NCBI GenBank assembly: GCA_024278975.1
Contig: JAJRSD010000040.1
Span: 62,001 to 126,000 of the forward strand
Reading direction: 5' to 3'
DNA length: 64,000 bases
Origin: Bacteroidota bacterium
GTDB lineage: Bacteria > Bacteroidota > Bacteroidia > Bacteroidales > Prolixibacteraceae
Shown: in pieces, positions 1 through 64,000 of the stretch
How positions within the stretch are numbered: position 1 is the first letter of the stretch
Layout of the letters: every line of letters begins with the position of its first letter
Notes under the pieces: generated by a model
Told to the model about the DNA's origin: nothing
What the model saw: only the letters and a program-made list of their open reading frames with translations
Databases searched by the model: none
Made by a program: the position numbers and the translations under genes

Positions 1-581
1 AATATTATCATCAGTTTTATATCGATTTGGATGTAAACGGCGCTTCAATGGATACCGGGAAATCTCCCAACGAGGAGTCTTCCAACGCATTTATTCGCGC
101 AGCACGAGTACTGCATGAATTAACCGGTGATGATTATTATCTGGAAGCACTCCGTGACGGTATCGATCTTGAATGTCTCTGGCGTTACGGATATGCCACT
201 AAACCTTTGGTTCCACCTCTTTCAAATTCGGGGTGGAACTCCTGCGGCGGTTCGGTTACCAGTGTTGCTAATCCGTGTATTCATCCCATGGGAATCAGGG
301 TGTCTGACGACCTTCGTTACTATGCGGAGATAACAGGGGATGAGTATGTTTACAACCGCTGGGAGGATGGTATTAACTGGTCTGTTGCTTCACTTGAGTT
401 ATATCCTGAATATACCGGAATTGGTCCGTATGGAATTACCAGTGAGCGTTATTGCCAAAGTGATGGTATGCTCTATCCAAATTTCTATGGAGGAGAACTT
501 TGGAGTATTTGGAATACCTCCCATTGTTTTGGTGTTGCTGCAATGTTGGAAGGACTTGTGGACGCAGTGGAATTGAAATAA
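1..581 (+). CDS. C-terminal part of an (alpha/alpha)6-toroid-like protein, cut by window edge
   Basis: The frame is open from base 3 to a TAA at 579-581, so the true start lies left of the window. About 192 residues are visible. The segment is rich in Trp, Tyr and Gly, with repeated helical stretches such as EESSNAFIRAARVLHELTG and SDDLRYYAEITGDEYVYNRW. This looks like the helical hairpins of six-hairpin glycosidases. It lies 32 bp upstream of another toroid-like gene and at the head of a PUL wing, so a role in glycan breakdown is likely. I cannot assign a CAZy family. Confidence 0.6.
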   Translation, partial: YYHQFYIDLDVNGASMDTGKSPNEESSNAFIRAARVLHELTGDDYYLEALRDGIDLECLWRYGYATKPLVPPLSNSGWNSCGGSVTSVANPCIHPMGIRVSDDLRYYAEITGDEYVYNRWEDGINWSVASLELYPEYTGIGPYGITSERYCQSDGMLYPNFYGGELWSIWNTSHCFGVAAMLEGLVDAVELK

Positions 582-613
582 TTAAGGTAAAATTATATAT
601 ATAAAGAAGAGTT

Positions 614-2788
614 ATGAGAAGAATATTGGGATTAATGGTTATTTCGATTTTGTGTATTTCCACGATTTCATCTAAGGAAAAAACAGCGACGAAAGACAAT
701 GAAATTGTAAGGATGCAAGGAAAAAATATCATAAGTATATACTGTAGTGAAAACAACGATCTCTACCAGTTATTAAAAACAAGGGAACAAAGTTGCACAC
801 GTTATGATAATATCGTTGCAGCACTCGAAGCTAGTCCAAAAAATATAACCTTACTAATTTTGGCAAAAGACTATCCAAATAAAAAAACAGTACTTCCCGA
901 AGGTTTTTACAGGAAAACAAAGGAGAAGAATTTAAAAGTATATATAGAATTTCCAGACCGACTAGCATCAGGTAAAACGGGCGAAATTAAGCCAACAGAA
1001 AAAGAACGCATGGTAGTTACATCCTCATTTCTGGGGAAGAAACATTTATTGGATGTTTTGGATGCCGGCCTTTTTTCTTATGTAGAGGTAGCCGATAGAG
1101 AAAGTCATATAAAAGGAGCCAAAGTAGCGGGTTTTAAAAAAGCAGTTTATGGTCTTGAAAATACACCTAATTTTCCCGTTTTGTTTGAAGATGGCGATGT
1201 GCTGATATCTACTACAAAACTGAGTGATTTTAAAAAAAGCCGTTATTCTCCTTATGGAACATGCCGGAATATTATTGGAGGTATCTTATCTCATTTGTCT
1301 ATTGGTATGGAAGAGGATTTAATACAATGGAAACCCATTGTTCGGCCAACTTTCGATGCAACAATTGCCATTTCTCCGGAAGATTACCGCACAGCAGTGA
1401 ACCGCGGTGCGGAATGGTACGATAAGGCAAAGTTTCTTATTCATCAGGATTGGGAAGCACATTGGAAGACTATCGATGTCAAAAATCCACCAGTCGGTCC
1501 GCCCATGGATTTAAACCTTCCTTCGGGTGATGGCTCATTGGGCGTTATGGAAGGCCATTATTCTTATATTAATCCCGATGGAAGCCAGCAATACAGATAT
1601 TGGCTTAGAGCAGATTGTGTAGCCGAAACAGCCATGACCTTAGCTACGGCAAACGGGGTAAAACAAAATTCCAAATATTTGGAAACGGCAAATAATCTGA
1701 TGGATTTCCTTTTCAACACTGAAACTTTCAAAACTGCCAGCAGCAAAAATCCTGATAAATCTTCTTTCGGACTGGTGGGCTGGGCCGATACACATAAAGA
1801 CAGGTACTATGGCGATGACAACGCACGGGTGATTATCGGTTCGGTGCTGGCGGCACAGACCATGGAAAACCCTAAGTGGGACAAACAAATTCTGGAACTA
1901 ATTCTGGCCAATTTCCGAACTTCCGGTAAAAAGGGGTTTCGAAGTGGGGCACTTATTGCGTCAGATATAGACCAAACTACCTGGCAGGTATTAATGGAAA
2001 GAGATCTGGAGAATATAGCCCCGCACTACGAGTCATGGTTGTGGGCTACATATCTATGGTTGTACGATAAAACAGCCTACAAACCGTTGCTTGAAAAAGC
2101 AAAAAAAGCGATTGAAATTACCATGAACAATTACCCTGTAAACTGGCTATGGACCAACGGGCTCCAACAGGAACGTGCACGGATGATTCTGCCCCTTGCT
2201 TGGCTGGTACGAGCAGAAGATTCGCAACAACACAGGGACTGGCTGAATTTAATATGTGATGATCTGTTAAAACATCAAGTAGAATGTGGGGCATTTAGAG
2301 AAGAATTGGGAATTGGCGGTAATGGCAAATATGGTGCACCAAAAACCAATGCCGATTATGGAACAAACGAAGCTCCACTAATACATTTTAATGGCGACCC
2401 CGTTGCCGATATGCTTTACACCACAAACTTTGCCTTTTTTGCCTTGAACGAAGCAGCCCAGGCAACACAAAATCCAAAATATTTAGAAGCGGTAAACAAG
2501 TTGTCCGATTTCCTGATTCGTATACAGACAACCTCCTCTGGGCGCGCCGATTTAGACGGCTGTTGGTTCCGAGCTTTCGATTACGAAAATTGGGAGTATT
2601 ATGGCTCCAATGCCGACCATGGTTGGGGAGCATGGGGAACCTTGACAGGATGGACACAAAGTTTTATTACAACAACTTTGGCACTAAAACTTGAAAATAC
2701 AAGCTATTGGGAAAAGACTAAGGAATCGACAGTAGGAAACCAAATTGAAGAAGCTTGGGGACAGATGTTACCGGGAGTGGAACATTAA
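614..2788 (+). CDS. Secreted (alpha/alpha)6-toroid-like protein, PUL-associated, family unknown
   Basis: A 724-residue protein starting with a signal-peptide-like segment (MRRILGLMVISILCISTIS). Residues of roughly 35-250 form an alpha/beta-looking domain (ISIYCSENNDLYQLL, VLPEGFYRK, GDVLISTTKLSDF) that resembles glutamine-amidotransferase-like or ThuA-like folds. From about residue 265 to the end the sequence has regular helical repeats with many Trp and Tyr residues (ADCVAETAMTLATANG, YESWLWATYLWLYDK, TTNFAFFALNEAAQ), typical of an (alpha/alpha)6 toroid. The gene follows the partial toroid gene after 32 bp and precedes a fucosidase, so it probably acts on a glycan in the periplasm or at the surface. 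No catalytic residues can be named with confidence. Confidence 0.7.
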   Translation: MRRILGLMVISILCISTISSKEKTATKDNEIVRMQGKNIISIYCSENNDLYQLLKTREQSCTRYDNIVAALEASPKNITLLILAKDYPNKKTVLPEGFYRKTKEKNLKVYIEFPDRLASGKTGEIKPTEKERMVVTSSFLGKKHLLDVLDAGLFSYVEVADRESHIKGAKVAGFKKAVYGLENTPNFPVLFEDGDVLISTTKLSDFKKSRYSPYGTCRNIIGGILSHLSIGMEEDLIQWKPIVRPTFDATIAISPEDYRTAVNRGAEWYDKAKFLIHQDWEAHWKTIDVKNPPVGPPMDLNLPSGDGSLGVMEGHYSYINPDGSQQYRYWLRADCVAETAMTLATANGVKQNSKYLETANNLMDFLFNTETFKTASSKNPDKSSFGLVGWADTHKDRYYGDDNARVIIGSVLAAQTMENPKWDKQILELILANFRTSGKKGFRSGALIASDIDQTTWQVLMERDLENIAPHYESWLWATYLWLYDKTAYKPLLEKAKKAIEITMNNYPVNWLWTNGLQQERARMILPLAWLVRAEDSQQHRDWLNLICDDLLKHQVECGAFREELGIGGNGKYGAPKTNADYGTNEAPLIHFNGDPVADMLYTTNFAFFALNEAAQATQNPKYLEAVNKLSDFLIRIQTTSSGRADLDGCWFRAFDYENWEYYGSNADHGWGAWGTLTGWTQSFITTTLALKLENTSYWEKTKESTVGNQIEEAWGQMLPGVEH

Positions 2789-2852
2789 TCATATTTAGGA
2801 ATCCCTAAGTTTATTCGTTATCAGTCTTATAAAGTTGTGCAATATTTTGGGA

Positions 2853-2891
2853 TTTGTGTACTTTTAATGCCACTTTAATTAATTTTGGCAT
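2853..2891 (+). promoter_or_regulatory. Possible promoter and inverted repeat upstream of the GH29 gene
   Basis: TTTG at 2853-2856 and TAATTTTG at 2880-2887 resemble Bacteroidota -33 and -7 elements, although the spacing is a little long. A 6-bp inverted repeat (ATGCCA at 2867-2872, TGGCAT at 2886-2891) overlaps the -7 element and could be an operator or weak hairpin. A CCGAAAAA sequence at 2949-2956 matches the core of the direct repeats found upstream of susC, but a single copy may be chance. Confidence 0.3.
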
Positions 2892-3005
2892 CCTGCCAGA
2901 CTATGTTTGGTTTTTATAACTCGTTAAAGAAAAAAAATGTCAAAAATTCCGAAAAAACTAAATGGATTGAGTATAATTATCAAGATATTAAAATAAATAT
3001 TTATC

Positions 3006-4445
3006 ATGAAAATCAATAAAAAAATTTCGAGTGTTTTTGTTATTACAGCTATAGTTTTTATAGGATGTATAAACCCAAAATCAGTACAGGAAAATGTAAC
3101 GAAACCTGAGCCATTTCTACCCATCCCAAACAAGTCACAATTGAATTGGCACAAAGCAGAGTATATTATGTTTGCACATTTTGGAATGAAAACATTTTAT
3201 CCCAGCAACGACCACATGGGCTACGGAAAAGAAGACCCGAAAAAATTCAACCCTGTAAATTTCGATGCTAAGCAATGGGTTAAGGCTGCAATAGCAGGTG
3301 GATTTAAGGGGATTGTAATAACGGCAAAACACCATGATGGTTTTTGTAATTGGCAAACAGAAACAACCGACCATAGTGTAAAATCCTCGCCATGGGAAAA
3401 TGGTAACGGCGATATAATAAAAGAACTGAGTGAAGCATGTCGCGAATCCGGAGTGTATTTTGGTATTTATGTGTCTATTATTGATAAACATTTCGAAAAT
3501 GTTGGCTCTGAAAAATACACCGAATATGGAGAATATTATTTGGCTCAGCTTAAAGAATTAAGTACCAAATACGGGCAGATTGATGAATATTGGTTTGATG
3601 GTTACCAAGCTGATGAATTGAAAATGGATTACAAAAAGATTGCTGACCTAATTAAGCAAACTCAACCTAATGCAGTAATATATGATTCAGGAGTATTGGC
3701 AAAACTTATGCCCGACCGTTGCCTTGCATGGCCAGGTGCCCACGGTGGAATTGAGAGCAACCAAAACTACCGTATAGAAATTAATGGAGAAATGTGTTGG
3801 TATCCAATGGAACCGTCAATTATCCTTCAAGGAAACTGGTTTCATAATAACACCGCAATAGTTAGTCTGGAAAAAATTCAGGATTATTACTTAACCTCAG
3901 TGGGTTATGGGGTAACTCCGCTAATGAATATTTCTCCAAACTCTAAGGGTTTGATAGATGAAGGTACAATTACGAGGATTACAGAATTCAAAAAATGGGT
4001 AGATAAACTGAATGGAAATGAGCTTGCCCGCTCTGAAAAAGTGAAAGTAATTGCCGATAGTTTTCGTGGGAATGCAAAAGAATATGCACCCGAAATGGTT
4101 ATCGATGGAAATTATGAAACATATTTTGCTACCAACGATAGTATTAAAAGTACTGTATTAGAGCTTGATCTTGGAGATGTTCAGGAAATTGCCGGATTTA
4201 TTATTCAGGAGTACATTCCATTAGGTCAACGTGTTGATGGATATTCTATTGAATGTCGGGTTGACGGAAAATGGGTGGAAGTCTTCTCTGGTCAAAAAAT
4301 CGGTTACAAAAGGATTATTCTCGAAGGGAGGGCTTCGGCTAAAGACATTAAATTTCCTGAAACAAATAGTGTTCGTCTAAAAATTAATAATGCGCTTGCT
4401 TGTCCACTAATCAGTACGTTTCAGGTTGTGGAAAGCATTGAGTAA
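3006..4445 (+). CDS. Alpha-L-fucosidase, glycoside hydrolase family 29, lipoprotein
   Basis: The 479-residue product hydrolyses terminal alpha-L-fucose with retention. A lipobox (VFIGC, Cys21) after a hydrophobic signal indicates outer-membrane anchoring. The catalytic TIM barrel covers about residues 45-345, with the family signatures MFAHFGMKTF, ITAKHHDGFCNW and DEYWFDGYQ; Asp198 in the last is the expected nucleophile. The C-terminal 110 residues (DGNYETYFATND, LDLGDVQEIAGFIIQEY) form a discoidin/CBM32-like beta-sandwich, as in other GH29 enzymes. Subfamily A or B cannot be decided by eye. It sits in the left PUL wing, 200 bp before the epimerase, and suggests a fucosylated substrate. Confidence 0.93.
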   Translation: MKINKKISSVFVITAIVFIGCINPKSVQENVTKPEPFLPIPNKSQLNWHKAEYIMFAHFGMKTFYPSNDHMGYGKEDPKKFNPVNFDAKQWVKAAIAGGFKGIVITAKHHDGFCNWQTETTDHSVKSSPWENGNGDIIKELSEACRESGVYFGIYVSIIDKHFENVGSEKYTEYGEYYLAQLKELSTKYGQIDEYWFDGYQADELKMDYKKIADLIKQTQPNAVIYDSGVLAKLMPDRCLAWPGAHGGIESNQNYRIEINGEMCWYPMEPSIILQGNWFHNNTAIVSLEKIQDYYLTSVGYGVTPLMNISPNSKGLIDEGTITRITEFKKWVDKLNGNELARSEKVKVIADSFRGNAKEYAPEMVIDGNYETYFATNDSIKSTVLELDLGDVQEIAGFIIQEYIPLGQRVDGYSIECRVDGKWVEVFSGQKIGYKRIILEGRASAKDIKFPETNSVRLKINNALACPLISTFQVVESIE

Positions 4446-4645
4446 TAAAAATAGATATACTTATGCGAAAACATTTCAATATTGGAAAAATGTGGAACTG
4501 CATATCCCTGTTTCCAAAGAGTAATCTCATATTCGCACTCGGATGAAATAAAAACTATTGAAAATAATTCGGGCAAGACCACCAAGGATTTATCTTTCAA
4601 ATTATTAAAGAAATCAATAAAAAGAAGAATCAAAAGTTTCTAAAA

Positions 4646-5821
4646 ATGAATATGACAAAATATACTGAACAATATAAGGATGCCCTGTTAAATAATGTAG
4701 TTCCCTTTTGGGAGAAATATTCGCCAGACAAAGAACATGGGGGTTATTTCACTTGCCTTGATCGTGAAGGAAAGGTTTATGATACTGACAAATTCATCTG
4801 GTTGCAATGCCGCCAGGTATGGTTGTTTTCGATGCTTTACAATAAAGTGGAACAAAAACAAGAGTGGCTGGACATCGCCCTTTTAGGAGCAGATTTTCTA
4901 GAAAAGCATGGTATGGACAAGGACGGTAATTGGTATTTCTCTTTGACCCAAGAAGGAAATCCACTTGTTCAGCCCTATAATATTTTTTCCGACTGTTTTG
5001 CAGCAATGGCATTTGCCCAGTTAAGTAAAGCAACCGGTAATTCAGAATATGGTGAAATTGCTGAACGTACATTTAAAAATATTCTTCAACGAAAAGAGAA
5101 CCCAAAAGGGATTTATAATAAATCAGTGCCGGGAACTCATCCTGAAAAAGGATTTGCCCTGCCAATGATATTGTCTAACCTAGTTCTTGAACTTGAACAC
5201 CTTATTGATTCTTCGCAGGTTGAAGAAACCATCAATTATTCAATCCACGAGGTTATGGAAGTTTTTTACAGGAAAGATATGGGATTGATAGTTGAAACAG
5301 TTGCTGCTGATGGAAGTTTTGTCGATACATTCGATGGGAGGCTCGTTAACCCCGGGCACGGACTGGAATCCATGTGGTTTATGATGGATATTGGAGAGCG
5401 GAATTCAGATCTTGAACTGATAAACAAGGCCGTGAATATTGCTTTAAATATCTTAGATTACGGTTGGGATGATAAATATGGTGGTATCTTTTATTTTAAA
5501 GATGCATTAGGCAATCCTCCCGACCATCTTGATTGGGATCAAAAATTATGGTGGGTTCATCAGGAAGCTATTTTAGCAATGCTAAAAGGTTATAAACACA
5601 CCGGTAATAAAAAATGTTGGGAGTGGTTCGAGAAGCTCCATGAATATACGTGGACTCATTTTGCCGATAAAGAATATGGAGAGTGGTTTGGGTACTTAAA
5701 CCGGCAAGGCGAAGTACTATTGCCTCTAAAAGGAGGGAAATGGAAAGGGTGCTTTCATACACCTCGTTTCTTGTTCCAGGGATGGAAAACGTTGGAAGAT
5801 ATAAATTCAAAATTTATTTAA
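4646..5821 (+). CDS. N-acylglucosamine 2-epimerase family protein (AGE)
   Basis: A 391-residue cytoplasmic (no signal peptide) (alpha/alpha)6 barrel enzyme. Conserved segments are FIWLQCRQVWLF, FALPMILSNLVLELE, NPGHGLESMWF (His238), KLWWVHQEAI (His305) and KGCFHTPRF (His371). His238 and His371 sit where the essential histidines of GlcNAc 2-epimerases lie. The segment around residue 170 reads ALPMIL rather than the THLHxLEA pattern of cellobiose 2-epimerases, which favours GlcNAc/ManNAc (or a related monosaccharide) interconversion. It is followed after 4 bp by a sugar MFS permease and is close to a GH89 remnant, consistent with catabolism of GlcNAc released from the glycan. The exact substrate is inferred. 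Confidence 0.87.
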   Translation: MNMTKYTEQYKDALLNNVVPFWEKYSPDKEHGGYFTCLDREGKVYDTDKFIWLQCRQVWLFSMLYNKVEQKQEWLDIALLGADFLEKHGMDKDGNWYFSLTQEGNPLVQPYNIFSDCFAAMAFAQLSKATGNSEYGEIAERTFKNILQRKENPKGIYNKSVPGTHPEKGFALPMILSNLVLELEHLIDSSQVEETINYSIHEVMEVFYRKDMGLIVETVAADGSFVDTFDGRLVNPGHGLESMWFMMDIGERNSDLELINKAVNIALNILDYGWDDKYGGIFYFKDALGNPPDHLDWDQKLWWVHQEAILAMLKGYKHTGNKKCWEWFEKLHEYTWTHFADKEYGEWFGYLNRQGEVLLPLKGGKWKGCFHTPRFLFQGWKTLEDINSKFI

Positions 5822-5825
5822 TTCT

Positions 5826-7250
5826 ATGGAAAAAATAATACAAATAGAAGGAAAAGGAAGTAAACTGTTTCTTGGTCTTGTTTGTTTTGTGGCATCATTA
5901 GGCGGAGTACTTTTTGGATTTGATACAGCAGTAATTTCCGGAACTTTTAGTTTTGTAGAACAGTATTTTTCCCTCGACAAAATTGAAGTAGGATGGTTTG
6001 CAAGTTCAGCATTGGTTGGTGCCATTATTGGTGCTGCAGTGGCAGGGGGGTTAAGTGATAAATATGGAAGAAAACCGATATTAATAGTTGCAGGATTACT
6101 GTTTTTTATTTCTGCTTTTGGTTCTATGATTCCTCCCTCTTTTTTAATGTTAATCGGAGCCAGGTTAATTGGTGGTTTTGGTGTTGGAATGGCATCGGTG
6201 CTTGCCCCGTTATATATTTCGGAGCTTGCTCCTCCAAAAATAAGAGGAAGGTTGGTGGCACTGTACCAGTTATCAATAGTAACTGGGATTTTGTTGGCGT
6301 ACTTTTCCAATTGGTTTTTGCTTGGATTGTCCAAAGAAAATCAAATGGTTTTTCAGGAAACCGGAATTTTTCACAAAGTTTTTATTGCTGAGGTATGGCG
6401 GGGAATGTTTGGTTCCGAGATGATACCTTCCGGGTTGTTTATCCTTCTATTATTCTTTATTCCTGAAAGCCCCCGGTGGCTGATAAAAAATAGTGGCGAA
6501 CAAAAGGGCTATGGCATTCTTGCCCGAATAAGTGGCGAAACCATTGCAAAACTTGAACTAATTGAAATTAAACAAACCCTTGAACATGTTCAGGAGAAAA
6601 TAATAGAATTACTTAAACCCGGATTAAGGCTTGCATTAATTGTTGGTGTCGGACTATCGGTTTTCGGCCAGTTTACAGGAGTGAATATAATCGTATATTA
6701 TGGTCCTTCAATTATTGAAAGTGCAGGTTTTAAGTTAGATAGTGCTTTGCAGTTTCAGGTTGCAATAGGGATAATTAATTTAGTATTTACGCTTATTGCT
6801 TTGTGGAAAATAGATAAGTGGGGCAGGCGTCCATTGTTGATAGGCGGAATGTCTGCCGTTTTTATTTCATTAATTATCATTGCAATTCAGTTTTCAACAG
6901 GTCTGGCATCAGGAATATGGATTGTAATCATGTTATGCGTTTATATGGCCAGTCTGGCAATTTCAATAAATGCGGTAATCTGGGTGTTGATTGGAGAAAT
7001 TTTCCCAACGCGTATTCGGGGAAGAGCCATGTCTATAGCAACTTTTGCCAACTGGGGAATCAACTTTCTAACTGCATTTATTTTTCCGTGGTATGTTGCC
7101 AAAATAGGAATGAGTGCAGGATTTTTCACTTTTGCAGCTATGTGCCTTTTAGCAACTATATTTTTCTATAAATATGTGCCTGAAACCAAAGGTAAAAGTT
7201 TAGAGGAGATAGAAAATCATTGGGATGAGGTAGGAGAAACACAAAAATAA
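5826..7250 (+). CDS. Sugar porter family MFS transporter (XylE/GalP type)
   Basis: A 474-residue inner-membrane sugar symporter with 12 predicted membrane segments. Family signatures are visible: GFDTAVISG in TM1, DKYGRKP after TM2, RLIGGFGVGMASVLAPLYISE, RGRLVALYQLSIVTG, PESPRWLI ending the first half, DKWGRRPLL in the second half and PETKGKSLEEIE at the C-terminus. It starts 4 bp after the epimerase stop, so the two are almost certainly co-transcribed. It likely imports the monosaccharide released in the periplasm and hands it to the epimerase. The transported sugar cannot be read from the sequence. Confidence 0.93.
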   Translation: MEKIIQIEGKGSKLFLGLVCFVASLGGVLFGFDTAVISGTFSFVEQYFSLDKIEVGWFASSALVGAIIGAAVAGGLSDKYGRKPILIVAGLLFFISAFGSMIPPSFLMLIGARLIGGFGVGMASVLAPLYISELAPPKIRGRLVALYQLSIVTGILLAYFSNWFLLGLSKENQMVFQETGIFHKVFIAEVWRGMFGSEMIPSGLFILLLFFIPESPRWLIKNSGEQKGYGILARISGETIAKLELIEIKQTLEHVQEKIIELLKPGLRLALIVGVGLSVFGQFTGVNIIVYYGPSIIESAGFKLDSALQFQVAIGIINLVFTLIALWKIDKWGRRPLLIGGMSAVFISLIIIAIQFSTGLASGIWIVIMLCVYMASLAISINAVIWVLIGEIFPTRIRGRAMSIATFANWGINFLTAFIFPWYVAKIGMSAGFFTFAAMCLLATIFFYKYVPETKGKSLEEIENHWDEVGETQK

Positions 7251-7362
7251 ATAAGGGTAAAAACAATTAGCGAATTATGAAATCACTAAAATTAACAGTA
7301 AAATGAAAAGCATAGAATTATTCTGTTAACTAATCAGAATTTACTCGCAATAAAAAAATATC

Positions 7363-8055
7363 ATGTATAAATTGATTTACATATCTCTTTTGGTTTTTGT
7401 TTTATTTTCATGTAATGCAAATAATTCAATTGAAATAGAACAGGCGGCTACAAGCGTTCTTATCCGCACAATTGGCGAAAATGAAGCCTCTAAGTTTGAA
7501 TTTAAGTATGTTAAAACAGAGGCTTACGATAGCTATTCAATTGAGGTAGAAAATAACAAAGTTTATATCTCAGGTAGTTCGGCAACAGCACTTTGCCGTG
7601 GAGCTTACGATTATTTGCGTAACGAATGTCATTCTATAATTAGCTGGTCGGGTAATAGAATAAATGTTCCGGAGCATTTACCGGAAGTTAATAAAACGGT
7701 GAAATCACCCTTTAAATACAGGTATTATATGAATACCGTAACCCATGGATATACAACGCCCTATTGGGATTGGAATCGATGGGAAAAAGAACTTGACTGG
7801 ATGGCCATGCACGGCATGAATATGCCTTTAATTGCCGGAGCACACGAAGCAATATTGTATCGCGTTTTCAGAGAAATAGGCCTGACAGAAGATGAAACTT
7901 TAAACTATTTCTCGGGACCGGCACACTTTCCATGGAACCGTATGGGGAATATAGGTGGTTGGGATGGCCCGCCACCGGTATCCTTCTTTAACAAACAAAT
8001 TGAACTGACTCATAAGATGCTAAACCGGATGAGAGAATTGCAGATGTTTTGGTAA
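7363..8055 (+). pseudogene. Truncated alpha-N-acetylglucosaminidase (GH89, NAGLU-like)
   Basis: 230 residues covering a lipoprotein signal (VLFSC), the NAGLU N-terminal alpha/beta domain (YSIEVENNKVYISGSSATALCRGAYDYLR) and only the start of the catalytic barrel (YYMNTVTHGYTTPYWDWNRW, ELDWMAMHGMNMPL, AHFPWNRMGNIGGWDGP). GH89 enzymes are usually around 700 residues or more. Here homology ends at MRELQM, just where the family continues into the next barrel strand, and a stop follows at 8053-8055. The remaining catalytic residues are missing and no GH89-like continuation appears in any frame before the convergent regulator gene 46 bp away. A deletion is the simplest explanation, and the product is probably inactive. 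Confidence 0.85.
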
Positions 8056-8101
8056 GGAGCAGTTTTAATCAACTATTATAAGTGCCCTATAAGACCAGAA
8101 T

Positions 8102-11100
8102 CTATTTTTTTTGCATCGATTTAAACTCCTCAATATATTCGCTTGGTAACATTCCAAACTCCGATTTAAAACATTTTGTAAAATAGGAAGCACTGTTAAA
8201 ACCTACTTGATAAACAATTTCTGAAACTGTAAATTTCTCGGTTTTTAAAAGCTGAGCCGATTTTTTAAGACGGAGCGAACGGATAAAATGATTTATTGAT
8301 AAACCTGAAAGTGATTTCACTTTTCGGTATAACTGGTCCTGACTTATTTGCAAAACATCAACAAGACCTTGAACCGAAAATTCGGGTTCCATAATATGTT
8401 TATCAATAATTTCAATAATATTTTGCATAAATTTTTCGTCAACCGAAGTGGGACTTATTTTGCTTGCCGGCAAATCAATAATCGATAGTTTCTTTTTAAG
8501 AGTTTGCCTTTGTTCGATAGTTTTTTTAATTCTTGTTAGAAGAAGCTGGCTATTGAATGGCTTTTCTATATATGCCTCAGCACCACCCTCGAAACCTGCA
8601 ATACGCGACTCCAATGAATTTTTAGCAGTAAGTAAAATTATTGGAATATGAGAAGTGTTAAGATTTGATTTTAATTGTTTGCAAACTTCAATTCCATCAA
8701 TTCCGTCCATCATTATATCGCAAATAACCAATTCCGGGTTTTTTCTTTTTGCAATTTTCAACCCCTCTTCTCCCGAAGAAGCTTGTATCACATCATAATC
8801 ATCAAACAGTAACTCTTCAATATATTGTCGCATGTCAGAATTATCATCGACAACTAAAATTTGCTGTTTGTTTTTATTTTCAGACAGGTCAGAATTATTT
8901 TCTAAATGTTGAAAACTGAGGGCTGTATTTTGTTCAACGTTAGGATACAACTCATAATTACCTGAATTTTGTTTTACGGGGAAATGAATGATGAATTCTG
9001 TTCCTCTTTTTTCAACACTATTTACATGTATTTCTGCATCATGCATTTCAACATATTTTTTCACCAACGCTAATCCAATTCCAGTTCCCTGATTTTTGTT
9101 TAATCCTTTAAATTGAAAGAATCGTTTAAAAATTGAATGAATCTCCTTATTCGGTATGCCAATGCCTGTATCTTTAACTAATAGTGTAATCTTTTTTTCT
9201 CTCCGAATAACTTCAACAAACACGTTTCCGTACAGAGGTGTGAATTTTAGTGCATTCGATAAAAGATTATATAATATAGATTCTAATTTCTCGGGGTCAG
9301 CAATCAAAAAAACGTCATCTTCAGGTAATTCAATCTCAAAGTCAATATGTTTTTTGTCAGCCTGTTCTTTAAACTGATTGAAAATATTTTGGAATAAATT
9401 AGAAATATTAATTTGTTTCAGTTCCAATGTAATGTTTTGAGTATCAATTTTTCTAAAATCAAGGATTTGGGTAATTAATTTTAAAAGCAATTCAGAATTC
9501 TTATAAATTCGTAATAACTTATTTTTTTGATTTATATTTATAGTATCGTCATTTATTAAATCTTCGACAGGTCCTTTTATTAATGTCAACGGTGTGCGGA
9601 TATCATGCGAAATGTTGGTGAAAATTGCTAGTTTTTGTTCATAAAAGTCATGGTCTCTTTTGTGTTCTATCATTTCCATTTTTAATTTCTGTTTCACTCT
9701 AACTCTTTCTCTTATCTCTTTCAGAATAATAACGAGGATTATCACAATAATTATAAAATATCCGAAAATGGCAATGTTCGAAAACCACCAGGCTTTCTGT
9801 ATAATAAAAACTACTTTCCGCATTTCGGGATTCCAATTTTGATTTGAGCTTGCAACTTTTACAAGTAACTCGTATTTGCCAGATGATAAGTTTGTGAAAG
9901 TTGCCAAAGCAGATGTTCCCACTCTATTATTCCAGCCTTGCTCAATTCCGGTTAGCTTGTAACTAATAATACTTTTATTAGATATTCCGGGATTAATTGC
10001 TCTGATATCAACTGAAAAGGAGTTGCAGAAATATGGCAAAGAGATTTTATCATAATAATTTATATTTTTTTCGAGTACTACATGGTTTTTAATTTTTTCG
10101 AATGGTGCTACCTCTTTGTCGAATATACGTAACGATGATAAAAATATAGTTGGATATCCGGCTTTTGATTCGACAGTATCGAGATTAATTTTTAACAATC
10201 CATTGTCTGAACATGCTAAAAGCGAGTTGCTGGTTTTATCGTAAATAATATTATTTAGCGAAGTATTTCCAAATATTGTTGTTAGTTTATTTGTTTGAGT
10301 ATTCAGCCGAAATAGCCCGACGAATGTGGCAATCCATAATTTGCCGGAATTATCTTCCGTCATAAATTTGCAGTTTATTCCATTAAGTATTGAGATTTTT
10401 TTAGGTGTATCTTCCTTATCGTCAATCACTCCCAAACCATTTCCTGTCAGAATCCAAATAGTACCGTTTTTAGCTTGATATAAACTGTTTATATTAATCT
10501 TTTCGTCTGTATTACTAAAGTGCGAGAAATATCTGTTTTCTAATATTACACCGGGTTCTTTTATTTTAACTTTGTAAAGACCATATAAATGAGACCCTAT
10601 CCACATCGAACTATCTCCTCTTTCGGGCAAAACAAATCTAACATCGGGGTTTTGTTCTTTCCCCATCTCGAAATTTACTAACGATTGTTTTGTGAGTTTG
10701 CCTGTGCTATACGAATAGCTATACAGTCCGTTGTAAAATCCGCCTATCCAAAGCGTCCCTTTGTTATCGTTTGCAATAGAGTAGATACGTTCGTCTTTCA
10801 ATTCAGTAAATTGATTCTCTAAATTAAGGTCTCTTGTCAATGTTTTGTTATCAAGTACTCTAATACCATTTCCCCAAGTACCAATAAATAGTCTTTTTGA
10901 TATTGTGTCGTTGTATAAACTTTTAATCGATTGAATATTTTCATTTTTAATTACAGAATAAAAATTGGCATCATTAATACTGTACGAACAAAGTCCATTT
11001 CCGTGCGATCCAATCCAATATTGTCCTTGTTTACCTTTGTTTATACTCCAAAGGATATTGGAGTGTATATCGTTTTCATTTTTGCTATCGTAAATATAGT

Positions 11101-12133
11101 TGTATGGTTTATTTTTAAGGTTTAACATGTTTGCGCCGCCAAACCAGGTTCCTATCCACAGATTTTCATTAGTATCGATAAATAGGGAGATAATATAATT
11201 GGAGTTAATACTATTTTTCTTTACCGGATTATACTTAAAATGTTTTAGCCGTATCTCTTTCTTACCATATTCTAAATTATATAACCCATTATTCTGAGTG
11301 CCTATCCAATAACTATTATTCTCATGCTTTATTATTGAGCGAATTTGGCTCTCCTTCAAATTCTTTTTTATTAACTCGTTTGTACAATCGGCTTTATTAT
11401 CGAAGAAATAGAAAAGTCCTTTGTCGGTTCCAAGTAATAAAGAATCGCCTCTGTTCGAGTAACAGTATATGTGATTTATTTGAGCGATGGAAGAACTTTT
11501 TTCTATGAAATAGTTGTTTTCAAATCGTCTGATACTAAAAATAATATCGGTGTTGGTACCAATATAAATTTGTTCTTTGTATTCGAAGAAAGAGTGGATA
11601 CTTGAAGCACCATCGCAAGTTATTTCATCACATTTAATTATTTTTTCAGAAATATCAGGGCTAATCAAATCTTCAAGTTTAACAAGGTATATTTCTCCTG
11701 TAAAGCAACCTATCCAAATAAAACCATTTTTATCGGTATGAAAAACTGAAACCGATGGATTAATACTACTCCCTTTTAGTTCAAGGTTTACTTTTGATAT
11801 TTTTTCGGTTACTTTATCCAGAATAAAGATTCCCTTATCCATAGTACCAATAAGGATTTTGTTCTTGCCAATAAGCTGAATATCAAATATTTTATTACTT
11901 AGTTCCGAAAACCTGTCAGAGTTGTATGTTTTAAATTCTGTTCCATCAAAAGTTGAAAGCCCGTTATTTGTACAGAAATAAAGTATCCCATCTTTGTCTT
12001 GGTAAATATGGTCGACATTATTAAAAGCCAATCCATCTTTAGTAGTCAATTGTTGGAAAGCATACTGGTTTGCCACAACATTACCGTAAGACATAAAAAC
12101 TAACAACAGTCCTGAAAAAATTGCTCGTATCAT
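8102..12133 (-). CDS. Hybrid two-component system sensor/regulator (HTCS) of the PUL
   Basis: A 1343-residue one-protein signalling system. The N-terminal signal peptide is followed by a periplasmic double beta-propeller with many Reg_prop repeats (for example LWIGTWFGG, YWIGSHGNGL, LWIGGFYNGLYSY) and a Y_Y_Y domain (LTGIEQGWNNR). A membrane helix (WFSNIAIFGYFIIIVIILV) leads to a HisKA domain with phospho-accepting His in ISHDIRTPLTLI (about residue 842), an HATPase_c domain (NLLSNALKFTP, KDTGIGIPNKE), a receiver with phospho-Asp in VICDIMMDG (about 1139) and a C-terminal AraC-type HTH (from about 1245). It senses an oligosaccharide from the target glycan and activates the PUL. It is transcribed divergently from susC and shares the repeat-rich 198-bp region between them. 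Confidence 0.96.
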   Translation of the reverse strand: MIRAIFSGLLLVFMSYGNVVANQYAFQQLTTKDGLAFNNVDHIYQDKDGILYFCTNNGLSTFDGTEFKTYNSDRFSELSNKIFDIQLIGKNKILIGTMDKGIFILDKVTEKISKVNLELKGSSINPSVSVFHTDKNGFIWIGCFTGEIYLVKLEDLISPDISEKIIKCDEITCDGASSIHSFFEYKEQIYIGTNTDIIFSIRRFENNYFIEKSSSIAQINHIYCYSNRGDSLLLGTDKGLFYFFDNKADCTNELIKKNLKESQIRSIIKHENNSYWIGTQNNGLYNLEYGKKEIRLKHFKYNPVKKNSINSNYIISLFIDTNENLWIGTWFGGANMLNLKNKPYNYIYDSKNENDIHSNILWSINKGKQGQYWIGSHGNGLCSYSINDANFYSVIKNENIQSIKSLYNDTISKRLFIGTWGNGIRVLDNKTLTRDLNLENQFTELKDERIYSIANDNKGTLWIGGFYNGLYSYSYSTGKLTKQSLVNFEMGKEQNPDVRFVLPERGDSSMWIGSHLYGLYKVKIKEPGVILENRYFSHFSNTDEKININSLYQAKNGTIWILTGNGLGVIDDKEDTPKKISILNGINCKFMTEDNSGKLWIATFVGLFRLNTQTNKLTTIFGNTSLNNIIYDKTSNSLLACSDNGLLKINLDTVESKAGYPTIFLSSLRIFDKEVAPFEKIKNHVVLEKNINYYDKISLPYFCNSFSVDIRAINPGISNKSIISYKLTGIEQGWNNRVGTSALATFTNLSSGKYELLVKVASSNQNWNPEMRKVVFIIQKAWWFSNIAIFGYFIIIVIILVIILKEIRERVRVKQKLKMEMIEHKRDHDFYEQKLAIFTNISHDIRTPLTLIKGPVEDLINDDTININQKNKLLRIYKNSELLLKLITQILDFRKIDTQNITLELKQINISNLFQNIFNQFKEQADKKHIDFEIELPEDDVFLIADPEKLESILYNLLSNALKFTPLYGNVFVEVIRREKKITLLVKDTGIGIPNKEIHSIFKRFFQFKGLNKNQGTGIGLALVKKYVEMHDAEIHVNSVEKRGTEFIIHFPVKQNSGNYELYPNVEQNTALSFQHLENNSDLSENKNKQQILVVDDNSDMRQYIEELLFDDYDVIQASSGEEGLKIAKRKNPELVICDIMMDGIDGIEVCKQLKSNLNTSHIPIILLTAKNSLESRIAGFEGGAEAYIEKPFNSQLLLTRIKKTIEQRQTLKKKLSIIDLPASKISPTSVDEKFMQNIIEIIDKHIMEPEFSVQGLVDVLQISQDQLYRKVKSLSGLSINHFIRSLRLKKSAQLLKTEKFTVSEIVYQVGFNSASYFTKCFKSEFGMLPSEYIEEFKSMQKK

Positions 12134-12138
12134 TTTAG

Positions 12139-12190
12139 CATCTCTTTTTATACTAAATTAACATCTCTTTTCATAAAAAACCTACATCTC
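12139..12190. promoter_or_regulatory. Three CATCTC direct repeats at 23-bp period in the HTCS 5' region
   Basis: CATCTC occurs at 12139-12144, 12162-12167 and 12185-12190, exactly 23 bp apart; the first two extend to CATCTCTTTT. They begin 6 bp from the HTCS start codon and run into the CCGAA array. The regular spacing of about two helical turns suggests a repeated protein-binding site. Autoregulation by the HTCS is inference. Confidence 0.5.
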
Positions 12191-12263
12191 CGAAAAAGTA
12201 CTATAAAAATCCCGAATTTGTTTCATTGTCCCGAAAAAGTATTACACAACACCCGAATTAGTT
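12190..12263. promoter_or_regulatory. Four-site CCGAA direct-repeat array, candidate HTCS operator
   Basis: The core CCGAA occurs at 12190, 12212, 12231 and 12253. Sites 1 and 3 share CCGAAAAAGTA; sites 2 and 4 share CCCGAATT followed by T or A and then GTT. The pairs repeat with an exact 41-bp period. Alternating half-sites two helical turns apart are what an AraC-type HTH dimer would bind. The array ends 68 bp before the susC start codon, next to the -7 element. Confidence 0.6.
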
Positions 12264-12287
12264 GTTTTATTTAAATCTTTAATGAAA

Positions 12288-12295
12288 TAATTTTG
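12288..12295 (+). promoter_or_regulatory. Bacteroidota -7 promoter element for susC
   Basis: TAATTTTG matches the TAnnTTTG consensus exactly and lies 36 bp before the susC ATG. No strong -33 box is placed at the ideal distance, which suits an activator-dependent promoter fed by the upstream repeats. Confidence 0.55.
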
Positions 12296-12331
12296 AGGTG
12301 TTAATTTTTATTAAAAATAAATTTATAGCTT

Positions 12332-15300
12332 ATGAAAAATCTACTGTTTTTTATTTCATTTTTATTATTGACCGTTTCGGCAATGGCACAACCCATTACA
12401 ATTAAGGGTACTGTTTCCGACAAAAGCGGGTCACCCATACCGGGTGTGAATGTTGTTATTAAGGGAACAACAACGGGCACAATAACAGATATTGATGGTA
12501 AATACTCCATCGATGTAAGTTCCAACAACGATGCTTTAGTGATATCGTTTATTGGTATGAAAACTCATGAAATTTCTGTTGGCGGACAAACAGAAATTAG
12601 TGTTACGATGGAGAGCGATGTAATTGGTCTCGAAGAGGTAATTGCTATTGGTTATGGCACAACTTCTAAAAAAGATCTTACCGGTTCGGTAGCTAGTGTT
12701 CGGGTTGATAATACTCCTTTAGTGAACCTTCCAAATCTGGGAGCTTTGCAAATTTTACAGGGAACAACTGCCGGAGTAAACATTGGTGCCGTTACAAGTG
12801 CAGGTGGAACACCTGGGCTATTAATTCGTGGGCAAAATTCAATTACAGGAAGCAACTCACCTTTAATTGTACTTGATGGTATGATATTTACCGGAGGTTG
12901 GAACGAAATTAATACCAACGACATCTCTTCGATTGATGTTTTGAAAGATGCCAGTGCCGCAGCTATTTATGGTTCTCGTTCGGCAAATGGCGTTATTATT
13001 GTTACAACTAAACGTGGAAAAGCTGGAAAACCGACAGTTAATATTAATTCTTATTGGGGGGTTCAAGACTGGACCCGTGTTCCTGAAATGAGAGAAGGAG
13101 AAGATTTTCTTGACTGGAGACGCGATAACCTGAAACTCACCGGAGTTGAAGACCTAAGCATTGAAAATATATTAGGACCACGAGAGTTAGAAGCATACAA
13201 TGCTGGTCACCAAATGAATTGGATGGAAGAGGTAACTCAATTTGCACCAATCCAGAATTATCAGGCAAGTATTTCTGGTAAAACTGACAGAACTAACTAT
13301 TATGTCTCTGGTAATTATGTTGACCAAAAAGGTATTCTTGATGATGACAATTTTACTAAAGCAAGTATCAATGCAAAGCTTGAAAACACCATTACCGACT
13401 GGTTGTCGTACGGAATAGATATGAATTATACTGAGAATGATTATTCAGGTACTTCGCCCAGTATGTATATGGCAACCTGGTACACCCCATACAGTTATAA
13501 ATGGGTTGAAGGTTACGAGGATGAAGTGCTGCAAAGATACCCGACTACAAGTTTTCTTTATAATCCATATACCGGATTTTATACCGATGATTTGAATAAG
13601 AGCTGGAGTTTTAGCGGAAAAGGATTCGTAAATGTGAAAATACCTTTTATTGAAGGACTGAACTACAAATTTAATTACTCTAAGCGAAAAGGAGTAGGAC
13701 AAAGAGGATCGTTCACGCATGAAATGCGTTATGCAAATACATGGAAACCGGAGGATATTGAGAATCCTACAAAGTTTTTAAATAGTACAAATGGTTATAA
13801 ACAAACAAGTACTTCTGAACGTTGGGTAATGGATAATTTATTAACCTATAAAAGATCATTCGACAAACATAGTGTTGATGTACTTGTAGGTTATACTCGC
13901 GACCAATATATCGGAGAGACTGTTAGATTCGCTGGCAGTGATTTTTCAGCTTTGGGAACTTCGGTGCTGGGTTATAATGGATTGAACCTAGCCGACCCGG
14001 CAAAAAAGAGTGGAAGTACTTCTGTATATGAATATAGTAATATTGGTTATATTGGAAGAGCAAATTACAGCTACAATGGAAAATACCATGCTACAGTAAG
14101 CTTCAGGAGAGACGGATATTCTGCTTTTGCCGAAGGAAATAAATTTGGTAATTTTCCTGGAGCATCGGTAGCCTGGACAATTAGTGAAGAAAGTTTCATA
14201 AAAGACAATATTTCTTCGCTCGATTATTTAAAACTACGTGCATCGTATGGTAAAAACGGAAACCAGGGAATTAGTCCTTACGCAACAACAGCAGGAGTAG
14301 CATTTGGAACTACTATTTTCGGAGAAACTTCTTTCAACTATTCATATCCTTCATCTCTTTCAAATAAAGAGCTTTCTTGGGAAACAACAGCAGCTATGAA
14401 CTTTGGGCTTAACTTTTCAATATTTGGTGGCCGCCTTAGCGGTGATATTGACATATATAAAAGTTCAACAACCGACCAGTTGCTTACAAGAAATTTACCT
14501 ATAATGACCGGATATGGAAGTGTTCCTACCAATATCGGGCAAGTTGATAATAAAGGATTCGAATTGTCGCTAAACAGTATAAATATACAGTCATCCGACG
14601 GATTTAAATGGCAAACAGGTGTGCGATTTTGGCTGAATCGTAATAAACTGGTTTCATTGTACGGATTAGATGCTAACGAAGACGGAGTGGAGGACAATGA
14701 TATTGGCAGTAATTGGTTTATTGGCGAATCTTTAGGGGTTGTCTATAATTATACCACCGATGGTATTGTTCAGGTCGGAGACACAGAATACCTTGAAACA
14801 TACGGAGGAAAACCCGGCGATGTGAAATTTGTTGATATCAATGGTAAAGATGAGGATGGCAACCTAACCGGAAAACCCGATGGTAAGATAAATGCCGACG
14901 ACCGTTCCATTATTGGAAACAGTAATCCAAATTTCAGGATGAATATTTCGAATACCATAAACTATAAAAGCTTTGAGCTTTATTTCGATTTTAACATAGT
15001 TGCAGGAGGTGGTAAGGAGAATTATTACATGGCTGGTAATCAGAGAGCATATTTGGGATTAGTTCCAATTACAGGAAATTGGTTAAACCAAGACTACTGG
15101 ACTGAAGAAAAACCAAGCAATACCATTCCTCGTCCTGATTATCAAAATTCACACGGATATGGATTCTATCAATCAAGAGCTTTTGCACGTTTGGCAAATC
15201 TGACGTTGAGTTACACCTTTAATAATAAAGTAAAAGAGACTCTTAAAGTTGGAGATTTAAGAGTTTTTGTAAGCGGTAAAAACCTATTGACATTTACAAA

Positions 15301-15394
15301 CTGGGTAGGTCTCGATCCTGAAAATGCAGGTCAAATAGGATCATCAAGCCCGGTAATACGTACATTCACAACAGGAATAAATCTTAGTTTTTAA
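12332..15394 (+). CDS. susC: SusC/RagA-family TonB-linked outer membrane receptor
   Basis: A 1020-residue TonB-dependent porin that imports oligosaccharides through the outer membrane. An SPI signal peptide (to about AMAQ, residue 20) is followed by a carboxypeptidase-D-like regulatory domain (IKGTVSDKSGSPIPGVNVVIKG), a Ton-box-like segment (EEVIAIGYGTTSKKDLTGSV) and the plug domain with PLIVLDGM, DVLKDASAAAIYGSRSANGV. The rest is a 22-strand-type barrel ending in the aromatic residue Phe (TTGINLSF). It has the usual length for the family. It opens the right PUL wing, 18 bp before susD, downstream of the HTCS operator array. The symbol denotes family membership; substrate specificity is unknown. 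Confidence 0.97.
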   Translation: MKNLLFFISFLLLTVSAMAQPITIKGTVSDKSGSPIPGVNVVIKGTTTGTITDIDGKYSIDVSSNNDALVISFIGMKTHEISVGGQTEISVTMESDVIGLEEVIAIGYGTTSKKDLTGSVASVRVDNTPLVNLPNLGALQILQGTTAGVNIGAVTSAGGTPGLLIRGQNSITGSNSPLIVLDGMIFTGGWNEINTNDISSIDVLKDASAAAIYGSRSANGVIIVTTKRGKAGKPTVNINSYWGVQDWTRVPEMREGEDFLDWRRDNLKLTGVEDLSIENILGPRELEAYNAGHQMNWMEEVTQFAPIQNYQASISGKTDRTNYYVSGNYVDQKGILDDDNFTKASINAKLENTITDWLSYGIDMNYTENDYSGTSPSMYMATWYTPYSYKWVEGYEDEVLQRYPTTSFLYNPYTGFYTDDLNKSWSFSGKGFVNVKIPFIEGLNYKFNYSKRKGVGQRGSFTHEMRYANTWKPEDIENPTKFLNSTNGYKQTSTSERWVMDNLLTYKRSFDKHSVDVLVGYTRDQYIGETVRFAGSDFSALGTSVLGYNGLNLADPAKKSGSTSVYEYSNIGYIGRANYSYNGKYHATVSFRRDGYSAFAEGNKFGNFPGASVAWTISEESFIKDNISSLDYLKLRASYGKNGNQGISPYATTAGVAFGTTIFGETSFNYSYPSSLSNKELSWETTAAMNFGLNFSIFGGRLSGDIDIYKSSTTDQLLTRNLPIMTGYGSVPTNIGQVDNKGFELSLNSINIQSSDGFKWQTGVRFWLNRNKLVSLYGLDANEDGVEDNDIGSNWFIGESLGVVYNYTTDGIVQVGDTEYLETYGGKPGDVKFVDINGKDEDGNLTGKPDGKINADDRSIIGNSNPNFRMNISNTINYKSFELYFDFNIVAGGGKENYYMAGNQRAYLGLVPITGNWLNQDYWTEEKPSNTIPRPDYQNSHGYGFYQSRAFARLANLTLSYTFNNKVKETLKVGDLRVFVSGKNLLTFTNWVGLDPENAGQIGSSSPVIRTFTTGINLSF

Positions 15395-15412
15395 GGAAAA
15401 AATACATAGAAT

Positions 15413-17050
15413 ATGAAATTATATAAAAATATATTAATTGTAATAGCAGCTGGTTTCTTCCTACTGACCGGCTGTGAGTCGGATACAGACTTTTTATTCG
15501 AAGAAAGGAAGGATGCACTAACAACAGACAACGCATTCTTAAGTAAGTCTCAGTTCGAATCGTTGTTGGGTTCAAATTACAGAACCTTACAATCGATGTA
15601 TAACTCGGGAGATGGAGCTGCTAATATCTGGCAAAATGGTTATGGTATGGATGCAATGCACTATGCCTTAGCAGAGGATGTGGCATACAACGACTGGACT
15701 AAAGTCAACGAATTTGAAGGCTTTAACAGAAAATGGTATAACAATAACTTTCAAATGATTAAATATGCCAATACAGTTATCGATGCAGCTCAAAAAGAAG
15801 GCGTTAAATGGAACAGTGAAACCGAAAAAAATGAAATTATTGCAGAAGGCCGGTTTTTCAGAGCTTGGTCGTATCGTAATTTAGTTAACATTTATGGTGG
15901 AATGCCTATTATTGATAAACCTGTAACAGAACCTAAAGTTGATTTTGAAAGAAATACCAGAGAAGAGTGTTATTTATTTATTAAAGAAGATCTGGAATTT
16001 GCAAAATCTAATTTGCCAATAACTACTGCTACTCCCGGTAAAATTGTTAGAGCGGCAGCCGACCATTTATTGGCTGAAATTAATATCTGCTTAAAAGATT
16101 GGGATGGCGCAATTGCAGCAGCAACAAGAGTTATTGATGGTACCGATGGTGATTATAAATTAATGACGGAACGTTTTGGACTTCGTGCCGATGAGCCAAA
16201 CAAAACGGTTTACTGGGATTTATTTCGTATGGGAAATCATAATTATCAAACCGGAAACAAAGAAGCAATTTGGGTTGCCCAATTTGAATACAATTTGCCA
16301 GGTGGAACTGTTATGTATGGACGTCCAACCATAGAACGTGCAATGTGGAATCGGTTTTGGCTATTTAAAAAAGCAGGTTATAGTGGTACTGCAACCGATT
16401 CAACCGGACGTGGAGTTGCTTTTTTAAGAGGTACCAATCTGGTTAATTATGGCATTTGGAAAAATACGGATGGTGATATTCGAAATATAGAATCAAGTGT
16501 TAAACGTAAATATTACTTTGCAGATGATGTAACAGTTGATGGAAACTCTTATTCTAAGGGTGAACTGATCCCTAAATCATTCCTTACAGTAAAAGAAGAC
16601 TCCATGTGGTACGTATATCCAAATTTTCAAAAATTTGGAACTGACAAGCATAAAGATGGCAGACCAGACAATGGATTTGTTCCCGATTTTTATGTAATGC
16701 GTTTAGCCGGAACTTATCTGTTAAGAGCCGAAGCATATCTTGGAAAAGGTGATAAAGGCAAAGCAGCTGATGACATAAATGTAATTAAAACCCGAGCTTT
16801 GGCACCTTTAATTTCTGCCTCTGACGTGACTATTGATTATATCCTCGACGAACGCTTACGCGAACTTTATGGCGAAGAATTCAGAACTTTAACGCTCGGC
16901 AGGTTGGGATTAATATATGATCGTACCAAACGTTTTGGATATTCACTTTCTCAAAGTACAATTCAAGAACACAATAACTTGTTCCCAATTCCTCAGTCGG
17001 CTATCGACCGGAATGTGGGTTCGGAATACGCGCAAAACCCAGGATATTAG
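15413..17050 (+). CDS. susD: SusD/RagB-family surface glycan-binding lipoprotein
   Basis: A 545-residue lipoprotein (LLTGC, Cys21) forming the lid over the SusC barrel. It shows family traits: an N-terminal stretch with many aromatic residues (NIWQNGYGMDAMHYA), TPR-like helices (EGRFFRAWSYRNLVNIYGGMPII), a large variable binding region and the conserved end (LRAEAYLGKGD, ILDERLRELYGEEFR, NLFPIPQSAIDRN). It starts 18 bp after susC and would be co-transcribed with it. It is followed by a stable hairpin, which may set relative expression of downstream genes. Confidence 0.97.
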   Translation: MKLYKNILIVIAAGFFLLTGCESDTDFLFEERKDALTTDNAFLSKSQFESLLGSNYRTLQSMYNSGDGAANIWQNGYGMDAMHYALAEDVAYNDWTKVNEFEGFNRKWYNNNFQMIKYANTVIDAAQKEGVKWNSETEKNEIIAEGRFFRAWSYRNLVNIYGGMPIIDKPVTEPKVDFERNTREECYLFIKEDLEFAKSNLPITTATPGKIVRAAADHLLAEINICLKDWDGAIAAATRVIDGTDGDYKLMTERFGLRADEPNKTVYWDLFRMGNHNYQTGNKEAIWVAQFEYNLPGGTVMYGRPTIERAMWNRFWLFKKAGYSGTATDSTGRGVAFLRGTNLVNYGIWKNTDGDIRNIESSVKRKYYFADDVTVDGNSYSKGELIPKSFLTVKEDSMWYVYPNFQKFGTDKHKDGRPDNGFVPDFYVMRLAGTYLLRAEAYLGKGDKGKAADDINVIKTRALAPLISASDVTIDYILDERLRELYGEEFRTLTLGRLGLIYDRTKRFGYSLSQSTIQEHNNLFPIPQSAIDRNVGSEYAQNPGY

Positions 17051-17087
17051 TTTTTTGCATAAGCTAATAGTTTATAGATAGAGTTAA

Positions 17088-17127
17088 ATCAGAAGGTGTT
17101 TCATATTGCATGATAATACCTTCTGAT
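17088..17127 (+). terminator. 10-bp-stem hairpin after susD, possible attenuator
   Basis: ATCAGAAGGT (17088-17097) pairs perfectly with ACCTTCTGAT (17118-17127) across a 20-nt loop. There is no long U tract, so it may be an RNA-stability or attenuation element separating susCD from the enzyme genes rather than a full terminator. Confidence 0.4.
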
Positions 17128-17275
17128 ACTTCTCCGTTTAAACCTTTTAAATGCTTATCCGTTAGTCATATTCTTTTATTTTAATGATTTATAATTTTGT
17201 CAAACATTCATTATTTTGAATGTTAATTTTGATATATATATTATTAAACATATTTGGATAAAAAGTATTAGATAT

Positions 17276-20200
17276 ATGAAGATTTCAGTTCTCTTATTGT
17301 TTTTTTTATCCTTTATTTTTGTTGTAAATGCACAGCATACAAAAGATTTTTATGAACAGGTAGCATCTCTAACAGCTGATACTAATCCTCGTAAAAATAG
17401 TTTAGTTCCTTCACCTCCGGCTGAATTGCCCAATATTGAATTAGAAGCTAAAAAGAATAATAAAAATGCCCGGATAGGAACATGGAATCGTATGGAAACT
17501 CGTGAAGAGTTTGAAAATGAACTTACGCGCTTAAGAGAAGAGTACAAAAAATATTTGCAAAATTTTACCCCTGAATTCTCATCTACAAGAGTACGAAAGT
17601 ATTTAAAAGATTTTAGTCATCGTTTTCAAATTGATGAAGATTTAAACAATTTCTCAAATGTTTTATCGGGATATGGAGAGTGGCAGCAGGTAAAAATTCC
17701 GCACTACGGAGGTCCGGTCGGATATAAAACGGCATTTTACCGTACAACTTTTGACCTGTCGGATAAAATGGCTGCAAAAAAACGAAAGGTAATCCATTTT
17801 AAAGGAGTTGATTACGAGGCACGAGTATATTTGAACGGTAGATTTATCGGAAGTCATACCGGTTTTTTCGAGGCTTTTGAATTTGATATTACTTCTTATG
17901 TGAAAAATGAGGGTAACACCCTTCTTGTGGAGGTTATTAATCATCATTCAGTTTTAGGATTGGATAAGGATGGGAAACGACTTTCTGGGAATAAATTATT
18001 TGCTGCCGGCGGAATTGGCTGGGATACTCCCGGTTTTGGATGGCACTCTTGTCAGCCCGGAATGGGAATTTCGCAAGATATTTATATCGAAGGCAAATCA
18101 GATATTGCAATTGCCGACATCTTTGTTCGTCCTGATATCGATAAAAAAGAGATTGAATTATATATTGGTGTCGATAATTTTAATCTCAATACATACCGTT
18201 TGCCGAAGCTAAGTTTTTCAATATATTCAAAAAATTTTAAAGGTTTCGCTATCGAAAATATAGAGGTTGATTTAGGCCATTCGTATGCCGGTCCCGGTTA
18301 TAACAGATATAAAGTATTAGTCCCTTTTCCCAATTTCCGATTATGGAATACGGAAACTCCCTGGCTTTATAGTTTAAGGGTTGAATTGAATTGTGATGAT
18401 GACAATGATATTCAACAAACTCATTTCGGGATGCGGAAATTTCATCAGGATACGGTCAATATTCCCAAAGGACGATATTTTTTAAATAACAAACATGTGA
18501 TATTGAGAGGTGCAAATACTATGGGGAATTTGCAACGTGCTGTTTACGAAAAAGATGAACAACGACTTATCGATGATATTCTTATAGCCAAAATGACCAA
18601 CATGAACTTTTTCCGTCTTACACAGCGACCTGTTCAGGAAGAGATTTATGACATGTGCGACCGCTTGGGAATAATGCTTCAAACCGATTTGCCAATATTT
18701 GCATTTCTACCTGTTGAAGTATTAGAAGAGGCTGTTAAACAAGCTGGTGCAATGGAAAAATTGGTACGTAACCATCCATCTAATGTTGTTGTTACTTTCG
18801 AAAATGAACCACACGACCCATCACATTTTGGAAATGGCTCGCGCTCAATGACCCGAATTGGAAAGGAGAATTTTTATAGAGCTGCTGCCGAAATTGTACA
18901 TATCCATAATCCTGACAGAGTAATAAAACCTATCGATGGCGATTACGACCCACCAACACCTTTTGGTATGCCCGATTATCATATGTATGCAGGTTGGTAC
19001 GGCAGTCATGGTGTGCCGTTGGGGAAATTGAACAAAGGGTATTGGATGAAAAATAAAAAGGACTGGATGTCGGGGTGTGGTGAACACGGCTCTGAAGGAT
19101 TGGAAGCGATGGAAACTATGTTTAAATATTATCCCGAACAGTGGCTTCCGGAGAAAAAAAGTGCCAATGCAAAATGGCATCCGAAAAAAATGAGTATTGC
19201 CTCAGTAATAGAGAAAAAAGATTATATGCGTGATGAGCCGCAACAAACAAGCAGAATGCACGGAATGTGGTTCGACGAACAGGAGACAATTGGAGAGTGG
19301 ATAGAAGCTAGCCAAGAACATCAGGCTTTTGTTACCCGCATGGTAACCCGGTCATTCAGGCGGCAAAGCGATAGAATTGCATCAAACGCTATTCATCTGC
19401 TTATTGATGCCTGGCCGTCGGGTTGGCAAAAATCTCTGATTGACGTGCAACGAATTCCCAAAAAAGCATGGTTCGAATATCGGGATGCATTGTCGCCTCT
19501 TTTAACTGATATAAGAACTGACAGAAACAGATACTTTGGTGGCGAAAAATTGGCCATGGAATTTTGGTTAGCAAACGACAAAGAAGCAGATTTTAAAACC
19601 GGAGAGTTAGTTTGGGAGGTTCGGATAAAAGACAAAATAGTATTTGCCAATAAAAAGGAGGTTGATATACCATCAGTTCGACCTGAATTTATTGGGCATT
19701 TTCGTTATCAACTTCCTAAAGTAAAAAAACGTACCACTGCCAATATCAGAATTGCACTTCAACACGGGGGTGAAGTTATTCATAGTACAAATATTTCTGT
19801 TGATATTTTTCCGGAAATAAAACAGAAAACTCAAAGTATAATAGTTATTAAAAATGATGACCGGGCTTTTAAACTTGCTGAGCAACTTAACCTGTCTCCA
19901 GTATATTTGTCAGAATATAATAGTAAAAAATCACCTCCTGTTTTATTAAGCAATCATAAATCAATATCCAATAAAAAGGTGCAAACCTTGTTAGAATTGG
20001 GAGCAAATGTATTGTTAATGGAACAGACAAAAGACTCAGTTTTTACAATATCTAATACTAAAATAAAAATTTCACCACACGAAGAGGGTGTCGATTTTAT
20101 TTCACAAAAAACCGGACACCCACTGGTAGCTGAATATAAACCATTTGATTTCTCTTATATGTATAATTCAAACGCCGGCTACATAACCAATGCTATGTAT

Positions 20201-20377
20201 TCATATTTTGAACCAAATTTTGAATTAAAAACTGTTTTAAAAGTACTGAATGATAAACCGGTTCTGGCAGAATTGCAAATTGGAAAAGGTAAAGTTTATA
20301 TAACCCAGTTGCAGTTAGAAAATTTTATTGAAAACGAGCCGGCATTAAGAAAACTTATATTAGATATTTTGGAATAG
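17276..20377 (+). CDS. Glycoside hydrolase family 2 enzyme (beta-galactosidase/glucuronidase-like)
   Basis: The start at 17276 is chosen because it places the signal peptide (MKISVLLLFFLSFIFVVNAQ) at the N-terminus, giving 1033 residues; an ATG 60 bp upstream is in frame but would spoil it. Domains in order: a long charged linker/helix, a GH2 sugar-binding jelly roll (FYRTTFDLSDK, HFKGVDYEARVYLNGRFIGSHTGFFEAF), an Ig-like sandwich, and a TIM barrel (LRGANTMGNLQRAVY). The likely acid/base is Glu511 in TFENEP and the likely nucleophile Glu603 in SGCGEHGSEG. A beta-sandwich tail follows. Specificity among GH2 activities cannot be fixed; several motifs differ from LacZ. Confidence 0.85.
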   Translation: MKISVLLLFFLSFIFVVNAQHTKDFYEQVASLTADTNPRKNSLVPSPPAELPNIELEAKKNNKNARIGTWNRMETREEFENELTRLREEYKKYLQNFTPEFSSTRVRKYLKDFSHRFQIDEDLNNFSNVLSGYGEWQQVKIPHYGGPVGYKTAFYRTTFDLSDKMAAKKRKVIHFKGVDYEARVYLNGRFIGSHTGFFEAFEFDITSYVKNEGNTLLVEVINHHSVLGLDKDGKRLSGNKLFAAGGIGWDTPGFGWHSCQPGMGISQDIYIEGKSDIAIADIFVRPDIDKKEIELYIGVDNFNLNTYRLPKLSFSIYSKNFKGFAIENIEVDLGHSYAGPGYNRYKVLVPFPNFRLWNTETPWLYSLRVELNCDDDNDIQQTHFGMRKFHQDTVNIPKGRYFLNNKHVILRGANTMGNLQRAVYEKDEQRLIDDILIAKMTNMNFFRLTQRPVQEEIYDMCDRLGIMLQTDLPIFAFLPVEVLEEAVKQAGAMEKLVRNHPSNVVVTFENEPHDPSHFGNGSRSMTRIGKENFYRAAAEIVHIHNPDRVIKPIDGDYDPPTPFGMPDYHMYAGWYGSHGVPLGKLNKGYWMKNKKDWMSGCGEHGSEGLEAMETMFKYYPEQWLPEKKSANAKWHPKKMSIASVIEKKDYMRDEPQQTSRMHGMWFDEQETIGEWIEASQEHQAFVTRMVTRSFRRQSDRIASNAIHLLIDAWPSGWQKSLIDVQRIPKKAWFEYRDALSPLLTDIRTDRNRYFGGEKLAMEFWLANDKEADFKTGELVWEVRIKDKIVFANKKEVDIPSVRPEFIGHFRYQLPKVKKRTTANIRIALQHGGEVIHSTNISVDIFPEIKQKTQSIIVIKNDDRAFKLAEQLNLSPVYLSEYNSKKSPPVLLSNHKSISNKKVQTLLELGANVLLMEQTKDSVFTISNTKIKISPHEEGVDFISQKTGHPLVAEYKPFDFSYMYNSNAGYITNAMYSYFEPNFELKTVLKVLNDKPVLAELQIGKGKVYITQLQLENFIENEPALRKLILDILE

Positions 20378-20395
20378 AATATAAGTATATTTGCA

Positions 20396-22531
20396 ATGAA
20401 TGGTAATCAAACTACGATTATGATGAATGATACTTCGGGAAAAAACAGAGCAATTTTACTGTTAGTTATAATAATTTTTACATTTTCAGGATGTTCAAAT
20501 AATCAGTATTATGTTGCACCAACCGGCATTGATAATGGAGTAGGAACAATTAAAAATCCATTTAACTCATTGCAAAAGGCAATTGATATTGTTAAAAGCC
20601 AAAGAGAAAATGGGAACAATTCTTACGTCGAAATATTTCTGCGAGGTGGAGAATATCAAATATCGCAAACAATAATTATTAACGATAATATTTCGAACCT
20701 TAAAATAAGTGCTTATAAAAACGAAGAGGTAATTTTTATGGGAGGAGTTGAAATTCCTGTTAATTCAGCAAAAAAAATAGTTTTGAAAGGTAACGAAGTT
20801 TATAAGATAGACTTGAATAAACTGGGAATTGATGATTATGGCAAAATTAGGAATGTAGGTTTTGCACGTCCTTTTGGTCCTTCGTGGGGCGAACTTTTTG
20901 TTAATGGAAAAGCTTTGCACCTTTCGCGCTGGCCAAATGGTGGAATGATTTTAACCGGCGAAGTTATCGACCCGGGTTCTATTCCCAGAAATGATGATTT
21001 CTCAAAACGTGGGGCTACTTTCAGATACGATTCAGTAAGAATTTCGCAATGGAAAAATACGGGCAATATCTGGATTTCGGGATATTTTAATTGGGGTTAT
21101 GCCGACGATGCTGTGCAAATTGCAGAAATTGATAAAACCGAAAAAACAATTACAACTGCACAACCTACGCTTTATGGTTTTGCATCAGGAAAAGATTTCA
21201 GGCGTTGGTATGCTTTTAATATTTTGGAAGAGTTAGACGAAAATAATGAATTTTTTGTTGACAGAGAAAAAGGAATTCTCTATTTTATTTCTGATGAAAA
21301 GCAACTAAACTCTCTAAATTTTTCTATCCTTGAAAAACCATTTTTCGAAATTGAATATGTAAATAACGTAACTGTTGAAGGTATTGATTTTAACTATTCG
21401 CGTGGTTTAGGAATTGCAATAAACAATACAAAAAATGTTACAATTAAAAATTGCACTTTCAATAATCTGGGAAGCCTTGGAATAACAGTTGGAAAAGGAA
21501 TTGAATCTTTTACAGACTATCGCCATGCAGGAGATGGCACACCAAAAGCCGGAATAGTCGGTAGTTTACAACAGCATTTGTACGCAAACACTATTTTTAA
21601 CAGAGAAGCGGGTAAAAACAATAGTATCATAAATTGCGAGTTTTATCAACTTGGTGCCGGTGGTGTTTCGCTTGGCGGAGGAGACAGGATAACACTTGTT
21701 GCAGGAAATAACTCAGTGGAAAATTGTCTTTTTCACGACTTAAACCGCATTGAAAAATCGTATCGCCCTGCAGTGCATTTAACCGGTGTTGGTAATAAAA
21801 TTAGCCATTGCGAGATTTATAACGCACCAAGTATGGCGGTTTTAATTAATGGAAATAACCACATAGTAGAGTTCAATAATATACATAATGTTTGTCTCGA
21901 TGTGGACGACCAGGGAGCAATTTACTACGGACGAAACCCATCCGAACTTGGTACAATTATTAATAACAACTATTTTCATCACATTCCTGATAAGCACTAT
22001 ACTTGTGCCGTTTATCATGATGATGGAGCTTGCGGATTAACAGTTACAAACAACATTTTTTACAAAGCCGGATATTGGGCAGTTTTAATGGGTGGCGGTT
22101 CGGATAATATTTACCAAAACAATATTTTTATTGAAGGAAAACACGGAATTCATATCGATAATCGTTTGCAAAACTGGGGTGCTTCATTGATAAAGCCGGG
22201 AGGTATTTTTGATAAACGATTAAAAGAAGTTTCATATCTGAACCCACCCTACAGTACACAATATCCTGAGTTGGTTTCGTACTTCGATAATCCGGCACTT
22301 CCCAAACGAAATTTGATTGAAAACAATGTTTTTTTGAATGTTGAACAAGTGTTGGATGGAAAAAAAGAGTGGCTCGATTATAAAGAAAGTAATTGGGAAA
22401 CAACGCAAAGCCAGAAAGCAGATAGTCTTATAACTTCTTCCTCTTTAATGAACTTTCAATCTGAAGTTACTGAAAAAATTACTGAATTTCTGAGAATTGA
22501 ATTCCGGAGAATAGGAATTAAAAAAGAATAA
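20396..22531 (+). CDS. Right-handed parallel beta-helix lipoprotein, GH141-like
   Basis: A 711-residue protein with a lipobox (FSGC, Cys33); in-frame ATGs at 20420 and 20423 are alternative starts. The N-terminal part has the PTGIDNGVGTIKNPFNSLQKAID and LRGGEYQISQTIIIND pattern and LFVNGKALHLSRWPNGG, seen in GH141-like proteins. From about residue 320 there are beta-helix coils with repeated Asn/Ile turns (NNVTVEGIDFNYSRG, TKNVTIKNCTFNNLG, NSIINCEFYQLG). GH141 includes fucosidase and xylanase activities, so a fucosidase partner for GH29 is possible, but GH110-type or lyase-type helices are not excluded. It begins 18 bp after the GH2 gene. Confidence 0.7.
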   Translation: MNGNQTTIMMNDTSGKNRAILLLVIIIFTFSGCSNNQYYVAPTGIDNGVGTIKNPFNSLQKAIDIVKSQRENGNNSYVEIFLRGGEYQISQTIIINDNISNLKISAYKNEEVIFMGGVEIPVNSAKKIVLKGNEVYKIDLNKLGIDDYGKIRNVGFARPFGPSWGELFVNGKALHLSRWPNGGMILTGEVIDPGSIPRNDDFSKRGATFRYDSVRISQWKNTGNIWISGYFNWGYADDAVQIAEIDKTEKTITTAQPTLYGFASGKDFRRWYAFNILEELDENNEFFVDREKGILYFISDEKQLNSLNFSILEKPFFEIEYVNNVTVEGIDFNYSRGLGIAINNTKNVTIKNCTFNNLGSLGITVGKGIESFTDYRHAGDGTPKAGIVGSLQQHLYANTIFNREAGKNNSIINCEFYQLGAGGVSLGGGDRITLVAGNNSVENCLFHDLNRIEKSYRPAVHLTGVGNKISHCEIYNAPSMAVLINGNNHIVEFNNIHNVCLDVDDQGAIYYGRNPSELGTIINNNYFHHIPDKHYTCAVYHDDGACGLTVTNNIFYKAGYWAVLMGGGSDNIYQNNIFIEGKHGIHIDNRLQNWGASLIKPGGIFDKRLKEVSYLNPPYSTQYPELVSYFDNPALPKRNLIENNVFLNVEQVLDGKKEWLDYKESNWETTQSQKADSLITSSSLMNFQSEVTEKITEFLRIEFRRIGIKKE

Positions 22532-22573
22532 TAACCATTGAATAAATTATAAATACAAAAACGTAACTAAAAA

Positions 22574-24907
22574 ATGAAAATATTAACGCTGTTCTGCCTA
22601 ACCTTGCTAATAATGTTTGTGAGTTGTAGTCAGTCCAAAAAAGAACAGATTGATAAAAGCTATCCCAATAAATATAATGTTATTTGGGAAAGTCCGTCAA
22701 CAGATGCATCGGGACAGATGCCACTGGGCAATGGTGACATAGCAGCCGGAGTGTATGCAATAGAGAATGGCGACCTGTATTTGTTACTCTCAAAAAACGA
22801 TGCCTTTACTCAACATGGAGATATTTTTAAAACAGGGCGTGTGCGTGTTACACTTTCTCCTAACCCTTTTGCTAACGGAAATTCTTTTAAACAAACTCTT
22901 GACCTAAAGACAGGCTCTATACTCATTGAAGCTAATGGTGTGAAGTTACGTATTTGGGCAGATGCCAACCGATCGGTTTACCATGTGTAAGTGGATTCTC
23001 CGGATGAGATTACAGTTAGCGCAACTCCGGAATTTTGGGAGCGGTTTGAGACCTGTAATTCAGATATCAACAAGGAAAATCCAAATGAAAATGAACCTGT
23101 TCAGGATGTTCTGATGGAACGTAACGGGAATATTTTATGGTACTATGCCGTAGGAGACAATAGCGATTATGCTGCTGATATGAAATACTACGGTGTTGAA
23201 GAAAGGATGTCTGAGTTCTCAGATCCTTATAAATACAATACTTTTGGTAACCTTCTGGAAAGCCCTGATTTGGTTTTAGAAAGTGGAGCATTGTCAGGTA
23301 AAGGCAAATCTTTTGATATTCGTATCCATGCACTAACGAAACAAACACCTGAAGTACAGGACTGGGTGGAATCGATTGAAAAACAGGCTTCGCATCCAAT
23401 AGATTTAAAAACAGATTGGCAGGCTCATTGCCAGTGGTGGTCCGAATTTTGGAACCGGAGTTGGATTACGGTAACTGATAATACATTGCCAATTGAGGAT
23501 AGGGAAAAATTTAATGGTGAAGGTTATTCCAATAAACGGACAGAAAAAGATGGTGGTGCATTGGTAGCTCAAAGCTACAATGTGTTTCGTTACCTGATGG
23601 CTTGCCAAAGTCGAGGACGTGTTCAAACCAAGTTTAATGGAGGTCTGTTTACCCAACCCTTGCGTTGTAACGAGAGCAACAAATGGAAAAAAGTAGTCAC
23701 TTTACAGGAAGATGGAACATTGCTGAGCCATGAAGATGACCGCGATTGGGGACGCCGTTTTACCTATCAGAACCAACGGTTACTTTACTGGCCATTGGTA
23801 ATGAGCGGAGATTTTGACCTGATGCAACCATTTTTTAATTATTATAGTAATTTACTACCTGTACGTAAGGCAATTACAAAGGAATGGTTTGGGCATGAAG
23901 GTGCTTATTACCGCGAGAATATTGAACCTACAGGAGCCGAACGGGATTGTGGGAGAGATGGGAAACCACCCAAAACAAAGTCTGGAGAAAACATGGGAGA
24001 TGGATATTATCATAGCTATTATTTTACCTGTGGGCTTGAGACAGTGGCAATGATGATAGAATATGTGAAATACTCTGAGGACACAGATTTTCGGGACACT
24101 GTATTGGTTCCATTTGCCCGTGAGGTATTATTGTTTTTTGATAAACACTACCAAAGGGATGATAGCGGGAAAATTCATCTGGATCCGGCCATGGTACTGG
24201 AGACCTGGTGGATTGCTGTAAACCCAGCTCCGGATATTGCCGGGTTGCAGTTTTGTCTTGACGAATTGCTAGCTTTAAAAACAGGAACAGAAGAAGATAT
24301 CGTTAATTGGCAACAGTTTCGATCTGAAATACCTTCTGTTTCTCTTCTTGATATAAATGGACGTAAGGCTATTGCTCCTGCCCAAAAATATGAGATGAAA
24401 AAAAATGCGGAAAATGGTGAACTCTATCCAGTCTTCCCATTCCGTCTTTTTGGACTTGGACAAGGGACAGAGGATATTGTGGCTGCTACAATGGATAACC
24501 GGACTGCTGTAAATAGCTTTGGTTATAAATGCTGGACTCAGGATCAAATTCATTGGGCTTATGCCGGGAATGCAATAGAAGCACAAGATGGCTTGGTTCA
24601 TCGTTTTCGCAATGCTTCAATTCAATGTCGTTTTCCTCTTTACGGAAGTCATGGCCCTGATTCATGCCCCGATTTTGACCACTTTGGATCGGGAAATACT
24701 GCTCTTCAGCGTATGTTGGTACAAGAGGTTGGAGATTCGATTTTACTTCTTCCGGCCTGGCCTGCCGATTGGGATACCAATTTTAAGTTGCACTTATCTA
24801 AAAATACAGTAATAACAGGAATGGTAATAGGAGGCAAACTTACAGAATGGACTATTGAACCACTATCCCGCAAAAAAGATGTAAGGGTTTATCAGCCTCA
24901 GCTTTAG
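22574..24907 (+). pseudogene. DUF5703 (toroid glycosidase-like) lipoprotein gene interrupted by an in-frame TAA
   Basis: One reading frame of 778 codons is split by a TAA at 22988-22990 (codon 139). Upstream are a lipobox (MFVSC) and the DUF5703 N-terminal signature (SPSTDASGQMPLGNGDIAAGVYA, with LLLSKNDAF). Immediately downstream, in the same frame, the protein continues (DSPDEITVSATPEFWERFE) through the helical catalytic-like domain (QSYNVFRYLMACQSRG, KFNGGLFTQ, SYYFTCGLETVAMMIEY) to a normal end. The second part (22991-24907) could be begun at a GTG right after the stop, but would lack a signal peptide. A single nonsense substitution (for example from GAA) or a sequence error explains it. 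The intact protein would act on the PUL glycan. Confidence 0.8.
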
Positions 24908-24964
24908 TTATTCTGAAGGATAGAATAATAAGAATTAAAACAATTTTGACTATATAATTTATTG

Positions 24965-27313
24965 ATGGAAAGTATGAAATTAAGAAGATATTACTGGATT
25001 GTTTCATTGTTATATTTTTTAACCGCTTCAGCATGCACCTCTTCAAAACAAGAAACCCCGTTTTTCCCTGGAAATTATCCCGGAGAAGCAAATGCAATTA
25101 TTGAAGATGGTAGAATTAACCTTTCGAATGATGCAATATCCACATATTTTGGATGGCAAAATAATACAATTCAACTCAAACAGCTAACCAATAAATACGA
25201 CAACCAAACGGTAGATTTAAGCAAAATTACCCTTTTTGCCATTGAGTTAGGAAACGGGCAACAACTTACTAACCACGATTTTTTTATTCAGAACAGACCA
25301 ATTGTTAGCGATATTGCTGCCTCCGATAGTTTGCCAACAGCAGCATTGCGTTTTGCCGGAAAAGAAATTTCGGTTCTTTTGGCTGAAAAGACTGGAAATA
25401 TTACTGTTAAATGGACAGCACAACTTCGGGATGGTTCCAACTACATTCGTCAGAATATTGAAATAGAGGTAGCTAAAGAACCGGTTGAAATTAAGCAGGT
25501 TACTTTTTTTGATGGCGTGTTAGAGGGGGCTGAGTATGCAGGACTTGTGCTTGGTTCTCCCATTCAATACAAAAATTTCTTTTTTGGTTTGGAACACCCT
25601 ATTGCACACAGTAAAGCTTTATTGGCACGAAATATTGGAGGAATTACTCAGAAATCGATTGATGTATCTGAATTTATTGATGCCCCGGCTGAATACATTA
25701 TTTCGGTGGAGCATGGCGGTGGTCCTGCGAATTACAATGTAGAATCAGTTGCGTTGTTCAAAAATGGGAAACAAATTGCAATTGATGAACATCCGTTAAA
25801 CGGAACGGGTGGTAATAGTTTTTATGTGTTAAAGGTGGTAGATTATGATGACGAGGGGAGTTACAAAATAAAATGTAAAATTAGTAACCTTTCAAATGCA
25901 ACCGGCATTTTTCACATTCATCGAAAAACCAATGATATACTCAACTTTTATGTGGAACGAGCTGATGTTCTCAAGTCGGGTGAGACGATTTCGGAATGGG
26001 CGGTAATTGGTGTCTCACCTGAAAAGCAGAACCGAAGGGCATTTCAGTATTATTTGGAACGCGAACGGGCGCGACCGTACAAACAGTTTTTGCATTACAA
26101 CTGCTGGTGGGATATTACCGATGACGGCGCATCAAGTTTTACTTCGGAACAACTCATTGAGCGGATGCATGCCTGGAATAAAAAGTTTATTCAACCTTAC
26201 GATATTCAGCTCAACTCATTTGTTTTCGACGATGGTTGGGATAATTTGGACAGTGTGTGGTATTTCGACCCGGTGAAATTTCCCAACGGTTTTACCCCAC
26301 AAGCCGAACTTTGCAAAAAATACAATTCCGGAATTGGTGTTTGGATGTCGCCATTTGGCGGGTATTTAGAGAATCAGCGGCGACGTATTGAGTCTGCCCG
26401 GCGGGAAGGATTGGAAACCAATGGCAGGGGACTTAGCTTAGCCGGAGCAAATTATTACAATCGCTTTTTGGAACGGTCTTTAGATATGCTTGACAACTAC
26501 AAGGTTAACTATTTTAAATACGATGGTTTTGGTGGTTCCAATCCGGCATACCTTCCGGATATGGAAGCGGGTACCCGATTGATAAAAACACTTCGTCAGC
26601 ATAATCCCGACGTTTATGTAAATATTACCGTTGGCTCGTGGCCATCACCGTTTTGGTTAAAATATGCCGATTGTACCTGGCGTGGTTCGGGCGACCTGCA
26701 CATGGCCGGAGAAGGCTCCCGGACACAGCAATTCATGACCTACCGCGACGGAACGCTCTATAACAACATTGTGAAAAAGGCTCCATATTACCCGTTGAAT
26801 TCAATTATGACTGTGGGAATTGCCTATGCAAATCTGGGGCATCCGATTAAATGCATCAACGACAGTATTGATGATTTTTCAGATATGGTGTGGTCGTTTT
26901 TTGGTGCAGGTTCAAGTTTGCAGGAATTGTATATTAGCCATGACAGGATGAAACCGGAATTCTGGCCAATTCTTGCAAAAGCCGCAAAATGGGCAAAAGA
27001 GAATGAAGACATTTTGAAGGATACGCACTGGATAGGAGGTAGCCCCATAAATCTGGAAGTTTATGGTTTTGCTTCCTGGACTCCTGAAAAGGGTATTATC
27101 ACACTTCGTAATCCATCAGGAGATAATAAATCCTACAAGGTTAATTTAGATAAAATTTTGGAATTGCCTTCGGGTTTTTCAGGTGAGTATTTATTAACTC
27201 CTGTTTATGGTAACAATCCTACATCGATAACAATAGAAAATAATATTAATTTTGAAGTAAACTTAAAACCTTTTGAAACCAGAATTTATGAAACCTCAAA
27301 AAATAACAAATAG
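24965..27313 (+). CDS. Alpha-galactosidase-like glycosidase, clan GH-D (GH27/GH36 relative), lipoprotein
   Basis: About 782 residues from ATG 24965 (ATG 24974 is an alternative). The signal ends in a lipobox-like TASAC. The N-terminal half is a beta-supersandwich (IRQNIEIEVAKEP, ATGIFHIHRKTND), the middle a TIM barrel with LNSFVFDDGWDNLDSVW, IGVWMSPFGG and VNYFKYDGFGG; Asp520 in the last is the expected nucleophile, and Asp577 in CTWRGSGD the expected acid/base. This is the retaining clan GH-D arrangement of alpha-galactosidases and alpha-N-acetylgalactosaminidases. The exact family is uncertain because the sequence is divergent. It lies in the right PUL wing and its 3' end overlaps the next gene by 26 bp. 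Confidence 0.75.
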   Translation: MESMKLRRYYWIVSLLYFLTASACTSSKQETPFFPGNYPGEANAIIEDGRINLSNDAISTYFGWQNNTIQLKQLTNKYDNQTVDLSKITLFAIELGNGQQLTNHDFFIQNRPIVSDIAASDSLPTAALRFAGKEISVLLAEKTGNITVKWTAQLRDGSNYIRQNIEIEVAKEPVEIKQVTFFDGVLEGAEYAGLVLGSPIQYKNFFFGLEHPIAHSKALLARNIGGITQKSIDVSEFIDAPAEYIISVEHGGGPANYNVESVALFKNGKQIAIDEHPLNGTGGNSFYVLKVVDYDDEGSYKIKCKISNLSNATGIFHIHRKTNDILNFYVERADVLKSGETISEWAVIGVSPEKQNRRAFQYYLERERARPYKQFLHYNCWWDITDDGASSFTSEQLIERMHAWNKKFIQPYDIQLNSFVFDDGWDNLDSVWYFDPVKFPNGFTPQAELCKKYNSGIGVWMSPFGGYLENQRRRIESARREGLETNGRGLSLAGANYYNRFLERSLDMLDNYKVNYFKYDGFGGSNPAYLPDMEAGTRLIKTLRQHNPDVYVNITVGSWPSPFWLKYADCTWRGSGDLHMAGEGSRTQQFMTYRDGTLYNNIVKKAPYYPLNSIMTVGIAYANLGHPIKCINDSIDDFSDMVWSFFGAGSSLQELYISHDRMKPEFWPILAKAAKWAKENEDILKDTHWIGGSPINLEVYGFASWTPEKGIITLRNPSGDNKSYKVNLDKILELPSGFSGEYLLTPVYGNNPTSITIENNINFEVNLKPFETRIYETSKNNK

Positions 27314-30300
27314 TTTAATATTTAGTGGACTGCTCTTGACTGTAATGCTCACAAGTTTACAGTTGGTTGCCCAAACTACGACAATTAAAGAAGAGTTAAT
27401 TGAGTTTAAAACCTATCCCTTTTCCGACCCAAACCCGGTACCGGAAATAAACCGCATATATCCCTATTTTTATTTTCATGGATATACCAACGATGCTATT
27501 CAGCAAAAATGGAAAATGGTAGTGCTCGAAAATGAATTTATTAAGGTATATGTTTGCCCGGAAATTGGCGGTAAAATTTGGGGAGCAATTGAAAAATCTA
27601 CGGGGAAAGAATTTCTCTATTTTAATCATGTGGTAAAATTCCGTGATGTAGCCATGCGTGGTGCCTGGACTTCGGGTGGTTTGGAATACAATTTTGGTGA
27701 CATCGGGCATATTCCAACCTGTGCAACTCCGGTTGATTATACCACAAAAGAGAATGCCGATGGAAGCGTATCGTGTGTGGTTGGTGCCATCGATTTACCC
27801 TCGGGTACAAAGTGGAATGTGGAAATTAAAGTTTCTCCCGGCAAAGCTTTTTTCGAAACAAAAGCCAGTTGGTTTAATAATACAGAATTGCCCTGTACTT
27901 ATTACCATTGGATGAATGCAGCTGCCAAAGCTGGCGACGATTTAGAGTTTATCTATCCTGGTAAAAACTGGATTGGTCATGGCGGGGAAATAGGTAACTG
28001 GCCTGTTGACAAGGGGCGAAGTATTAACTGGTACAAAAACAATAATTTTGGAAGCTACAAATCGTACCATGTAATAAATTCGTACTCCGATTATTTTGGC
28101 GGATATTGGCACAATGATGATTTTGGTTTTGGTCATTTTTGCGACTTTGATGAAAAACCCGGTAAAAAACTGTGGATTTGGGGCCTCGCACCGGAAGGTA
28201 TGATTTGGGAAGATTTAATGACCGACACCGACGGACAGTACATCGAGTTTCAGGCCGGGAAACTGTTTAATCAGGCAGCAAACAGCAGCACGAAAACACC
28301 ATTTAAACATAAAGAATTTGCGCCCCACGATGCCGATATAATGAATGAAATATGGTTTCCGTTAAAAGAAACCGGAGGGATGGTTGCCGTCTCAGAATTT
28401 GCCGTTTTAAATGTATCTGAAAAAGAAAATAAGCAGATTATAATTTTAAGTGCTTTACAATCAATTAATGAAGAACTTAGAATTTATAAAAATGGAGAAT
28501 TACTTTCTTCTGAAACGGTTAAATTGAACCCTCTGGAACTATATGAAACTACAATAAATTTAAGTGGTAACGAAAACCTTAAAATTATTTTAGGTGATAA
28601 TAAACTCGTTTATACATCCAATCAAAAAAATATCTTGGTTGACCGTCCTATATTGCCAAATATAAATTTTAACTGGGAATCTGCTTACGGACAATTCACA
28701 AAAGGATTGGAGTTAGAAAAGCAACGCGAATACATTGGTGCAAAAAATGCCTATCAAAAAGCTATAGAGAAGGATGCCGGATTTTTGCCTGCATTAAATC
28801 GTTTAGCACAAGGTTACTACAGGCAGATGAATTATAAAATGGCATTGGAGTTGATTCATCAGTCGTTGGCAATTAATACTTACGATGGCGAAGCAAACTA
28901 TTTATTAGGACTGATTTGTAGAGAGACAGGCGATATTACAACTTCAAAAAGTGGTTTCTCAATTGCCATGGGCGACATTGCTTACAGGTCGTCGGCAGCC
29001 ACCGAATTAGCCAATTTGTTTTTAGTTGACCAGAACTGGAATAAAACAGAGAAATATGCTTTTAGAGCTCTGGCTTTTAATCAGTACAATTTAGATGCAC
29101 TACAAACACTGGCTCTTGTAAAACGTAAATTGGGTAAGACAGATGAAGCAAAAAAGGTGCTTAATAGAATTGCCGAATTGGATGGAACCAACCATTTTCA
29201 AAGGTTTGAGAACTATTTGATTTCAGATAAAACTACTGATAAAGAACTTTTTTTAAAGGGAATCACAAATGAATTGCCACACGAATCATTTTTAGACCTT
29301 GCTATAAATTACAGCAAAAAAGGGTGTAACGAAGAGGCGGTAGAAGTATTGAAACTGGCACCTGAAAATACCGTGGTTAATTTGTGGTTAGCGTATCTAA
29401 TTCCGGTAAATAAAGAGTTGTATTTAAATAAAGTACTGAATCAATCGCCCCAATTGGTTTTTCCATACCGTGTGGAAACGGCTGAGATTTTAAAAATGTT
29501 TCTTGCTGAAAATCCGCATTAGAAACTTCACTATTATTTGGGATTAATTTTATGGAATAAAGGTTTAGTAGAAGAAGCCGGAGAACAATTTATGGCTTGT
29601 GGCAACGAACCGGATTTTGCACCGTTTTATCTGGCAAAATCTAAATTAGTAGATACCAAACCGGAGAAGTTAGAATGTTTCGAAAAGGCGAGAGAATTGG
29701 CTCCTGAAGACTGGCGTACAGCTTTGGGGTTGGCAAACTTTTATTTGGCAGATAATCAGGCAGAAAAAGCACGAAATCTAATCAAACCCTTTGTGAAATT
29801 ATATCCTGAGCAATCTTCAATTGGGTTGTGTTATGCACAAACAATGAGTGCAATGCAAAACTACGAAGATGCCATATCTTTTCTCGAAAACTATGAACTG
29901 CTGCCATTTGAGGGAGCAACAATTGGACGTGACTTATACAACGAAGCTTGTATTCGTTCAGCATATTCAGCATTAAAAAGTGGAAAAAACAGTAAGGCAA
30001 TAAAATTTGCGGAGAAAGCAAAATTGTGGCCACATAATTTGGGTGTTGGAAGACCATACGATGTTGATGAACGCCTGGAAAACTATATTTTATGGATGGC
30101 ATATAAATCGAAAGGAGACAAAAAGAGTGCAGCTGTCTTTGCCGATAAAGTGATGCAATATTCACATCCCGGTTATCAGAAGGAAAATTCAAAATTATAT
30201 TTGCAACTTAAACTGTTAATACAAAATGGAAAAGAGAAGCAAGCCCAACTATTAATGGCAAAGTTTTCAGAAGAATATCCCAAAAGTAACTACATGAAGT

Positions 30301-30449
30301 GGGTTGCTGCAAAAATTGAAAACAACAATGATGCCACAGAAATGGAAGAGTTAATTGTAAATGATTCAAGCTCAACCATGGCCTACGATACAAAATTTGT
30401 AGATGGAGGTTTTGAGTTATTACTGGATTTCTTAAAATTATTTGAATAA
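27288..30449 (+). pseudogene. DUF5107 domain plus TPR protein, interrupted by an in-frame TAG
   Basis: A 1053-codon frame with a TAG at 29520-29522 (codon 745). The start at 27288 gives a clean signal peptide (LTVMLTSLQLVAQ); a TTG 15 bp upstream is less likely. Residues of about 30-330 are the DUF5107 beta-domain (FIKVYVCPEIGGKIWGAIE, GGLEYNFGDIGH, CTYYHWMNAAAKAG), which resembles aldose-epimerase-like sugar-binding folds. From about residue 470 TPR helices run to the end (AYQKAIEKDAGFLPALNRLAQGYY). The TPR region continues without shift after the stop (KLHYYLGLILWNKGL), so the stop probably replaced a Trp TGG (inference). The protein is common in Bacteroidota PULs; its role is unproven. Confidence 0.8.
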
Positions 30450-30670
30450 TTTGAGAGTTAAAATCCGGAAAAATTTTGAAATAAGAATTATAGAAACCTC
30501 TTTTATTCTTTTGTTATTGTGTGTAGTAGCAAAAATATTTAGTGCAGTAAAAAAACGTGGAATTCCTTTTTGTGGTGTTATGAAACGAGCATGGCAAGAT
30601 TTGGCACACAGGTGGATGATTATAAGCGAGATACATATGTTGCCGTTAAAAAATAAATAATTATAAACAT

Positions 30671-30895
30671 ATGAAATTATTATTGGCTCTTCCATTTACA
30701 GGCACGAAAAACATAAACTCGTTGTATAAAAATCAAACAGCACCAGCAACTACATGAGAGAAGGATGTTTATTACAGGGCACTTGGAGGATATGCAATAG
30801 AAGATATAAACACACATTTTGGGGAGCATCTCAAAAGTATCCCGGAGAATAACGTTCCCAGTGCCGATACGGTTTTTCGGGCGTTTAACTCTTGA
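30671..30895 (+). pseudogene. IS1380-like transposase remnant
   Basis: The frame from ATG 30671 contains a TGA at 30755-30757, then DVYYRALGGYAIEDINTHFG and ENNVPSADTVFRAF, typical of the N-terminal region of Bacteroidota IS1380-family transposases, before a stop at 30893-30895. Only about 75 codons remain of a protein normally over 400, with no DDE domain. It is a dead fragment at the right end of the PUL. The 220 bp between it and the DUF5107 gene hold only a short hydrophobic frame that I do not support as a gene. Confidence 0.6.
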
Positions 30896-30980
30896 TTCAC
30901 ATCAGTAATTTTAAATTCTCCCTTCAAAATTTCACCCTGCTTTTTAAATTATACAATTGAATATATTTTGCCGGTTACGT

Positions 30981-31008
30981 ACGATTTTAATCTACGAACG
31001 ACGATTTT
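30981..31008. promoter_or_regulatory. Direct repeat ACGATTTT, 20-bp period
   Basis: ACGATTTT occurs at 30981-30988 and 31001-31008, in a wider pattern of TACG-rich sequence. Two direct repeats about two helical turns apart are the usual layout of LytTR-type binding sites, and a LytTR regulator lies 3.5 kb downstream. This is only suggestive. The rest of 30896-31258 holds nothing else I recognise apart from the promoter below. Confidence 0.3.
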
Positions 31009-31112
31009 TACCACCAAATACATTAATCTAACAACAAACAACTCTAAAATACCTTTGTAGTGCAAATGATACACTTTGTACTGAATTGAAGGTTGATAAT
31101 TGAAATAAATAA

Positions 31113-31140
31113 TTTGACACGATTAGGTTGTATATATTTG
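31113..31140 (+). promoter_or_regulatory. Likely promoter of the small secreted protein gene
   Basis: TATATTTG at 31133-31140 matches the TAnnTTTG element, preceded by TTTG at 31113-31116. The predicted leader before the ATG at 31259 is about 110 nt. Confidence 0.45.
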
Positions 31141-31258
31141 ACCTGAAAACATTTAACAATTATTGTCATGAAACAAGTACGAAAATAACTTCACCGGAAA
31201 AAGAAGATTTTCAAACGAGTTTCGTCGAATTCTATTAACAATTTAAAATTACAATGAG

Positions 31259-31753
31259 ATGAAAACAAAATTATGGATTTTAACAATTTGCTTAGCAATT
31301 ATTAGTGTGAGTGCCAGTGCCGGAGATATTAAAAACGGACAAGAGCTTAAAGGAACTTCGTTAACTGATTTTGGTAATTACACTATTTCGCACGCCGATG
31401 TTCCGATGGTAGTTAACAACATTATCGTCGAAACTTACGATTTGAACTATTCCAACAACAGTTGTGATGTTCGGATTGGACTGATTAAAGAGAAAAAATG
31501 TACAACTTTTATTGTACGAACTGATGATTTTGAGATTGAATATACCTGTAACCAAGGTGTTTTTGGGGTTAAAAAAATTGAGAAGAAATACCAGCAATTC
31601 CCTAAAGAAACAAATGATTGCAAACTCGACAGAGTTGGATATTTAGCTCAACAAGTAATTTGCCAAAACAAAAAGTCGGAAGATGAATTACTGGGATTAA
31701 TTGCATGCTACTTCCCAAATTTAGTAAAGGAAGAGTATCAGGCCAGTTTATAA
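31259..31753 (+). CDS. Small secreted protein of unknown function
   Basis: 164 residues with a clear signal peptide (MKTKLWILTICLAIISVSASAG). The mature part has six cysteines spread over it (NSCDVRIG, EKKCTTF, YTCNQG, NDCKLD, QVICQNK, IACYF), which could form disulfides after export. I do not recognise a domain. It is a single-gene unit: it has its own promoter and a strong terminator 45 bp downstream. It is the nearest upstream gene to the LytS/LytTR cluster, but nothing ties it to that system functionally beyond the possible LytTR-like repeats. Confidence 0.75.
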   Translation: MKTKLWILTICLAIISVSASAGDIKNGQELKGTSLTDFGNYTISHADVPMVVNNIIVETYDLNYSNNSCDVRIGLIKEKKCTTFIVRTDDFEIEYTCNQGVFGVKKIEKKYQQFPKETNDCKLDRVGYLAQQVICQNKKSEDELLGLIACYFPNLVKEEYQASL

Positions 31754-31797
31754 AATTATTTTAAACAGCGCAATTTTTTCATAGAAGTATGAAAATT

Positions 31798-31826
31798 AAG
31801 TCTCTGCCAGAGGGCGGGGACTTTTT
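31798..31826 (+). terminator. Rho-independent terminator
   Basis: AAGTCTCTGCC (31798-31808), loop AGAG, GGCGGGGACTT (31813-31823) form an 11-bp stem with two G-U pairs, followed by a short T run (31822-31826). It ends the small secreted protein gene. Confidence 0.8.
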
Positions 31827-32080
31827 GTATATATAACTAATCTGAACAAACCAGAAGTTTCAAATAATGCACAGTCTGCCCCTGCGCCCAATAATGTTAG
31901 AATTAAGATATTTAACTCAATAATTCAGACAAAATATTTTTTCAACAAACAACATTTCAGTAACTATCAACGACAGCTTTTTGTCTACAAACAAGGTTAT
32001 TTACATTTCAAATAGGCGTCTTTCGTCACTCAATACTTTTTATAAATCAGTTTAAGTTGCTACCTTTAAACAACTACTAT

Positions 32081-32238
32081 GGGATTATGAAGAAATAATA
32101 TGACTGGAATTGACGAAGTTGTTTTGTGCGATAACAAGGCAAAAAACGCAGGCATAGCATAGATACGGCGAGGCTTTTTAACGAAGTTAGCGTGCAAAAG
32201 AACAAGTCAAAACGGTTAGGTTATTTCTTCATAATCCC
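32081..32238. repeat. 158-bp element with perfect 18-bp terminal inverted repeats (MITE-like)
   Basis: GGGATTATGAAGAAATAA at 32081-32098 is the exact reverse complement of 32221-32238. The interior also has imperfect internal symmetry (TTGTTTTGTGCG near 32120 against GCAAAAGAACAA near 32197). No coding frame is seen. The layout resembles a non-autonomous mobile element or a dispersed structured repeat. In the rest of the 31827-32312 gap I see no gene. Confidence 0.65.
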
Positions 32239-32312
32239 TATATACAAAGACAGCTACAATTTGAAAATTCAAGATAAAGAACAATCTTTTTTGTGTTTTT
32301 AACTATTAAAAA

Positions 32313-33404
32313 ATGAACAGGTTTTTATTCGATAATAATATTCGATACCGGCTTTTCAGACACATTCTGTTTTTCCTGATTACGGTTTTACTTTTTGCAG
32401 CTATTTTGTATGCACAAAACCAAACCGGTAATTTTTCGAATACACTGTTTATTACGTTTATAAATGCCACATTCTTTTTTGGATACGCTTATATCACCCT
32501 CTTTTTATTGATTCCAGAGTTTCTTTTGACCCGAAAAATTGGTTGGTTTATTGTGCTTTTTTTATTGGTTGGCATTGCACTTTCGGCTATTAAATTCATT
32601 GTATCCGACCATATATTTTATTCTTCAATTTCGCCCGAAAATATTCAGCAGAGTGGTTTTATCGAGTTTCGTTTTATCCTTGTGAATACCAAAGACATGA
32701 CATTTATTGTGGCTCTTTTTTGTATTGCCAAGTATGTTAAAGACTATTTATACACCGAGCAAGTTCGCAAAAAACTGGAAAGTGAAAATAAAATGGCACA
32801 GGCAAAGTTAATCCAATCGCAATTCGACCCACATTTTTTATTCAATACAATAAATAATTTATATGCACTGTCGTTACTTGACCCTTTAAAAACGAAGGAA
32901 GTAGTTAAGCGAATTAAAATAGTTTTACAATATTTAAATACTGAAATCCAAAAAGATTATGTGTATTTAAAAGATGAGATTATATTAGTTGAAAATTACA
33001 TACAACTGGAAAAACTGAGGTACGGCGACAGATTAAAAGTTGAATTTATTGTCGACAATAATCTAAACAAGTTTAAAATTCCACCGATGGTACTTTTTCT
33101 TCTGGTTGAAAATTGTTTTAAATATGGCAGTAGTCTTGATGCGGGAAATCCCTGGATTAAAATTTCACTAAAAACAGAAAACAGTAAAATTTATCTCACA
33201 ACAGAAAACAGTAAACCCAAAACTTATGAAAACAGAGAGTTGTTCGAAAATGGTAATTACGATTTAAAAAACCTTAGAAAAAGATTGAAAATAATATACT
33301 CGCCCAATGGATATAAACTGGCAACGGAGAATTTTGAAAATACGTTTAAAGTAAATATAGAATTAAAAGAGGGATTTGAAATTATTCAAAATAAATATCG
33401 ATAA
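32313..33404 (+). CDS. LytS/YehU-type sensor histidine kinase
   Basis: 363 residues. Four membrane segments fill residues of about 15-140 (HILFFLITVLLFAAILY, FINATFFFGYAYITLFLLI, WFIVLFLLVGIALSAI, MTFIVALFCIAKYV), followed by a short coiled linker. The His_kinase domain carries the phospho-accepting His174 in QSQFDPHFLFNTINNLYAL, and an N-box in PPMVLFLLVENCFKYG. The G-rich end of the ATPase lid is short. It is the intact partner of the LytTR regulator at 34549 and overlaps the next kinase-like gene by 29 bp, so all three form one operon. Confidence 0.92.
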   Translation: MNRFLFDNNIRYRLFRHILFFLITVLLFAAILYAQNQTGNFSNTLFITFINATFFFGYAYITLFLLIPEFLLTRKIGWFIVLFLLVGIALSAIKFIVSDHIFYSSISPENIQQSGFIEFRFILVNTKDMTFIVALFCIAKYVKDYLYTEQVRKKLESENKMAQAKLIQSQFDPHFLFNTINNLYALSLLDPLKTKEVVKRIKIVLQYLNTEIQKDYVYLKDEIILVENYIQLEKLRYGDRLKVEFIVDNNLNKFKIPPMVLFLLVENCFKYGSSLDAGNPWIKISLKTENSKIYLTTENSKPKTYENRELFENGNYDLKNLRKRLKIIYSPNGYKLATENFENTFKVNIELKEGFEIIQNKYR

Positions 33405-34413
33405 AAACAGAATTATTCTGCATACAATTTTCTGGTTTGTATGGGTAGTTTCGTTTACTATAATCCAAAGTGTTGGAAACAACATTAACGAGTGGTTTAT
33501 GTGGTTAATGTACTACGTAATTACTCTGCCAATATTTATTATTCACACATATTTAATTGCTTATTGGTTACTGCCAAAACTATTTTTCACTCGTCGTTAC
33601 TGGCTTTTTATCGCGGGTATATTTCTGCTCTTAATTCTCTTTTCAGTAATCGAGCTAATTATAAGTAACGAACTGGTTTTCAAAGTTTTTGGCAGCAACA
33701 GTGCATTTCCTCCGGGCTATTTAAATCTTAAAAATATTATTATTAGCGGAATAGGAAACCACTATATTATTTTGGTATTTTTTGCTATTAAAGCGGGGCG
33801 ATCGTGGTATTCTGTTCAAAACAAAAAAGACGAACTGCTACAAACAAAAATGGAAACCGACCTTGAAATTTACCACTACCAATTGCAACCAAAGTTGGTT
33901 TTAACATTAATTGAGGAGCTCGAAATACTCTCGGATAAAAGTCCGGAAAAAGCTCCGGATATGATTGTTAAAACCTCTAATTTCCTAAACCATTTTCTTT
34001 TTGAAGGGAAAGAAGACTTGCTTCCTTTAACAACCGAAGTTAAATTAATAGAAGAGTTTTTATCGATTCATGAATATGCATTAGAGGGACGATTGACAAG
34101 CAATTTTGTTGTTAACGGAATGCTTCAATCGTTTGTCGTTCCTCCACTTTTGCTAATTCCATATATAAATTGTGCAATAAAATTAGCATATCAGTGTAAC
34201 AATTCATTCGAAAGCACCGTCATTATTAAAGCAGAAAAGAAATATTTGTTATTCACTTTTACTTTCTGGAGCGAAAAAGAGTTTCAGCTATTCGACAACG
34301 AGAATATTGAAGTAACAAAGAAGCGTCTAAAACATAATTATCCGGGCAAGCACCGACTTATAGAAAATATTGATGATAATTTCAGAGAAGTTAGTTTGGA
34401 GATTTTTTACTAA
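33376..34413 (+). CDS. LytS-like pseudokinase lacking catalytic His and Asn
   Basis: 345 residues from a TTG start at 33376 preceded by GAGGGA; no ATG lies upstream of the first membrane segment. It has four membrane segments like its neighbour (HTIFWFVWVVSFTIIQ, WLMYYVITLPIFIIHTYLIAYWLL, WLFIAGIFLLLILFSVIELII, YIILVFFAIKAG). Aligning by eye with the upstream kinase, QFDPHFLFNT becomes QLQPKLVLTL, so the phospho-accepting His is Lys173. The N-box PPMVLFLLVENCFKYG becomes PPLLLIPYINCAIKLA, losing Glu and Asn. It therefore probably cannot bind ATP normally or autophosphorylate, and may act as a heterodimer partner or ligand-sensing subunit. The 29-bp overlap implies translational coupling. Confidence 0.8.
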   Translation: MKLFKINIDKNRIILHTIFWFVWVVSFTIIQSVGNNINEWFMWLMYYVITLPIFIIHTYLIAYWLLPKLFFTRRYWLFIAGIFLLLILFSVIELIISNELVFKVFGSNSAFPPGYLNLKNIIISGIGNHYIILVFFAIKAGRSWYSVQNKKDELLQTKMETDLEIYHYQLQPKLVLTLIEELEILSDKSPEKAPDMIVKTSNFLNHFLFEGKEDLLPLTTEVKLIEEFLSIHEYALEGRLTSNFVVNGMLQSFVVPPLLLIPYINCAIKLAYQCNNSFESTVIIKAEKKYLLFTFTFWSEKEFQLFDNENIEVTKKRLKHNYPGKHRLIENIDDNFREVSLEIFY

Positions 34414-34516
34414 TTTGTTGTAACGTATTATTAATAAACATACTTATAGAATAAGACAGTAACAGAAAACAGAAAAACAGAGGTTATTTTTTAGCCAAAA
34501 GTGACCTTTGAAAACA

Positions 34517-34535
34517 AATACTTCCAAGAAGTATT
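34517..34535. promoter_or_regulatory. 19-bp palindrome just upstream of the LytTR gene
   Basis: AATACTTC (34517-34524), CAA, GAAGTATT (34528-34535) is a perfect 8-bp inverted repeat ending 13 bp before the ATG at 34549. It could be an operator or an RNA hairpin near the ribosome binding site. Confidence 0.35.
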
Positions 34536-34548
34536 AAATTAAATAATT

Positions 34549-35265
34549 ATGAAAACAAAATGCCTTGTTATTGACGATGAGCCCCTCGCGCGTGATTTAA
34601 TGCGAAGCCACATCGAAAAATTAGAAAACTTTGAAATTGTTGCTGAATGTGGCGATGCTATGAAAGCCCTCCAGGAACTTCGAAACTACAAAGTTGATTT
34701 AATGTTTATGGATATTCAAATGCCCCAAATTACCGGAATTGAATTTTTAAAAACACTAAAACACCCTCCTAAAGTAATTATTACAACTGCCTATCGCGAA
34801 TATGCGCTCGATGGTTTTGAGCTTGATGTAGTTGATTATCTGCTTAAACCAATAACTTTTGAACGGTTTTTAAAATCGATTAACAAGTATTATCAGATAT
34901 CGCAAGATGAGATAAAAAATATTATTCCGGTTGCATCGGCAGCAAAATCCAAAACTGCATTTATTTATGTAAAGGAAAATAAGAAAGTTATAAAACTGCA
35001 CCTAAACGAAATTTTGTACGTGGAGGGGTTGAGCGAGTATGTTAAAATTCACACAACTAAGAAAAGAATTGTGACCAAAACCAGCATGACCAATATGCAA
35101 AACAAACTTCCGGAAACTGGTTTTATGCGAATACATAAATCCTTTATCGTTTCGATGGACAGAATTGAAGCTTTTACTGCGCACAGCATCGAAGTTCCCG
35201 GGAAGGAATTGCCAATTGGCAGAAGTTATAAAAGTTCGGTTTTGAAAGCACTGAAATATAATTAG
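34549..35265 (+). CDS. LytTR-family response regulator
   Basis: 238 residues. The receiver domain (1-120) has the acidic pair in VIDDEP, phospho-acceptor Asp55 in MFMDIQMPQ, the Thr in IITTAYREYAL and Lys in YLLKPITFERF. The LytTR DNA-binding domain (about 140-235) has FIYVKENKKVIKLHLNEILYVEGLSEYVKIHT and FMRIHKSFIVSMDRIEAF. It would be phosphorylated by the kinase encoded at 32313 and bind direct repeats. It follows the pseudokinase gene after 135 bp. Confidence 0.95.
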   Translation: MKTKCLVIDDEPLARDLMRSHIEKLENFEIVAECGDAMKALQELRNYKVDLMFMDIQMPQITGIEFLKTLKHPPKVIITTAYREYALDGFELDVVDYLLKPITFERFLKSINKYYQISQDEIKNIIPVASAAKSKTAFIYVKENKKVIKLHLNEILYVEGLSEYVKIHTTKKRIVTKTSMTNMQNKLPETGFMRIHKSFIVSMDRIEAFTAHSIEVPGKELPIGRSYKSSVLKALKYN

Positions 35266-35351
35266 TGCCTATTAAAAGAACAACTCGAGGATTGTAATGA
35301 AAAAACCTTAAATTGTAAGCGCAGCAGCAATTTAAACAATCTCTAACTTTA

Positions 35352-35696
35352 TTATTTCTTACGAAAACGATTATTCAGAATGTTAGTTACAAAAACCGAT
35401 ATTCCCAAAGAGATTGCAGGAAGAAAAACTTGCTTCTGCTTTTCGCTCTTTAAATAAGGCTCGGCAAACTGAATGATTAAATCGTTAAGCATTAAAATGT
35501 TCGAGTTATCGAATACTTTTTTATTATTATTTTTTCTGGTTAACAATTTCATTGTTGTGTTGTAAATACTATCAACACTTAAAATATCGTTATTAAAAGA
35601 TTCCTCCTGTTTAGAGATATTTTTTCGTAACTCTCTTTTAATTGCAACAAATTCGTTATACCCCGATATTTTACCTTTTCTATTCATCTTCTTCAT
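35352..35696 (-). CDS. Small unknown protein, third gene of the YtxH/holin-like trio
   Basis: 114 residues, charged and helical N-terminal part (KGKISGYNEFVAIKRELRKNISKQEE) and one hydrophobic segment near the end (QVFLPAISLGISVFVTNIL) before a basic tail. No family recognised. Its start overlaps the end of the holin-like gene by 17 bp, so it is likely translated from the same mRNA and may act with it at the inner membrane. Confidence 0.65.
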   Translation of the reverse strand: MKKMNRKGKISGYNEFVAIKRELRKNISKQEESFNNDILSVDSIYNTTMKLLTRKNNNKKVFDNSNILMLNDLIIQFAEPYLKSEKQKQVFLPAISLGISVFVTNILNNRFRKK

Positions 35697-36030
35697 CCTC
35701 TGAATCTTTGTTTAGATTTCTAATCACAATATCCATAATAGGATTTTCAATTAATTTTTCCTTAAAATAAATGAGGATAAATAATATAAAGACGTAAAAG
35801 GCCGAGGTTACAGCAAATCCATACATAGTATTTCCAAGTAATTCCCCTAATAATATAGAAAAGGTTATACCTATAAAAAACATTATTAAAAATACCATAC
35901 TAATAAACAGGAAAGAGCTAAGTAGTAGAACTATTAGTTTTGCAATTAACTCGTGAGATTCCAATTTGAGCATTAACAGTCTGGATACAAAATAATCCTC
36001 AACTTTTCTAAAAATATTAAGAGATGTCAT
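35680..36030 (-). CDS. Phage holin-like (Phage_holin_3_6 family) membrane protein
   Basis: 116 residues with two strong membrane segments (LIAKLIVLLLSSFLFISMVFLIMFFIGITFSILL and YGFAVTSAFYVFILFILIYFK) and an acidic C-terminal tail. Such proteins usually sit beside YtxH genes in Bacteroidota and are housekeeping envelope or stress proteins despite the family name. No lysis genes or phage genes are nearby. Confidence 0.75.
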   Translation of the reverse strand: MTSLNIFRKVEDYFVSRLLMLKLESHELIAKLIVLLLSSFLFISMVFLIMFFIGITFSILLGELLGNTMYGFAVTSAFYVFILFILIYFKEKLIENPIMDIVIRNLNKDSEDEEDE

Positions 36031-36233
36031 TAAATGTAAATTTTATTGAAACAACAATGACGGGCATTTATTGATGTTGTTTAAAGTCAGATTGTTACGA
36101 TGTGATTCAGATGAAAAAAATCTGTAATAAATCCCCTTTATCTTTAAACAGCTTCATTAAAAAAATGCAACCGTCACTTTTACTTTTCAAATTAAATTCT
36201 AAAAAAAATTCTTAGTAAAAAATTCAGAAAAAA

Positions 36234-36434
36234 CTATTCTTCCGATACCTTTTCCTCAACTTTTTCTTCTTGCTTTGCAAGCATCTCTTTAATTCCTTCG
36301 AGTAGTTCAATTGTTTTATCCTGAACTTTTTCTCTGGTCTCTTTCCCTGGGGCTGGCGCAATTAGAACACCGGCAACAACACCTGCTGCTGCACCTATAA
36401 CCATACCGAATAATACTTTAAATGAGTCAGACAT
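36234..36434 (-). CDS. YtxH domain-containing protein
   Basis: 66 residues. A glycine- and alanine-rich membrane segment (GMVIGAAAGVVAGVLIAPAPGKETREK) is the YtxH signature and is followed by a charged helix. Often stress-induced. It is the first gene of the minus-strand trio; 203 bp separate it from the holin-like gene and contain no gene, only an 8-bp inverted repeat (AAACAACA 36049-36056, TGTTGTTT 36075-36082). Confidence 0.85.
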   Translation of the reverse strand: MSDSFKVLFGMVIGAAAGVVAGVLIAPAPGKETREKVQDKTIELLEGIKEMLAKQEEKVEEKVSEE

Positions 36435-36462
36435 AATAATAAATTTTAATATTAAACTTTTA

Positions 36463-36470
36463 CAAAAATA
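36463..36470 (-). promoter_or_regulatory. -7 promoter element for the YtxH trio
   Basis: On the minus strand this reads TATTTTTG, matching TAnnTTTG, about 29 bp before the YtxH start codon. A TTTG lies further upstream at 36487-36490 (minus strand). Confidence 0.45.
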
Positions 36471-36649
36471 GTAAAGTATTAATATACAAAAAAATAATCG
36501 TAAAACGAAGTGAATAAACGGATAACTTTGGTGTATTCGTAATTAAATATTTATTTGCCGGGGACGATTATTTCATCGTAATCAGAATTTTCTATGTTCC
36601 TTTCATATTTCAAGTAAACAAATGATAAATTGCACCAAATTAGAATTGC

Positions 36650-37459
36650 ATGACTCTTTTACCAACTCATAATTATTTTGTTTTTAATGGCGAAATAAAA
36701 CCTGTTTCAGAATTTGTTGATGCTGAAAACGATGGTGGAATTTACGAGGTTATTCGTGTAGAAAAAGGTGTTCCCCTGTTTCTACACGACCATTTATTAA
36801 GGTTTTACATATCTGCTAAAATTGCTAAAACACCGGTTGTTTATTCTAAAAACAAAATAGAAAACTCAATAAAATTACTTATTCAAAAAAGTACTGTTAA
36901 CAAAGGTAATTTGCTGATTTCTTATAAATCAAACCTGAAAATATTTTACATTCCTCATAATTATCCAACATTTAAAAATTATTCGGAGGGTGTAAAATGT
37001 GGTATTTTATTTGCTGAGCGCGAAAATCCAAATGCCAAAGTCTTTCAAACTTCGGTACGACAAAAAGCCAATAAATTAATCTTGGAGAATAATTTTTTCG
37101 AAGTGTTTTTAGTCGATAATTCTGGAAAAATAACAGAAGGAAGTCGCAGCAATGTTTTTTTTGTGAAGGAGAACCAAATTGTTACACCACCCGGAACTGG
37201 TGTTTTACTTGGTGTAACCCGACAAAAAATAATCCGACTAACAAAAAAACTGGGAATTGATTTTATTGAAAAACAGGTTCCTTTTGATAAATTACATACT
37301 TTCGACACTCTTTTTATAACAGGTACTTCGCCCAAAATTCTTCCTGTAAAACAAATTGGTAACGTATTATTTAATCCGCAGAATGAAATTCTACAATCTT
37401 TAATTACTAATTACAATTTATTAGTTGATGAATATGTAAAAACCCATTCCCGAAAATAA
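36650..37459 (+). CDS. Class IV PLP-dependent aminotransferase (BCAT/ADC-lyase fold)
   Basis: 269 residues. Fold-type IV motifs are clear: YEVIRVEKGVPLFLHDHLLRF near the start, Lys130 (in NAKVFQTSVRQ) at the spacing expected for the PLP-binding lysine before EVFLVDNSGKITEGSRSNVFFV, and TPPGTGVLLGVTRQKII followed by DTLFITGTSPKILPV. The family holds branched-chain aminotransferase, D-amino acid aminotransferase and aminodeoxychorismate lyase, which cannot be separated safely here. It is monocistronic as far as can be seen; the neighbour downstream is convergent. Confidence 0.85.
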   Translation: MTLLPTHNYFVFNGEIKPVSEFVDAENDGGIYEVIRVEKGVPLFLHDHLLRFYISAKIAKTPVVYSKNKIENSIKLLIQKSTVNKGNLLISYKSNLKIFYIPHNYPTFKNYSEGVKCGILFAERENPNAKVFQTSVRQKANKLILENNFFEVFLVDNSGKITEGSRSNVFFVKENQIVTPPGTGVLLGVTRQKIIRLTKKLGIDFIEKQVPFDKLHTFDTLFITGTSPKILPVKQIGNVLFNPQNEILQSLITNYNLLVDEYVKTHSRK

Positions 37460-37491
37460 ACCTTTTCCAACACCCAGCATCTGACTTTCCG

Positions 37492-38652
37492 CTACAACCT
37501 TGCTCTCAATATTTCGCCAACTTCCTTAAAATCTATATCTGCTTTTTCGCCAAGTTTAGCTCCACGTTTTTCGAAGCGCGCCGTAATTACACCGATGGTC
37601 TCCTCCGGCACACCGTATTCGTGCAGAGTAGTTGGTACTCCCAGCGTTTCGAAAAACTTAACTGTTTTTACGATAGCAGCATCAATTTTATCGTCATCGT
37701 TTCCTTGTGTAATTCCCCAAATCCGTTCGCCAAACTGAAGTAATTTGTCATTTTTATTAGTCCTTTTTATGTGCATCAAACCGGGCAAAATAATTGCCAA
37801 AGTGCGCGCATGGTCTATACCGTGCAGAGCGGTTAACTCGTGTCCGATTTGGTGCGTTGCCCAGTCTTGCGGAACACCCGATCCGATTAAACCATTTAAA
37901 GCCATTGTTGCACTCCACATAAAATTTGCTGCCGGTTCGTAATCATTTCTGTCAGCCAATACTTTGGGGCCCTCTTCTATTAAAGTAGTTAAAATGCTTT
38001 CAGCAAAACGATCTTGAATTGGTGAGTTTACTTCGAAAGTTAAGTACTGCTCAATTACATGAATAAAAGCATCTACAACACCATTTGCAACCTGTTTGTC
38101 GGGCAAAGTAAAAACACACTCCGGGTCGAGAATTGAGAACTGCGGCATTACTTTTGGCGAACTAAATGCAAATTTTTCCAGTGTTTCAAATTTTGTAATT
38201 ACCGAGTTTCCATTCATTTCGGAACCCGTTGCGGGCAATGTTAAAACTGCCCCAATTGCAATTGCATTCTCTATTTCAGCAGTCTCCGGTTTTGATAGAA
38301 TATCCCACGGATCACCATTTTCATACAAAGCAGCTGCAGCAATAAATTTAGTCGCATCTAAAACAGAACCTCCGCCAACCGAGAGCAGAAAATCAATATT
38401 CTCCGCTTTAACTATTTCAGCCGCTTTCATACAAGTTTCGTAATGTGGGTTCACTTCTATTCCGCCAAATTCAATTAAATCTATATTCTTTAATGCGGTT
38501 TTAACTTGCTCATAAACTCCGGTGCGTTTTATACTCCCTCCTCCATAAGTGAGCAAAACTTTAGCATTTTTTGGAACTTCGTTTGCAACTTTCGAGATTG
38601 TGTCTTTCCCGAAAATAATTTTTACCGGATTTTTGTATTCAAAATTGTACAT
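37492..38652 (-). CDS. yqhD: Iron-containing alcohol dehydrogenase, YqhD family
   Basis: 386 residues, the same length as E. coli YqhD and closely similar along it: MYNFEYKNPVKIIFGKDTI, VLLTYGGGSIKRTGVYEQV, LSVGGGSVLDATKFIAAAA, LPATGSEMNGNSVIT, QVANGVVDAFIHVIEQYLT, GSGVPQDWATHQIGHELTALHGIDHA. GGGS motifs bind NADP(H); the Asp/His residues of VVDAFIH, GHE and HGIDHA are the metal ligands. It reduces aldehydes such as those from lipid peroxidation, using NADPH. Divergent from the next gene. Confidence 0.92.
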   Translation of the reverse strand: MYNFEYKNPVKIIFGKDTISKVANEVPKNAKVLLTYGGGSIKRTGVYEQVKTALKNIDLIEFGGIEVNPHYETCMKAAEIVKAENIDFLLSVGGGSVLDATKFIAAAALYENGDPWDILSKPETAEIENAIAIGAVLTLPATGSEMNGNSVITKFETLEKFAFSSPKVMPQFSILDPECVFTLPDKQVANGVVDAFIHVIEQYLTFEVNSPIQDRFAESILTTLIEEGPKVLADRNDYEPAANFMWSATMALNGLIGSGVPQDWATHQIGHELTALHGIDHARTLAIILPGLMHIKRTNKNDKLLQFGERIWGITQGNDDDKIDAAIVKTVKFFETLGVPTTLHEYGVPEETIGVITARFEKRGAKLGEKADIDFKEVGEILRARL

Positions 38653-38698
38653 GTCGTTTTATTAAAATTTATATTTGCGATGTCAAAATTATTTTAAA

Positions 38699-39283
38699 AT
38701 GGCTAAAAAATCAATAATAAAAACAAATAAGTCTCATTTTCGTTCATCTATTCCGCAATATAGCGATGAAGAAATTATATCTATTCTAAAAAAGAGGAAA
38801 CAATACCAACCAGAAGCGTCAGAACTGGCAATTAAGGAAGCAATAAAAAGAGGATTAATTAATTCTGAACAAGACCTTTTTTCTGAGAAGTTTAATGATA
38901 AACCGTTAAAATCAGGTCTGTTTCCAGTTGTCAGCGATGATAAAAACAGAGATAAAATAAGAAAAAGCATATCACGGATTTTACTAATTATAGGTGCTGT
39001 TCCGGTAGTTTGGGGAGTTCTTGAAATTAGTAAAAGTGGTTTAGCAGAAAGTGTTTTACTTATTTTGTTGGGGGCTATCTGGATTTATGCTTCGGCGCAA
39101 TTAATGCGGGCTATGCAAACAAAAATGGTGAATTTGCTTTTTGTAATGTTATTTGCATCGGCGGCGTACATTGTAAAAATAATGTTAGAAATGAGAGGAC
39201 TTGTGGTTATGGATTTTCTAATTCCCTCGGTTATTTTTTCGTTTATAACTTATGGTTTACTTTTTATTAACCGGTTAAAATAG
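38699..39283 (+). CDS. Small integral membrane protein of unknown function
   Basis: The ATG at 38699 (MAKKSIIKTNK) is preferred over an upstream in-frame TTG. 194 residues: an N-terminal motif YSDEEIISILKKRKQYQPEASELAIKEAIKRG, common in uncharacterised Bacteroidota membrane proteins, then four membrane segments from about residue 85 (SRILLIIGAVPVVWGVLEI, SVLLILLGAIWIYASAQLM, LLFVMLFASAAYIVKIM, FLIPSVIFSFITYGLLFI). No function can be assigned. Confidence 0.7.
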   Translation: MAKKSIIKTNKSHFRSSIPQYSDEEIISILKKRKQYQPEASELAIKEAIKRGLINSEQDLFSEKFNDKPLKSGLFPVVSDDKNRDKIRKSISRILLIIGAVPVVWGVLEISKSGLAESVLLILLGAIWIYASAQLMRAMQTKMVNLLFVMLFASAAYIVKIMLEMRGLVVMDFLIPSVIFSFITYGLLFINRLK

Positions 39284-39365
39284 TCGAAACCAAAAAATTC
39301 CCTCCGTTTATCTGTTGATTGCATCCACTTATCGAATAATAACAAAATTTCGTATTTATTCGTAT

Positions 39366-39373
39366 TACATTTG
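39366..39373 (+). promoter_or_regulatory. -7 promoter element for the DUF2807 gene
   Basis: TACATTTG matches TAnnTTTG exactly, 20 bp before the ATG at 39394. No convincing -33 box. Confidence 0.4.
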
Positions 39374-39393
39374 AGTTCATTAAAATAACAACT

Positions 39394-40092
39394 ATGAAAC
39401 TTATACTTATTTTCGCCTTCTTTTCAATATCTGTTACTTCGGTTAATGCAAATATTCCACACGACGAAGACTGGGAATCGAGAACCTACGAAATGGGCGA
39501 ATTCACTGAAATATATTTAGAGGGTGGTTACAAGGTATTTTTAGCTCAGGGCGATGAAAACAAGGTAATTGTAAAAGCATCGGACGATGATGTTTTCGAT
39601 TATTTAAAAATTAAAAATATTGACAATAAGTTGCGTGTAAAACTTGACGAAGACTGTTTTAATTACGATCGTATTATTTTGTACATAACATTCAAAAAAC
39701 TGGAAAGTGTAAAAATTGAAGGCGGTGCTAAACTAAAAACAAAAGGCTATCTGAATTTAAACAATTTTGAAATGTATGTTGCAGGCGGCGCAAAAGTAGA
39801 GCTCGATATGAAAGCTGATAATGTTCGGATAGTTGGAGAAGGCGGCATGTTGTTTGAGTTGGATGGAGTCGCAAAATCTCTGGATGTAAAAATTACTGGT
39901 GCAGGAAATGTTGATGCTGATGAATTAAAGGCAAAAGATGTTACAATTAAAATTGAAGGTGTTGGCACAGCAAGTGTTTATGCAACCGAAACTCTGAATG
40001 CAAAAATAGAAGGTGTTGGTACTATTAAATATCGTGGAAACCCTAAAGTTACAAAATATATTGACGGACTTGGTTCGGTAAAAAGAGACTAA
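39394..40092 (+). CDS. Secreted DUF2807 (GIN domain) protein
   Basis: 232 residues with a signal peptide (MKLILIFAFFSISVTSVNA). The mature protein has the repeating Gly/Val beta-coil pattern of the putative auto-transporter adhesin head-like domain (FTEIYLEGGYKVFLAQGDENKVIVKAS, VKIEGGAKLKTKG, VKITGAGNVDADELKAKDVTIKIEGVGTASVYA, NAKIEGVGTIKYRGNPKV), expected to fold as a beta-helix in the periplasm. Family members are common and abundant in Bacteroidota; their function is unknown. Confidence 0.9.
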   Translation: MKLILIFAFFSISVTSVNANIPHDEDWESRTYEMGEFTEIYLEGGYKVFLAQGDENKVIVKASDDDVFDYLKIKNIDNKLRVKLDEDCFNYDRIILYITFKKLESVKIEGGAKLKTKGYLNLNNFEMYVAGGAKVELDMKADNVRIVGEGGMLFELDGVAKSLDVKITGAGNVDADELKAKDVTIKIEGVGTASVYATETLNAKIEGVGTIKYRGNPKVTKYIDGLGSVKRD

Positions 40093-40570
40093 TTTTTAAC
40101 AATATGATTTCAGTAGAATATACTATTTACAAAATCATAGACGCCCCAAAAATAAAGATTTCTAAAAAGTATTCTTCCTCGTAAACCACCTCGACGACCC
40201 GTTTATAAATGGAAACAGTTTAAAGTATGGAGATAGGTTGCTGCAAGCTTCAAAAACTCATATAGGACAGTTCTTTCGATTGCAGAATAAACTCCCGATA
40301 ACTATATTTTTCACCTCTGGTTTAAAATCGAAAGTTTATATATCGACAAAAACGATCCTGTTTCCAGAGCCACAATTTATGCTCACAAATACGATTACAG
40401 GAGAGTTGTATGCAAGGCTAAAAAGACAGCAGTACATTGATAGATTGATTTGAAAATTTAAATAAAAAGCGGATAAGAAAAAGAGCATTGATTGAAACTT
40501 ACTGCAAGAAAAAATTAGTTTTTGCCGACCCGCTTTTGCCCTTCGGGACAATGAGAAAAGCCCACACTCA

Positions 40571-40611
40571 AACAACACATGCCGAAGAAAAATCGGCAAG
40601 AGTTGTTTTTT
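40571..40611. terminator. Composite hairpin with T tract
   Basis: AACAAC ... GCCGA, loop, TCGGC ... GTTGTT pairs in two steps and is followed by TTTTTT (ending 40611). It could end a short transcript or act as an attenuator before hsdM. The remaining gap from 40093 holds no supported gene; a 71-codon frame at 40238-40453 has no family features or signal. Confidence 0.45.
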
Positions 40612-40620
40612 AGCTTATGC

Positions 40621-40653
40621 TTGATGCTATTGCGAAGGTTTGTAGTATTTTTG
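40621..40653 (+). promoter_or_regulatory. Probable promoter of the type I RM operon
   Basis: TATTTTTG at 40646-40653 fits TAnnTTTG, with TTG at 40621-40623 near -33. The hsdM ATG is 38 bp downstream. Confidence 0.45.
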
Positions 40654-40691
40654 AGTTTTGATTATTATAAATAACAGGTGATAGAAAATAT

Positions 40692-42374
40692 ATGATAAAT
40701 AAAGAACGGTTAGAGAATCTAACACAAGAAGTTTGGAAAGGTGCAATTAAATTAAGAGGTAAATTTAAAGCGAAAGATTATCCCTCGGTAATTTTACCTA
40801 TGATTATGATTCGTAGAATCGAATCTGTTTTAGAGGTTAAACGCGAGCAGTTCAAAACCGCAATACTAACTAAAACACCTGAGATAGATAACGAAACACT
40901 ACAAAAAAGAATTAAAATACAAGAACAGAACGAACCATTCTATAATAAATCTAACTGGACATTAAAAGGAATAATTGCAGAAAGTGCTTCGCAAGTTGAA
41001 GCTAATTTCAGAGATTATATAAACAGTTACAGCTCAAATATTGATGACATAATTGACAAATTCGATTATCGTAATTGGGTTACGCAAATGGTGAAAGCAA
41101 AACGTTTGTCGAGTATAATTCAATTGGTTGCTGAGGAAGATTTTAGTCCTGAGCGATTATCAAATATTGAAATGGGTTATGTTTATGAAAACCTTTTACA
41201 GCTATTTTCACAAGACGATGCAAAAGATACAGGCGAGCATTTTACGCCTCGCGAAATAATCCGTATTATGGTTGACCTTATGGAAATTGACTTTGACCCC
41301 GAAAAGGCAAAAAAAGCAATATCTATTTACGACCCTGCTTGTGGAACCGGTGGAATGCTTTCTATTACTAAAGAACACATTATTGATAAAGCAAATACTG
41401 ATAAAGGGTTACAAAATGCAGAAGACCTTGTTTTGTTAAACGGACAAGAACTGCTGCCTCAGAATTATGCTCTTTGTAAAGCCGATATGATTTTAAAAGG
41501 CGAAGCTCATATAAATATTACGCATGGAAACTCATTGATTCCGGATATTGAAAGTGTTGAAGATGATGGAGACCAGCATGCAGGGGAATATTTTGATTAT
41601 ATTATTTCTAATCCACCATTTGGAGTTGATTGGAGTGAATACAAAAAAGATGTTGAACGATTAAAAACATCTCGCTTTGCATGGGGAATGTCGCCAAGTA
41701 ACGATGGTGCATTACTCTTTTTGCTTACTATGATTGAAAAGATGAAAGCAAAAGAAAAAGGGGGTGCTAAAATTGCTATTTTGTTTAATGGTTCTCCTTT
41801 AAGCAACGGCGATGCTACACAAGGAGAAAGTGAAATTCGCAGGAATATTTTACAAAACGATTTGCTCGACACTATTGTAATGCTGCCCGACCAAATGTTT
41901 TACAATACTGGAATCTACACATACATTTGGTTGCTAAATAACAATAAGCCGGCAAGTAAAAAAGACGAAGTAATAATAATTAATGCCCGTGATAAGTTCG
42001 AAAAAGAACCAAAATCGTTTGGAAATAAACGAAACAGAATAACCGATACGCACCGCAATTGGATTCACAAGCAGTTTATAAATCGGAAAGAAACCGAGCA
42101 AACTAAATTATTTCATACCACCGATTTTGCTTTTCATAAAGTGGAAGTTGTGTTTTGGCAAGAAGATGAAAACGGCAAACAAATGTGGATTACAGAGCCC
42201 TTTAGTGTACAGCTTAATAATGGGAATGCAAAAAAGAAATTTGATTTGTATGGCAACATGACATTTTATATAAGGATTGAGGCGACTAAGCCTGTCGAAG
42301 TCGAAATTCCTTACGATGGTTCAAAAGCCTTTGAAACTTTAGTAGCTGAAAAACTAAAAGCCGAAGTAACATAA
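40692..42374 (+). CDS. hsdM: Type I restriction-modification methyltransferase subunit HsdM, C-terminally truncated
   Basis: 560 residues before a TAA at 42372-42374. The N-terminal helical domain (LENLTQEVWKGAIKLRGKF, PMIMIRRIESVL) is followed by the SAM-dependent N6-adenine methyltransferase core: FTPREIIRIMVDLM, motif I YDPACGTGGML (residues 213-223) and motif IV NPPFG (309-313). All catalytic motifs are present, but the frame continues open after the TAA for another 111 codons that finish in a start-stop overlap with hsdS, so the original protein was 672 residues. Whether the truncated form still assembles with HsdS is unknown. It begins the RM operon. Confidence 0.9.
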   Translation: MINKERLENLTQEVWKGAIKLRGKFKAKDYPSVILPMIMIRRIESVLEVKREQFKTAILTKTPEIDNETLQKRIKIQEQNEPFYNKSNWTLKGIIAESASQVEANFRDYINSYSSNIDDIIDKFDYRNWVTQMVKAKRLSSIIQLVAEEDFSPERLSNIEMGYVYENLLQLFSQDDAKDTGEHFTPREIIRIMVDLMEIDFDPEKAKKAISIYDPACGTGGMLSITKEHIIDKANTDKGLQNAEDLVLLNGQELLPQNYALCKADMILKGEAHINITHGNSLIPDIESVEDDGDQHAGEYFDYIISNPPFGVDWSEYKKDVERLKTSRFAWGMSPSNDGALLFLLTMIEKMKAKEKGGAKIAILFNGSPLSNGDATQGESEIRRNILQNDLLDTIVMLPDQMFYNTGIYTYIWLLNNNKPASKKDEVIIINARDKFEKEPKSFGNKRNRITDTHRNWIHKQFINRKETEQTKLFHTTDFAFHKVEVVFWQEDENGKQMWITEPFSVQLNNGNAKKKFDLYGNMTFYIRIEATKPVEVEIPYDGSKAFETLVAEKLKAEVT

Positions 42375-42710
42375 CTGAAAAACAAAACCATTAACGAAAT
42401 TAAAAAATGGTTTAAAGAACAGGATAAAACAGCCGAATTTAACCACCGCCACTATATTGTAGATAATGAATATATTCCTTTCAACAGAACACAAAAAGAC
42501 AAAAAGAAGTATATAAACACCTTTCTATCCAAAGAGATTGATTACGAAATTATACATTGGAAAGAGTACGACCAATTGGGCTACGAAATACTACCAAATA
42601 AGTATTTCTACAAATACCAGGAACCAACACCAAGCGATGAGCTGATTAAAGAATTTTGGCAATTAGAAAGTGATGCCGGAAAATTGTTGAATGAAATCAA
42701 ATCATTGTAA
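42375..42710 (+). pseudogene. Detached C-terminal segment of hsdM
   Basis: 111 codons in the same frame as hsdM, directly after its TAA, with no in-frame ATG. The sequence (TINEIKKWFKEQDKTAEFNH, GYEILPNKYFYKYQEPTPS, ELIKEFWQLESDAGKLL) looks like the conserved C-terminal region of HsdM proteins of this type. Its TAA at 42708-42710 overlaps the hsdS ATG (TAATG), a coupling that makes sense only if translation normally ran through to this point. Confidence 0.8.
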
Positions 42711-44050
42711 TGAGAGAAGACCTTCAGCAAATTGGGAAAGAATGGTTGAAAAGCATACCATCAAATTGGGAAATTGACAGACTTAAAGATGTTTGTGAAA
42801 AAGTTGTAGGTGGTGGCACTCCAAAAAGTAGTATCAGTGAATATTGGGATGGGGGTGATATTACTTGGATATCACCTACTGATTTTAGTGCACAAAATGG
42901 TAATAAGTTCATTACAAATTCTGCCAAGAAAATTACAGAATTAGGAATGCAAAAATCATCAGCAACATTGATTCCTAAGGGCACTGTAGTTATGTCAAGT
43001 AGAGCTTCAATTGGTGAACCCAAGATTGCAGGATGTGATATTACTACGAATCAAGGCTTTGTTTCATATGTGCCAAGCTTTAAAATTGATAGTAATTTTC
43101 TTTTTTATTTAATTGAAGGTCAATTGGGTGAATATTTCGCAAAAATTGCCTCAGGTACAACTTTTATGGAAATTACAAGAAGGCAAGCGAAACATGAACA
43201 TATTCCTCTCCCCCCACTACCCGAGCAAAAAGCTATAGCCAATTACTTAGACAAAGCTTGTGAACGTATCGATAAAATTATTGAAATTAAACAGAAACAG
43301 TTGGAGAAAATTGAGGGGTATTATAAATCAACAGTTTTTGAAAAGCTCACAAAAGGTATTGAAAAAAATACAGACTTTAAAGCCAGTAAAATTCCATATA
43401 TAGGGAATGTTCCAAAAACTTGGAGAATTGTTAGAGTTAAACATGTATCTTCTAAGGTAAATAGTGGTGTAACGCCCAAAGGAGGTTCAACGTCTTATGT
43501 TGATGATGGAATTCCATTAATAAGAAGTCAAAATGTAAAATTTGAAGAACTTGACTTGACTGATGTGGTTTTTATAAAACAAGATATTCATTCAGGTATG
43601 AATAATTCTCAGGTCAAAAGAGGAGATGTCTTACTTAATATTACAGGAGCATCTATTGGGCGGTGTTTCTATTTTGATAGTAATAAAGAAGCTAATGTTA
43701 ATCAGCACGTTTGTATAATAAGACCTTTCCAACTTATTATCACAAAATTCTTATTTTATCTATTGAAAAGTGAGATTGGTCAGGCTCAGATATTCTCAGG
43801 TTTTAAAGGTAGTGGTAGAGAAGGGTTGAGTTTTGAGGCAATTAAAAATTTCAAGATACCTCTTCCTAAAAAAAGAGAGCAAGAAGAAATTTCTACTCGT
43901 TTAGAGATTATTTCTAAAAACATAAATAATCTTAAACAAAACATTACCACCCAAATCACAACCCTTAAATCCTACCGCAAAAGCTTAATTCACGAATGTG
44001 TAACAGGTAAAAAGCAGGTTTGGGCGGGAGCAATAGAAAACGTAAATTAG
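42710..44050 (+). CDS. hsdS: Type I restriction-modification specificity subunit HsdS
   Basis: 446 residues with two target-recognition domains. TRD1 is about 15-180 (WEIDRLKDVCEKVVGGGTPK, WISPTDFS, VVMSSRASIGEPKI) and ends in the conserved PLPPLPEQKAIANYLD; a helical spacer follows (KIIEIKQKQLEKIEGYY). TRD2 is about 230-400 (WRIVRVKHVSSKVNSGVTPKGG, GDVLLNITGASIGRC) and ends in KIPLPKKREQEEISTRLE with a second helix (LKSYRKSLIHECVTGK). It determines the bipartite DNA sequence recognised; that site cannot be predicted here. It is coupled to the hsdM frame by a TAATG overlap. Confidence 0.95.
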   Translation: MREDLQQIGKEWLKSIPSNWEIDRLKDVCEKVVGGGTPKSSISEYWDGGDITWISPTDFSAQNGNKFITNSAKKITELGMQKSSATLIPKGTVVMSSRASIGEPKIAGCDITTNQGFVSYVPSFKIDSNFLFYLIEGQLGEYFAKIASGTTFMEITRRQAKHEHIPLPPLPEQKAIANYLDKACERIDKIIEIKQKQLEKIEGYYKSTVFEKLTKGIEKNTDFKASKIPYIGNVPKTWRIVRVKHVSSKVNSGVTPKGGSTSYVDDGIPLIRSQNVKFEELDLTDVVFIKQDIHSGMNNSQVKRGDVLLNITGASIGRCFYFDSNKEANVNQHVCIIRPFQLIITKFLFYLLKSEIGQAQIFSGFKGSGREGLSFEAIKNFKIPLPKKREQEEISTRLEIISKNINNLKQNITTQITTLKSYRKSLIHECVTGKKQVWAGAIENVN

Positions 44051-44061
44051 CAATATGGAAG
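44037..44061. repeat. 25-bp direct repeat, left copy, flanking the REP transposase element
   Basis: The 25 bp starting AAAACGTAAATTAGCA and ending TATGGAAG recur at 44775-44799 with one mismatch (A to G at position 17). This copy includes the end of hsdS; the right copy includes the start codon of the next gene. It looks like a duplication of the original hsdS/next-gene junction around the inserted element. Confidence 0.8.
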
Positions 44062-44077
44062 TATTAATAATACCAAC

Positions 44078-44722
44078 GCCACAAAGTGGCAACTTATTTC
44101 AGCCCAATGGCAACGCCTTGGGTAAATAAAAAACATCAACAACAACGCCCTGAAAGGGCAAATTAAAAATAAACAACATGTCTCAATCATTATCAAAAAT
44201 ATTTGTCCATATCATTTTTCATATAAAGGGCAATAGTTGTACAATCCGCAAACAGGAAAATAAAGAATTGTATGCATATATGGGGGCAATCATAAAAGAT
44301 AACGAATCAATACCAATATTAATAAATGGAGTAGAAGACCACATACATATTTTGTGTGTGATGTCTAAAAATATTGCACTTGCAAAATTGGTTGAAGAAA
44401 TTAAACGACACAGTAGTCGCTGGATAAAAACAAAAAACAATTATTATTCAAATTTTGCATGGCAGGGAGGTTATGGTGGATTTTCAGTTAGTCCGTCTTT
44501 ACACGATAAAACCAAAAAATATATTAAAAATCAGGAAGAACATCATAAGAAAATTACATTTAAAGAAGAATATTTATTATTTCTAAAGGAGTATGGCATA
44601 GACTATAATGAACAATATTTATGGACAGATTAATTAATTTGCCCTTTCAGGGCGATTAAATGGTTTGTGATATTTATCCCGAGGCGTTGCCATCGGGCTG
44701 AATTAAACTGGACTTTCAGTCC
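44078..44722 (+). mobile_element. REP-associated tyrosine transposase element with mirrored hairpins
   Basis: Three hairpins lie on each side of the transposase gene in mirrored order. Left: GCCACAAAGTGGC (44078-44090), CCCAATGGCAACGCCTTGGG (44103-44122), GCCCTGAAAGGGC (44147-44159). Right: GCCCTTTCAGGGC (44641-44653), CCCGAGGCGTTGCCATCGGG (44678-44697), GGACTTTCAGTCC (44710-44722). The innermost pair is a perfect 20-bp inverted repeat (44147-44166 and 44634-44653), and the middle pair is nearly identical over 30 bp in inverted orientation. This is the arrangement expected for a RAYT with its cognate REP sequences. It is inserted inside the RM operon. Confidence 0.85.
44178..44633 (+). CDS. 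REP-associated tyrosine transposase (Y1, IS200/IS605-like)
   Basis: 151 residues, the usual size of single-domain Y1 transposases. It has the HUH metal-binding motif in GVEDHIHIL (His55, His57), the catalytic Tyr115 in KYIKNQEEHHKK, and the family segments FHIKGNSCTIRK and FAWQGGYGGFSVS. It would nick and join single-stranded DNA at the flanking hairpins. All catalytic residues look intact, so the element may still be mobile or act on REP copies elsewhere. Confidence 0.92.
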   Translation: MSQSLSKIFVHIIFHIKGNSCTIRKQENKELYAYMGAIIKDNESIPILINGVEDHIHILCVMSKNIALAKLVEEIKRHSSRWIKTKNNYYSNFAWQGGYGGFSVSPSLHDKTKKYIKNQEEHHKKITFKEEYLLFLKEYGIDYNEQYLWTD

Positions 44723-44774
44723 ATATATGGTAAATTGCTCAAGAATTACAAATAGGTTTGAGACGGAAAAATTA

Positions 44775-44799
44775 AAAACGTAAATTAGCAGTATGGAAG
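44775..44799. repeat. 25-bp direct repeat, right copy
   Basis: Matches 44037-44061 at 24 of 25 positions and contains the ATG (44793) of the following gene. Without the insertion, the hsdS stop would lie 4 bp from this ATG, which is a typical operon junction. Confidence 0.8.
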
Positions 44800-46430
44800 A
44801 GAATAGCCACTTTGATAAAAAATCGCTTAAAGCTTTAACCAAGCCAAATCCCGACTGGAACGAGTTGGCAAAGGACTGCGTAAGTTTTGCAAATGCACAA
44901 GGTGGTATTATTGTTTTTGGAGTTGAAGATAAAGAAGAACTACCACCCGAAGGACAAAAGATACCGGATAGAATTGTTGTGAAACTTCAAAAACAAATAC
45001 AGAGCCGTACAATTAATGTTAGCATATTACCACAATTAAAAACGGCAGAAAACGGAGCCGAATTTATTGAGCTTTTGGTACAACGCAGTGCAACTGCCAT
45101 TGCTTCAACTTCAAGCGGCAGGTATTATATGCGTGTAAACGACGATTGTAAACCCATTTTGCCCGACAAACTCAGTCGCTTACTTACCGACAAAGGTGCT
45201 TTTGTATGGGAAACACAAACCTACCTAAAGGTAAAGCACAACGAATACGACTCGGACAAAATGAATAAGTTTATCGCTGATATACAGGAGTCAAACAGAG
45301 TAAGTAGTTTTGTAAAAGAAAAATCGGCACAAGAATTACTCGAACATTACTTTATGATATCGGGTGGTTTTCTTACCAATTTAGGTGTGTTATGGATTGG
45401 TAAACGCGAACATCGGGCACGCTTGCTCTATTCGCCATCAATACAGTTTATTAAATACGACGAAAACGAACAAAAGGTAAATAAATTACTTTGGGATGAT
45501 TATAGCAAAAACCCCAAAGAACTTATTCATGCCATCATGAATGATATACCGGACTGGAAAGAAGGCATTGAAGTTGCTGATGGTATTTTTCGCAAAAACA
45601 TTTCAAATTATGAAGAACCGGTAATTCGTGAGCTAATTGCTAATGCTTTGGTTCACCGCCCCTACACAATTCGTGGCGATATTTTTATTAACCTTTACCC
45701 TGATAGGCTCGAAGTTCATAATCCTGGATTGCTTCCACTTGGAGTAACACCGCAAAACATACTGCATAAAAGTATTCAACGTAATCCGCATTTGGCAAAA
45801 GTGTTTTACGATTTAAAATTGATGGAAAAAGAAGGTTCAGGCTACGATAAAATTTATGAAATATTACTATCCAACGGAAAGCCCTTACCCGAACCTTATG
45901 AAGAGTATGACCGTGTTAAGGTTATTATCAGAAAAAGGATTGTTAATAAATTTGTTATTCAGTTTATTGAAAAAGTTAATGCCGAATTTCAACTTCGTTC
46001 AAAAGAAATAATAAGTCTTGGGCTTATTGCACAATATACATCGTTAACAGCCATTGAGTTTGCTCAAAAGTTGGGGTTTAGCGAAAAAGACGATATTCGC
46101 TCATGGCTTGGACGTTTAATTGAACTAAAATTGTTAAAATCGAAAGGAAAAACAAAAGGTACAGAGTATTATGTTGAACCTGCAGTTTTGAGAAAACATG
46201 AGTTTAAAGGACTTACAGATTTAAAAAATATCCCATCGCATAGATTAGAAGCTTTATTAATTGAAGATATTAGCCGATACGGTGAGAGTTCAATAAGTCA
46301 AATACATCAAAGAATAGGAAAGGAAATTCCATTACGTACATTGCGATATCAATTAAATCAACTATTAGAGAAGGGCGAAATAAAAAAAGATGGTGAGAAA
46401 AAAGGAACTCGTTATTTTATTGACAAATAA
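44793..46430 (+). CDS. AlbA_2 (Schlafen-type) and ATPase-like domain protein of the RM locus
   Basis: 545 residues. The N-terminal AlbA_2 domain has LAKDCVSFANAQGGIIVFGVED (residues of about 25-50). A middle GHKL-like ATP-binding domain has EEPVIRELIANALVHRPY, DRLEVHNPGLLPLGVTPQN and MEKEGSGYDKIYE. The C-terminal 180 residues contain two winged-helix-like segments (LGLIAQYTSLTAIEFAQKLG; SISQIHQRIGKEIPLRTLRYQLNQLLEKG). Such proteins are often annotated as transcriptional regulators or ATP-binding proteins and recur inside type I RM loci, where a regulatory or accessory defence role is plausible. No direct function is known. Confidence 0.85.
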   Translation: MEENSHFDKKSLKALTKPNPDWNELAKDCVSFANAQGGIIVFGVEDKEELPPEGQKIPDRIVVKLQKQIQSRTINVSILPQLKTAENGAEFIELLVQRSATAIASTSSGRYYMRVNDDCKPILPDKLSRLLTDKGAFVWETQTYLKVKHNEYDSDKMNKFIADIQESNRVSSFVKEKSAQELLEHYFMISGGFLTNLGVLWIGKREHRARLLYSPSIQFIKYDENEQKVNKLLWDDYSKNPKELIHAIMNDIPDWKEGIEVADGIFRKNISNYEEPVIRELIANALVHRPYTIRGDIFINLYPDRLEVHNPGLLPLGVTPQNILHKSIQRNPHLAKVFYDLKLMEKEGSGYDKIYEILLSNGKPLPEPYEEYDRVKVIIRKRIVNKFVIQFIEKVNAEFQLRSKEIISLGLIAQYTSLTAIEFAQKLGFSEKDDIRSWLGRLIELKLLKSKGKTKGTEYYVEPAVLRKHEFKGLTDLKNIPSHRLEALLIEDISRYGESSISQIHQRIGKEIPLRTLRYQLNQLLEKGEIKKDGEKKGTRYFIDK

Positions 46431-46533
46431 TTGCGAAAAAAACTTAATAATGTCAATAAATTGTCAATAAAAAGAAATAAAACAATACAAACCTCTTGAA
46501 AACAGGCTTGTTAGTACTTAGTAAATAATTATT

Positions 46534-49521
46534 ATGCCAAGCAATAAAGAAACATTATTTCAAGAACATATTTGTTCATTCCTCGAAAAAGAACACAAAT
46601 ATATTCATTTAAGTAAAAGTGATTTTACCGATAAGGAGCATCATATTATTGAAAAACATCTTGTTTCTTTTATAACAACAACACAGGCTGAAAAATACAA
46701 AGCCATACAAGAAAACTACGGAGCTGATACCAGTCGTGAAATTATAAAATCATTAAAAGAAGAGCTTTCGAAAAAGCAATTATGGCTTATTATGCGAGAC
46801 GGATTGGAAGTAAAAGGCACAGCTATTGAATTATATAAACCCAAGCCTCGCTCAGCTACAAGTGTACTACAAGAAGAAAATTACAAGAAAAATATTTACT
46901 CATTTACTAAAGAGTATTATTACAATAGTATTACACAAGAGCGTATTGATATGGTAATTTGGCTCAATGGTTTGCCAATAATTGTAATAGAACTTAAACA
47001 CGAAGACGAAGGGCAAACTTGTGAAGATGCTATTTTTGACAGTTTTTTGAAGCGTGACCTTGAAAATGAGATGTATAAATTGCCTTTTCTGTATGTTGCA
47101 TCAAGCAATACTGAAATAAAGGTGGCAACAAATCCAAATTCCGATAAAAACTTCCGTTGGTTTAATGCTAAATTGGTAAACAAAGCAGAAACAAAAGGAG
47201 AATATCCGGTGGAACATTTGTATCGACATGCTTTATCAAAAGAGAATATTGCTAAATATTTAGAGCATTATTTGGTATTTGTCCCTGCCAACGAAAAGAT
47301 TACAGAACACGGTGAAATACTTTCAACACCATCATTTACAATCTTTCCTCGATATCATCAATTACGAGCAAGTAAATTACTTGCCGAGGATGTAAAGAAG
47401 CATGTGAATGCCAATAAAACATTAGGTAAAAAGTATTTAATAAATCATTCAGCAGGTTCAGGTAAAACCCTTACCATTGCATGGATGGCTGATTTATTGG
47501 ATAGTCTTTACACATCTAATAATAAAAAGATTTTTGACAATATTATTATCCTTACAGACCGCCGAAGTTTAGATAAAAACGTGAAGGATGATTTGGAAAA
47601 GTTTACCCATTTGGGTGCAAAAATAAACTTCACAAAACGTTCGGGCGATTTAGCTGACTTTTTAGATAAAAATCGGGCAATTATTGTAACTACCATTCAT
47701 AAGTTCGGGCATATTCAGGATAAACTAAAATCGAGAGATAATTTAAAAAATAGAAAAGTAGCCTTTCTTATTGACGAAGCACACCGCTCGCAAGATGGGA
47801 AAATGGCTTTAAAACAAAGACAGTATTTCAATAATCAGGAACAAGCCGACTTGGAAGCAGGCGACAATACAGAAGATGAAGTTGTAGAGAGGATTAAAAA
47901 ACTAAATACAAGCAATCAAATTTTTGTAGCTTTTACAGCCACAACTACCCCAAAGGCAGTTTCATTTTTTGGAGAACCATTTGATACATATAGCGAAGAA
48001 GAAGCCATAAAGGAAGGTTATATTTTAGATGTTGCTCAAAACATTATTTCTTATGAAACTCTTTATAATCTAAAATTCAGCAACGGGTATATTCCAAAAC
48101 AAAAAGATGGTAAAGATTTCCCGAGTGGTGTTGTAAGCAAAGCACTGAAAACAATAGCTTTTAACGATGAAGAACTGATTCAGTATAAATCAGAAGTAAT
48201 TATAAAACTATTTGAAGAAAAAGTATTAGATGCTGTAAATGGCAAAGGGAAAGCAATGGTTGTTACTTCCTCTCGTCCTGCTGGGTTAAAATATTTCAAC
48301 ACTATTAAAACCATTTTAGAAGAAAAAAAAGCAGATTATAAAGTCTTATTTGCATTTAGCGATTATACCGACCCTGTTAGCAATGAATCAATTGAAGAAG
48401 TCAAAATAAATGAATTAAATACTCTTCATAATAACAAAGTTATTGAAGATGTATTTGATTTGGATAAGTATAGAATCTTGATTGTTGCCAATAAATTTCA
48501 GACAGGTTTTGACCAACCTTTGCTTTCAGCTATGTTTTTAGATAAAGCAGTAAATGGAGTAAATGCAATTCAAACCGTTTCACGCTTAAACCGAAAGCAT
48601 GTAGATAAAGAGCAAGATGAAATATTAGTTGTTGACTTTACCAATAATTCAGACAAGATTTTTGAAGCATTCAACAAACATCGAAAAGGTTCGCCATACA
48701 AAGAAAAAGAACCTGATAAAGATATTTTGCCAGACTTGTACAAAGAGATAATTGCCAAGAATATTTTTACTGAACTGGAGATTGAAACATACATTACTGC
48801 ATACATGGATGCTGAAGAAGATGCTCGGAAACGCAATTCAATGGCAGATGCATTATTAAGTAATCTAAACCAAAATTACAGAACAATATTTAAAACTAAA
48901 TTACCCAAAATAGAAGACCAGAAAGAATATATCAGTTTACTAAACAGATTTGTAAATCTTTATTATTTTATTGCTCAATTCTTTGTGCTTGAACTTAAAG
49001 CAAACAATTTTATTGTATTTGCCGAAGTTATGGCAGATACACTTATAAAGAAAGGCAAAACAAGTGAGCTAAAACAATTACTTAAGAATATCGAATTAAC
49101 AAAGGGTGCAGTAAAGAATCATGGTTCAAGAGCAAATATTCATAAAGTAAAAGAACCGAAAAAGACTGGCTTGAAAATGGGTAATGGTGGTCAAACACAG
49201 CCAAGAACAACCATAGAGGAGGCTTTAGCTGATATAGAACAGAAATATCAAATAAGTAAAGCAGATGCCATTGTAATTAGAGAGATTTGTGAAGATGTTT
49301 ATAAACGGTATGACATAAAACAAAAGATTACTGAAAACCGAGAAAATGAAAATTATTTAAAGAACAGTGCAGAGCCGACAGTGAAAACAAAAGTTAAAGA
49401 AGAATATATGAACAGAGAACTTTGGGAAAAACTTGAAGACCCTATTTATATTCAACGTGGCGGAATAATTAGTTTAATGGGAAAAACCATAATTAAAACA
49501 ATACTGAATGCAACAGGATAA
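46534..49521 (+). CDS. hsdR: Type I restriction endonuclease subunit HsdR
   Basis: 995 residues. The N-terminal nuclease domain carries a PD-(D/E)xK core (IDMVIWLNGLPIIVIELKHE, around residues 138-156). Then come two RecA-like motor domains: Walker A HSAGSGKTLTIAW (about 308), DEAH-type Walker B in FLIDEAHRSQDGK (about 413), motif III FTATTTP, and motif VI TVSRLNRKH. The helical C-terminus would bind HsdM. It translocates and cuts unmodified DNA when bound to HsdM2S. The frame is complete, in contrast to hsdM. It starts 103 bp after the AlbA-like gene. Confidence 0.95.
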   Translation: MPSNKETLFQEHICSFLEKEHKYIHLSKSDFTDKEHHIIEKHLVSFITTTQAEKYKAIQENYGADTSREIIKSLKEELSKKQLWLIMRDGLEVKGTAIELYKPKPRSATSVLQEENYKKNIYSFTKEYYYNSITQERIDMVIWLNGLPIIVIELKHEDEGQTCEDAIFDSFLKRDLENEMYKLPFLYVASSNTEIKVATNPNSDKNFRWFNAKLVNKAETKGEYPVEHLYRHALSKENIAKYLEHYLVFVPANEKITEHGEILSTPSFTIFPRYHQLRASKLLAEDVKKHVNANKTLGKKYLINHSAGSGKTLTIAWMADLLDSLYTSNNKKIFDNIIILTDRRSLDKNVKDDLEKFTHLGAKINFTKRSGDLADFLDKNRAIIVTTIHKFGHIQDKLKSRDNLKNRKVAFLIDEAHRSQDGKMALKQRQYFNNQEQADLEAGDNTEDEVVERIKKLNTSNQIFVAFTATTTPKAVSFFGEPFDTYSEEEAIKEGYILDVAQNIISYETLYNLKFSNGYIPKQKDGKDFPSGVVSKALKTIAFNDEELIQYKSEVIIKLFEEKVLDAVNGKGKAMVVTSSRPAGLKYFNTIKTILEEKKADYKVLFAFSDYTDPVSNESIEEVKINELNTLHNNKVIEDVFDLDKYRILIVANKFQTGFDQPLLSAMFLDKAVNGVNAIQTVSRLNRKHVDKEQDEILVVDFTNNSDKIFEAFNKHRKGSPYKEKEPDKDILPDLYKEIIAKNIFTELEIETYITAYMDAEEDARKRNSMADALLSNLNQNYRTIFKTKLPKIEDQKEYISLLNRFVNLYYFIAQFFVLELKANNFIVFAEVMADTLIKKGKTSELKQLLKNIELTKGAVKNHGSRANIHKVKEPKKTGLKMGNGGQTQPRTTIEEALADIEQKYQISKADAIVIREICEDVYKRYDIKQKITENRENENYLKNSAEPTVKTKVKEEYMNRELWEKLEDPIYIQRGGIISLMGKTIIKTILNATG

Positions 49522-49618
49522 CCCCACGCTAATTACATACACATTGTCAAGTCGCTCGAAAAGCCCGACCCACGAACCAAATTTTTGCGATAAGAGAGAG
49601 CAGAAGCGAATTTATTCG

Positions 49619-49640
49619 TTTTTGCCGAACGGAGCAAAAA
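49619..49640. terminator. Hairpin after hsdR
   Basis: TTTTTGC (49619-49625) and GCAAAAA (49634-49640) pair perfectly across an 8-nt loop. AT-rich and possibly a bidirectional terminator between hsdR and the convergent hydrolase gene. Nothing else is seen in 49522-49723. Confidence 0.35.
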
Positions 49641-49723
49641 TCAGCAAGGCTAAACTTGTCAAAGAGTATGCAATTGCCAACGCTTTTTTGCTAACCTGTA
49701 ATGAGTTTACAAACTGCCTCATT

Positions 49724-50887
49724 CTATTTGTATTTCAAAAAATATTCAAAAAACAGATAAACCTGCTCATTCGATTTTGGATTGGGCGAATGTTCTTCCC
49801 GATTAGTCATTGCAACCCTGTTTTCAAACCCCAACAGATTATTCACGGCAATTGTATGATTTAATGGAATCCAGCGAGAAGGCGGATCTTCTGCACCACC
49901 CGAAACCAAAAAAGGTCTTGGTGCCATCAGCGCGTGTAATTCGTGCAAATCAAAACCTTCGGCAACCAATTTAGGATAAAGTCCTTCAGCCGGATTTTGT
50001 TCCGTAATAAGACCACGCTCGCGCCATGGTTTTGGATGATAACCTAAATACCACGGCTCCCAATAATTTATATTTCCTCTCGAATTATCAAAAACAATTC
50101 CGGGATCAGACCAAACTGCACACGCAAATTTATCGAACAAACAAGATGCAAACATTGCCCATTTTCCTCCGAATGAATGTCCAATAATCCCAATTCGTGT
50201 AGAATCAACTTCGGGGAGATTTGCCAGTAAATACCACCCATTGGCTGCCGCATAACCAAGCATCGACAGAGGTTCAACTCTGGCGTTTTCTATATCAGGA
50301 TAATATAGCGAATATGTTTTTGCTTCTGTAGCCTCCGTTGTTCCAATCGACAAACAGACAAATCCGCGTTTAGCAAGTTGGTAGGCAAAGTCACGGTTCT
50401 CTTTACCGAATCCGATTGCCGTTTCGGGTTCATAATAAACTGTAATTACGGCTGGCATTTTTTCTTTACCATCAGGAATTAGCAGATATCCGGTAGTTTG
50501 TTCATTTGGAGTCCAGTAAAATTTTATTTTTTGCTGAGTGAAATTTTCGCGGTGTGTTGTTTCAAGTATTTCTATTTTCTGATGCTTGATTAACGCGGGC
50601 CATTTCCCCATCATACCCCTCCATTGTTTAAGAATTTCCTCTCTGCACTCGTGCCAGTCGTTGGGAGTTTTTACCTGCCGACCATTATAAAACTGCAAAG
50701 GAGAGCGATAATTACCAAATTCATTTTTAAACTCTTCGGGAGGTGAGAAATAGGGCTTAATTTTGTTCCATACAGATATTTTGGTGTCAGGTTTTTGTGC
50801 AACTACTACAATATTACCACTCAAAACTAAGAAAAAAATCAGGCTGGTAAAAACATAAGATTTTACTTTTTGTGAAAAATTTTCCAT
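49724..50887 (-). CDS. Secreted alpha/beta hydrolase (esterase-like)
   Basis: 387 residues with an N-terminal signal or anchor (YVFTSLIFFLVLSGNIVVVAQ). The alpha/beta hydrolase core starts near residue 130 (TTGYLLIPDGKEKMPAVITVYYEP); the nucleophile is Ser238 in GIIGHSFGGKW, with candidate acid Asp in SGGAEDPPSRW and His in TNREEHSPN. The overall layout resembles acetyl-xylan or glucuronoyl esterase-type carbohydrate esterases, but the motif GHSFGG is generic. It starts 27 bp after the sulfatase gene on the same strand, so both may trim polysaccharide decorations. Confidence 0.75.
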   Translation of the reverse strand: MENFSQKVKSYVFTSLIFFLVLSGNIVVVAQKPDTKISVWNKIKPYFSPPEEFKNEFGNYRSPLQFYNGRQVKTPNDWHECREEILKQWRGMMGKWPALIKHQKIEILETTHRENFTQQKIKFYWTPNEQTTGYLLIPDGKEKMPAVITVYYEPETAIGFGKENRDFAYQLAKRGFVCLSIGTTEATEAKTYSLYYPDIENARVEPLSMLGYAAANGWYLLANLPEVDSTRIGIIGHSFGGKWAMFASCLFDKFACAVWSDPGIVFDNSRGNINYWEPWYLGYHPKPWRERGLITEQNPAEGLYPKLVAEGFDLHELHALMAPRPFLVSGGAEDPPSRWIPLNHTIAVNNLLGFENRVAMTNREEHSPNPKSNEQVYLFFEYFLKYK

Positions 50888-50914
50888 ATCAATTGTATAA
50901 TGAGTTCATAAATT

Positions 50915-52510
50915 TCAGTTTGCAGCCTCTGCTTTTAATTCAGCTTGTTTTGTTTGATAAGCATTTTCCAGCTCCTTTACTTTATCGGGATTCTGCAAAG
51001 ATAAATTTGTAATTTCAGTCGGATCATTTTTAAGATTATACAACTCCCAATCTTCGTTATTAAGTTTTACAATTTTCCAGTCTTTTTGTCGAAACATTCT
51101 AAAACGCTCGGTCCAGCCCGACATATAAAACTCCGGTTCTTCGCGTTCGCCACCTTTTAAAATTGGCATTAACGAACTTCCCTGCAAAGGTTGCGGAGTA
51201 ATTCCCCTCAGTTTTTCAGGATATTTTATTTCTGATGCCTCCAAAAGTGTGGGCGCAATATCTACAATATGACCCGTTTGATATGTAATCTGCCCCGCTT
51301 CCACTCGCTCCGGCCAACGCAAAATAAAATGTGTGTGCGCGCCACCTTCGTGTCCGTATTGTTTAAAATATTTAAATGGCGTATTTCCCGCATTTGCCCA
51401 CGCTGCACTTAAACTGCGAAAACCTTCGGCAACTCCCGGCGCATAATCAAAATCGCGGTTACTGTCGTAGGGGCACGACCCATTATCTGAAAGGTAAATT
51501 ACAATTGTGTTGTCGGCAATTCCTTTTTCGTCGAGATAATTTAAAACCCTGCCAATATTCTGATCCATGCAATCTACCATTGCCGCATAAACTGCCATCT
51601 CCAAATCCAACTCATCTTTTTCGGTTTCACTCAGTTCTTCCCACGGGCGATACAGAGGTATTTTTGCACGAATCTCTTCGTTATCTTTTTTATGACCCCT
51701 AAATTTATTTATGTTCGATGATGGTGGACTCAACTTTGTTTCATCCGAAATAATTCCTTGTTCTTTTAACTTTTCGAGCCGGGCTTTACGAACTTTATCC
51801 CAGCCAATTTTATATTTTCCACGATATTTTGCAATATCCTCGGGGCGTGCCTGCAACGGATAATGAGCCGCACCATAACCTAAAAACAGAAAGAAAGGCT
51901 GACTATTATTTATCGGTGCATCCATCCATTTCAGTGCATTATCGGTAAGTGCGTCGGTTTTAAAGAATGGTTTTTTTTCGTGATATATATCAGGCACATT
52001 TACCTGTTTTCCATTTAAAATAAACGGGTTTGCAAATTTGCCCGACGGAGGCTCGAAAAACTCATTCATTGCTCTAAATGTAAGCGACTGATCGAAAATA
52101 GTTTTTGCAAAAACATGTTCCGGCGCCCATTTCATCCAATGTTCTTTACCCGAATGAATTGTATAGTAGCCTTCGCTTTTTAGAATTTCTGCAAAGTTAA
52201 CCGCGTTTTTCCCACCCTCGTATAATCCTGTAAAAAGAGTTGAACGTGAGGGTTCGCATTTCGACATATTATAAAAATTAGAGAAACGAATTCCTTCGTC
52301 TGCCAGCCTGTCAAGATTGGGTGTTTCTATTTCGGAACCAAACGGACCGATATCGGAATAGCCAATATCGTCGCCTAAAATCAGGATAATATTTGGTCTG
52401 CTAATTTCAGTTAAATTTTTATCACCACTATCTTTTTTATTATTGAAGAAAATATAAAAGCCAACTATTGTAACGGTGATAGCTAAAAGTGCAATCCTTA
52501 ATTTTAACAT
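50915..52510 (-). CDS. Sulfatase (family S1, formylglycine-dependent)
   Basis: 531 residues. A hydrophobic N-terminus (RIALLAITVTIVGFYIFF) directs export. The alkaline-phosphatase fold begins with PNIILILGDDIGYSDIG (metal-binding Asp pair). The maturation motif is Cys85 in KCEPSRSTLFTG, a CxPSR type converted to formylglycine. Further motifs: HSGKEHW, VIYLSDNGSCPYDSN and the C-terminal LYNLKNDPTEITNLS. It removes sulfate esters from a sugar substrate; the S1 subfamily cannot be read by eye. No maturase gene lies in the window. Confidence 0.92.
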   Translation of the reverse strand: MLKLRIALLAITVTIVGFYIFFNNKKDSGDKNLTEISRPNIILILGDDIGYSDIGPFGSEIETPNLDRLADEGIRFSNFYNMSKCEPSRSTLFTGLYEGGKNAVNFAEILKSEGYYTIHSGKEHWMKWAPEHVFAKTIFDQSLTFRAMNEFFEPPSGKFANPFILNGKQVNVPDIYHEKKPFFKTDALTDNALKWMDAPINNSQPFFLFLGYGAAHYPLQARPEDIAKYRGKYKIGWDKVRKARLEKLKEQGIISDETKLSPPSSNINKFRGHKKDNEEIRAKIPLYRPWEELSETEKDELDLEMAVYAAMVDCMDQNIGRVLNYLDEKGIADNTIVIYLSDNGSCPYDSNRDFDYAPGVAEGFRSLSAAWANAGNTPFKYFKQYGHEGGAHTHFILRWPERVEAGQITYQTGHIVDIAPTLLEASEIKYPEKLRGITPQPLQGSSLMPILKGGEREEPEFYMSGWTERFRMFRQKDWKIVKLNNEDWELYNLKNDPTEITNLSLQNPDKVKELENAYQTKQAELKAEAAN

Positions 52511-52702
52511 GAGATTTTGGTTTTAAAAAATTCAACGTAAAAGTACAATTAATTCGGAAAGTTAAAATGGCAAAATTTAGATAACTAATAATTTTACATT
52601 CTCCATTTTTTACATATGTCCAAATCAAATTAGAAAAGCAAATTTTTCTATTTTTAACCCTCATTTAGAATGTTTCTTAATACTTACCAAATCCTATCAT
52701 TT

Positions 52703-52718
52703 TGTAACATCTGTTACA
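52703..52718. promoter_or_regulatory. CRP/FNR-type palindrome upstream of the nitrate cluster
   Basis: TGTAACATCTGTTACA is a perfect 7-bp inverted repeat with a 2-bp spacer, centred 80 bp before the narK1 ATG. A TAAATTTC sequence around 52740 could be the -7 element, which would put the site near -41 to -45, the class II activator position. A CRP/FNR-family sensor of oxygen or nitrogen oxides is the likely binder (inference). The rest of 52511-52790 is AT-rich with no gene. Confidence 0.6.
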
Positions 52719-52790
52719 CATATCCGTTAAAAAACACTATAAATTTCGTTCCGATCTTAATACTTACATTTTCGAAATTAAAACTACTAA

Positions 52791-54281
52791 ATGGAACAAA
52801 TCGCTACTTCGAAATCCCACAAAATGCTCTTTTTTAATACACTGGCTTTCACCGTTTGCTTTGCGGTTTGGATGCTAAATGGTGTTTTGGTTACTTTTTT
52901 AGTAAATAATCAGGTTTTCGATTGGGGACCGGTAAAAATAGGTTGGTTGATGGGAATTCCTGTTTTAACCGGAGCAATTTTCAGGTTACCTGCCGGAATT
53001 CTTACCGATAAATTTGGGGGGAAGTGGGTTTACGGAATCCTGCTTTTAGTCTGTTCAATACCTCTGTTTCTACTATCAACAGCCGATTCATTTTTTTTAT
53101 TTGCATTGTACAGTTTTGGGTTTGGATTAACCGGGGTAAGTTTTGCAATAGGCATTGCATATACATCTGTTTGGTATCCAAAACACAGGCAGGGAACAGC
53201 ACTCGGCATTTTTGGTGCAGGAAATGCAGGGGCTGCAATAACTACACTTTTAGCTCCCTCACTGCTTAATTGGCTCACCGATAATGGCACTAACATAGAG
53301 GGATGGAGAAAATTGCCCCTTATTTATGGAGGCGCATTAATTATTATGGGTATCATTTTTCTAATTTTCACCGAAAATAAGAAACCAGTAGCGAGCAATA
53401 AGAATATGGCACAAATATTAAAACCCCTAAAAAACATTCGTGTATGGAGGTTCGGAATGTACTATTTCCTCGTATTCGGATGCTTTGTGGCTTTCTCGCA
53501 ATGGCTTGTCCCATATTTTGTAAACGTATATTATTTGCCTTTGGTAACTGCCGGTATTTTTGCGGCTCTATTTAGTTTGCCGTCCGGTATAATTAGAGCA
53601 TTTGGCGGTTGGCTATCAGATCTTCACGGGGCAAGAAAAGTAATGTACTGGGTACTTGGTGCTTCAGTTGCCATAAGTTTTCTGTTATTTATTCCAAAAA
53701 TGGAAATTACTTCTCCTGGAAAAGGTGTGATGGCAAAGCAGGATGGTGTTGTAACTTTTGTATCTGAGAGCTTAATTAAAGTTGGAGAAAAGGAGTACCC
53801 TCTAACAGTAAAAAATACAAAATTTGAAAATATTGATGAAAAGATTTTAGTGCTTCCAACAAAAGATGCATGGCAAGAACCTATTGTTAAAGTGGGTGAT
53901 AAAATAACACGAAAACAATTAATTGGGAAAGGAATAACAAAAATATACTTTCAGGCCAACGTTTGGATATTTGCAATTTTAGTAATTCTAATTGGTAGTA
54001 TTTGGGGAGTTGGTAAAGCTGCCGTTTATAAACACATTCCCGATTATTTCCCGGATGAAGTTGGTGTTGTTGGAGGAATGGTCGGGGTACTGGGAGGTCT
54101 TGGTGGTTTTTTCTGCCCCATTATTTTTGGTTACCTTTTAAAAGGAACCGGTTTATGGACATCTTGCTGGCTGTTTATGTTTTTCCTTTCGGCACTTTGT
54201 CTGATGTGGATGCACAGTACAATTACTAAAATGAACAAAAGAATATCGCCCGAAACTTCGCTGAATATTGATACTAAATAA
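52791..54281 (+). CDS. narK: NarK-type nitrate/nitrite MFS transporter with soluble insert
   Basis: 496 residues. The NNP signatures are present: GIFGAGNAGAAIT (139-151) and GGMVGVLGGLGGFF (428-441). Arg65 in IFRLPAGILTDK and Arg269 in IIRAFGGWLSD correspond to the nitrate-binding arginines of TM2 and TM8. Between TM8 and the next helix, about residues 304-387 form a hydrophilic insert (GVMAKQDGVVTFVSESLIKVG, EPIVKVGDKITRKQLIGKG) with the look of a lipoyl/barrel-sandwich fold. Plain NarK proteins lack it. It is the first gene of the nitrate cluster and would import nitrate or exchange it for nitrite. Confidence 0.93.
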   Translation: MEQIATSKSHKMLFFNTLAFTVCFAVWMLNGVLVTFLVNNQVFDWGPVKIGWLMGIPVLTGAIFRLPAGILTDKFGGKWVYGILLLVCSIPLFLLSTADSFFLFALYSFGFGLTGVSFAIGIAYTSVWYPKHRQGTALGIFGAGNAGAAITTLLAPSLLNWLTDNGTNIEGWRKLPLIYGGALIIMGIIFLIFTENKKPVASNKNMAQILKPLKNIRVWRFGMYYFLVFGCFVAFSQWLVPYFVNVYYLPLVTAGIFAALFSLPSGIIRAFGGWLSDLHGARKVMYWVLGASVAISFLLFIPKMEITSPGKGVMAKQDGVVTFVSESLIKVGEKEYPLTVKNTKFENIDEKILVLPTKDAWQEPIVKVGDKITRKQLIGKGITKIYFQANVWIFAILVILIGSIWGVGKAAVYKHIPDYFPDEVGVVGGMVGVLGGLGGFFCPIIFGYLLKGTGLWTSCWLFMFFLSALCLMWMHSTITKMNKRISPETSLNIDTK

Positions 54282-54392
54282 AACTATAACCATAATTATA
54301 AAATCATTGCAAAGTACATAAGAAATTTACGTAGTGATTATTGCTCTAAATATCATTGCATCTCTGTGCCTTTGCGGTTAAAAACAAAAAAA

Positions 54393-56042
54393 ATGAAAAT
54401 TAATATTGAAAACTGGAACGTTGAAGATTTAGATTTTTGGGGAAATACCGGAAATAAAATAGCAAAAAAGAACCTTTGGATTTCCATTCCGGCTCTGTTA
54501 CTTGCTTTCTCAGTATGGTTAATGTGGAGTATTATTATTGTGGGAATGGAAAAACTGGGATTTACTTTTGGAATGTTGAGTGCAGAATTTGAAACAATAA
54601 TAAGAAATACATCTATTTCTCGTGCTGATTATCCGGCAGAGTTAGTAGAGGGTTTAAAAACTATCAATAGTTTATATTATACGCTACCTGCAATTGCCGG
54701 TTTGGCGGGTGCTACTTTGCGGATACCGAATTCATTTTTAATTGCAATTGGCGGAGGAAGAAACGTAATCTTCACAACAACCGCCTTATTACTAATCCCT
54801 GCAATTGGTGTTGGTATGGCATTGCAAGATCCAAATACTCCGTTTATGACATTTGCAGTTCTTGCTGCTCTTTCCGGTTTTGGAGGTGGAAATTTTGCCT
54901 CATCCATGTCAAATATCTCCTATTTCTTCCCAAAAAAGATGCAGGGAACTTCGCTGGGATTAAATGCAGGGTTAGGGAATTTGGGTGTTAGTGTAATGCA
55001 ATTTCTTCTTCCGGTAACCATGGGATTAGCAGTGTTCGGTTCTTTTGGTGGAGACGGTCTTCCGTTGCTTGCCGATTTTAAAGGTAAAGCTGCCGGCTCG
55101 CTATATTTCTTACAAAATGCAGGATGGACCTGGGTACCTCTGTTAGTAATTGCAGTAGTTGCCGCTTTCTTCGGAATGAATAATTTGAAATCGGCAACAC
55201 CTAAAATAGGGTCAGCAATAATAGGAATTGGGAAAACACTTTTTCTTGTTTCGCTTGGGCTTATTTCTGCTGCAATTGGAGTTTATCTTCTTGTAAGCTT
55301 AAAAATAAATATGTGGATTGTACTACCGATTGTGGTGGTTCTAACAGTTTTACTAATGAAATATCTTTCTCCGGGAGAGATAAAAGCAAATTTAAAACAT
55401 CAATTTTCTATTTTCAACAATAAACACAATTGGATAATGACCATTATTTACACGATGACATTTGGTTCGTTTATCGGTTTTAGTGCAGCTTTTCCAAAAT
55501 TAATTTCCGATGTTTTTGGTTCTTTGCCCGATGGTTCTATTAATCCAAATGCGCCAAGTCCGTACGCATGGGCTTTTCTTGGACCAATGGTAGGTGCCTT
55601 AATTCGTCCGATTGGTGGTTGGTTATCCGATAAAATAAATAGTGGTTCCAGAGTAACTCAGTGGGCAACAATTGCACAAATTGCAGCAGCTCTCGGAGTT
55701 GCATTTTTTGTGATAAAAGCCAGAGAAGCGGCAGCTCCCGAAATGTATTGGTGGCCTTTCTTTTTCCTTTTTATGATACTATTTATTACAACAGGAATTG
55801 GGAATGGCTCAACTTTTAGAAGTATCCCATATATTTTCAGTAAGGAGTTGGCTGGTCCGGTTTTAGGGTGGACATCAGCAATTGCGGCTTATGGCGCATT
55901 TATTATTCCCAAAGTATTCGGGCAACAGATAAAAATTGGGCATCCCGAATATGCACTCTACGGGTTTGCCGTATATTATGTGGTTTGCCTTGTTTTAAAC
56001 TGGTGGTACTACGAGCGAAAAAACTCGGGAATTGAGTGTTAG
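54393..56042 (+). CDS. narK: Second NarK-type nitrate/nitrite transporter
   Basis: The ATG at 54393 (MKINIENWNVEDLDFW) is preferred to an in-frame GTG 27 bp upstream, giving 549 residues. It keeps the TM2 Arg (TLRIPNSFLIAIGGGRNV), the first NNP signature (LNAGLGNLGVSVMQ) and the TM8 Arg (GALIRPIGGWLSDKI). The second NNP motif is degenerate (GPVLGWTSAIAAYGAFIIP). Between halves there are extra membrane segments (TLFLVSLGLISAAIGVYLLV, MWIVLPIVVVLTVLL), which explains the greater length. Two unlike NarK proteins in tandem often divide nitrate uptake and nitrite export. Confidence 0.92.
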   Translation: MKINIENWNVEDLDFWGNTGNKIAKKNLWISIPALLLAFSVWLMWSIIIVGMEKLGFTFGMLSAEFETIIRNTSISRADYPAELVEGLKTINSLYYTLPAIAGLAGATLRIPNSFLIAIGGGRNVIFTTTALLLIPAIGVGMALQDPNTPFMTFAVLAALSGFGGGNFASSMSNISYFFPKKMQGTSLGLNAGLGNLGVSVMQFLLPVTMGLAVFGSFGGDGLPLLADFKGKAAGSLYFLQNAGWTWVPLLVIAVVAAFFGMNNLKSATPKIGSAIIGIGKTLFLVSLGLISAAIGVYLLVSLKINMWIVLPIVVVLTVLLMKYLSPGEIKANLKHQFSIFNNKHNWIMTIIYTMTFGSFIGFSAAFPKLISDVFGSLPDGSINPNAPSPYAWAFLGPMVGALIRPIGGWLSDKINSGSRVTQWATIAQIAAALGVAFFVIKAREAAAPEMYWWPFFFLFMILFITTGIGNGSTFRSIPYIFSKELAGPVLGWTSAIAAYGAFIIPKVFGQQIKIGHPEYALYGFAVYYVVCLVLNWWYYERKNSGIEC

Positions 56043-56081
56043 AGAAAAATATTTATTGCGAGAGTTTGAAAGAAATTTAAA

Positions 56082-56558
56082 ATGACAGACAACGAATTCA
56101 AAATATTCATCAAAGAGCAAGATTTTATAGGAAGTGATTTCTTTGAGGAGTCGTTCAAATTTTGGTTTGAAGGTAACGAACACATTAGAACTCCATTTCC
56201 TAAAAAAATACAAGAGGATTTAAAGGAAAAAACTTTCAGGGTTTTTATGGAGTGGGTTTTTGAACTTTCAGAAAAGGAAAAAACAAAACTGGAAAATGAG
56301 GAGATCGTCGAAACTTTTGAAATGATACTTTTCAATCAGGCAATGGATTTAGTCTCTGACGAAGACCATAAAATAACAATATGTTACCCTTTTTTACCAC
56401 GATTGGGAGATGTGGTTGACGATAAAGAAAAGGGAGCAAGCAAAGTTATTGGCAGAAAGCTGGATGTAAATAAAGATGAAAAAAAGTATCTGAAAGTCAA
56501 ACTGAAATCAGAAACAGTTTTACAGGAATGGGAAACGGAATTTGAGTTGCCTGCATAG
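56082..56558 (+). CDS. Unknown cytoplasmic protein in the nitrate cluster
   Basis: 158 residues, acidic, without signal or membrane segments. Segments such as NEHIRTPFPKKIQEDLKEKTFRVFMEW, ILFNQAMDLVSDEDHKITICYPFLPRLGDVVDD and KYLKVKLKSETVLQEWETEFELP suggest a helical N-terminal half and a beta-rich C-terminal half. I recognise no family and no cofactor motif. It lies 39 bp after narK2 and 29 bp before the cytochrome gene on the same strand, so it is likely co-expressed with nitrate respiration and may be an accessory factor. Confidence 0.75.
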   Translation: MTDNEFKIFIKEQDFIGSDFFEESFKFWFEGNEHIRTPFPKKIQEDLKEKTFRVFMEWVFELSEKEKTKLENEEIVETFEMILFNQAMDLVSDEDHKITICYPFLPRLGDVVDDKEKGASKVIGRKLDVNKDEKKYLKVKLKSETVLQEWETEFELPA

Positions 56559-56587
56559 TTGAAATTTTAAATATTAAGGTTTATAAT

Positions 56588-57472
56588 ATGAAGATAGATA
56601 TAGGTTCTTCTAATAAAAGAAAATGGTTAGTAATTATTGGAATAATTGTGGCAACGCTCATTTTCAACACCAATTCGGTTAGTGCCCAAGATGGCGAACT
56701 ACTTTTTCAACAATGTAGAGCGTGCCATTCAATTGGGCAGGGGAAATTACTTGGACCCGACTTATTGGATGTGGGTAAAAGGCGAGATGCAGTTTGGATG
56801 AAAAACTTCATTAAATCGTCGCAAACAATGGTTAAAATTGGTGATGCTCAGGCGGTTGAATTATTCGAGGAATATAACAAACTGGTAATGATTGACTACA
56901 ATCTCCCCGATGCTGAGATCAATGCCATTATTAAATACATCGATAGTTTTAGTACCGAGGGTACTGATAATGGAGAAGCGTCTTCTTCAGCGGCTGATTC
57001 GCTGGCCGCAGTATATTTAGCAACCATCGACACAGAGGGAAATAGGGTAAGAGGGAAAGAAATTTTTATGGGGGAAAGAAATTTAAAAAATGGAGGAACA
57101 GCGTGTATTTCCTGCCATCATGTAAATACTTCCGAGTCAATTCAGGGTGGTTTACTTGCAATTGATTTAACAAAAAGTTTTTCGCGAAATGGAGGATTAC
57201 CCGGAATAAAGGGAATTCTTGAATTTCCACCTTATCCGGCTATGAAAGATGCCTATCAACACGCTGCTATTACGGAAGAAGAGAGCATTCAGTTGCAGGT
57301 ATTTTTAATGCACGCCGATGAAGATAATGTGATATCAGAAAGCTCTCTGTTTGATTTGGTGAAACAAGGAATAATAGGTGCGATGATATTATTAGTTATC
57401 ATTTCGCTGGTTTGGTTTAAACGCAAAAAACGCAGTGTTAATTATGATATTATTCAAAGACAGAGGAGATAA
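56588..57472 (+). CDS. Membrane-anchored diheme cytochrome c
   Basis: 294 residues. A signal segment (WLVIIGIIVATLIFNTNSVSAQ) is followed by two cytochrome c domains: CRACH at residues 43-47 with HSIGQGKLLGPDL, and CISCH at 173-177. Methionines in MVKIGDAQ and FPPYPAMKDAYQ are possible distal ligands. A C-terminal helix (GIIGAMILLVIISLVWF) then anchors it, leaving a short basic tail in the cytoplasm. Its place just upstream of narG suggests it passes electrons to or from the nitrate reductase, like the diheme NarC linked to nar genes in some other lineages (analogy only). Confidence 0.88.
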   Translation: MKIDIGSSNKRKWLVIIGIIVATLIFNTNSVSAQDGELLFQQCRACHSIGQGKLLGPDLLDVGKRRDAVWMKNFIKSSQTMVKIGDAQAVELFEEYNKLVMIDYNLPDAEINAIIKYIDSFSTEGTDNGEASSSAADSLAAVYLATIDTEGNRVRGKEIFMGERNLKNGGTACISCHHVNTSESIQGGLLAIDLTKSFSRNGGLPGIKGILEFPPYPAMKDAYQHAAITEEESIQLQVFLMHADEDNVISESSLFDLVKQGIIGAMILLVIISLVWFKRKKRSVNYDIIQRQRR

Positions 57473-57502
57473 TATTTGACTGAGAAAATTTTTAATAGGC
57501 TA

Positions 57503-57575
57503 CGTCATGCTGAATTTATTTCAGCATCTCCAATCTATCAGATTCATAATCCGTCAATTGACGGACGGAATGACG
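57503..57575. repeat. Structured intergenic repeat before narG
   Basis: CGTCAT at 57503-57508 and ATGACG at 57570-57575 are terminal inverted repeats. Inside are GCTGAATTTATTTCAGC (hairpin) and CCGTCAATTGACGG (palindrome). Such short symmetric units are often dispersed through Bacteroidota genomes. Confidence 0.55.
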
Positions 57576-57637
57576 TTCTGAAACAAGGGAACTTTAAAAT
57601 AATATAATGAACAAGTGTAATTGAAAAATATAATTTT

Positions 57638-60600
57638 ATGAGTTGGATAAAAGATTTAATATCTCCCAAAACAAGAAAATGGGAAGATTTCTATCGGAAC
57701 AGATGGCAATTCGACAAAGTTGTCAGAAGTACTCATGGAGCAAATTGCACGGGTGGGTGCAGTTGGATGATTCATATAAAGAACGGTGTTGTTGTTTGGG
57801 AAACGCAAGCACTCGACTATCCGATTATCGATAAAAACCTGCCACCGTACGAACCTCGCGGTTGCCAGCGTGGAATATCGGCATCGTGGTATTTATACAG
57901 TCCTATTCGGGTGAAATATCCGCTTGTACGTGGTGCGTTGTTAGATTTGTTCAGAAAAGAAAAAGATAGGCACGGCGATGCTATGGTCGCGTGGGAAAAT
58001 ATTCAGACCGACCCTGAAAAAAGAGAGCGTTACATGAAAGCCCGTGGGAAAGGTGGTTTTAGAAGAGTTACCTGGGATGAGGCTTTGGAATTGATTTCCA
58101 TTGCAAATATATCCACTGTAAAAAAATATGGACCCGACCGTTTGGTTGGATTCTCACCAATTCCGGCTATGTCGATGATTTCGTATGCCGGAGGTTCACG
58201 ATTCCTGCAATTAATGGGCGGTGTTAATCTTAGCTTTTACGACTGGTATTGCGATTTACCACCTTCATTCCCCGAAACATGGGGCGAACAAACCGATGTT
58301 GCCGAAAGTGCCGACTGGTACAATGCCAAATTTATAGCCGCTGTTGGTTCCAATGTTGCACAAACACGTACTCCCGATGTTCACTATTTTGCCGAAGCAA
58401 GGCACAACGGAACTAAAACAGTTGTGTTTTCTCCCGATTTAAATGCCTCGGGAAAATATGCCGACGAATGGATTCCGATTCATGCCGGGCAGGATGGAGC
58501 TTTTTGGATGGCGGTAACTCATATTATTTTAAAGGAATATCACCACGAACAGAAAGTCCCCTATTTTCTCGATTACGTTACACGATACACCGATAGTCCG
58601 TTTTTAGTTCAAATAGAAAAAGAGGATGGAATTTATAAAGCCGGGAAATTATTACGCGCCAACAAAATCAGCAAATATAAAAATGTTGAAAATGGCGATT
58701 GGAAGTTTTTAAATATCGATAAAAATACAGGAGAATTTGTTTGTCCTGGCGGCAGCTCTGGTCACCGCTGGGACGACCGAGACGGAAACTGGAACCTTAA
58801 ATATCAGGATGCGGAAATTGGTGGCGACTACGAGCCACTGTTATCATTCATTGAAAATAACGATGAGACTTTACAAGTTGAGTTTACTGAATTTGGTCTC
58901 GATAAAAAACGATTGCGTGGCGTTCCTGTAAAAAATATAAAAACCGTTGACGGAACAATTAATGTTACCACTGTTTACGACCTGATAATGGCACAATACG
59001 GAGTTGCCAGAGGATTAGAAGGCGACTATCCACAATCGTATAAAGAAACTGACCAATCGTACACTCCTGCGTGGCAGGAGATATTTACCGGAATTGCAGC
59101 TCAAAATGTAATTAAGTTTGCCCACGAGTGGTCGAAAACTGCAATGGCAACCAATGGTAAATGTATGATTATAATTGGTGCAGGAGTTAACCACTGGTAC
59201 CATTGCAATCTTATTTACAAAGCCGGCACAATGGCGCTTATGTTAACGGGTTGCATTGGTAAAAACGGAGGTGGATTAAATCATTATGTGGGACAGGAGA
59301 AGGCTGCCGTTGTAGATTCCTGGGGACATATTATGGCAGGTAAAGACTGGCAGGGACCGGTTCGTTTACAACAAGGACCAATCTGGCATTATATGAATTC
59401 AGACCAGTGGCGTTACGATGGTCACCATTCTGATTATAATACAGTTCCAGAGAATGGATTGAGTGGTTTACACACTGCCGATATGATTGTTAAATCGGTT
59501 CGGAATGGCTGGATGCCATTTTATCCTCAGTACAATAAGTCTAATTTCGATATTGTAAAAGATGCACAAAATGCAGGTGCAAAAACAGATGCCGAGATAA
59601 AAGAGTATTTGTTAGGTGAATTAAAAAGTGAGGAGATTTTACACTCGGTAGTTGCACCCGATGAAGAGATTAATTTTCCGAGAGTTTGGTTTATATGGCG
59701 TGGGAATGCCCTGATGTCGAGTGCAAAAGGGCACGAATTTTTTAAAAAACATTATCTCGGAACACATCATAATTCAATTGCAAGCGAATTGGCAAAAGGT
59801 TTGGTTAACGATGTTGAGTGGAAAGAGGAAGCACCTCAGGGGAAAATGGACTTAATTGTTGACCTGAATTTCAGGATGGATACTTCGGCTCTCTATTCCG
59901 ATATTGTTTTGCCTGCTGCTTCGTGGTACGAAAAGTCGGATATAAACTCCACAGATATGCACTCGTTTATTCACCCGCTAACTGCTGCTGTACCTCCTGT
60001 TTGGGAAGCAAAAAGCGATTGGGCAATTTTCAGGGAGATTGCAAAAGCAACTTCCGAAGTGGCAAAAACTTACTTTCCACATACAATGAAAGATATTGTA
60101 AATCTTCCGTTGATGCACGACTCGAAAGCTGAAATTTCGCAAACCGATGTGAAAGACTGGAGTAAAGGCGAGTGTGAAATGGTTCCGGGAAAAACCATGC
60201 ACAACATAGCATTTGTTGACAGGGACTATACCGAAATATATAACAAATTTATTAGCCTCGGACGAGGGACTAAAAATGGTTTGGGTGCACATGGGAATAG
60301 TTTCAATTGTGCTGATTATTACGAAGATTTATTGGAAGACAAAAACCATCTGCAAAAAATAAAAGGCGAAGTTTATCCTTCGTTAAAAGACGATGAGGAA
60401 GCAATTAATGCCATTCTGCACCTGTCGTCGGTAACAAACGGCGAGTTGGCACACAGAGCTTATCAAAATGCAGAAAAAAGAACGGGCATGCCATTAACCG
60501 ATATTTCTGCCGATTTCAAAAATGTAAAATTAAATTTTGCCGACTTACAAAGTAAGCCACAGCGTTATATTAGTTCGCCAGTTTGGTCGGGGATTATGGC

Positions 60601-61252
60601 TAATGGCAGAGCTTATGCAGGATTTACCTACAATGTAGAGCGATTGGTTCCTTGGAGAACACTTACCGGACGACAACATTTTTATCTCGACCACGAGTTG
60701 TATATTAAATTCGGAGAGAACATGCCAACCTATAAACCAACTCCAAAACCTAATGTTTTAGGCGATTTAAAAAATTCTGTAGCAACCGGAAAAGCAAAAG
60801 TTTTAAATGTTCTTACACCGCACGGGAAATGGCAAATGCACACAACATACAGCGACACGGCGCGAATGCTAACACTTTCTCGCGGAATGGTTCCGTGCTG
60901 GTTAAGTGAAGAGGATGCCAAAGAAATTGGAGTGAAGGACAACGATTGGGTGGAAGTATTTAACGATTACGGAGTTTACGGTGCGCGGGCTATTGTAAGT
61001 GCCCGGATTCCTAAAGGAGTTTGTATTGTTTATCATGCAACCGAAAGTACTTACTCGTCGCCAAAACCACAAGTTCGTGGTTACGAAAGAGGCGGCGGTC
61101 ATAATAGTTTTACACGAGTTAGGTTGAAACCAAATTTAATGGCAGGTGGTTACGGGCAGTTTACCTACCATTTTAACTATTGGGGCCCGGTTGGCGTAAA
61201 CCGCGATTCGCATGTTTTGGTGCAAAAAATGGATAGAGTGGAATTAGGATAA
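57638..61252 (+). CDS. narG: Respiratory nitrate reductase alpha subunit NarG
   Basis: 1204 residues, close to the 1247 of E. coli. The FS0 [4Fe-4S] cluster ligands are His33, Cys37, Cys41 ([13 protein letters not shown]) and Cys76 (PRGCQRG). The molybdenum ligand is Asp206 in [10 protein letters not shown], typical of membrane-bound cytoplasm-facing NarG. Molybdopterin-binding segments include [37 protein letters not shown] and the C-terminal domain [16 protein letters not shown]. The N-terminus (RNRWQFDK) keeps a trace of the remnant Tat-like sequence and has no cleavable signal. It reduces nitrate to nitrite. Confidence 0.98.
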
Positions 61253-61257
61253 TAAAA

Positions 61258-61317
61258 GCCCCCTTTAATTCCCCCAAAGGGGGAAAACTTTTCCCTTTGG
61301 GGAGATTGAGAGGGGCC
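61258..61317. repeat. G/C-run inverted repeat between narG and narH
   Basis: GCCCCCTTTAATTCCCCCAA and the following AGGGGGAAAA are mirrored by TTTTCCCTTTGGGGAGATTG and AGAGGGGCC, forming a long imperfect hairpin of two inverted units. A related single unit lies between narH and narJ. Such GCCCCCTYTAA repeats are widespread intergenic elements in Bacteroidota and may affect mRNA stability within the operon. Confidence 0.65.
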
Positions 61318-61332
61318 TAAATAAATAAAAAC

Positions 61333-62823
61333 ATGGACATAAGAAGTCAAATATCAATGGTGTTTCATCTCGATAAATGTATAGGTTGTCACACCTGTTC
61401 AATTGCATGTAAAAATACCTGGACCGACAGAAAAGGTGCTGAATATATGTGGTGGAATAATGTGGAGACAAAACCGGGAACGGGATATCCTACAAAGTGG
61501 GAAGACCAAAAGATTTATAAAGGTGGTTGGGAGAAAAAGGGTGATTTCCTGAATTTAAAAGGTGCCGGAAAAATTAAGGGTATTAAAAACCTGTTTCATA
61601 ATCCGAACATGCCGGAAATGGATGATTACTATGAACCATGGACGTATGAATACAGTAATCTTTTTGATGCCCCGGAAGGAGACGACCAGCCAACTGCCCG
61701 ACCAATTTCGTTGTTAACCGGCAAACCAATGGATGTAAAAGGCGGCCCAAATTGGGATGACGATTTAAGCGGCACACCCGACTATGCAAGGCAAGATGTG
61801 AATTTAAATAGTGTTTCGCAAGCTGAACAAGAAGCAATGTTTCAACTGGAGCAGATGACAATGCACTATTTGCCCCGGATTTGTAACCATTGTCTGAACC
61901 CTTCGTGTGTGGCATCGTGTCCGTCGGGCGCAATTTACAAACGTGGTGAAGATGGGATTGTTTTGGTAAACCAAAATAAGTGCCGCGGATGGAGAATGTG
62001 CGTAACTGCATGTCCGTATAAAAAAACATATTACAACTGGAATACCGGGAAATCGGAAAAATGTATCCTCTGCTTTCCTCGGTTAGAAACCGGTCAAACA
62101 CCGGCTTGTATGCACACTTGTGTGGGAAGGATAAGGTATCTCGGAGTGATGCTTTATGATGCCGATTTAATTAACACTGTTGCCATTTCTGATGATGCTG
62201 ATCTGGTATCAAATCAGATGGAAATTTACCTCGACCCAAACGACCCAAAAATAATTGAAGCTGCTAAAAAGAATGGCATTTCTGATGATACACTCGAAGC
62301 AGCACAAAAATCTCCGGTCTATAAATTTGTAAAAGAGTGGGGACTGGCATTGCCATTGCACCCTGAATTCAGAACAGTTCCAAACTTGTTTTATGTTCCG
62401 CCACTACTTCCAACTATGGGAAAAGTTGAAGATGGAAATTACCATAATTCTGCCAAAGAACTTTTTGGTGGAATAGAAAAAACCAGACTGCCTATTTCGT
62501 ACATGGCAAGTTTATTTACTGCCGGAAATGAAGATACTATTAAAACCGTTTTGAAGAAATTAATGGCTGTGCGTTGGTATCGCCGCGATGAAACTGTTGG
62601 CGACCAAAGTAAAAGTGAGTTGGAAGTGATGTTAAAAGAAGTTGGTGTTGACCACGAAGTTGCGGACGATATTTATCGGTTAACATCGTTACCAACTGTG
62701 AAAGAACGATATGTAATTCCGCCGGCACACCGCGAAGAGGCTTTGGAGATGATTGAAGATAGTGGCGATGTTAAAGGGAATACAGGCTTTGGTTTTCATC
62801 ATAAACCGGAAAGAGGATTATAG
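61333..62823 (+). CDS. narH: Respiratory nitrate reductase beta subunit NarH
   Basis: 496 residues. Iron-sulfur ligands are seen in KCIGCHTCSIACKNTW, RICNHCLNPSCVASCPSGAI, KCRGWRMCVTACPYKK (Trp in place of a Cys marks the [3Fe-4S] cluster) and KCILCFPRLETGQTPACMHTC. This is the four-cluster set that carries electrons from NarI to NarG. The region HPEFRTVPNLFYVPPLLP and GNEDTIKTVLKKLMAVRWYRR are family-typical. It lies 80 bp after narG. Confidence 0.98.
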   Translation: MDIRSQISMVFHLDKCIGCHTCSIACKNTWTDRKGAEYMWWNNVETKPGTGYPTKWEDQKIYKGGWEKKGDFLNLKGAGKIKGIKNLFHNPNMPEMDDYYEPWTYEYSNLFDAPEGDDQPTARPISLLTGKPMDVKGGPNWDDDLSGTPDYARQDVNLNSVSQAEQEAMFQLEQMTMHYLPRICNHCLNPSCVASCPSGAIYKRGEDGIVLVNQNKCRGWRMCVTACPYKKTYYNWNTGKSEKCILCFPRLETGQTPACMHTCVGRIRYLGVMLYDADLINTVAISDDADLVSNQMEIYLDPNDPKIIEAAKKNGISDDTLEAAQKSPVYKFVKEWGLALPLHPEFRTVPNLFYVPPLLPTMGKVEDGNYHNSAKELFGGIEKTRLPISYMASLFTAGNEDTIKTVLKKLMAVRWYRRDETVGDQSKSELEVMLKEVGVDHEVADDIYRLTSLPTVKERYVIPPAHREEALEMIEDSGDVKGNTGFGFHHKPERGL

Positions 62824-62827
62824 AATA

Positions 62828-62863
62828 AAGCCCCCTCTAACTCCCCCAAGGGGGGAGGAAAAA
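62828..62863. repeat. Single GCCCCCTCTAAC repeat between narH and narJ
   Basis: AAAGCCCCCTCTAACTCCCC followed by a G run and GGAGGAAAA matches one arm of the repeat at 61258-61317. It can form a small C/G hairpin and its GGAGG may serve as the narJ ribosome binding site, lying 15-20 bp before the ATG. Confidence 0.55.
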
Positions 62864-62876
62864 GAAAGAAAAAGAA

Positions 62877-63500
62877 ATGGAAATTTATAAATATATAGCA
62901 GATTTATTCCGCTACCCTACGGTGGAGACTTTAAAAAGTATTCAGCGAGTGTCGGATTATTTGCTTGAAAAAGATGTTGCTCTGGCAGCTAAATTTAAAC
63001 CTTTTGTTGAATTTCATTCAAACAAAACTTTAACCGATCTGGAGGAACATTACATCAGAACTTTCGATGTGCAGGCAATTTGTCATTTAGATATTGGATA
63101 CATTATTTTTGGTGATGATTCGAAAAGGGGCAGATTTTTATATCATATAAAAGAAGAACAGGAAAATGTAGCAAATGATTGTGGAAGCGACATGGCTGAC
63201 TTTCTGCCAAATATGTTGACCCTGCTCTCAAAATTGGAGGATAAAGATCTAACTGAAGAGTTATCGGTTAGTATTTTAATACCGGCACTTTTACACATTA
63301 ACCAAAAATTAGAAAACGAAAATAGTATTTTTAATATTCCTGTTGAAATTCTGATTTCATTATTGAAAATGGATTTTGATATTTCAAAATATGAAGCAGT
63401 TAAAATTGGAACAAAAGAGAAACCCGATTTTCTCAATAATTATATAACCGGCATCGATAAATCGTTATTTGGAAAAAGACAACTTAAAAGAAAAATGTAA
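62877..63500 (+). CDS. narJ: Nitrate reductase assembly chaperone NarJ
   Basis: 207 residues, all helical, no signal. The TorD/NarJ-type start (YKYIADLFRYPTVETL) is followed by the conserved LEEHYIRTFDVQAICHLDIGYIIFGDDSKRGRFL. It binds immature NarG and helps insert the molybdenum cofactor. Its stop overlaps the narI ATG (TAATG at 63498-63502), indicating translational coupling. Confidence 0.93.
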   Translation: MEIYKYIADLFRYPTVETLKSIQRVSDYLLEKDVALAAKFKPFVEFHSNKTLTDLEEHYIRTFDVQAICHLDIGYIIFGDDSKRGRFLYHIKEEQENVANDCGSDMADFLPNMLTLLSKLEDKDLTEELSVSILIPALLHINQKLENENSIFNIPVEILISLLKMDFDISKYEAVKIGTKEKPDFLNNYITGIDKSLFGKRQLKRKM

Positions 63501-64000
63501 TGAGTAATAATTTCTTTTTTATAGGATTGCCGTATGCGGCACTGTTGATATTTATTGTGGGTTCAATTATCAGATATCGAACACAACCATTCAGCGTATC
63601 GTCGCTCTCGTCGCAGATATTAGAAAGTAGAATTTTATATTGGGGAAGCCATTCGTTTCACATCGGTATAATCGCTCTGTTTATCGGGCATTTAGTTGGG
63701 TTTATGTTTCCCGCTGCAGTTGTTTCGTTTACCGGGCAACCAATCCGGCTCTTAATTCTCGAAATATCGGCGTTTGCTTTCGGGCTGCTTTCGCTGTTCG
63801 GTATTTCAACATTAATATTTCGTAGAATTACTGTTGGAAAATTAAAAACAGTAACATCGAAAATGGATGTGGTTGTTTACTTGTTAATTTTTATTCAGGT
63901 AGTTTCCGGACTGTGGATTGCATATTTTGCCCGCTGGGGTTCGGCGTGGTTTGCTATTTCACTCGCACCATATCTAAAATCAATATTTTTGTTGAATCCG
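63500..64000 (+). CDS. narI: Respiratory nitrate reductase gamma subunit NarI, cut by window edge
   Basis: The first 167 codons are visible; the frame is open at base 64000. The protein starts MSNNFFFIGLPYAALLIFIVGSIIRY, the first helix of NarI. WGSHSFHIGIIALFIGHLVGF holds histidines expected to ligand heme b. Further helices follow (LLILEISAFAFGLLSLFGI, VVVYLLIFIQVVSGLWIAYF). This diheme b-type subunit oxidises quinol and feeds NarH. Confidence 0.93.
   Translation, partial: MSNNFFFIGLPYAALLIFIVGSIIRYRTQPFSVSSLSSQILESRILYWGSHSFHIGIIALFIGHLVGFMFPAAVVSFTGQPIRLLILEISAFAFGLLSLFGISTLIFRRITVGKLKTVTSKMDVVVYLLIFIQVVSGLWIAYFARWGSAWFAISLAPYLKSIFLLNP

Follow-up and report, generated by a model that had tools for sequence, protein, structure and literature searches.

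Gene content and repeats of the HTCS–susC region

We analyzed a 64,000-nt window from a Bacteroidota bacterium (Prolixibacteraceae; GCA_024278975.1, contig JAJRSD010000040.1, positions 62,001–126,000, forward strand), whose genome comprises 4,651,077 bases in 115 contigs. The window encodes a hybrid two-component regulator (HTCS) transcribed divergently from a susC/susD pair (Table 1). In the single chain of this protein, P0001, the Pfam domains follow the order propeller, Y_Y_Y, HisKA, HATPase, receiver and HTH_18, the canonical HTCS set, and by-eye reading of the translation placed SHIP in the receiver, matching the S/CHIP motif, which is described for the receiver face toward the DNA-binding domain in HTCSs (PMC11253607). 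Downstream of susC lie susD and genes for a GH2 enzyme, a beta-helix protein and a DUF5703/GH95-like protein, and the neighbors on the HTCS side encode an alpha-L-fucosidase, a GlcNAc 2-epimerase and a sugar transporter. By gene content, the locus looks like an ordinary polysaccharide utilization locus. An alpha-N-acetylglucosaminidase frame (7363–8055, plus strand), convergent with the HTCS gene and stopping 46 bp before its end, encodes only 230 aa, which span the N-terminal domain and positions 1–109 of the 336-position TIM-barrel model; it looks truncated, and the rest of the enzyme was absent from ten further window frames scanned. A DUF5703_N match is split between two adjoining frames on the plus strand (22574–22990, model positions 1–105; 22991–24907, model positions 136–287), which share a reading frame with a stop codon between them and are possibly a broken gene.

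The HTCS start (12133) and susC (12332) are separated by 198 bp with a GC content of 24%, and this gap contains two repeat arrays. Four CCGAA copies begin at 12190, 12212, 12231 and 12253, and three CATCTC copies, 23 bp apart, at 12139, 12162 and 12185, exactly where a first-pass annotation had placed them. The pairing of CCGAA sites 1/3 and 2/4 with a 41-bp period, also claimed there, was borne out by a 33-nt direct repeat with 82% identity (12190–12222 versus 12231–12263), and the third CATCTC does abut the first CCGAA, with one base (12190) common to both. The order is non-random, as had been asserted, since none of 500 dinucleotide shuffles of the gap matched the 41-bp repeat. With both strands scanned, the CCGAA layout and the CATCTC layout each occur once in the window. 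No further CCGA array was found in the window, the best three-site chain elsewhere scoring 17.3 versus 49.0 here. The half-sites conform to the consensus CCGAwwnnGTnnyA with steps of 22, 19 and 22 bp, and the array shows the form expected of an HTCS operator, a direct repeat 5' of a linked susC-type locus with about 21 bp between sites.

Table 1. Coordinates of genes and predicted elements in the window
Feature	Position	Strand	Evidence
HTCS (hybrid two-component regulator)	8102..12133	-	propeller sensor, Y_Y_Y, HisKA, HATPase, receiver (SHIP), AraC-type HTH
CATCTC 23-bp tandem repeat, ~2.3 copies, in HTCS leader	12135..12190	.	alignment, TRF, shuffles
HTCS half-site 1 (CCGAAAAAGT...), predicted	12190..12203	+	repeat match, conservation
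HTCS half-site 2 (CCGAATTTGT...), predicted	12212..12225	+	repeat match, conservation
HTCS half-site 3 (CCGAAAAAGT...), predicted	12231..12244	+	repeat match, conservation
HTCS half-site 4 (CCGAATTAGT...), predicted; adjoins presumed -33 region	12253..12266	+	repeat match, conservation
TAATTTTG, exact Bacteroidota -7 consensus TAnnTTTG, 57 bp from the first base of site 3	12288..12295	+	match to PMC7366714 consensus
SusC-like TonB-dependent transporter, presumed regulated gene	12332..15394	+	annotation
SusD-like protein, presumed same operon as susC	15413..17050	+	annotation

Conservation of the CCGAA array within one HTCS clade

P0001 was searched against 61 genomes of relatives (its own included), 393 from the order, 71 from the family to which genome G273 belongs, 395 from the phylum and 140 from its own family, the order and phylum sets being samples. 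Its own entry aside, matches with E ≤ 1e-170 were L010, L058, L061, L062, L063, L064, L111 and L112. Identity to the window HTCS was 34–41% for the six array-bearing relatives and 48% for L061, which is partial; L064 had 31% in the alignment and 35% in the search. Within the same genus, the best relative by E-value was L010, with 35% identity along almost its entire length, and a contig scan for closer orthologues returned four distant loci. L061 begins at a contig end without upstream DNA and was excluded from the array count.

The four half-sites of the window were made into a matrix, and upstream regions were searched with it for chains of half-sites, steps of 19–23 bp being allowed. Chains directed toward the divergent gene were found at L058 (steps 21/19), L010 (21/20/21), L062 (21/20) and L063 (21/20), and none of 1000 shuffles was as good for two-, three- or four-site chains. 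The held-out relatives L111 (21/20/21) and L112 (21/20), fetched later, likewise gave 0/1000. In the upstream regions of relatives, whose comparison the first-pass annotation had proposed, the CCGAA array was kept in 6/6 clade relatives with readable upstream DNA, and, the window included, 7/7 such loci had arrays of three to four sites. A first step of 21–22 bp was followed by one of 19–20 bp, the first being the longer in 7/7 loci, and sites 1 and 3 were 41 bp apart in six loci and 40 bp in L058. The window and L010 have a strong site 4, L111 has a weaker one, and in L058, L062, L063 and L112 it is weak or absent. On the target side, the first gene resembles susC in the window, L010, L062 and L111; inspection by eye gave a GH2-like gene for L058, a beta-helix-like gene for L063 and a gene of another kind for L112.

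A 17-site matrix built from five loci (window, L058, L010, L062 and L063) gave best three-site scores of 36.2–49.0 in these source loci, 29.3 and 31.3 in the held-out L111/L112 loci, and at most 11.5, on either strand, in the upstream regions of 25 less related HTCSs, a control set that includes near-copies (e.g. L013–L015) and regions without a divergent neighbor. The array is therefore conserved with orthologous regulators (7/7 clade members versus 0/25 controls). L064, which lies outside the clade despite its E-value of 1e-182, had no array, 182, 450 and 242 of 1000 shuffles being as good. Among the 17 pooled half-sites, positions 1–4 were C, C, G and A in 16, 15, 17 and 15, position 9 was G in 16, position 10 was T in 14, and position 14 was A in 15; because the sites had been selected for their similarity, the counts serve as a description of the motif and are no test of it.

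In a maximum-likelihood tree of 32 HTCSs, with six rows left out, the eight array-clade members formed one group with 100/100 support and L064 fell outside. The array follows this clade across two families. At the start of the first recognition helix (SQD, GQD, SHD, SPD or THD), the third residue is D in 8/8 clade members and in 0/30 other aligned HTCSs, and we infer that this clade-specific D helps to read CCGA.

The pair CCGAANNNGT-N12-CCGAANNNGT had two mismatch-free matches in the 4,651,077-base genome, both in this gap; with up to two mismatches there were 36 matches versus 19 for the reversed control, and the looser matches are therefore mostly noise. A genome scan for paired sites had been suggested in the first-pass annotation. 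As a regulon marker, the 11-mer CCGAAAAAGTA was rejected as unspecific (15 exact genome matches versus 7 for the reversed control). A strict two-site pattern was rejected as a cross-genome marker: across five genomes it matched 18 times and its reversed control 14 times. Five of the 18 were at HTCS arrays (three in the own genome, one in G273 and one in G455), and none at those of G032 and G456; in two of the five genomes the HTCS locus goes undetected by this pattern because half-sites vary. A strict three-site pattern matched in 25 of 393 genomes of the order, this locus among them. Many of the other matches among those listed were exact tandem repeats and the remainder isolated; the one inspected, L092, lies in coding DNA. 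The array-bearing G273 was missed by this pattern because its third site varies.

Promoter geometry and a putative HTCS operator

The sigma-ABfr consensus is described as TAnnTTTG (-7) and TTTG (-33) (PMC7366714). A TAnnTT lies 56–57 bp from the first base of site 3 in 7/7 loci (57 in the window, L058 and L062; 56 in L010, L063, L111 and L112); this distance rule was set after viewing the first five loci, and L111 and L112 then fitted. Among 10,000 shuffle sets, the best sharing of TAnnTT within a 2-bp bin was 4/7 (12 sets), and 7/7 occurred in none. The full TAnnTTTG is exact in the window, L058 and L112, with one mismatch in L111 and two each in L010, L062 and L063. A single exact offset was common to only three of the first five loci, a level that 23 of 5000 shuffle sets equaled. 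The -33 region of the window has only TTG, at 12262, versus the TTTG consensus, and no common -33 box was found in the relatives examined.

From the computed sites, conservation, spacing, promoter distance and clade specificity, we consider it highly probable that the CCGAA array is the operator by which the divergent HTCS activates the susC/susD operon. Each CCGAwwnnGTnnyA would be the site of one AraC-type DNA-binding domain, and four such domains would bind head-to-tail on the same helix face about two turns apart (22, 19 and 22 bp), presumably in a phosphorylation-dependent manner. The simplest pairing would be two HTCS dimers placed 41 bp, or four turns, apart. The last half-site ends beside the -33 region, so that the domain bound there could contact RNA polymerase. 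Activator–RNA polymerase contact of this kind constitutes class II activation. The first-pass annotation had likewise read both arrays as sites of an AraC-type HTH along one DNA face; its CCGAA part is well supported (6/6 relatives, the clade test and the -7-like spacing), and its CATCTC part is not supported, as set out below.

The working operator could instead comprise half-sites 3 and 4 only, with sites 1 and 2 a recent, functionless 41-bp duplication. The 82% identity of the two 33-nt units is what a duplication would give, and published HTCS motifs are described with two sites (PMC3878776), but sites 1, 2 and 3 are present in 7/7 loci whose proteins are 34–41% identical, the long–short step order is kept, and it is site 4 that fades, making this reading unlikely. 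We regard it as more improbable still that another AraC-type or other regulator, rather than the adjacent HTCS, binds the array: the window does encode further regulators, e.g. a LytTR response regulator at 34549–35265, but the array keeps to a single HTCS clade in two families, and the motifs of two other HTCS groups (see below) follow the HTCS DNA-binding domain.

The CATCTC array had tentatively been taken for a separate, autoregulatory set of sites, a proposal that is compatible with the operator reading of the CCGAA array. Situated in the HTCS leader, it is a tandem repeat beyond chance: 12135–12157 and 12158–12180 are 83% identical over 23 nt, TRF gave period 23 with 2.3 copies at 12139–12190, and 0/1000 dinucleotide shuffles of 12134–12189 reached its level. 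However, CATCTC was absent from the HTCS-proximal stretch of 6/6 relatives, it bears no likeness to CCGAwwnnGT, the 23-mer has only two other matches in the genome, with three mismatches each, and the 23-bp period with extended identity resembles a local duplication. A conserved second operator was rejected on the absence in relatives and the 23-mer matches, a second HTCS operator for autoregulation is very improbable, and we read the array as a separate, lineage-specific 23-bp duplication in the HTCS leader. On the minus strand of 12131–12189, each of the three GAGATG copies contains an ATG from which a mini-frame one to three codons long (M, MLI or MLK) starts, and the last mini-frame and the HTCS start codon overlap as ATGA; these may be chance in such AT-rich DNA. 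That the repeats of the gap as a whole are chance products of its 24% GC sequence is a negligible prospect given 0/500 and 0/1000 shuffles and conservation that includes two held-out relatives.

Other HTCS groups and relation to known operators

Shift-by-shift autocorrelation of 13 other HTCS regions gave no clear period (mean z ≤ 0.98, at shift 19). A three-copy statistic, which is more sensitive than autocorrelation, was applied to 13 further regions and gave 0/300 shuffles for L020 and 1/300 each for L026 and L030. The wider survey covered 80 fetched and 29 earlier regions, of which 3 and 4, respectively, were unusable, leaving 102, or 89 without near-copies. At p ≤ 0.05, 8 of the 32 divergent regions had signals at steps 19–23, versus 2, 2 and 2 at steps 14–18, 24–28 and 29–33; the corresponding counts were 4 versus 1, 5 and 2 for 42 co-directional regions, and 3 versus 0, 1 and 0 for 15 regions without a near neighbor frame. 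No three-copy signal at p ≤ 0.05 was present in 74 of the 89 surveyed regions, and one top match, L165, was a simple repeat.

Two groups with other motifs emerged. CAATAnTGAAA occurs three times in L020 and L137 with steps of 19/20, the DNA-binding domains being 78% identical and the last site being followed by an exact TAnnTTTG at 31 and 34 bp. TGCAACA occurs three times in L030, L143 and L122 (p = 0, 0.015 and 0.05) with steps of 19/21; here the DNA-binding domains are 65–70% identical, and an exact TAnnTTTG follows the last site by 41–42 bp in 3/3. Between the three motif groups, the DNA-binding domains are 34–51% identical, and in the two non-CCGA groups the half-site motif goes with DNA-binding-domain similarity. 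Predicted three-site operators with group-specific motifs thus extend beyond the CCGA clade.

AraC/XylS activators bind head-to-tail half-sites about two turns apart that end at the promoter. The window array resembles their sites in its tandem head-to-tail half-sites next to a promoter, although an HTCS, unlike these soluble activators, is a membrane-held kinase-regulator fusion. A general statement on AraC-family proteins and direct repeats is given in PMC9723621. For Bacteroides thetaiotaomicron, HTCS motifs were predicted as direct repeats of two sites about 21 bp apart (Ravcheev et al. 2013, PMC3878776), and the motif groups were predicted to follow the DNA-binding-domain tree (PMC3878776). 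That HTCS operators are ~21-bp direct repeats whose motif groups follow the DNA-binding domains is thus already in the literature as a prediction. The array described here is like those motifs in lying, as direct repeats ~21 bp apart, in promoters of HTCS-linked susC loci. It departs from them as described, and from a model of two sites per operator, in having three to four sites in 7/7 loci, steps that alternate and a -7-like element at a nearly constant distance. For BT4124, BT4663 and BT0366, fragments comprising the receiver and AraC-type domain were gel-shifted on the susC-side promoter (PMC11253607, PMC5061871); the window HTCS shares the SHIP motif with them. In the literature searched, published supplementary site lists aside, no three- or four-site HTCS operator is described, and the predicted Bacteroides set is the only set of HTCS operators. 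As far as that literature shows, the CCGA motif with its clade, the three to four alternating-step sites and the near-constant promoter distance, all predicted, appear to be new.

More tentatively, and with the balance somewhat against it, HTCS operators in this order may often consist of three to four head-to-tail half-sites with alternating two-turn steps at a set distance from the -7 element, such that induction would need at least two membrane-held HTCS dimers on one promoter and the half-site sequence could be deduced from the DNA-binding domain. In B. thetaiotaomicron, no other type of regulator of polysaccharide utilization loci is described as being as abundant as the HTCSs (PMC6874557). 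With a motif tracking a DNA-binding-domain clade at a set promoter distance, HTCSs could be assigned to their targets from sequence, and the presence of three to four half-sites makes the assembly of membrane-held HTCS dimers on DNA a question that footprinting could answer.
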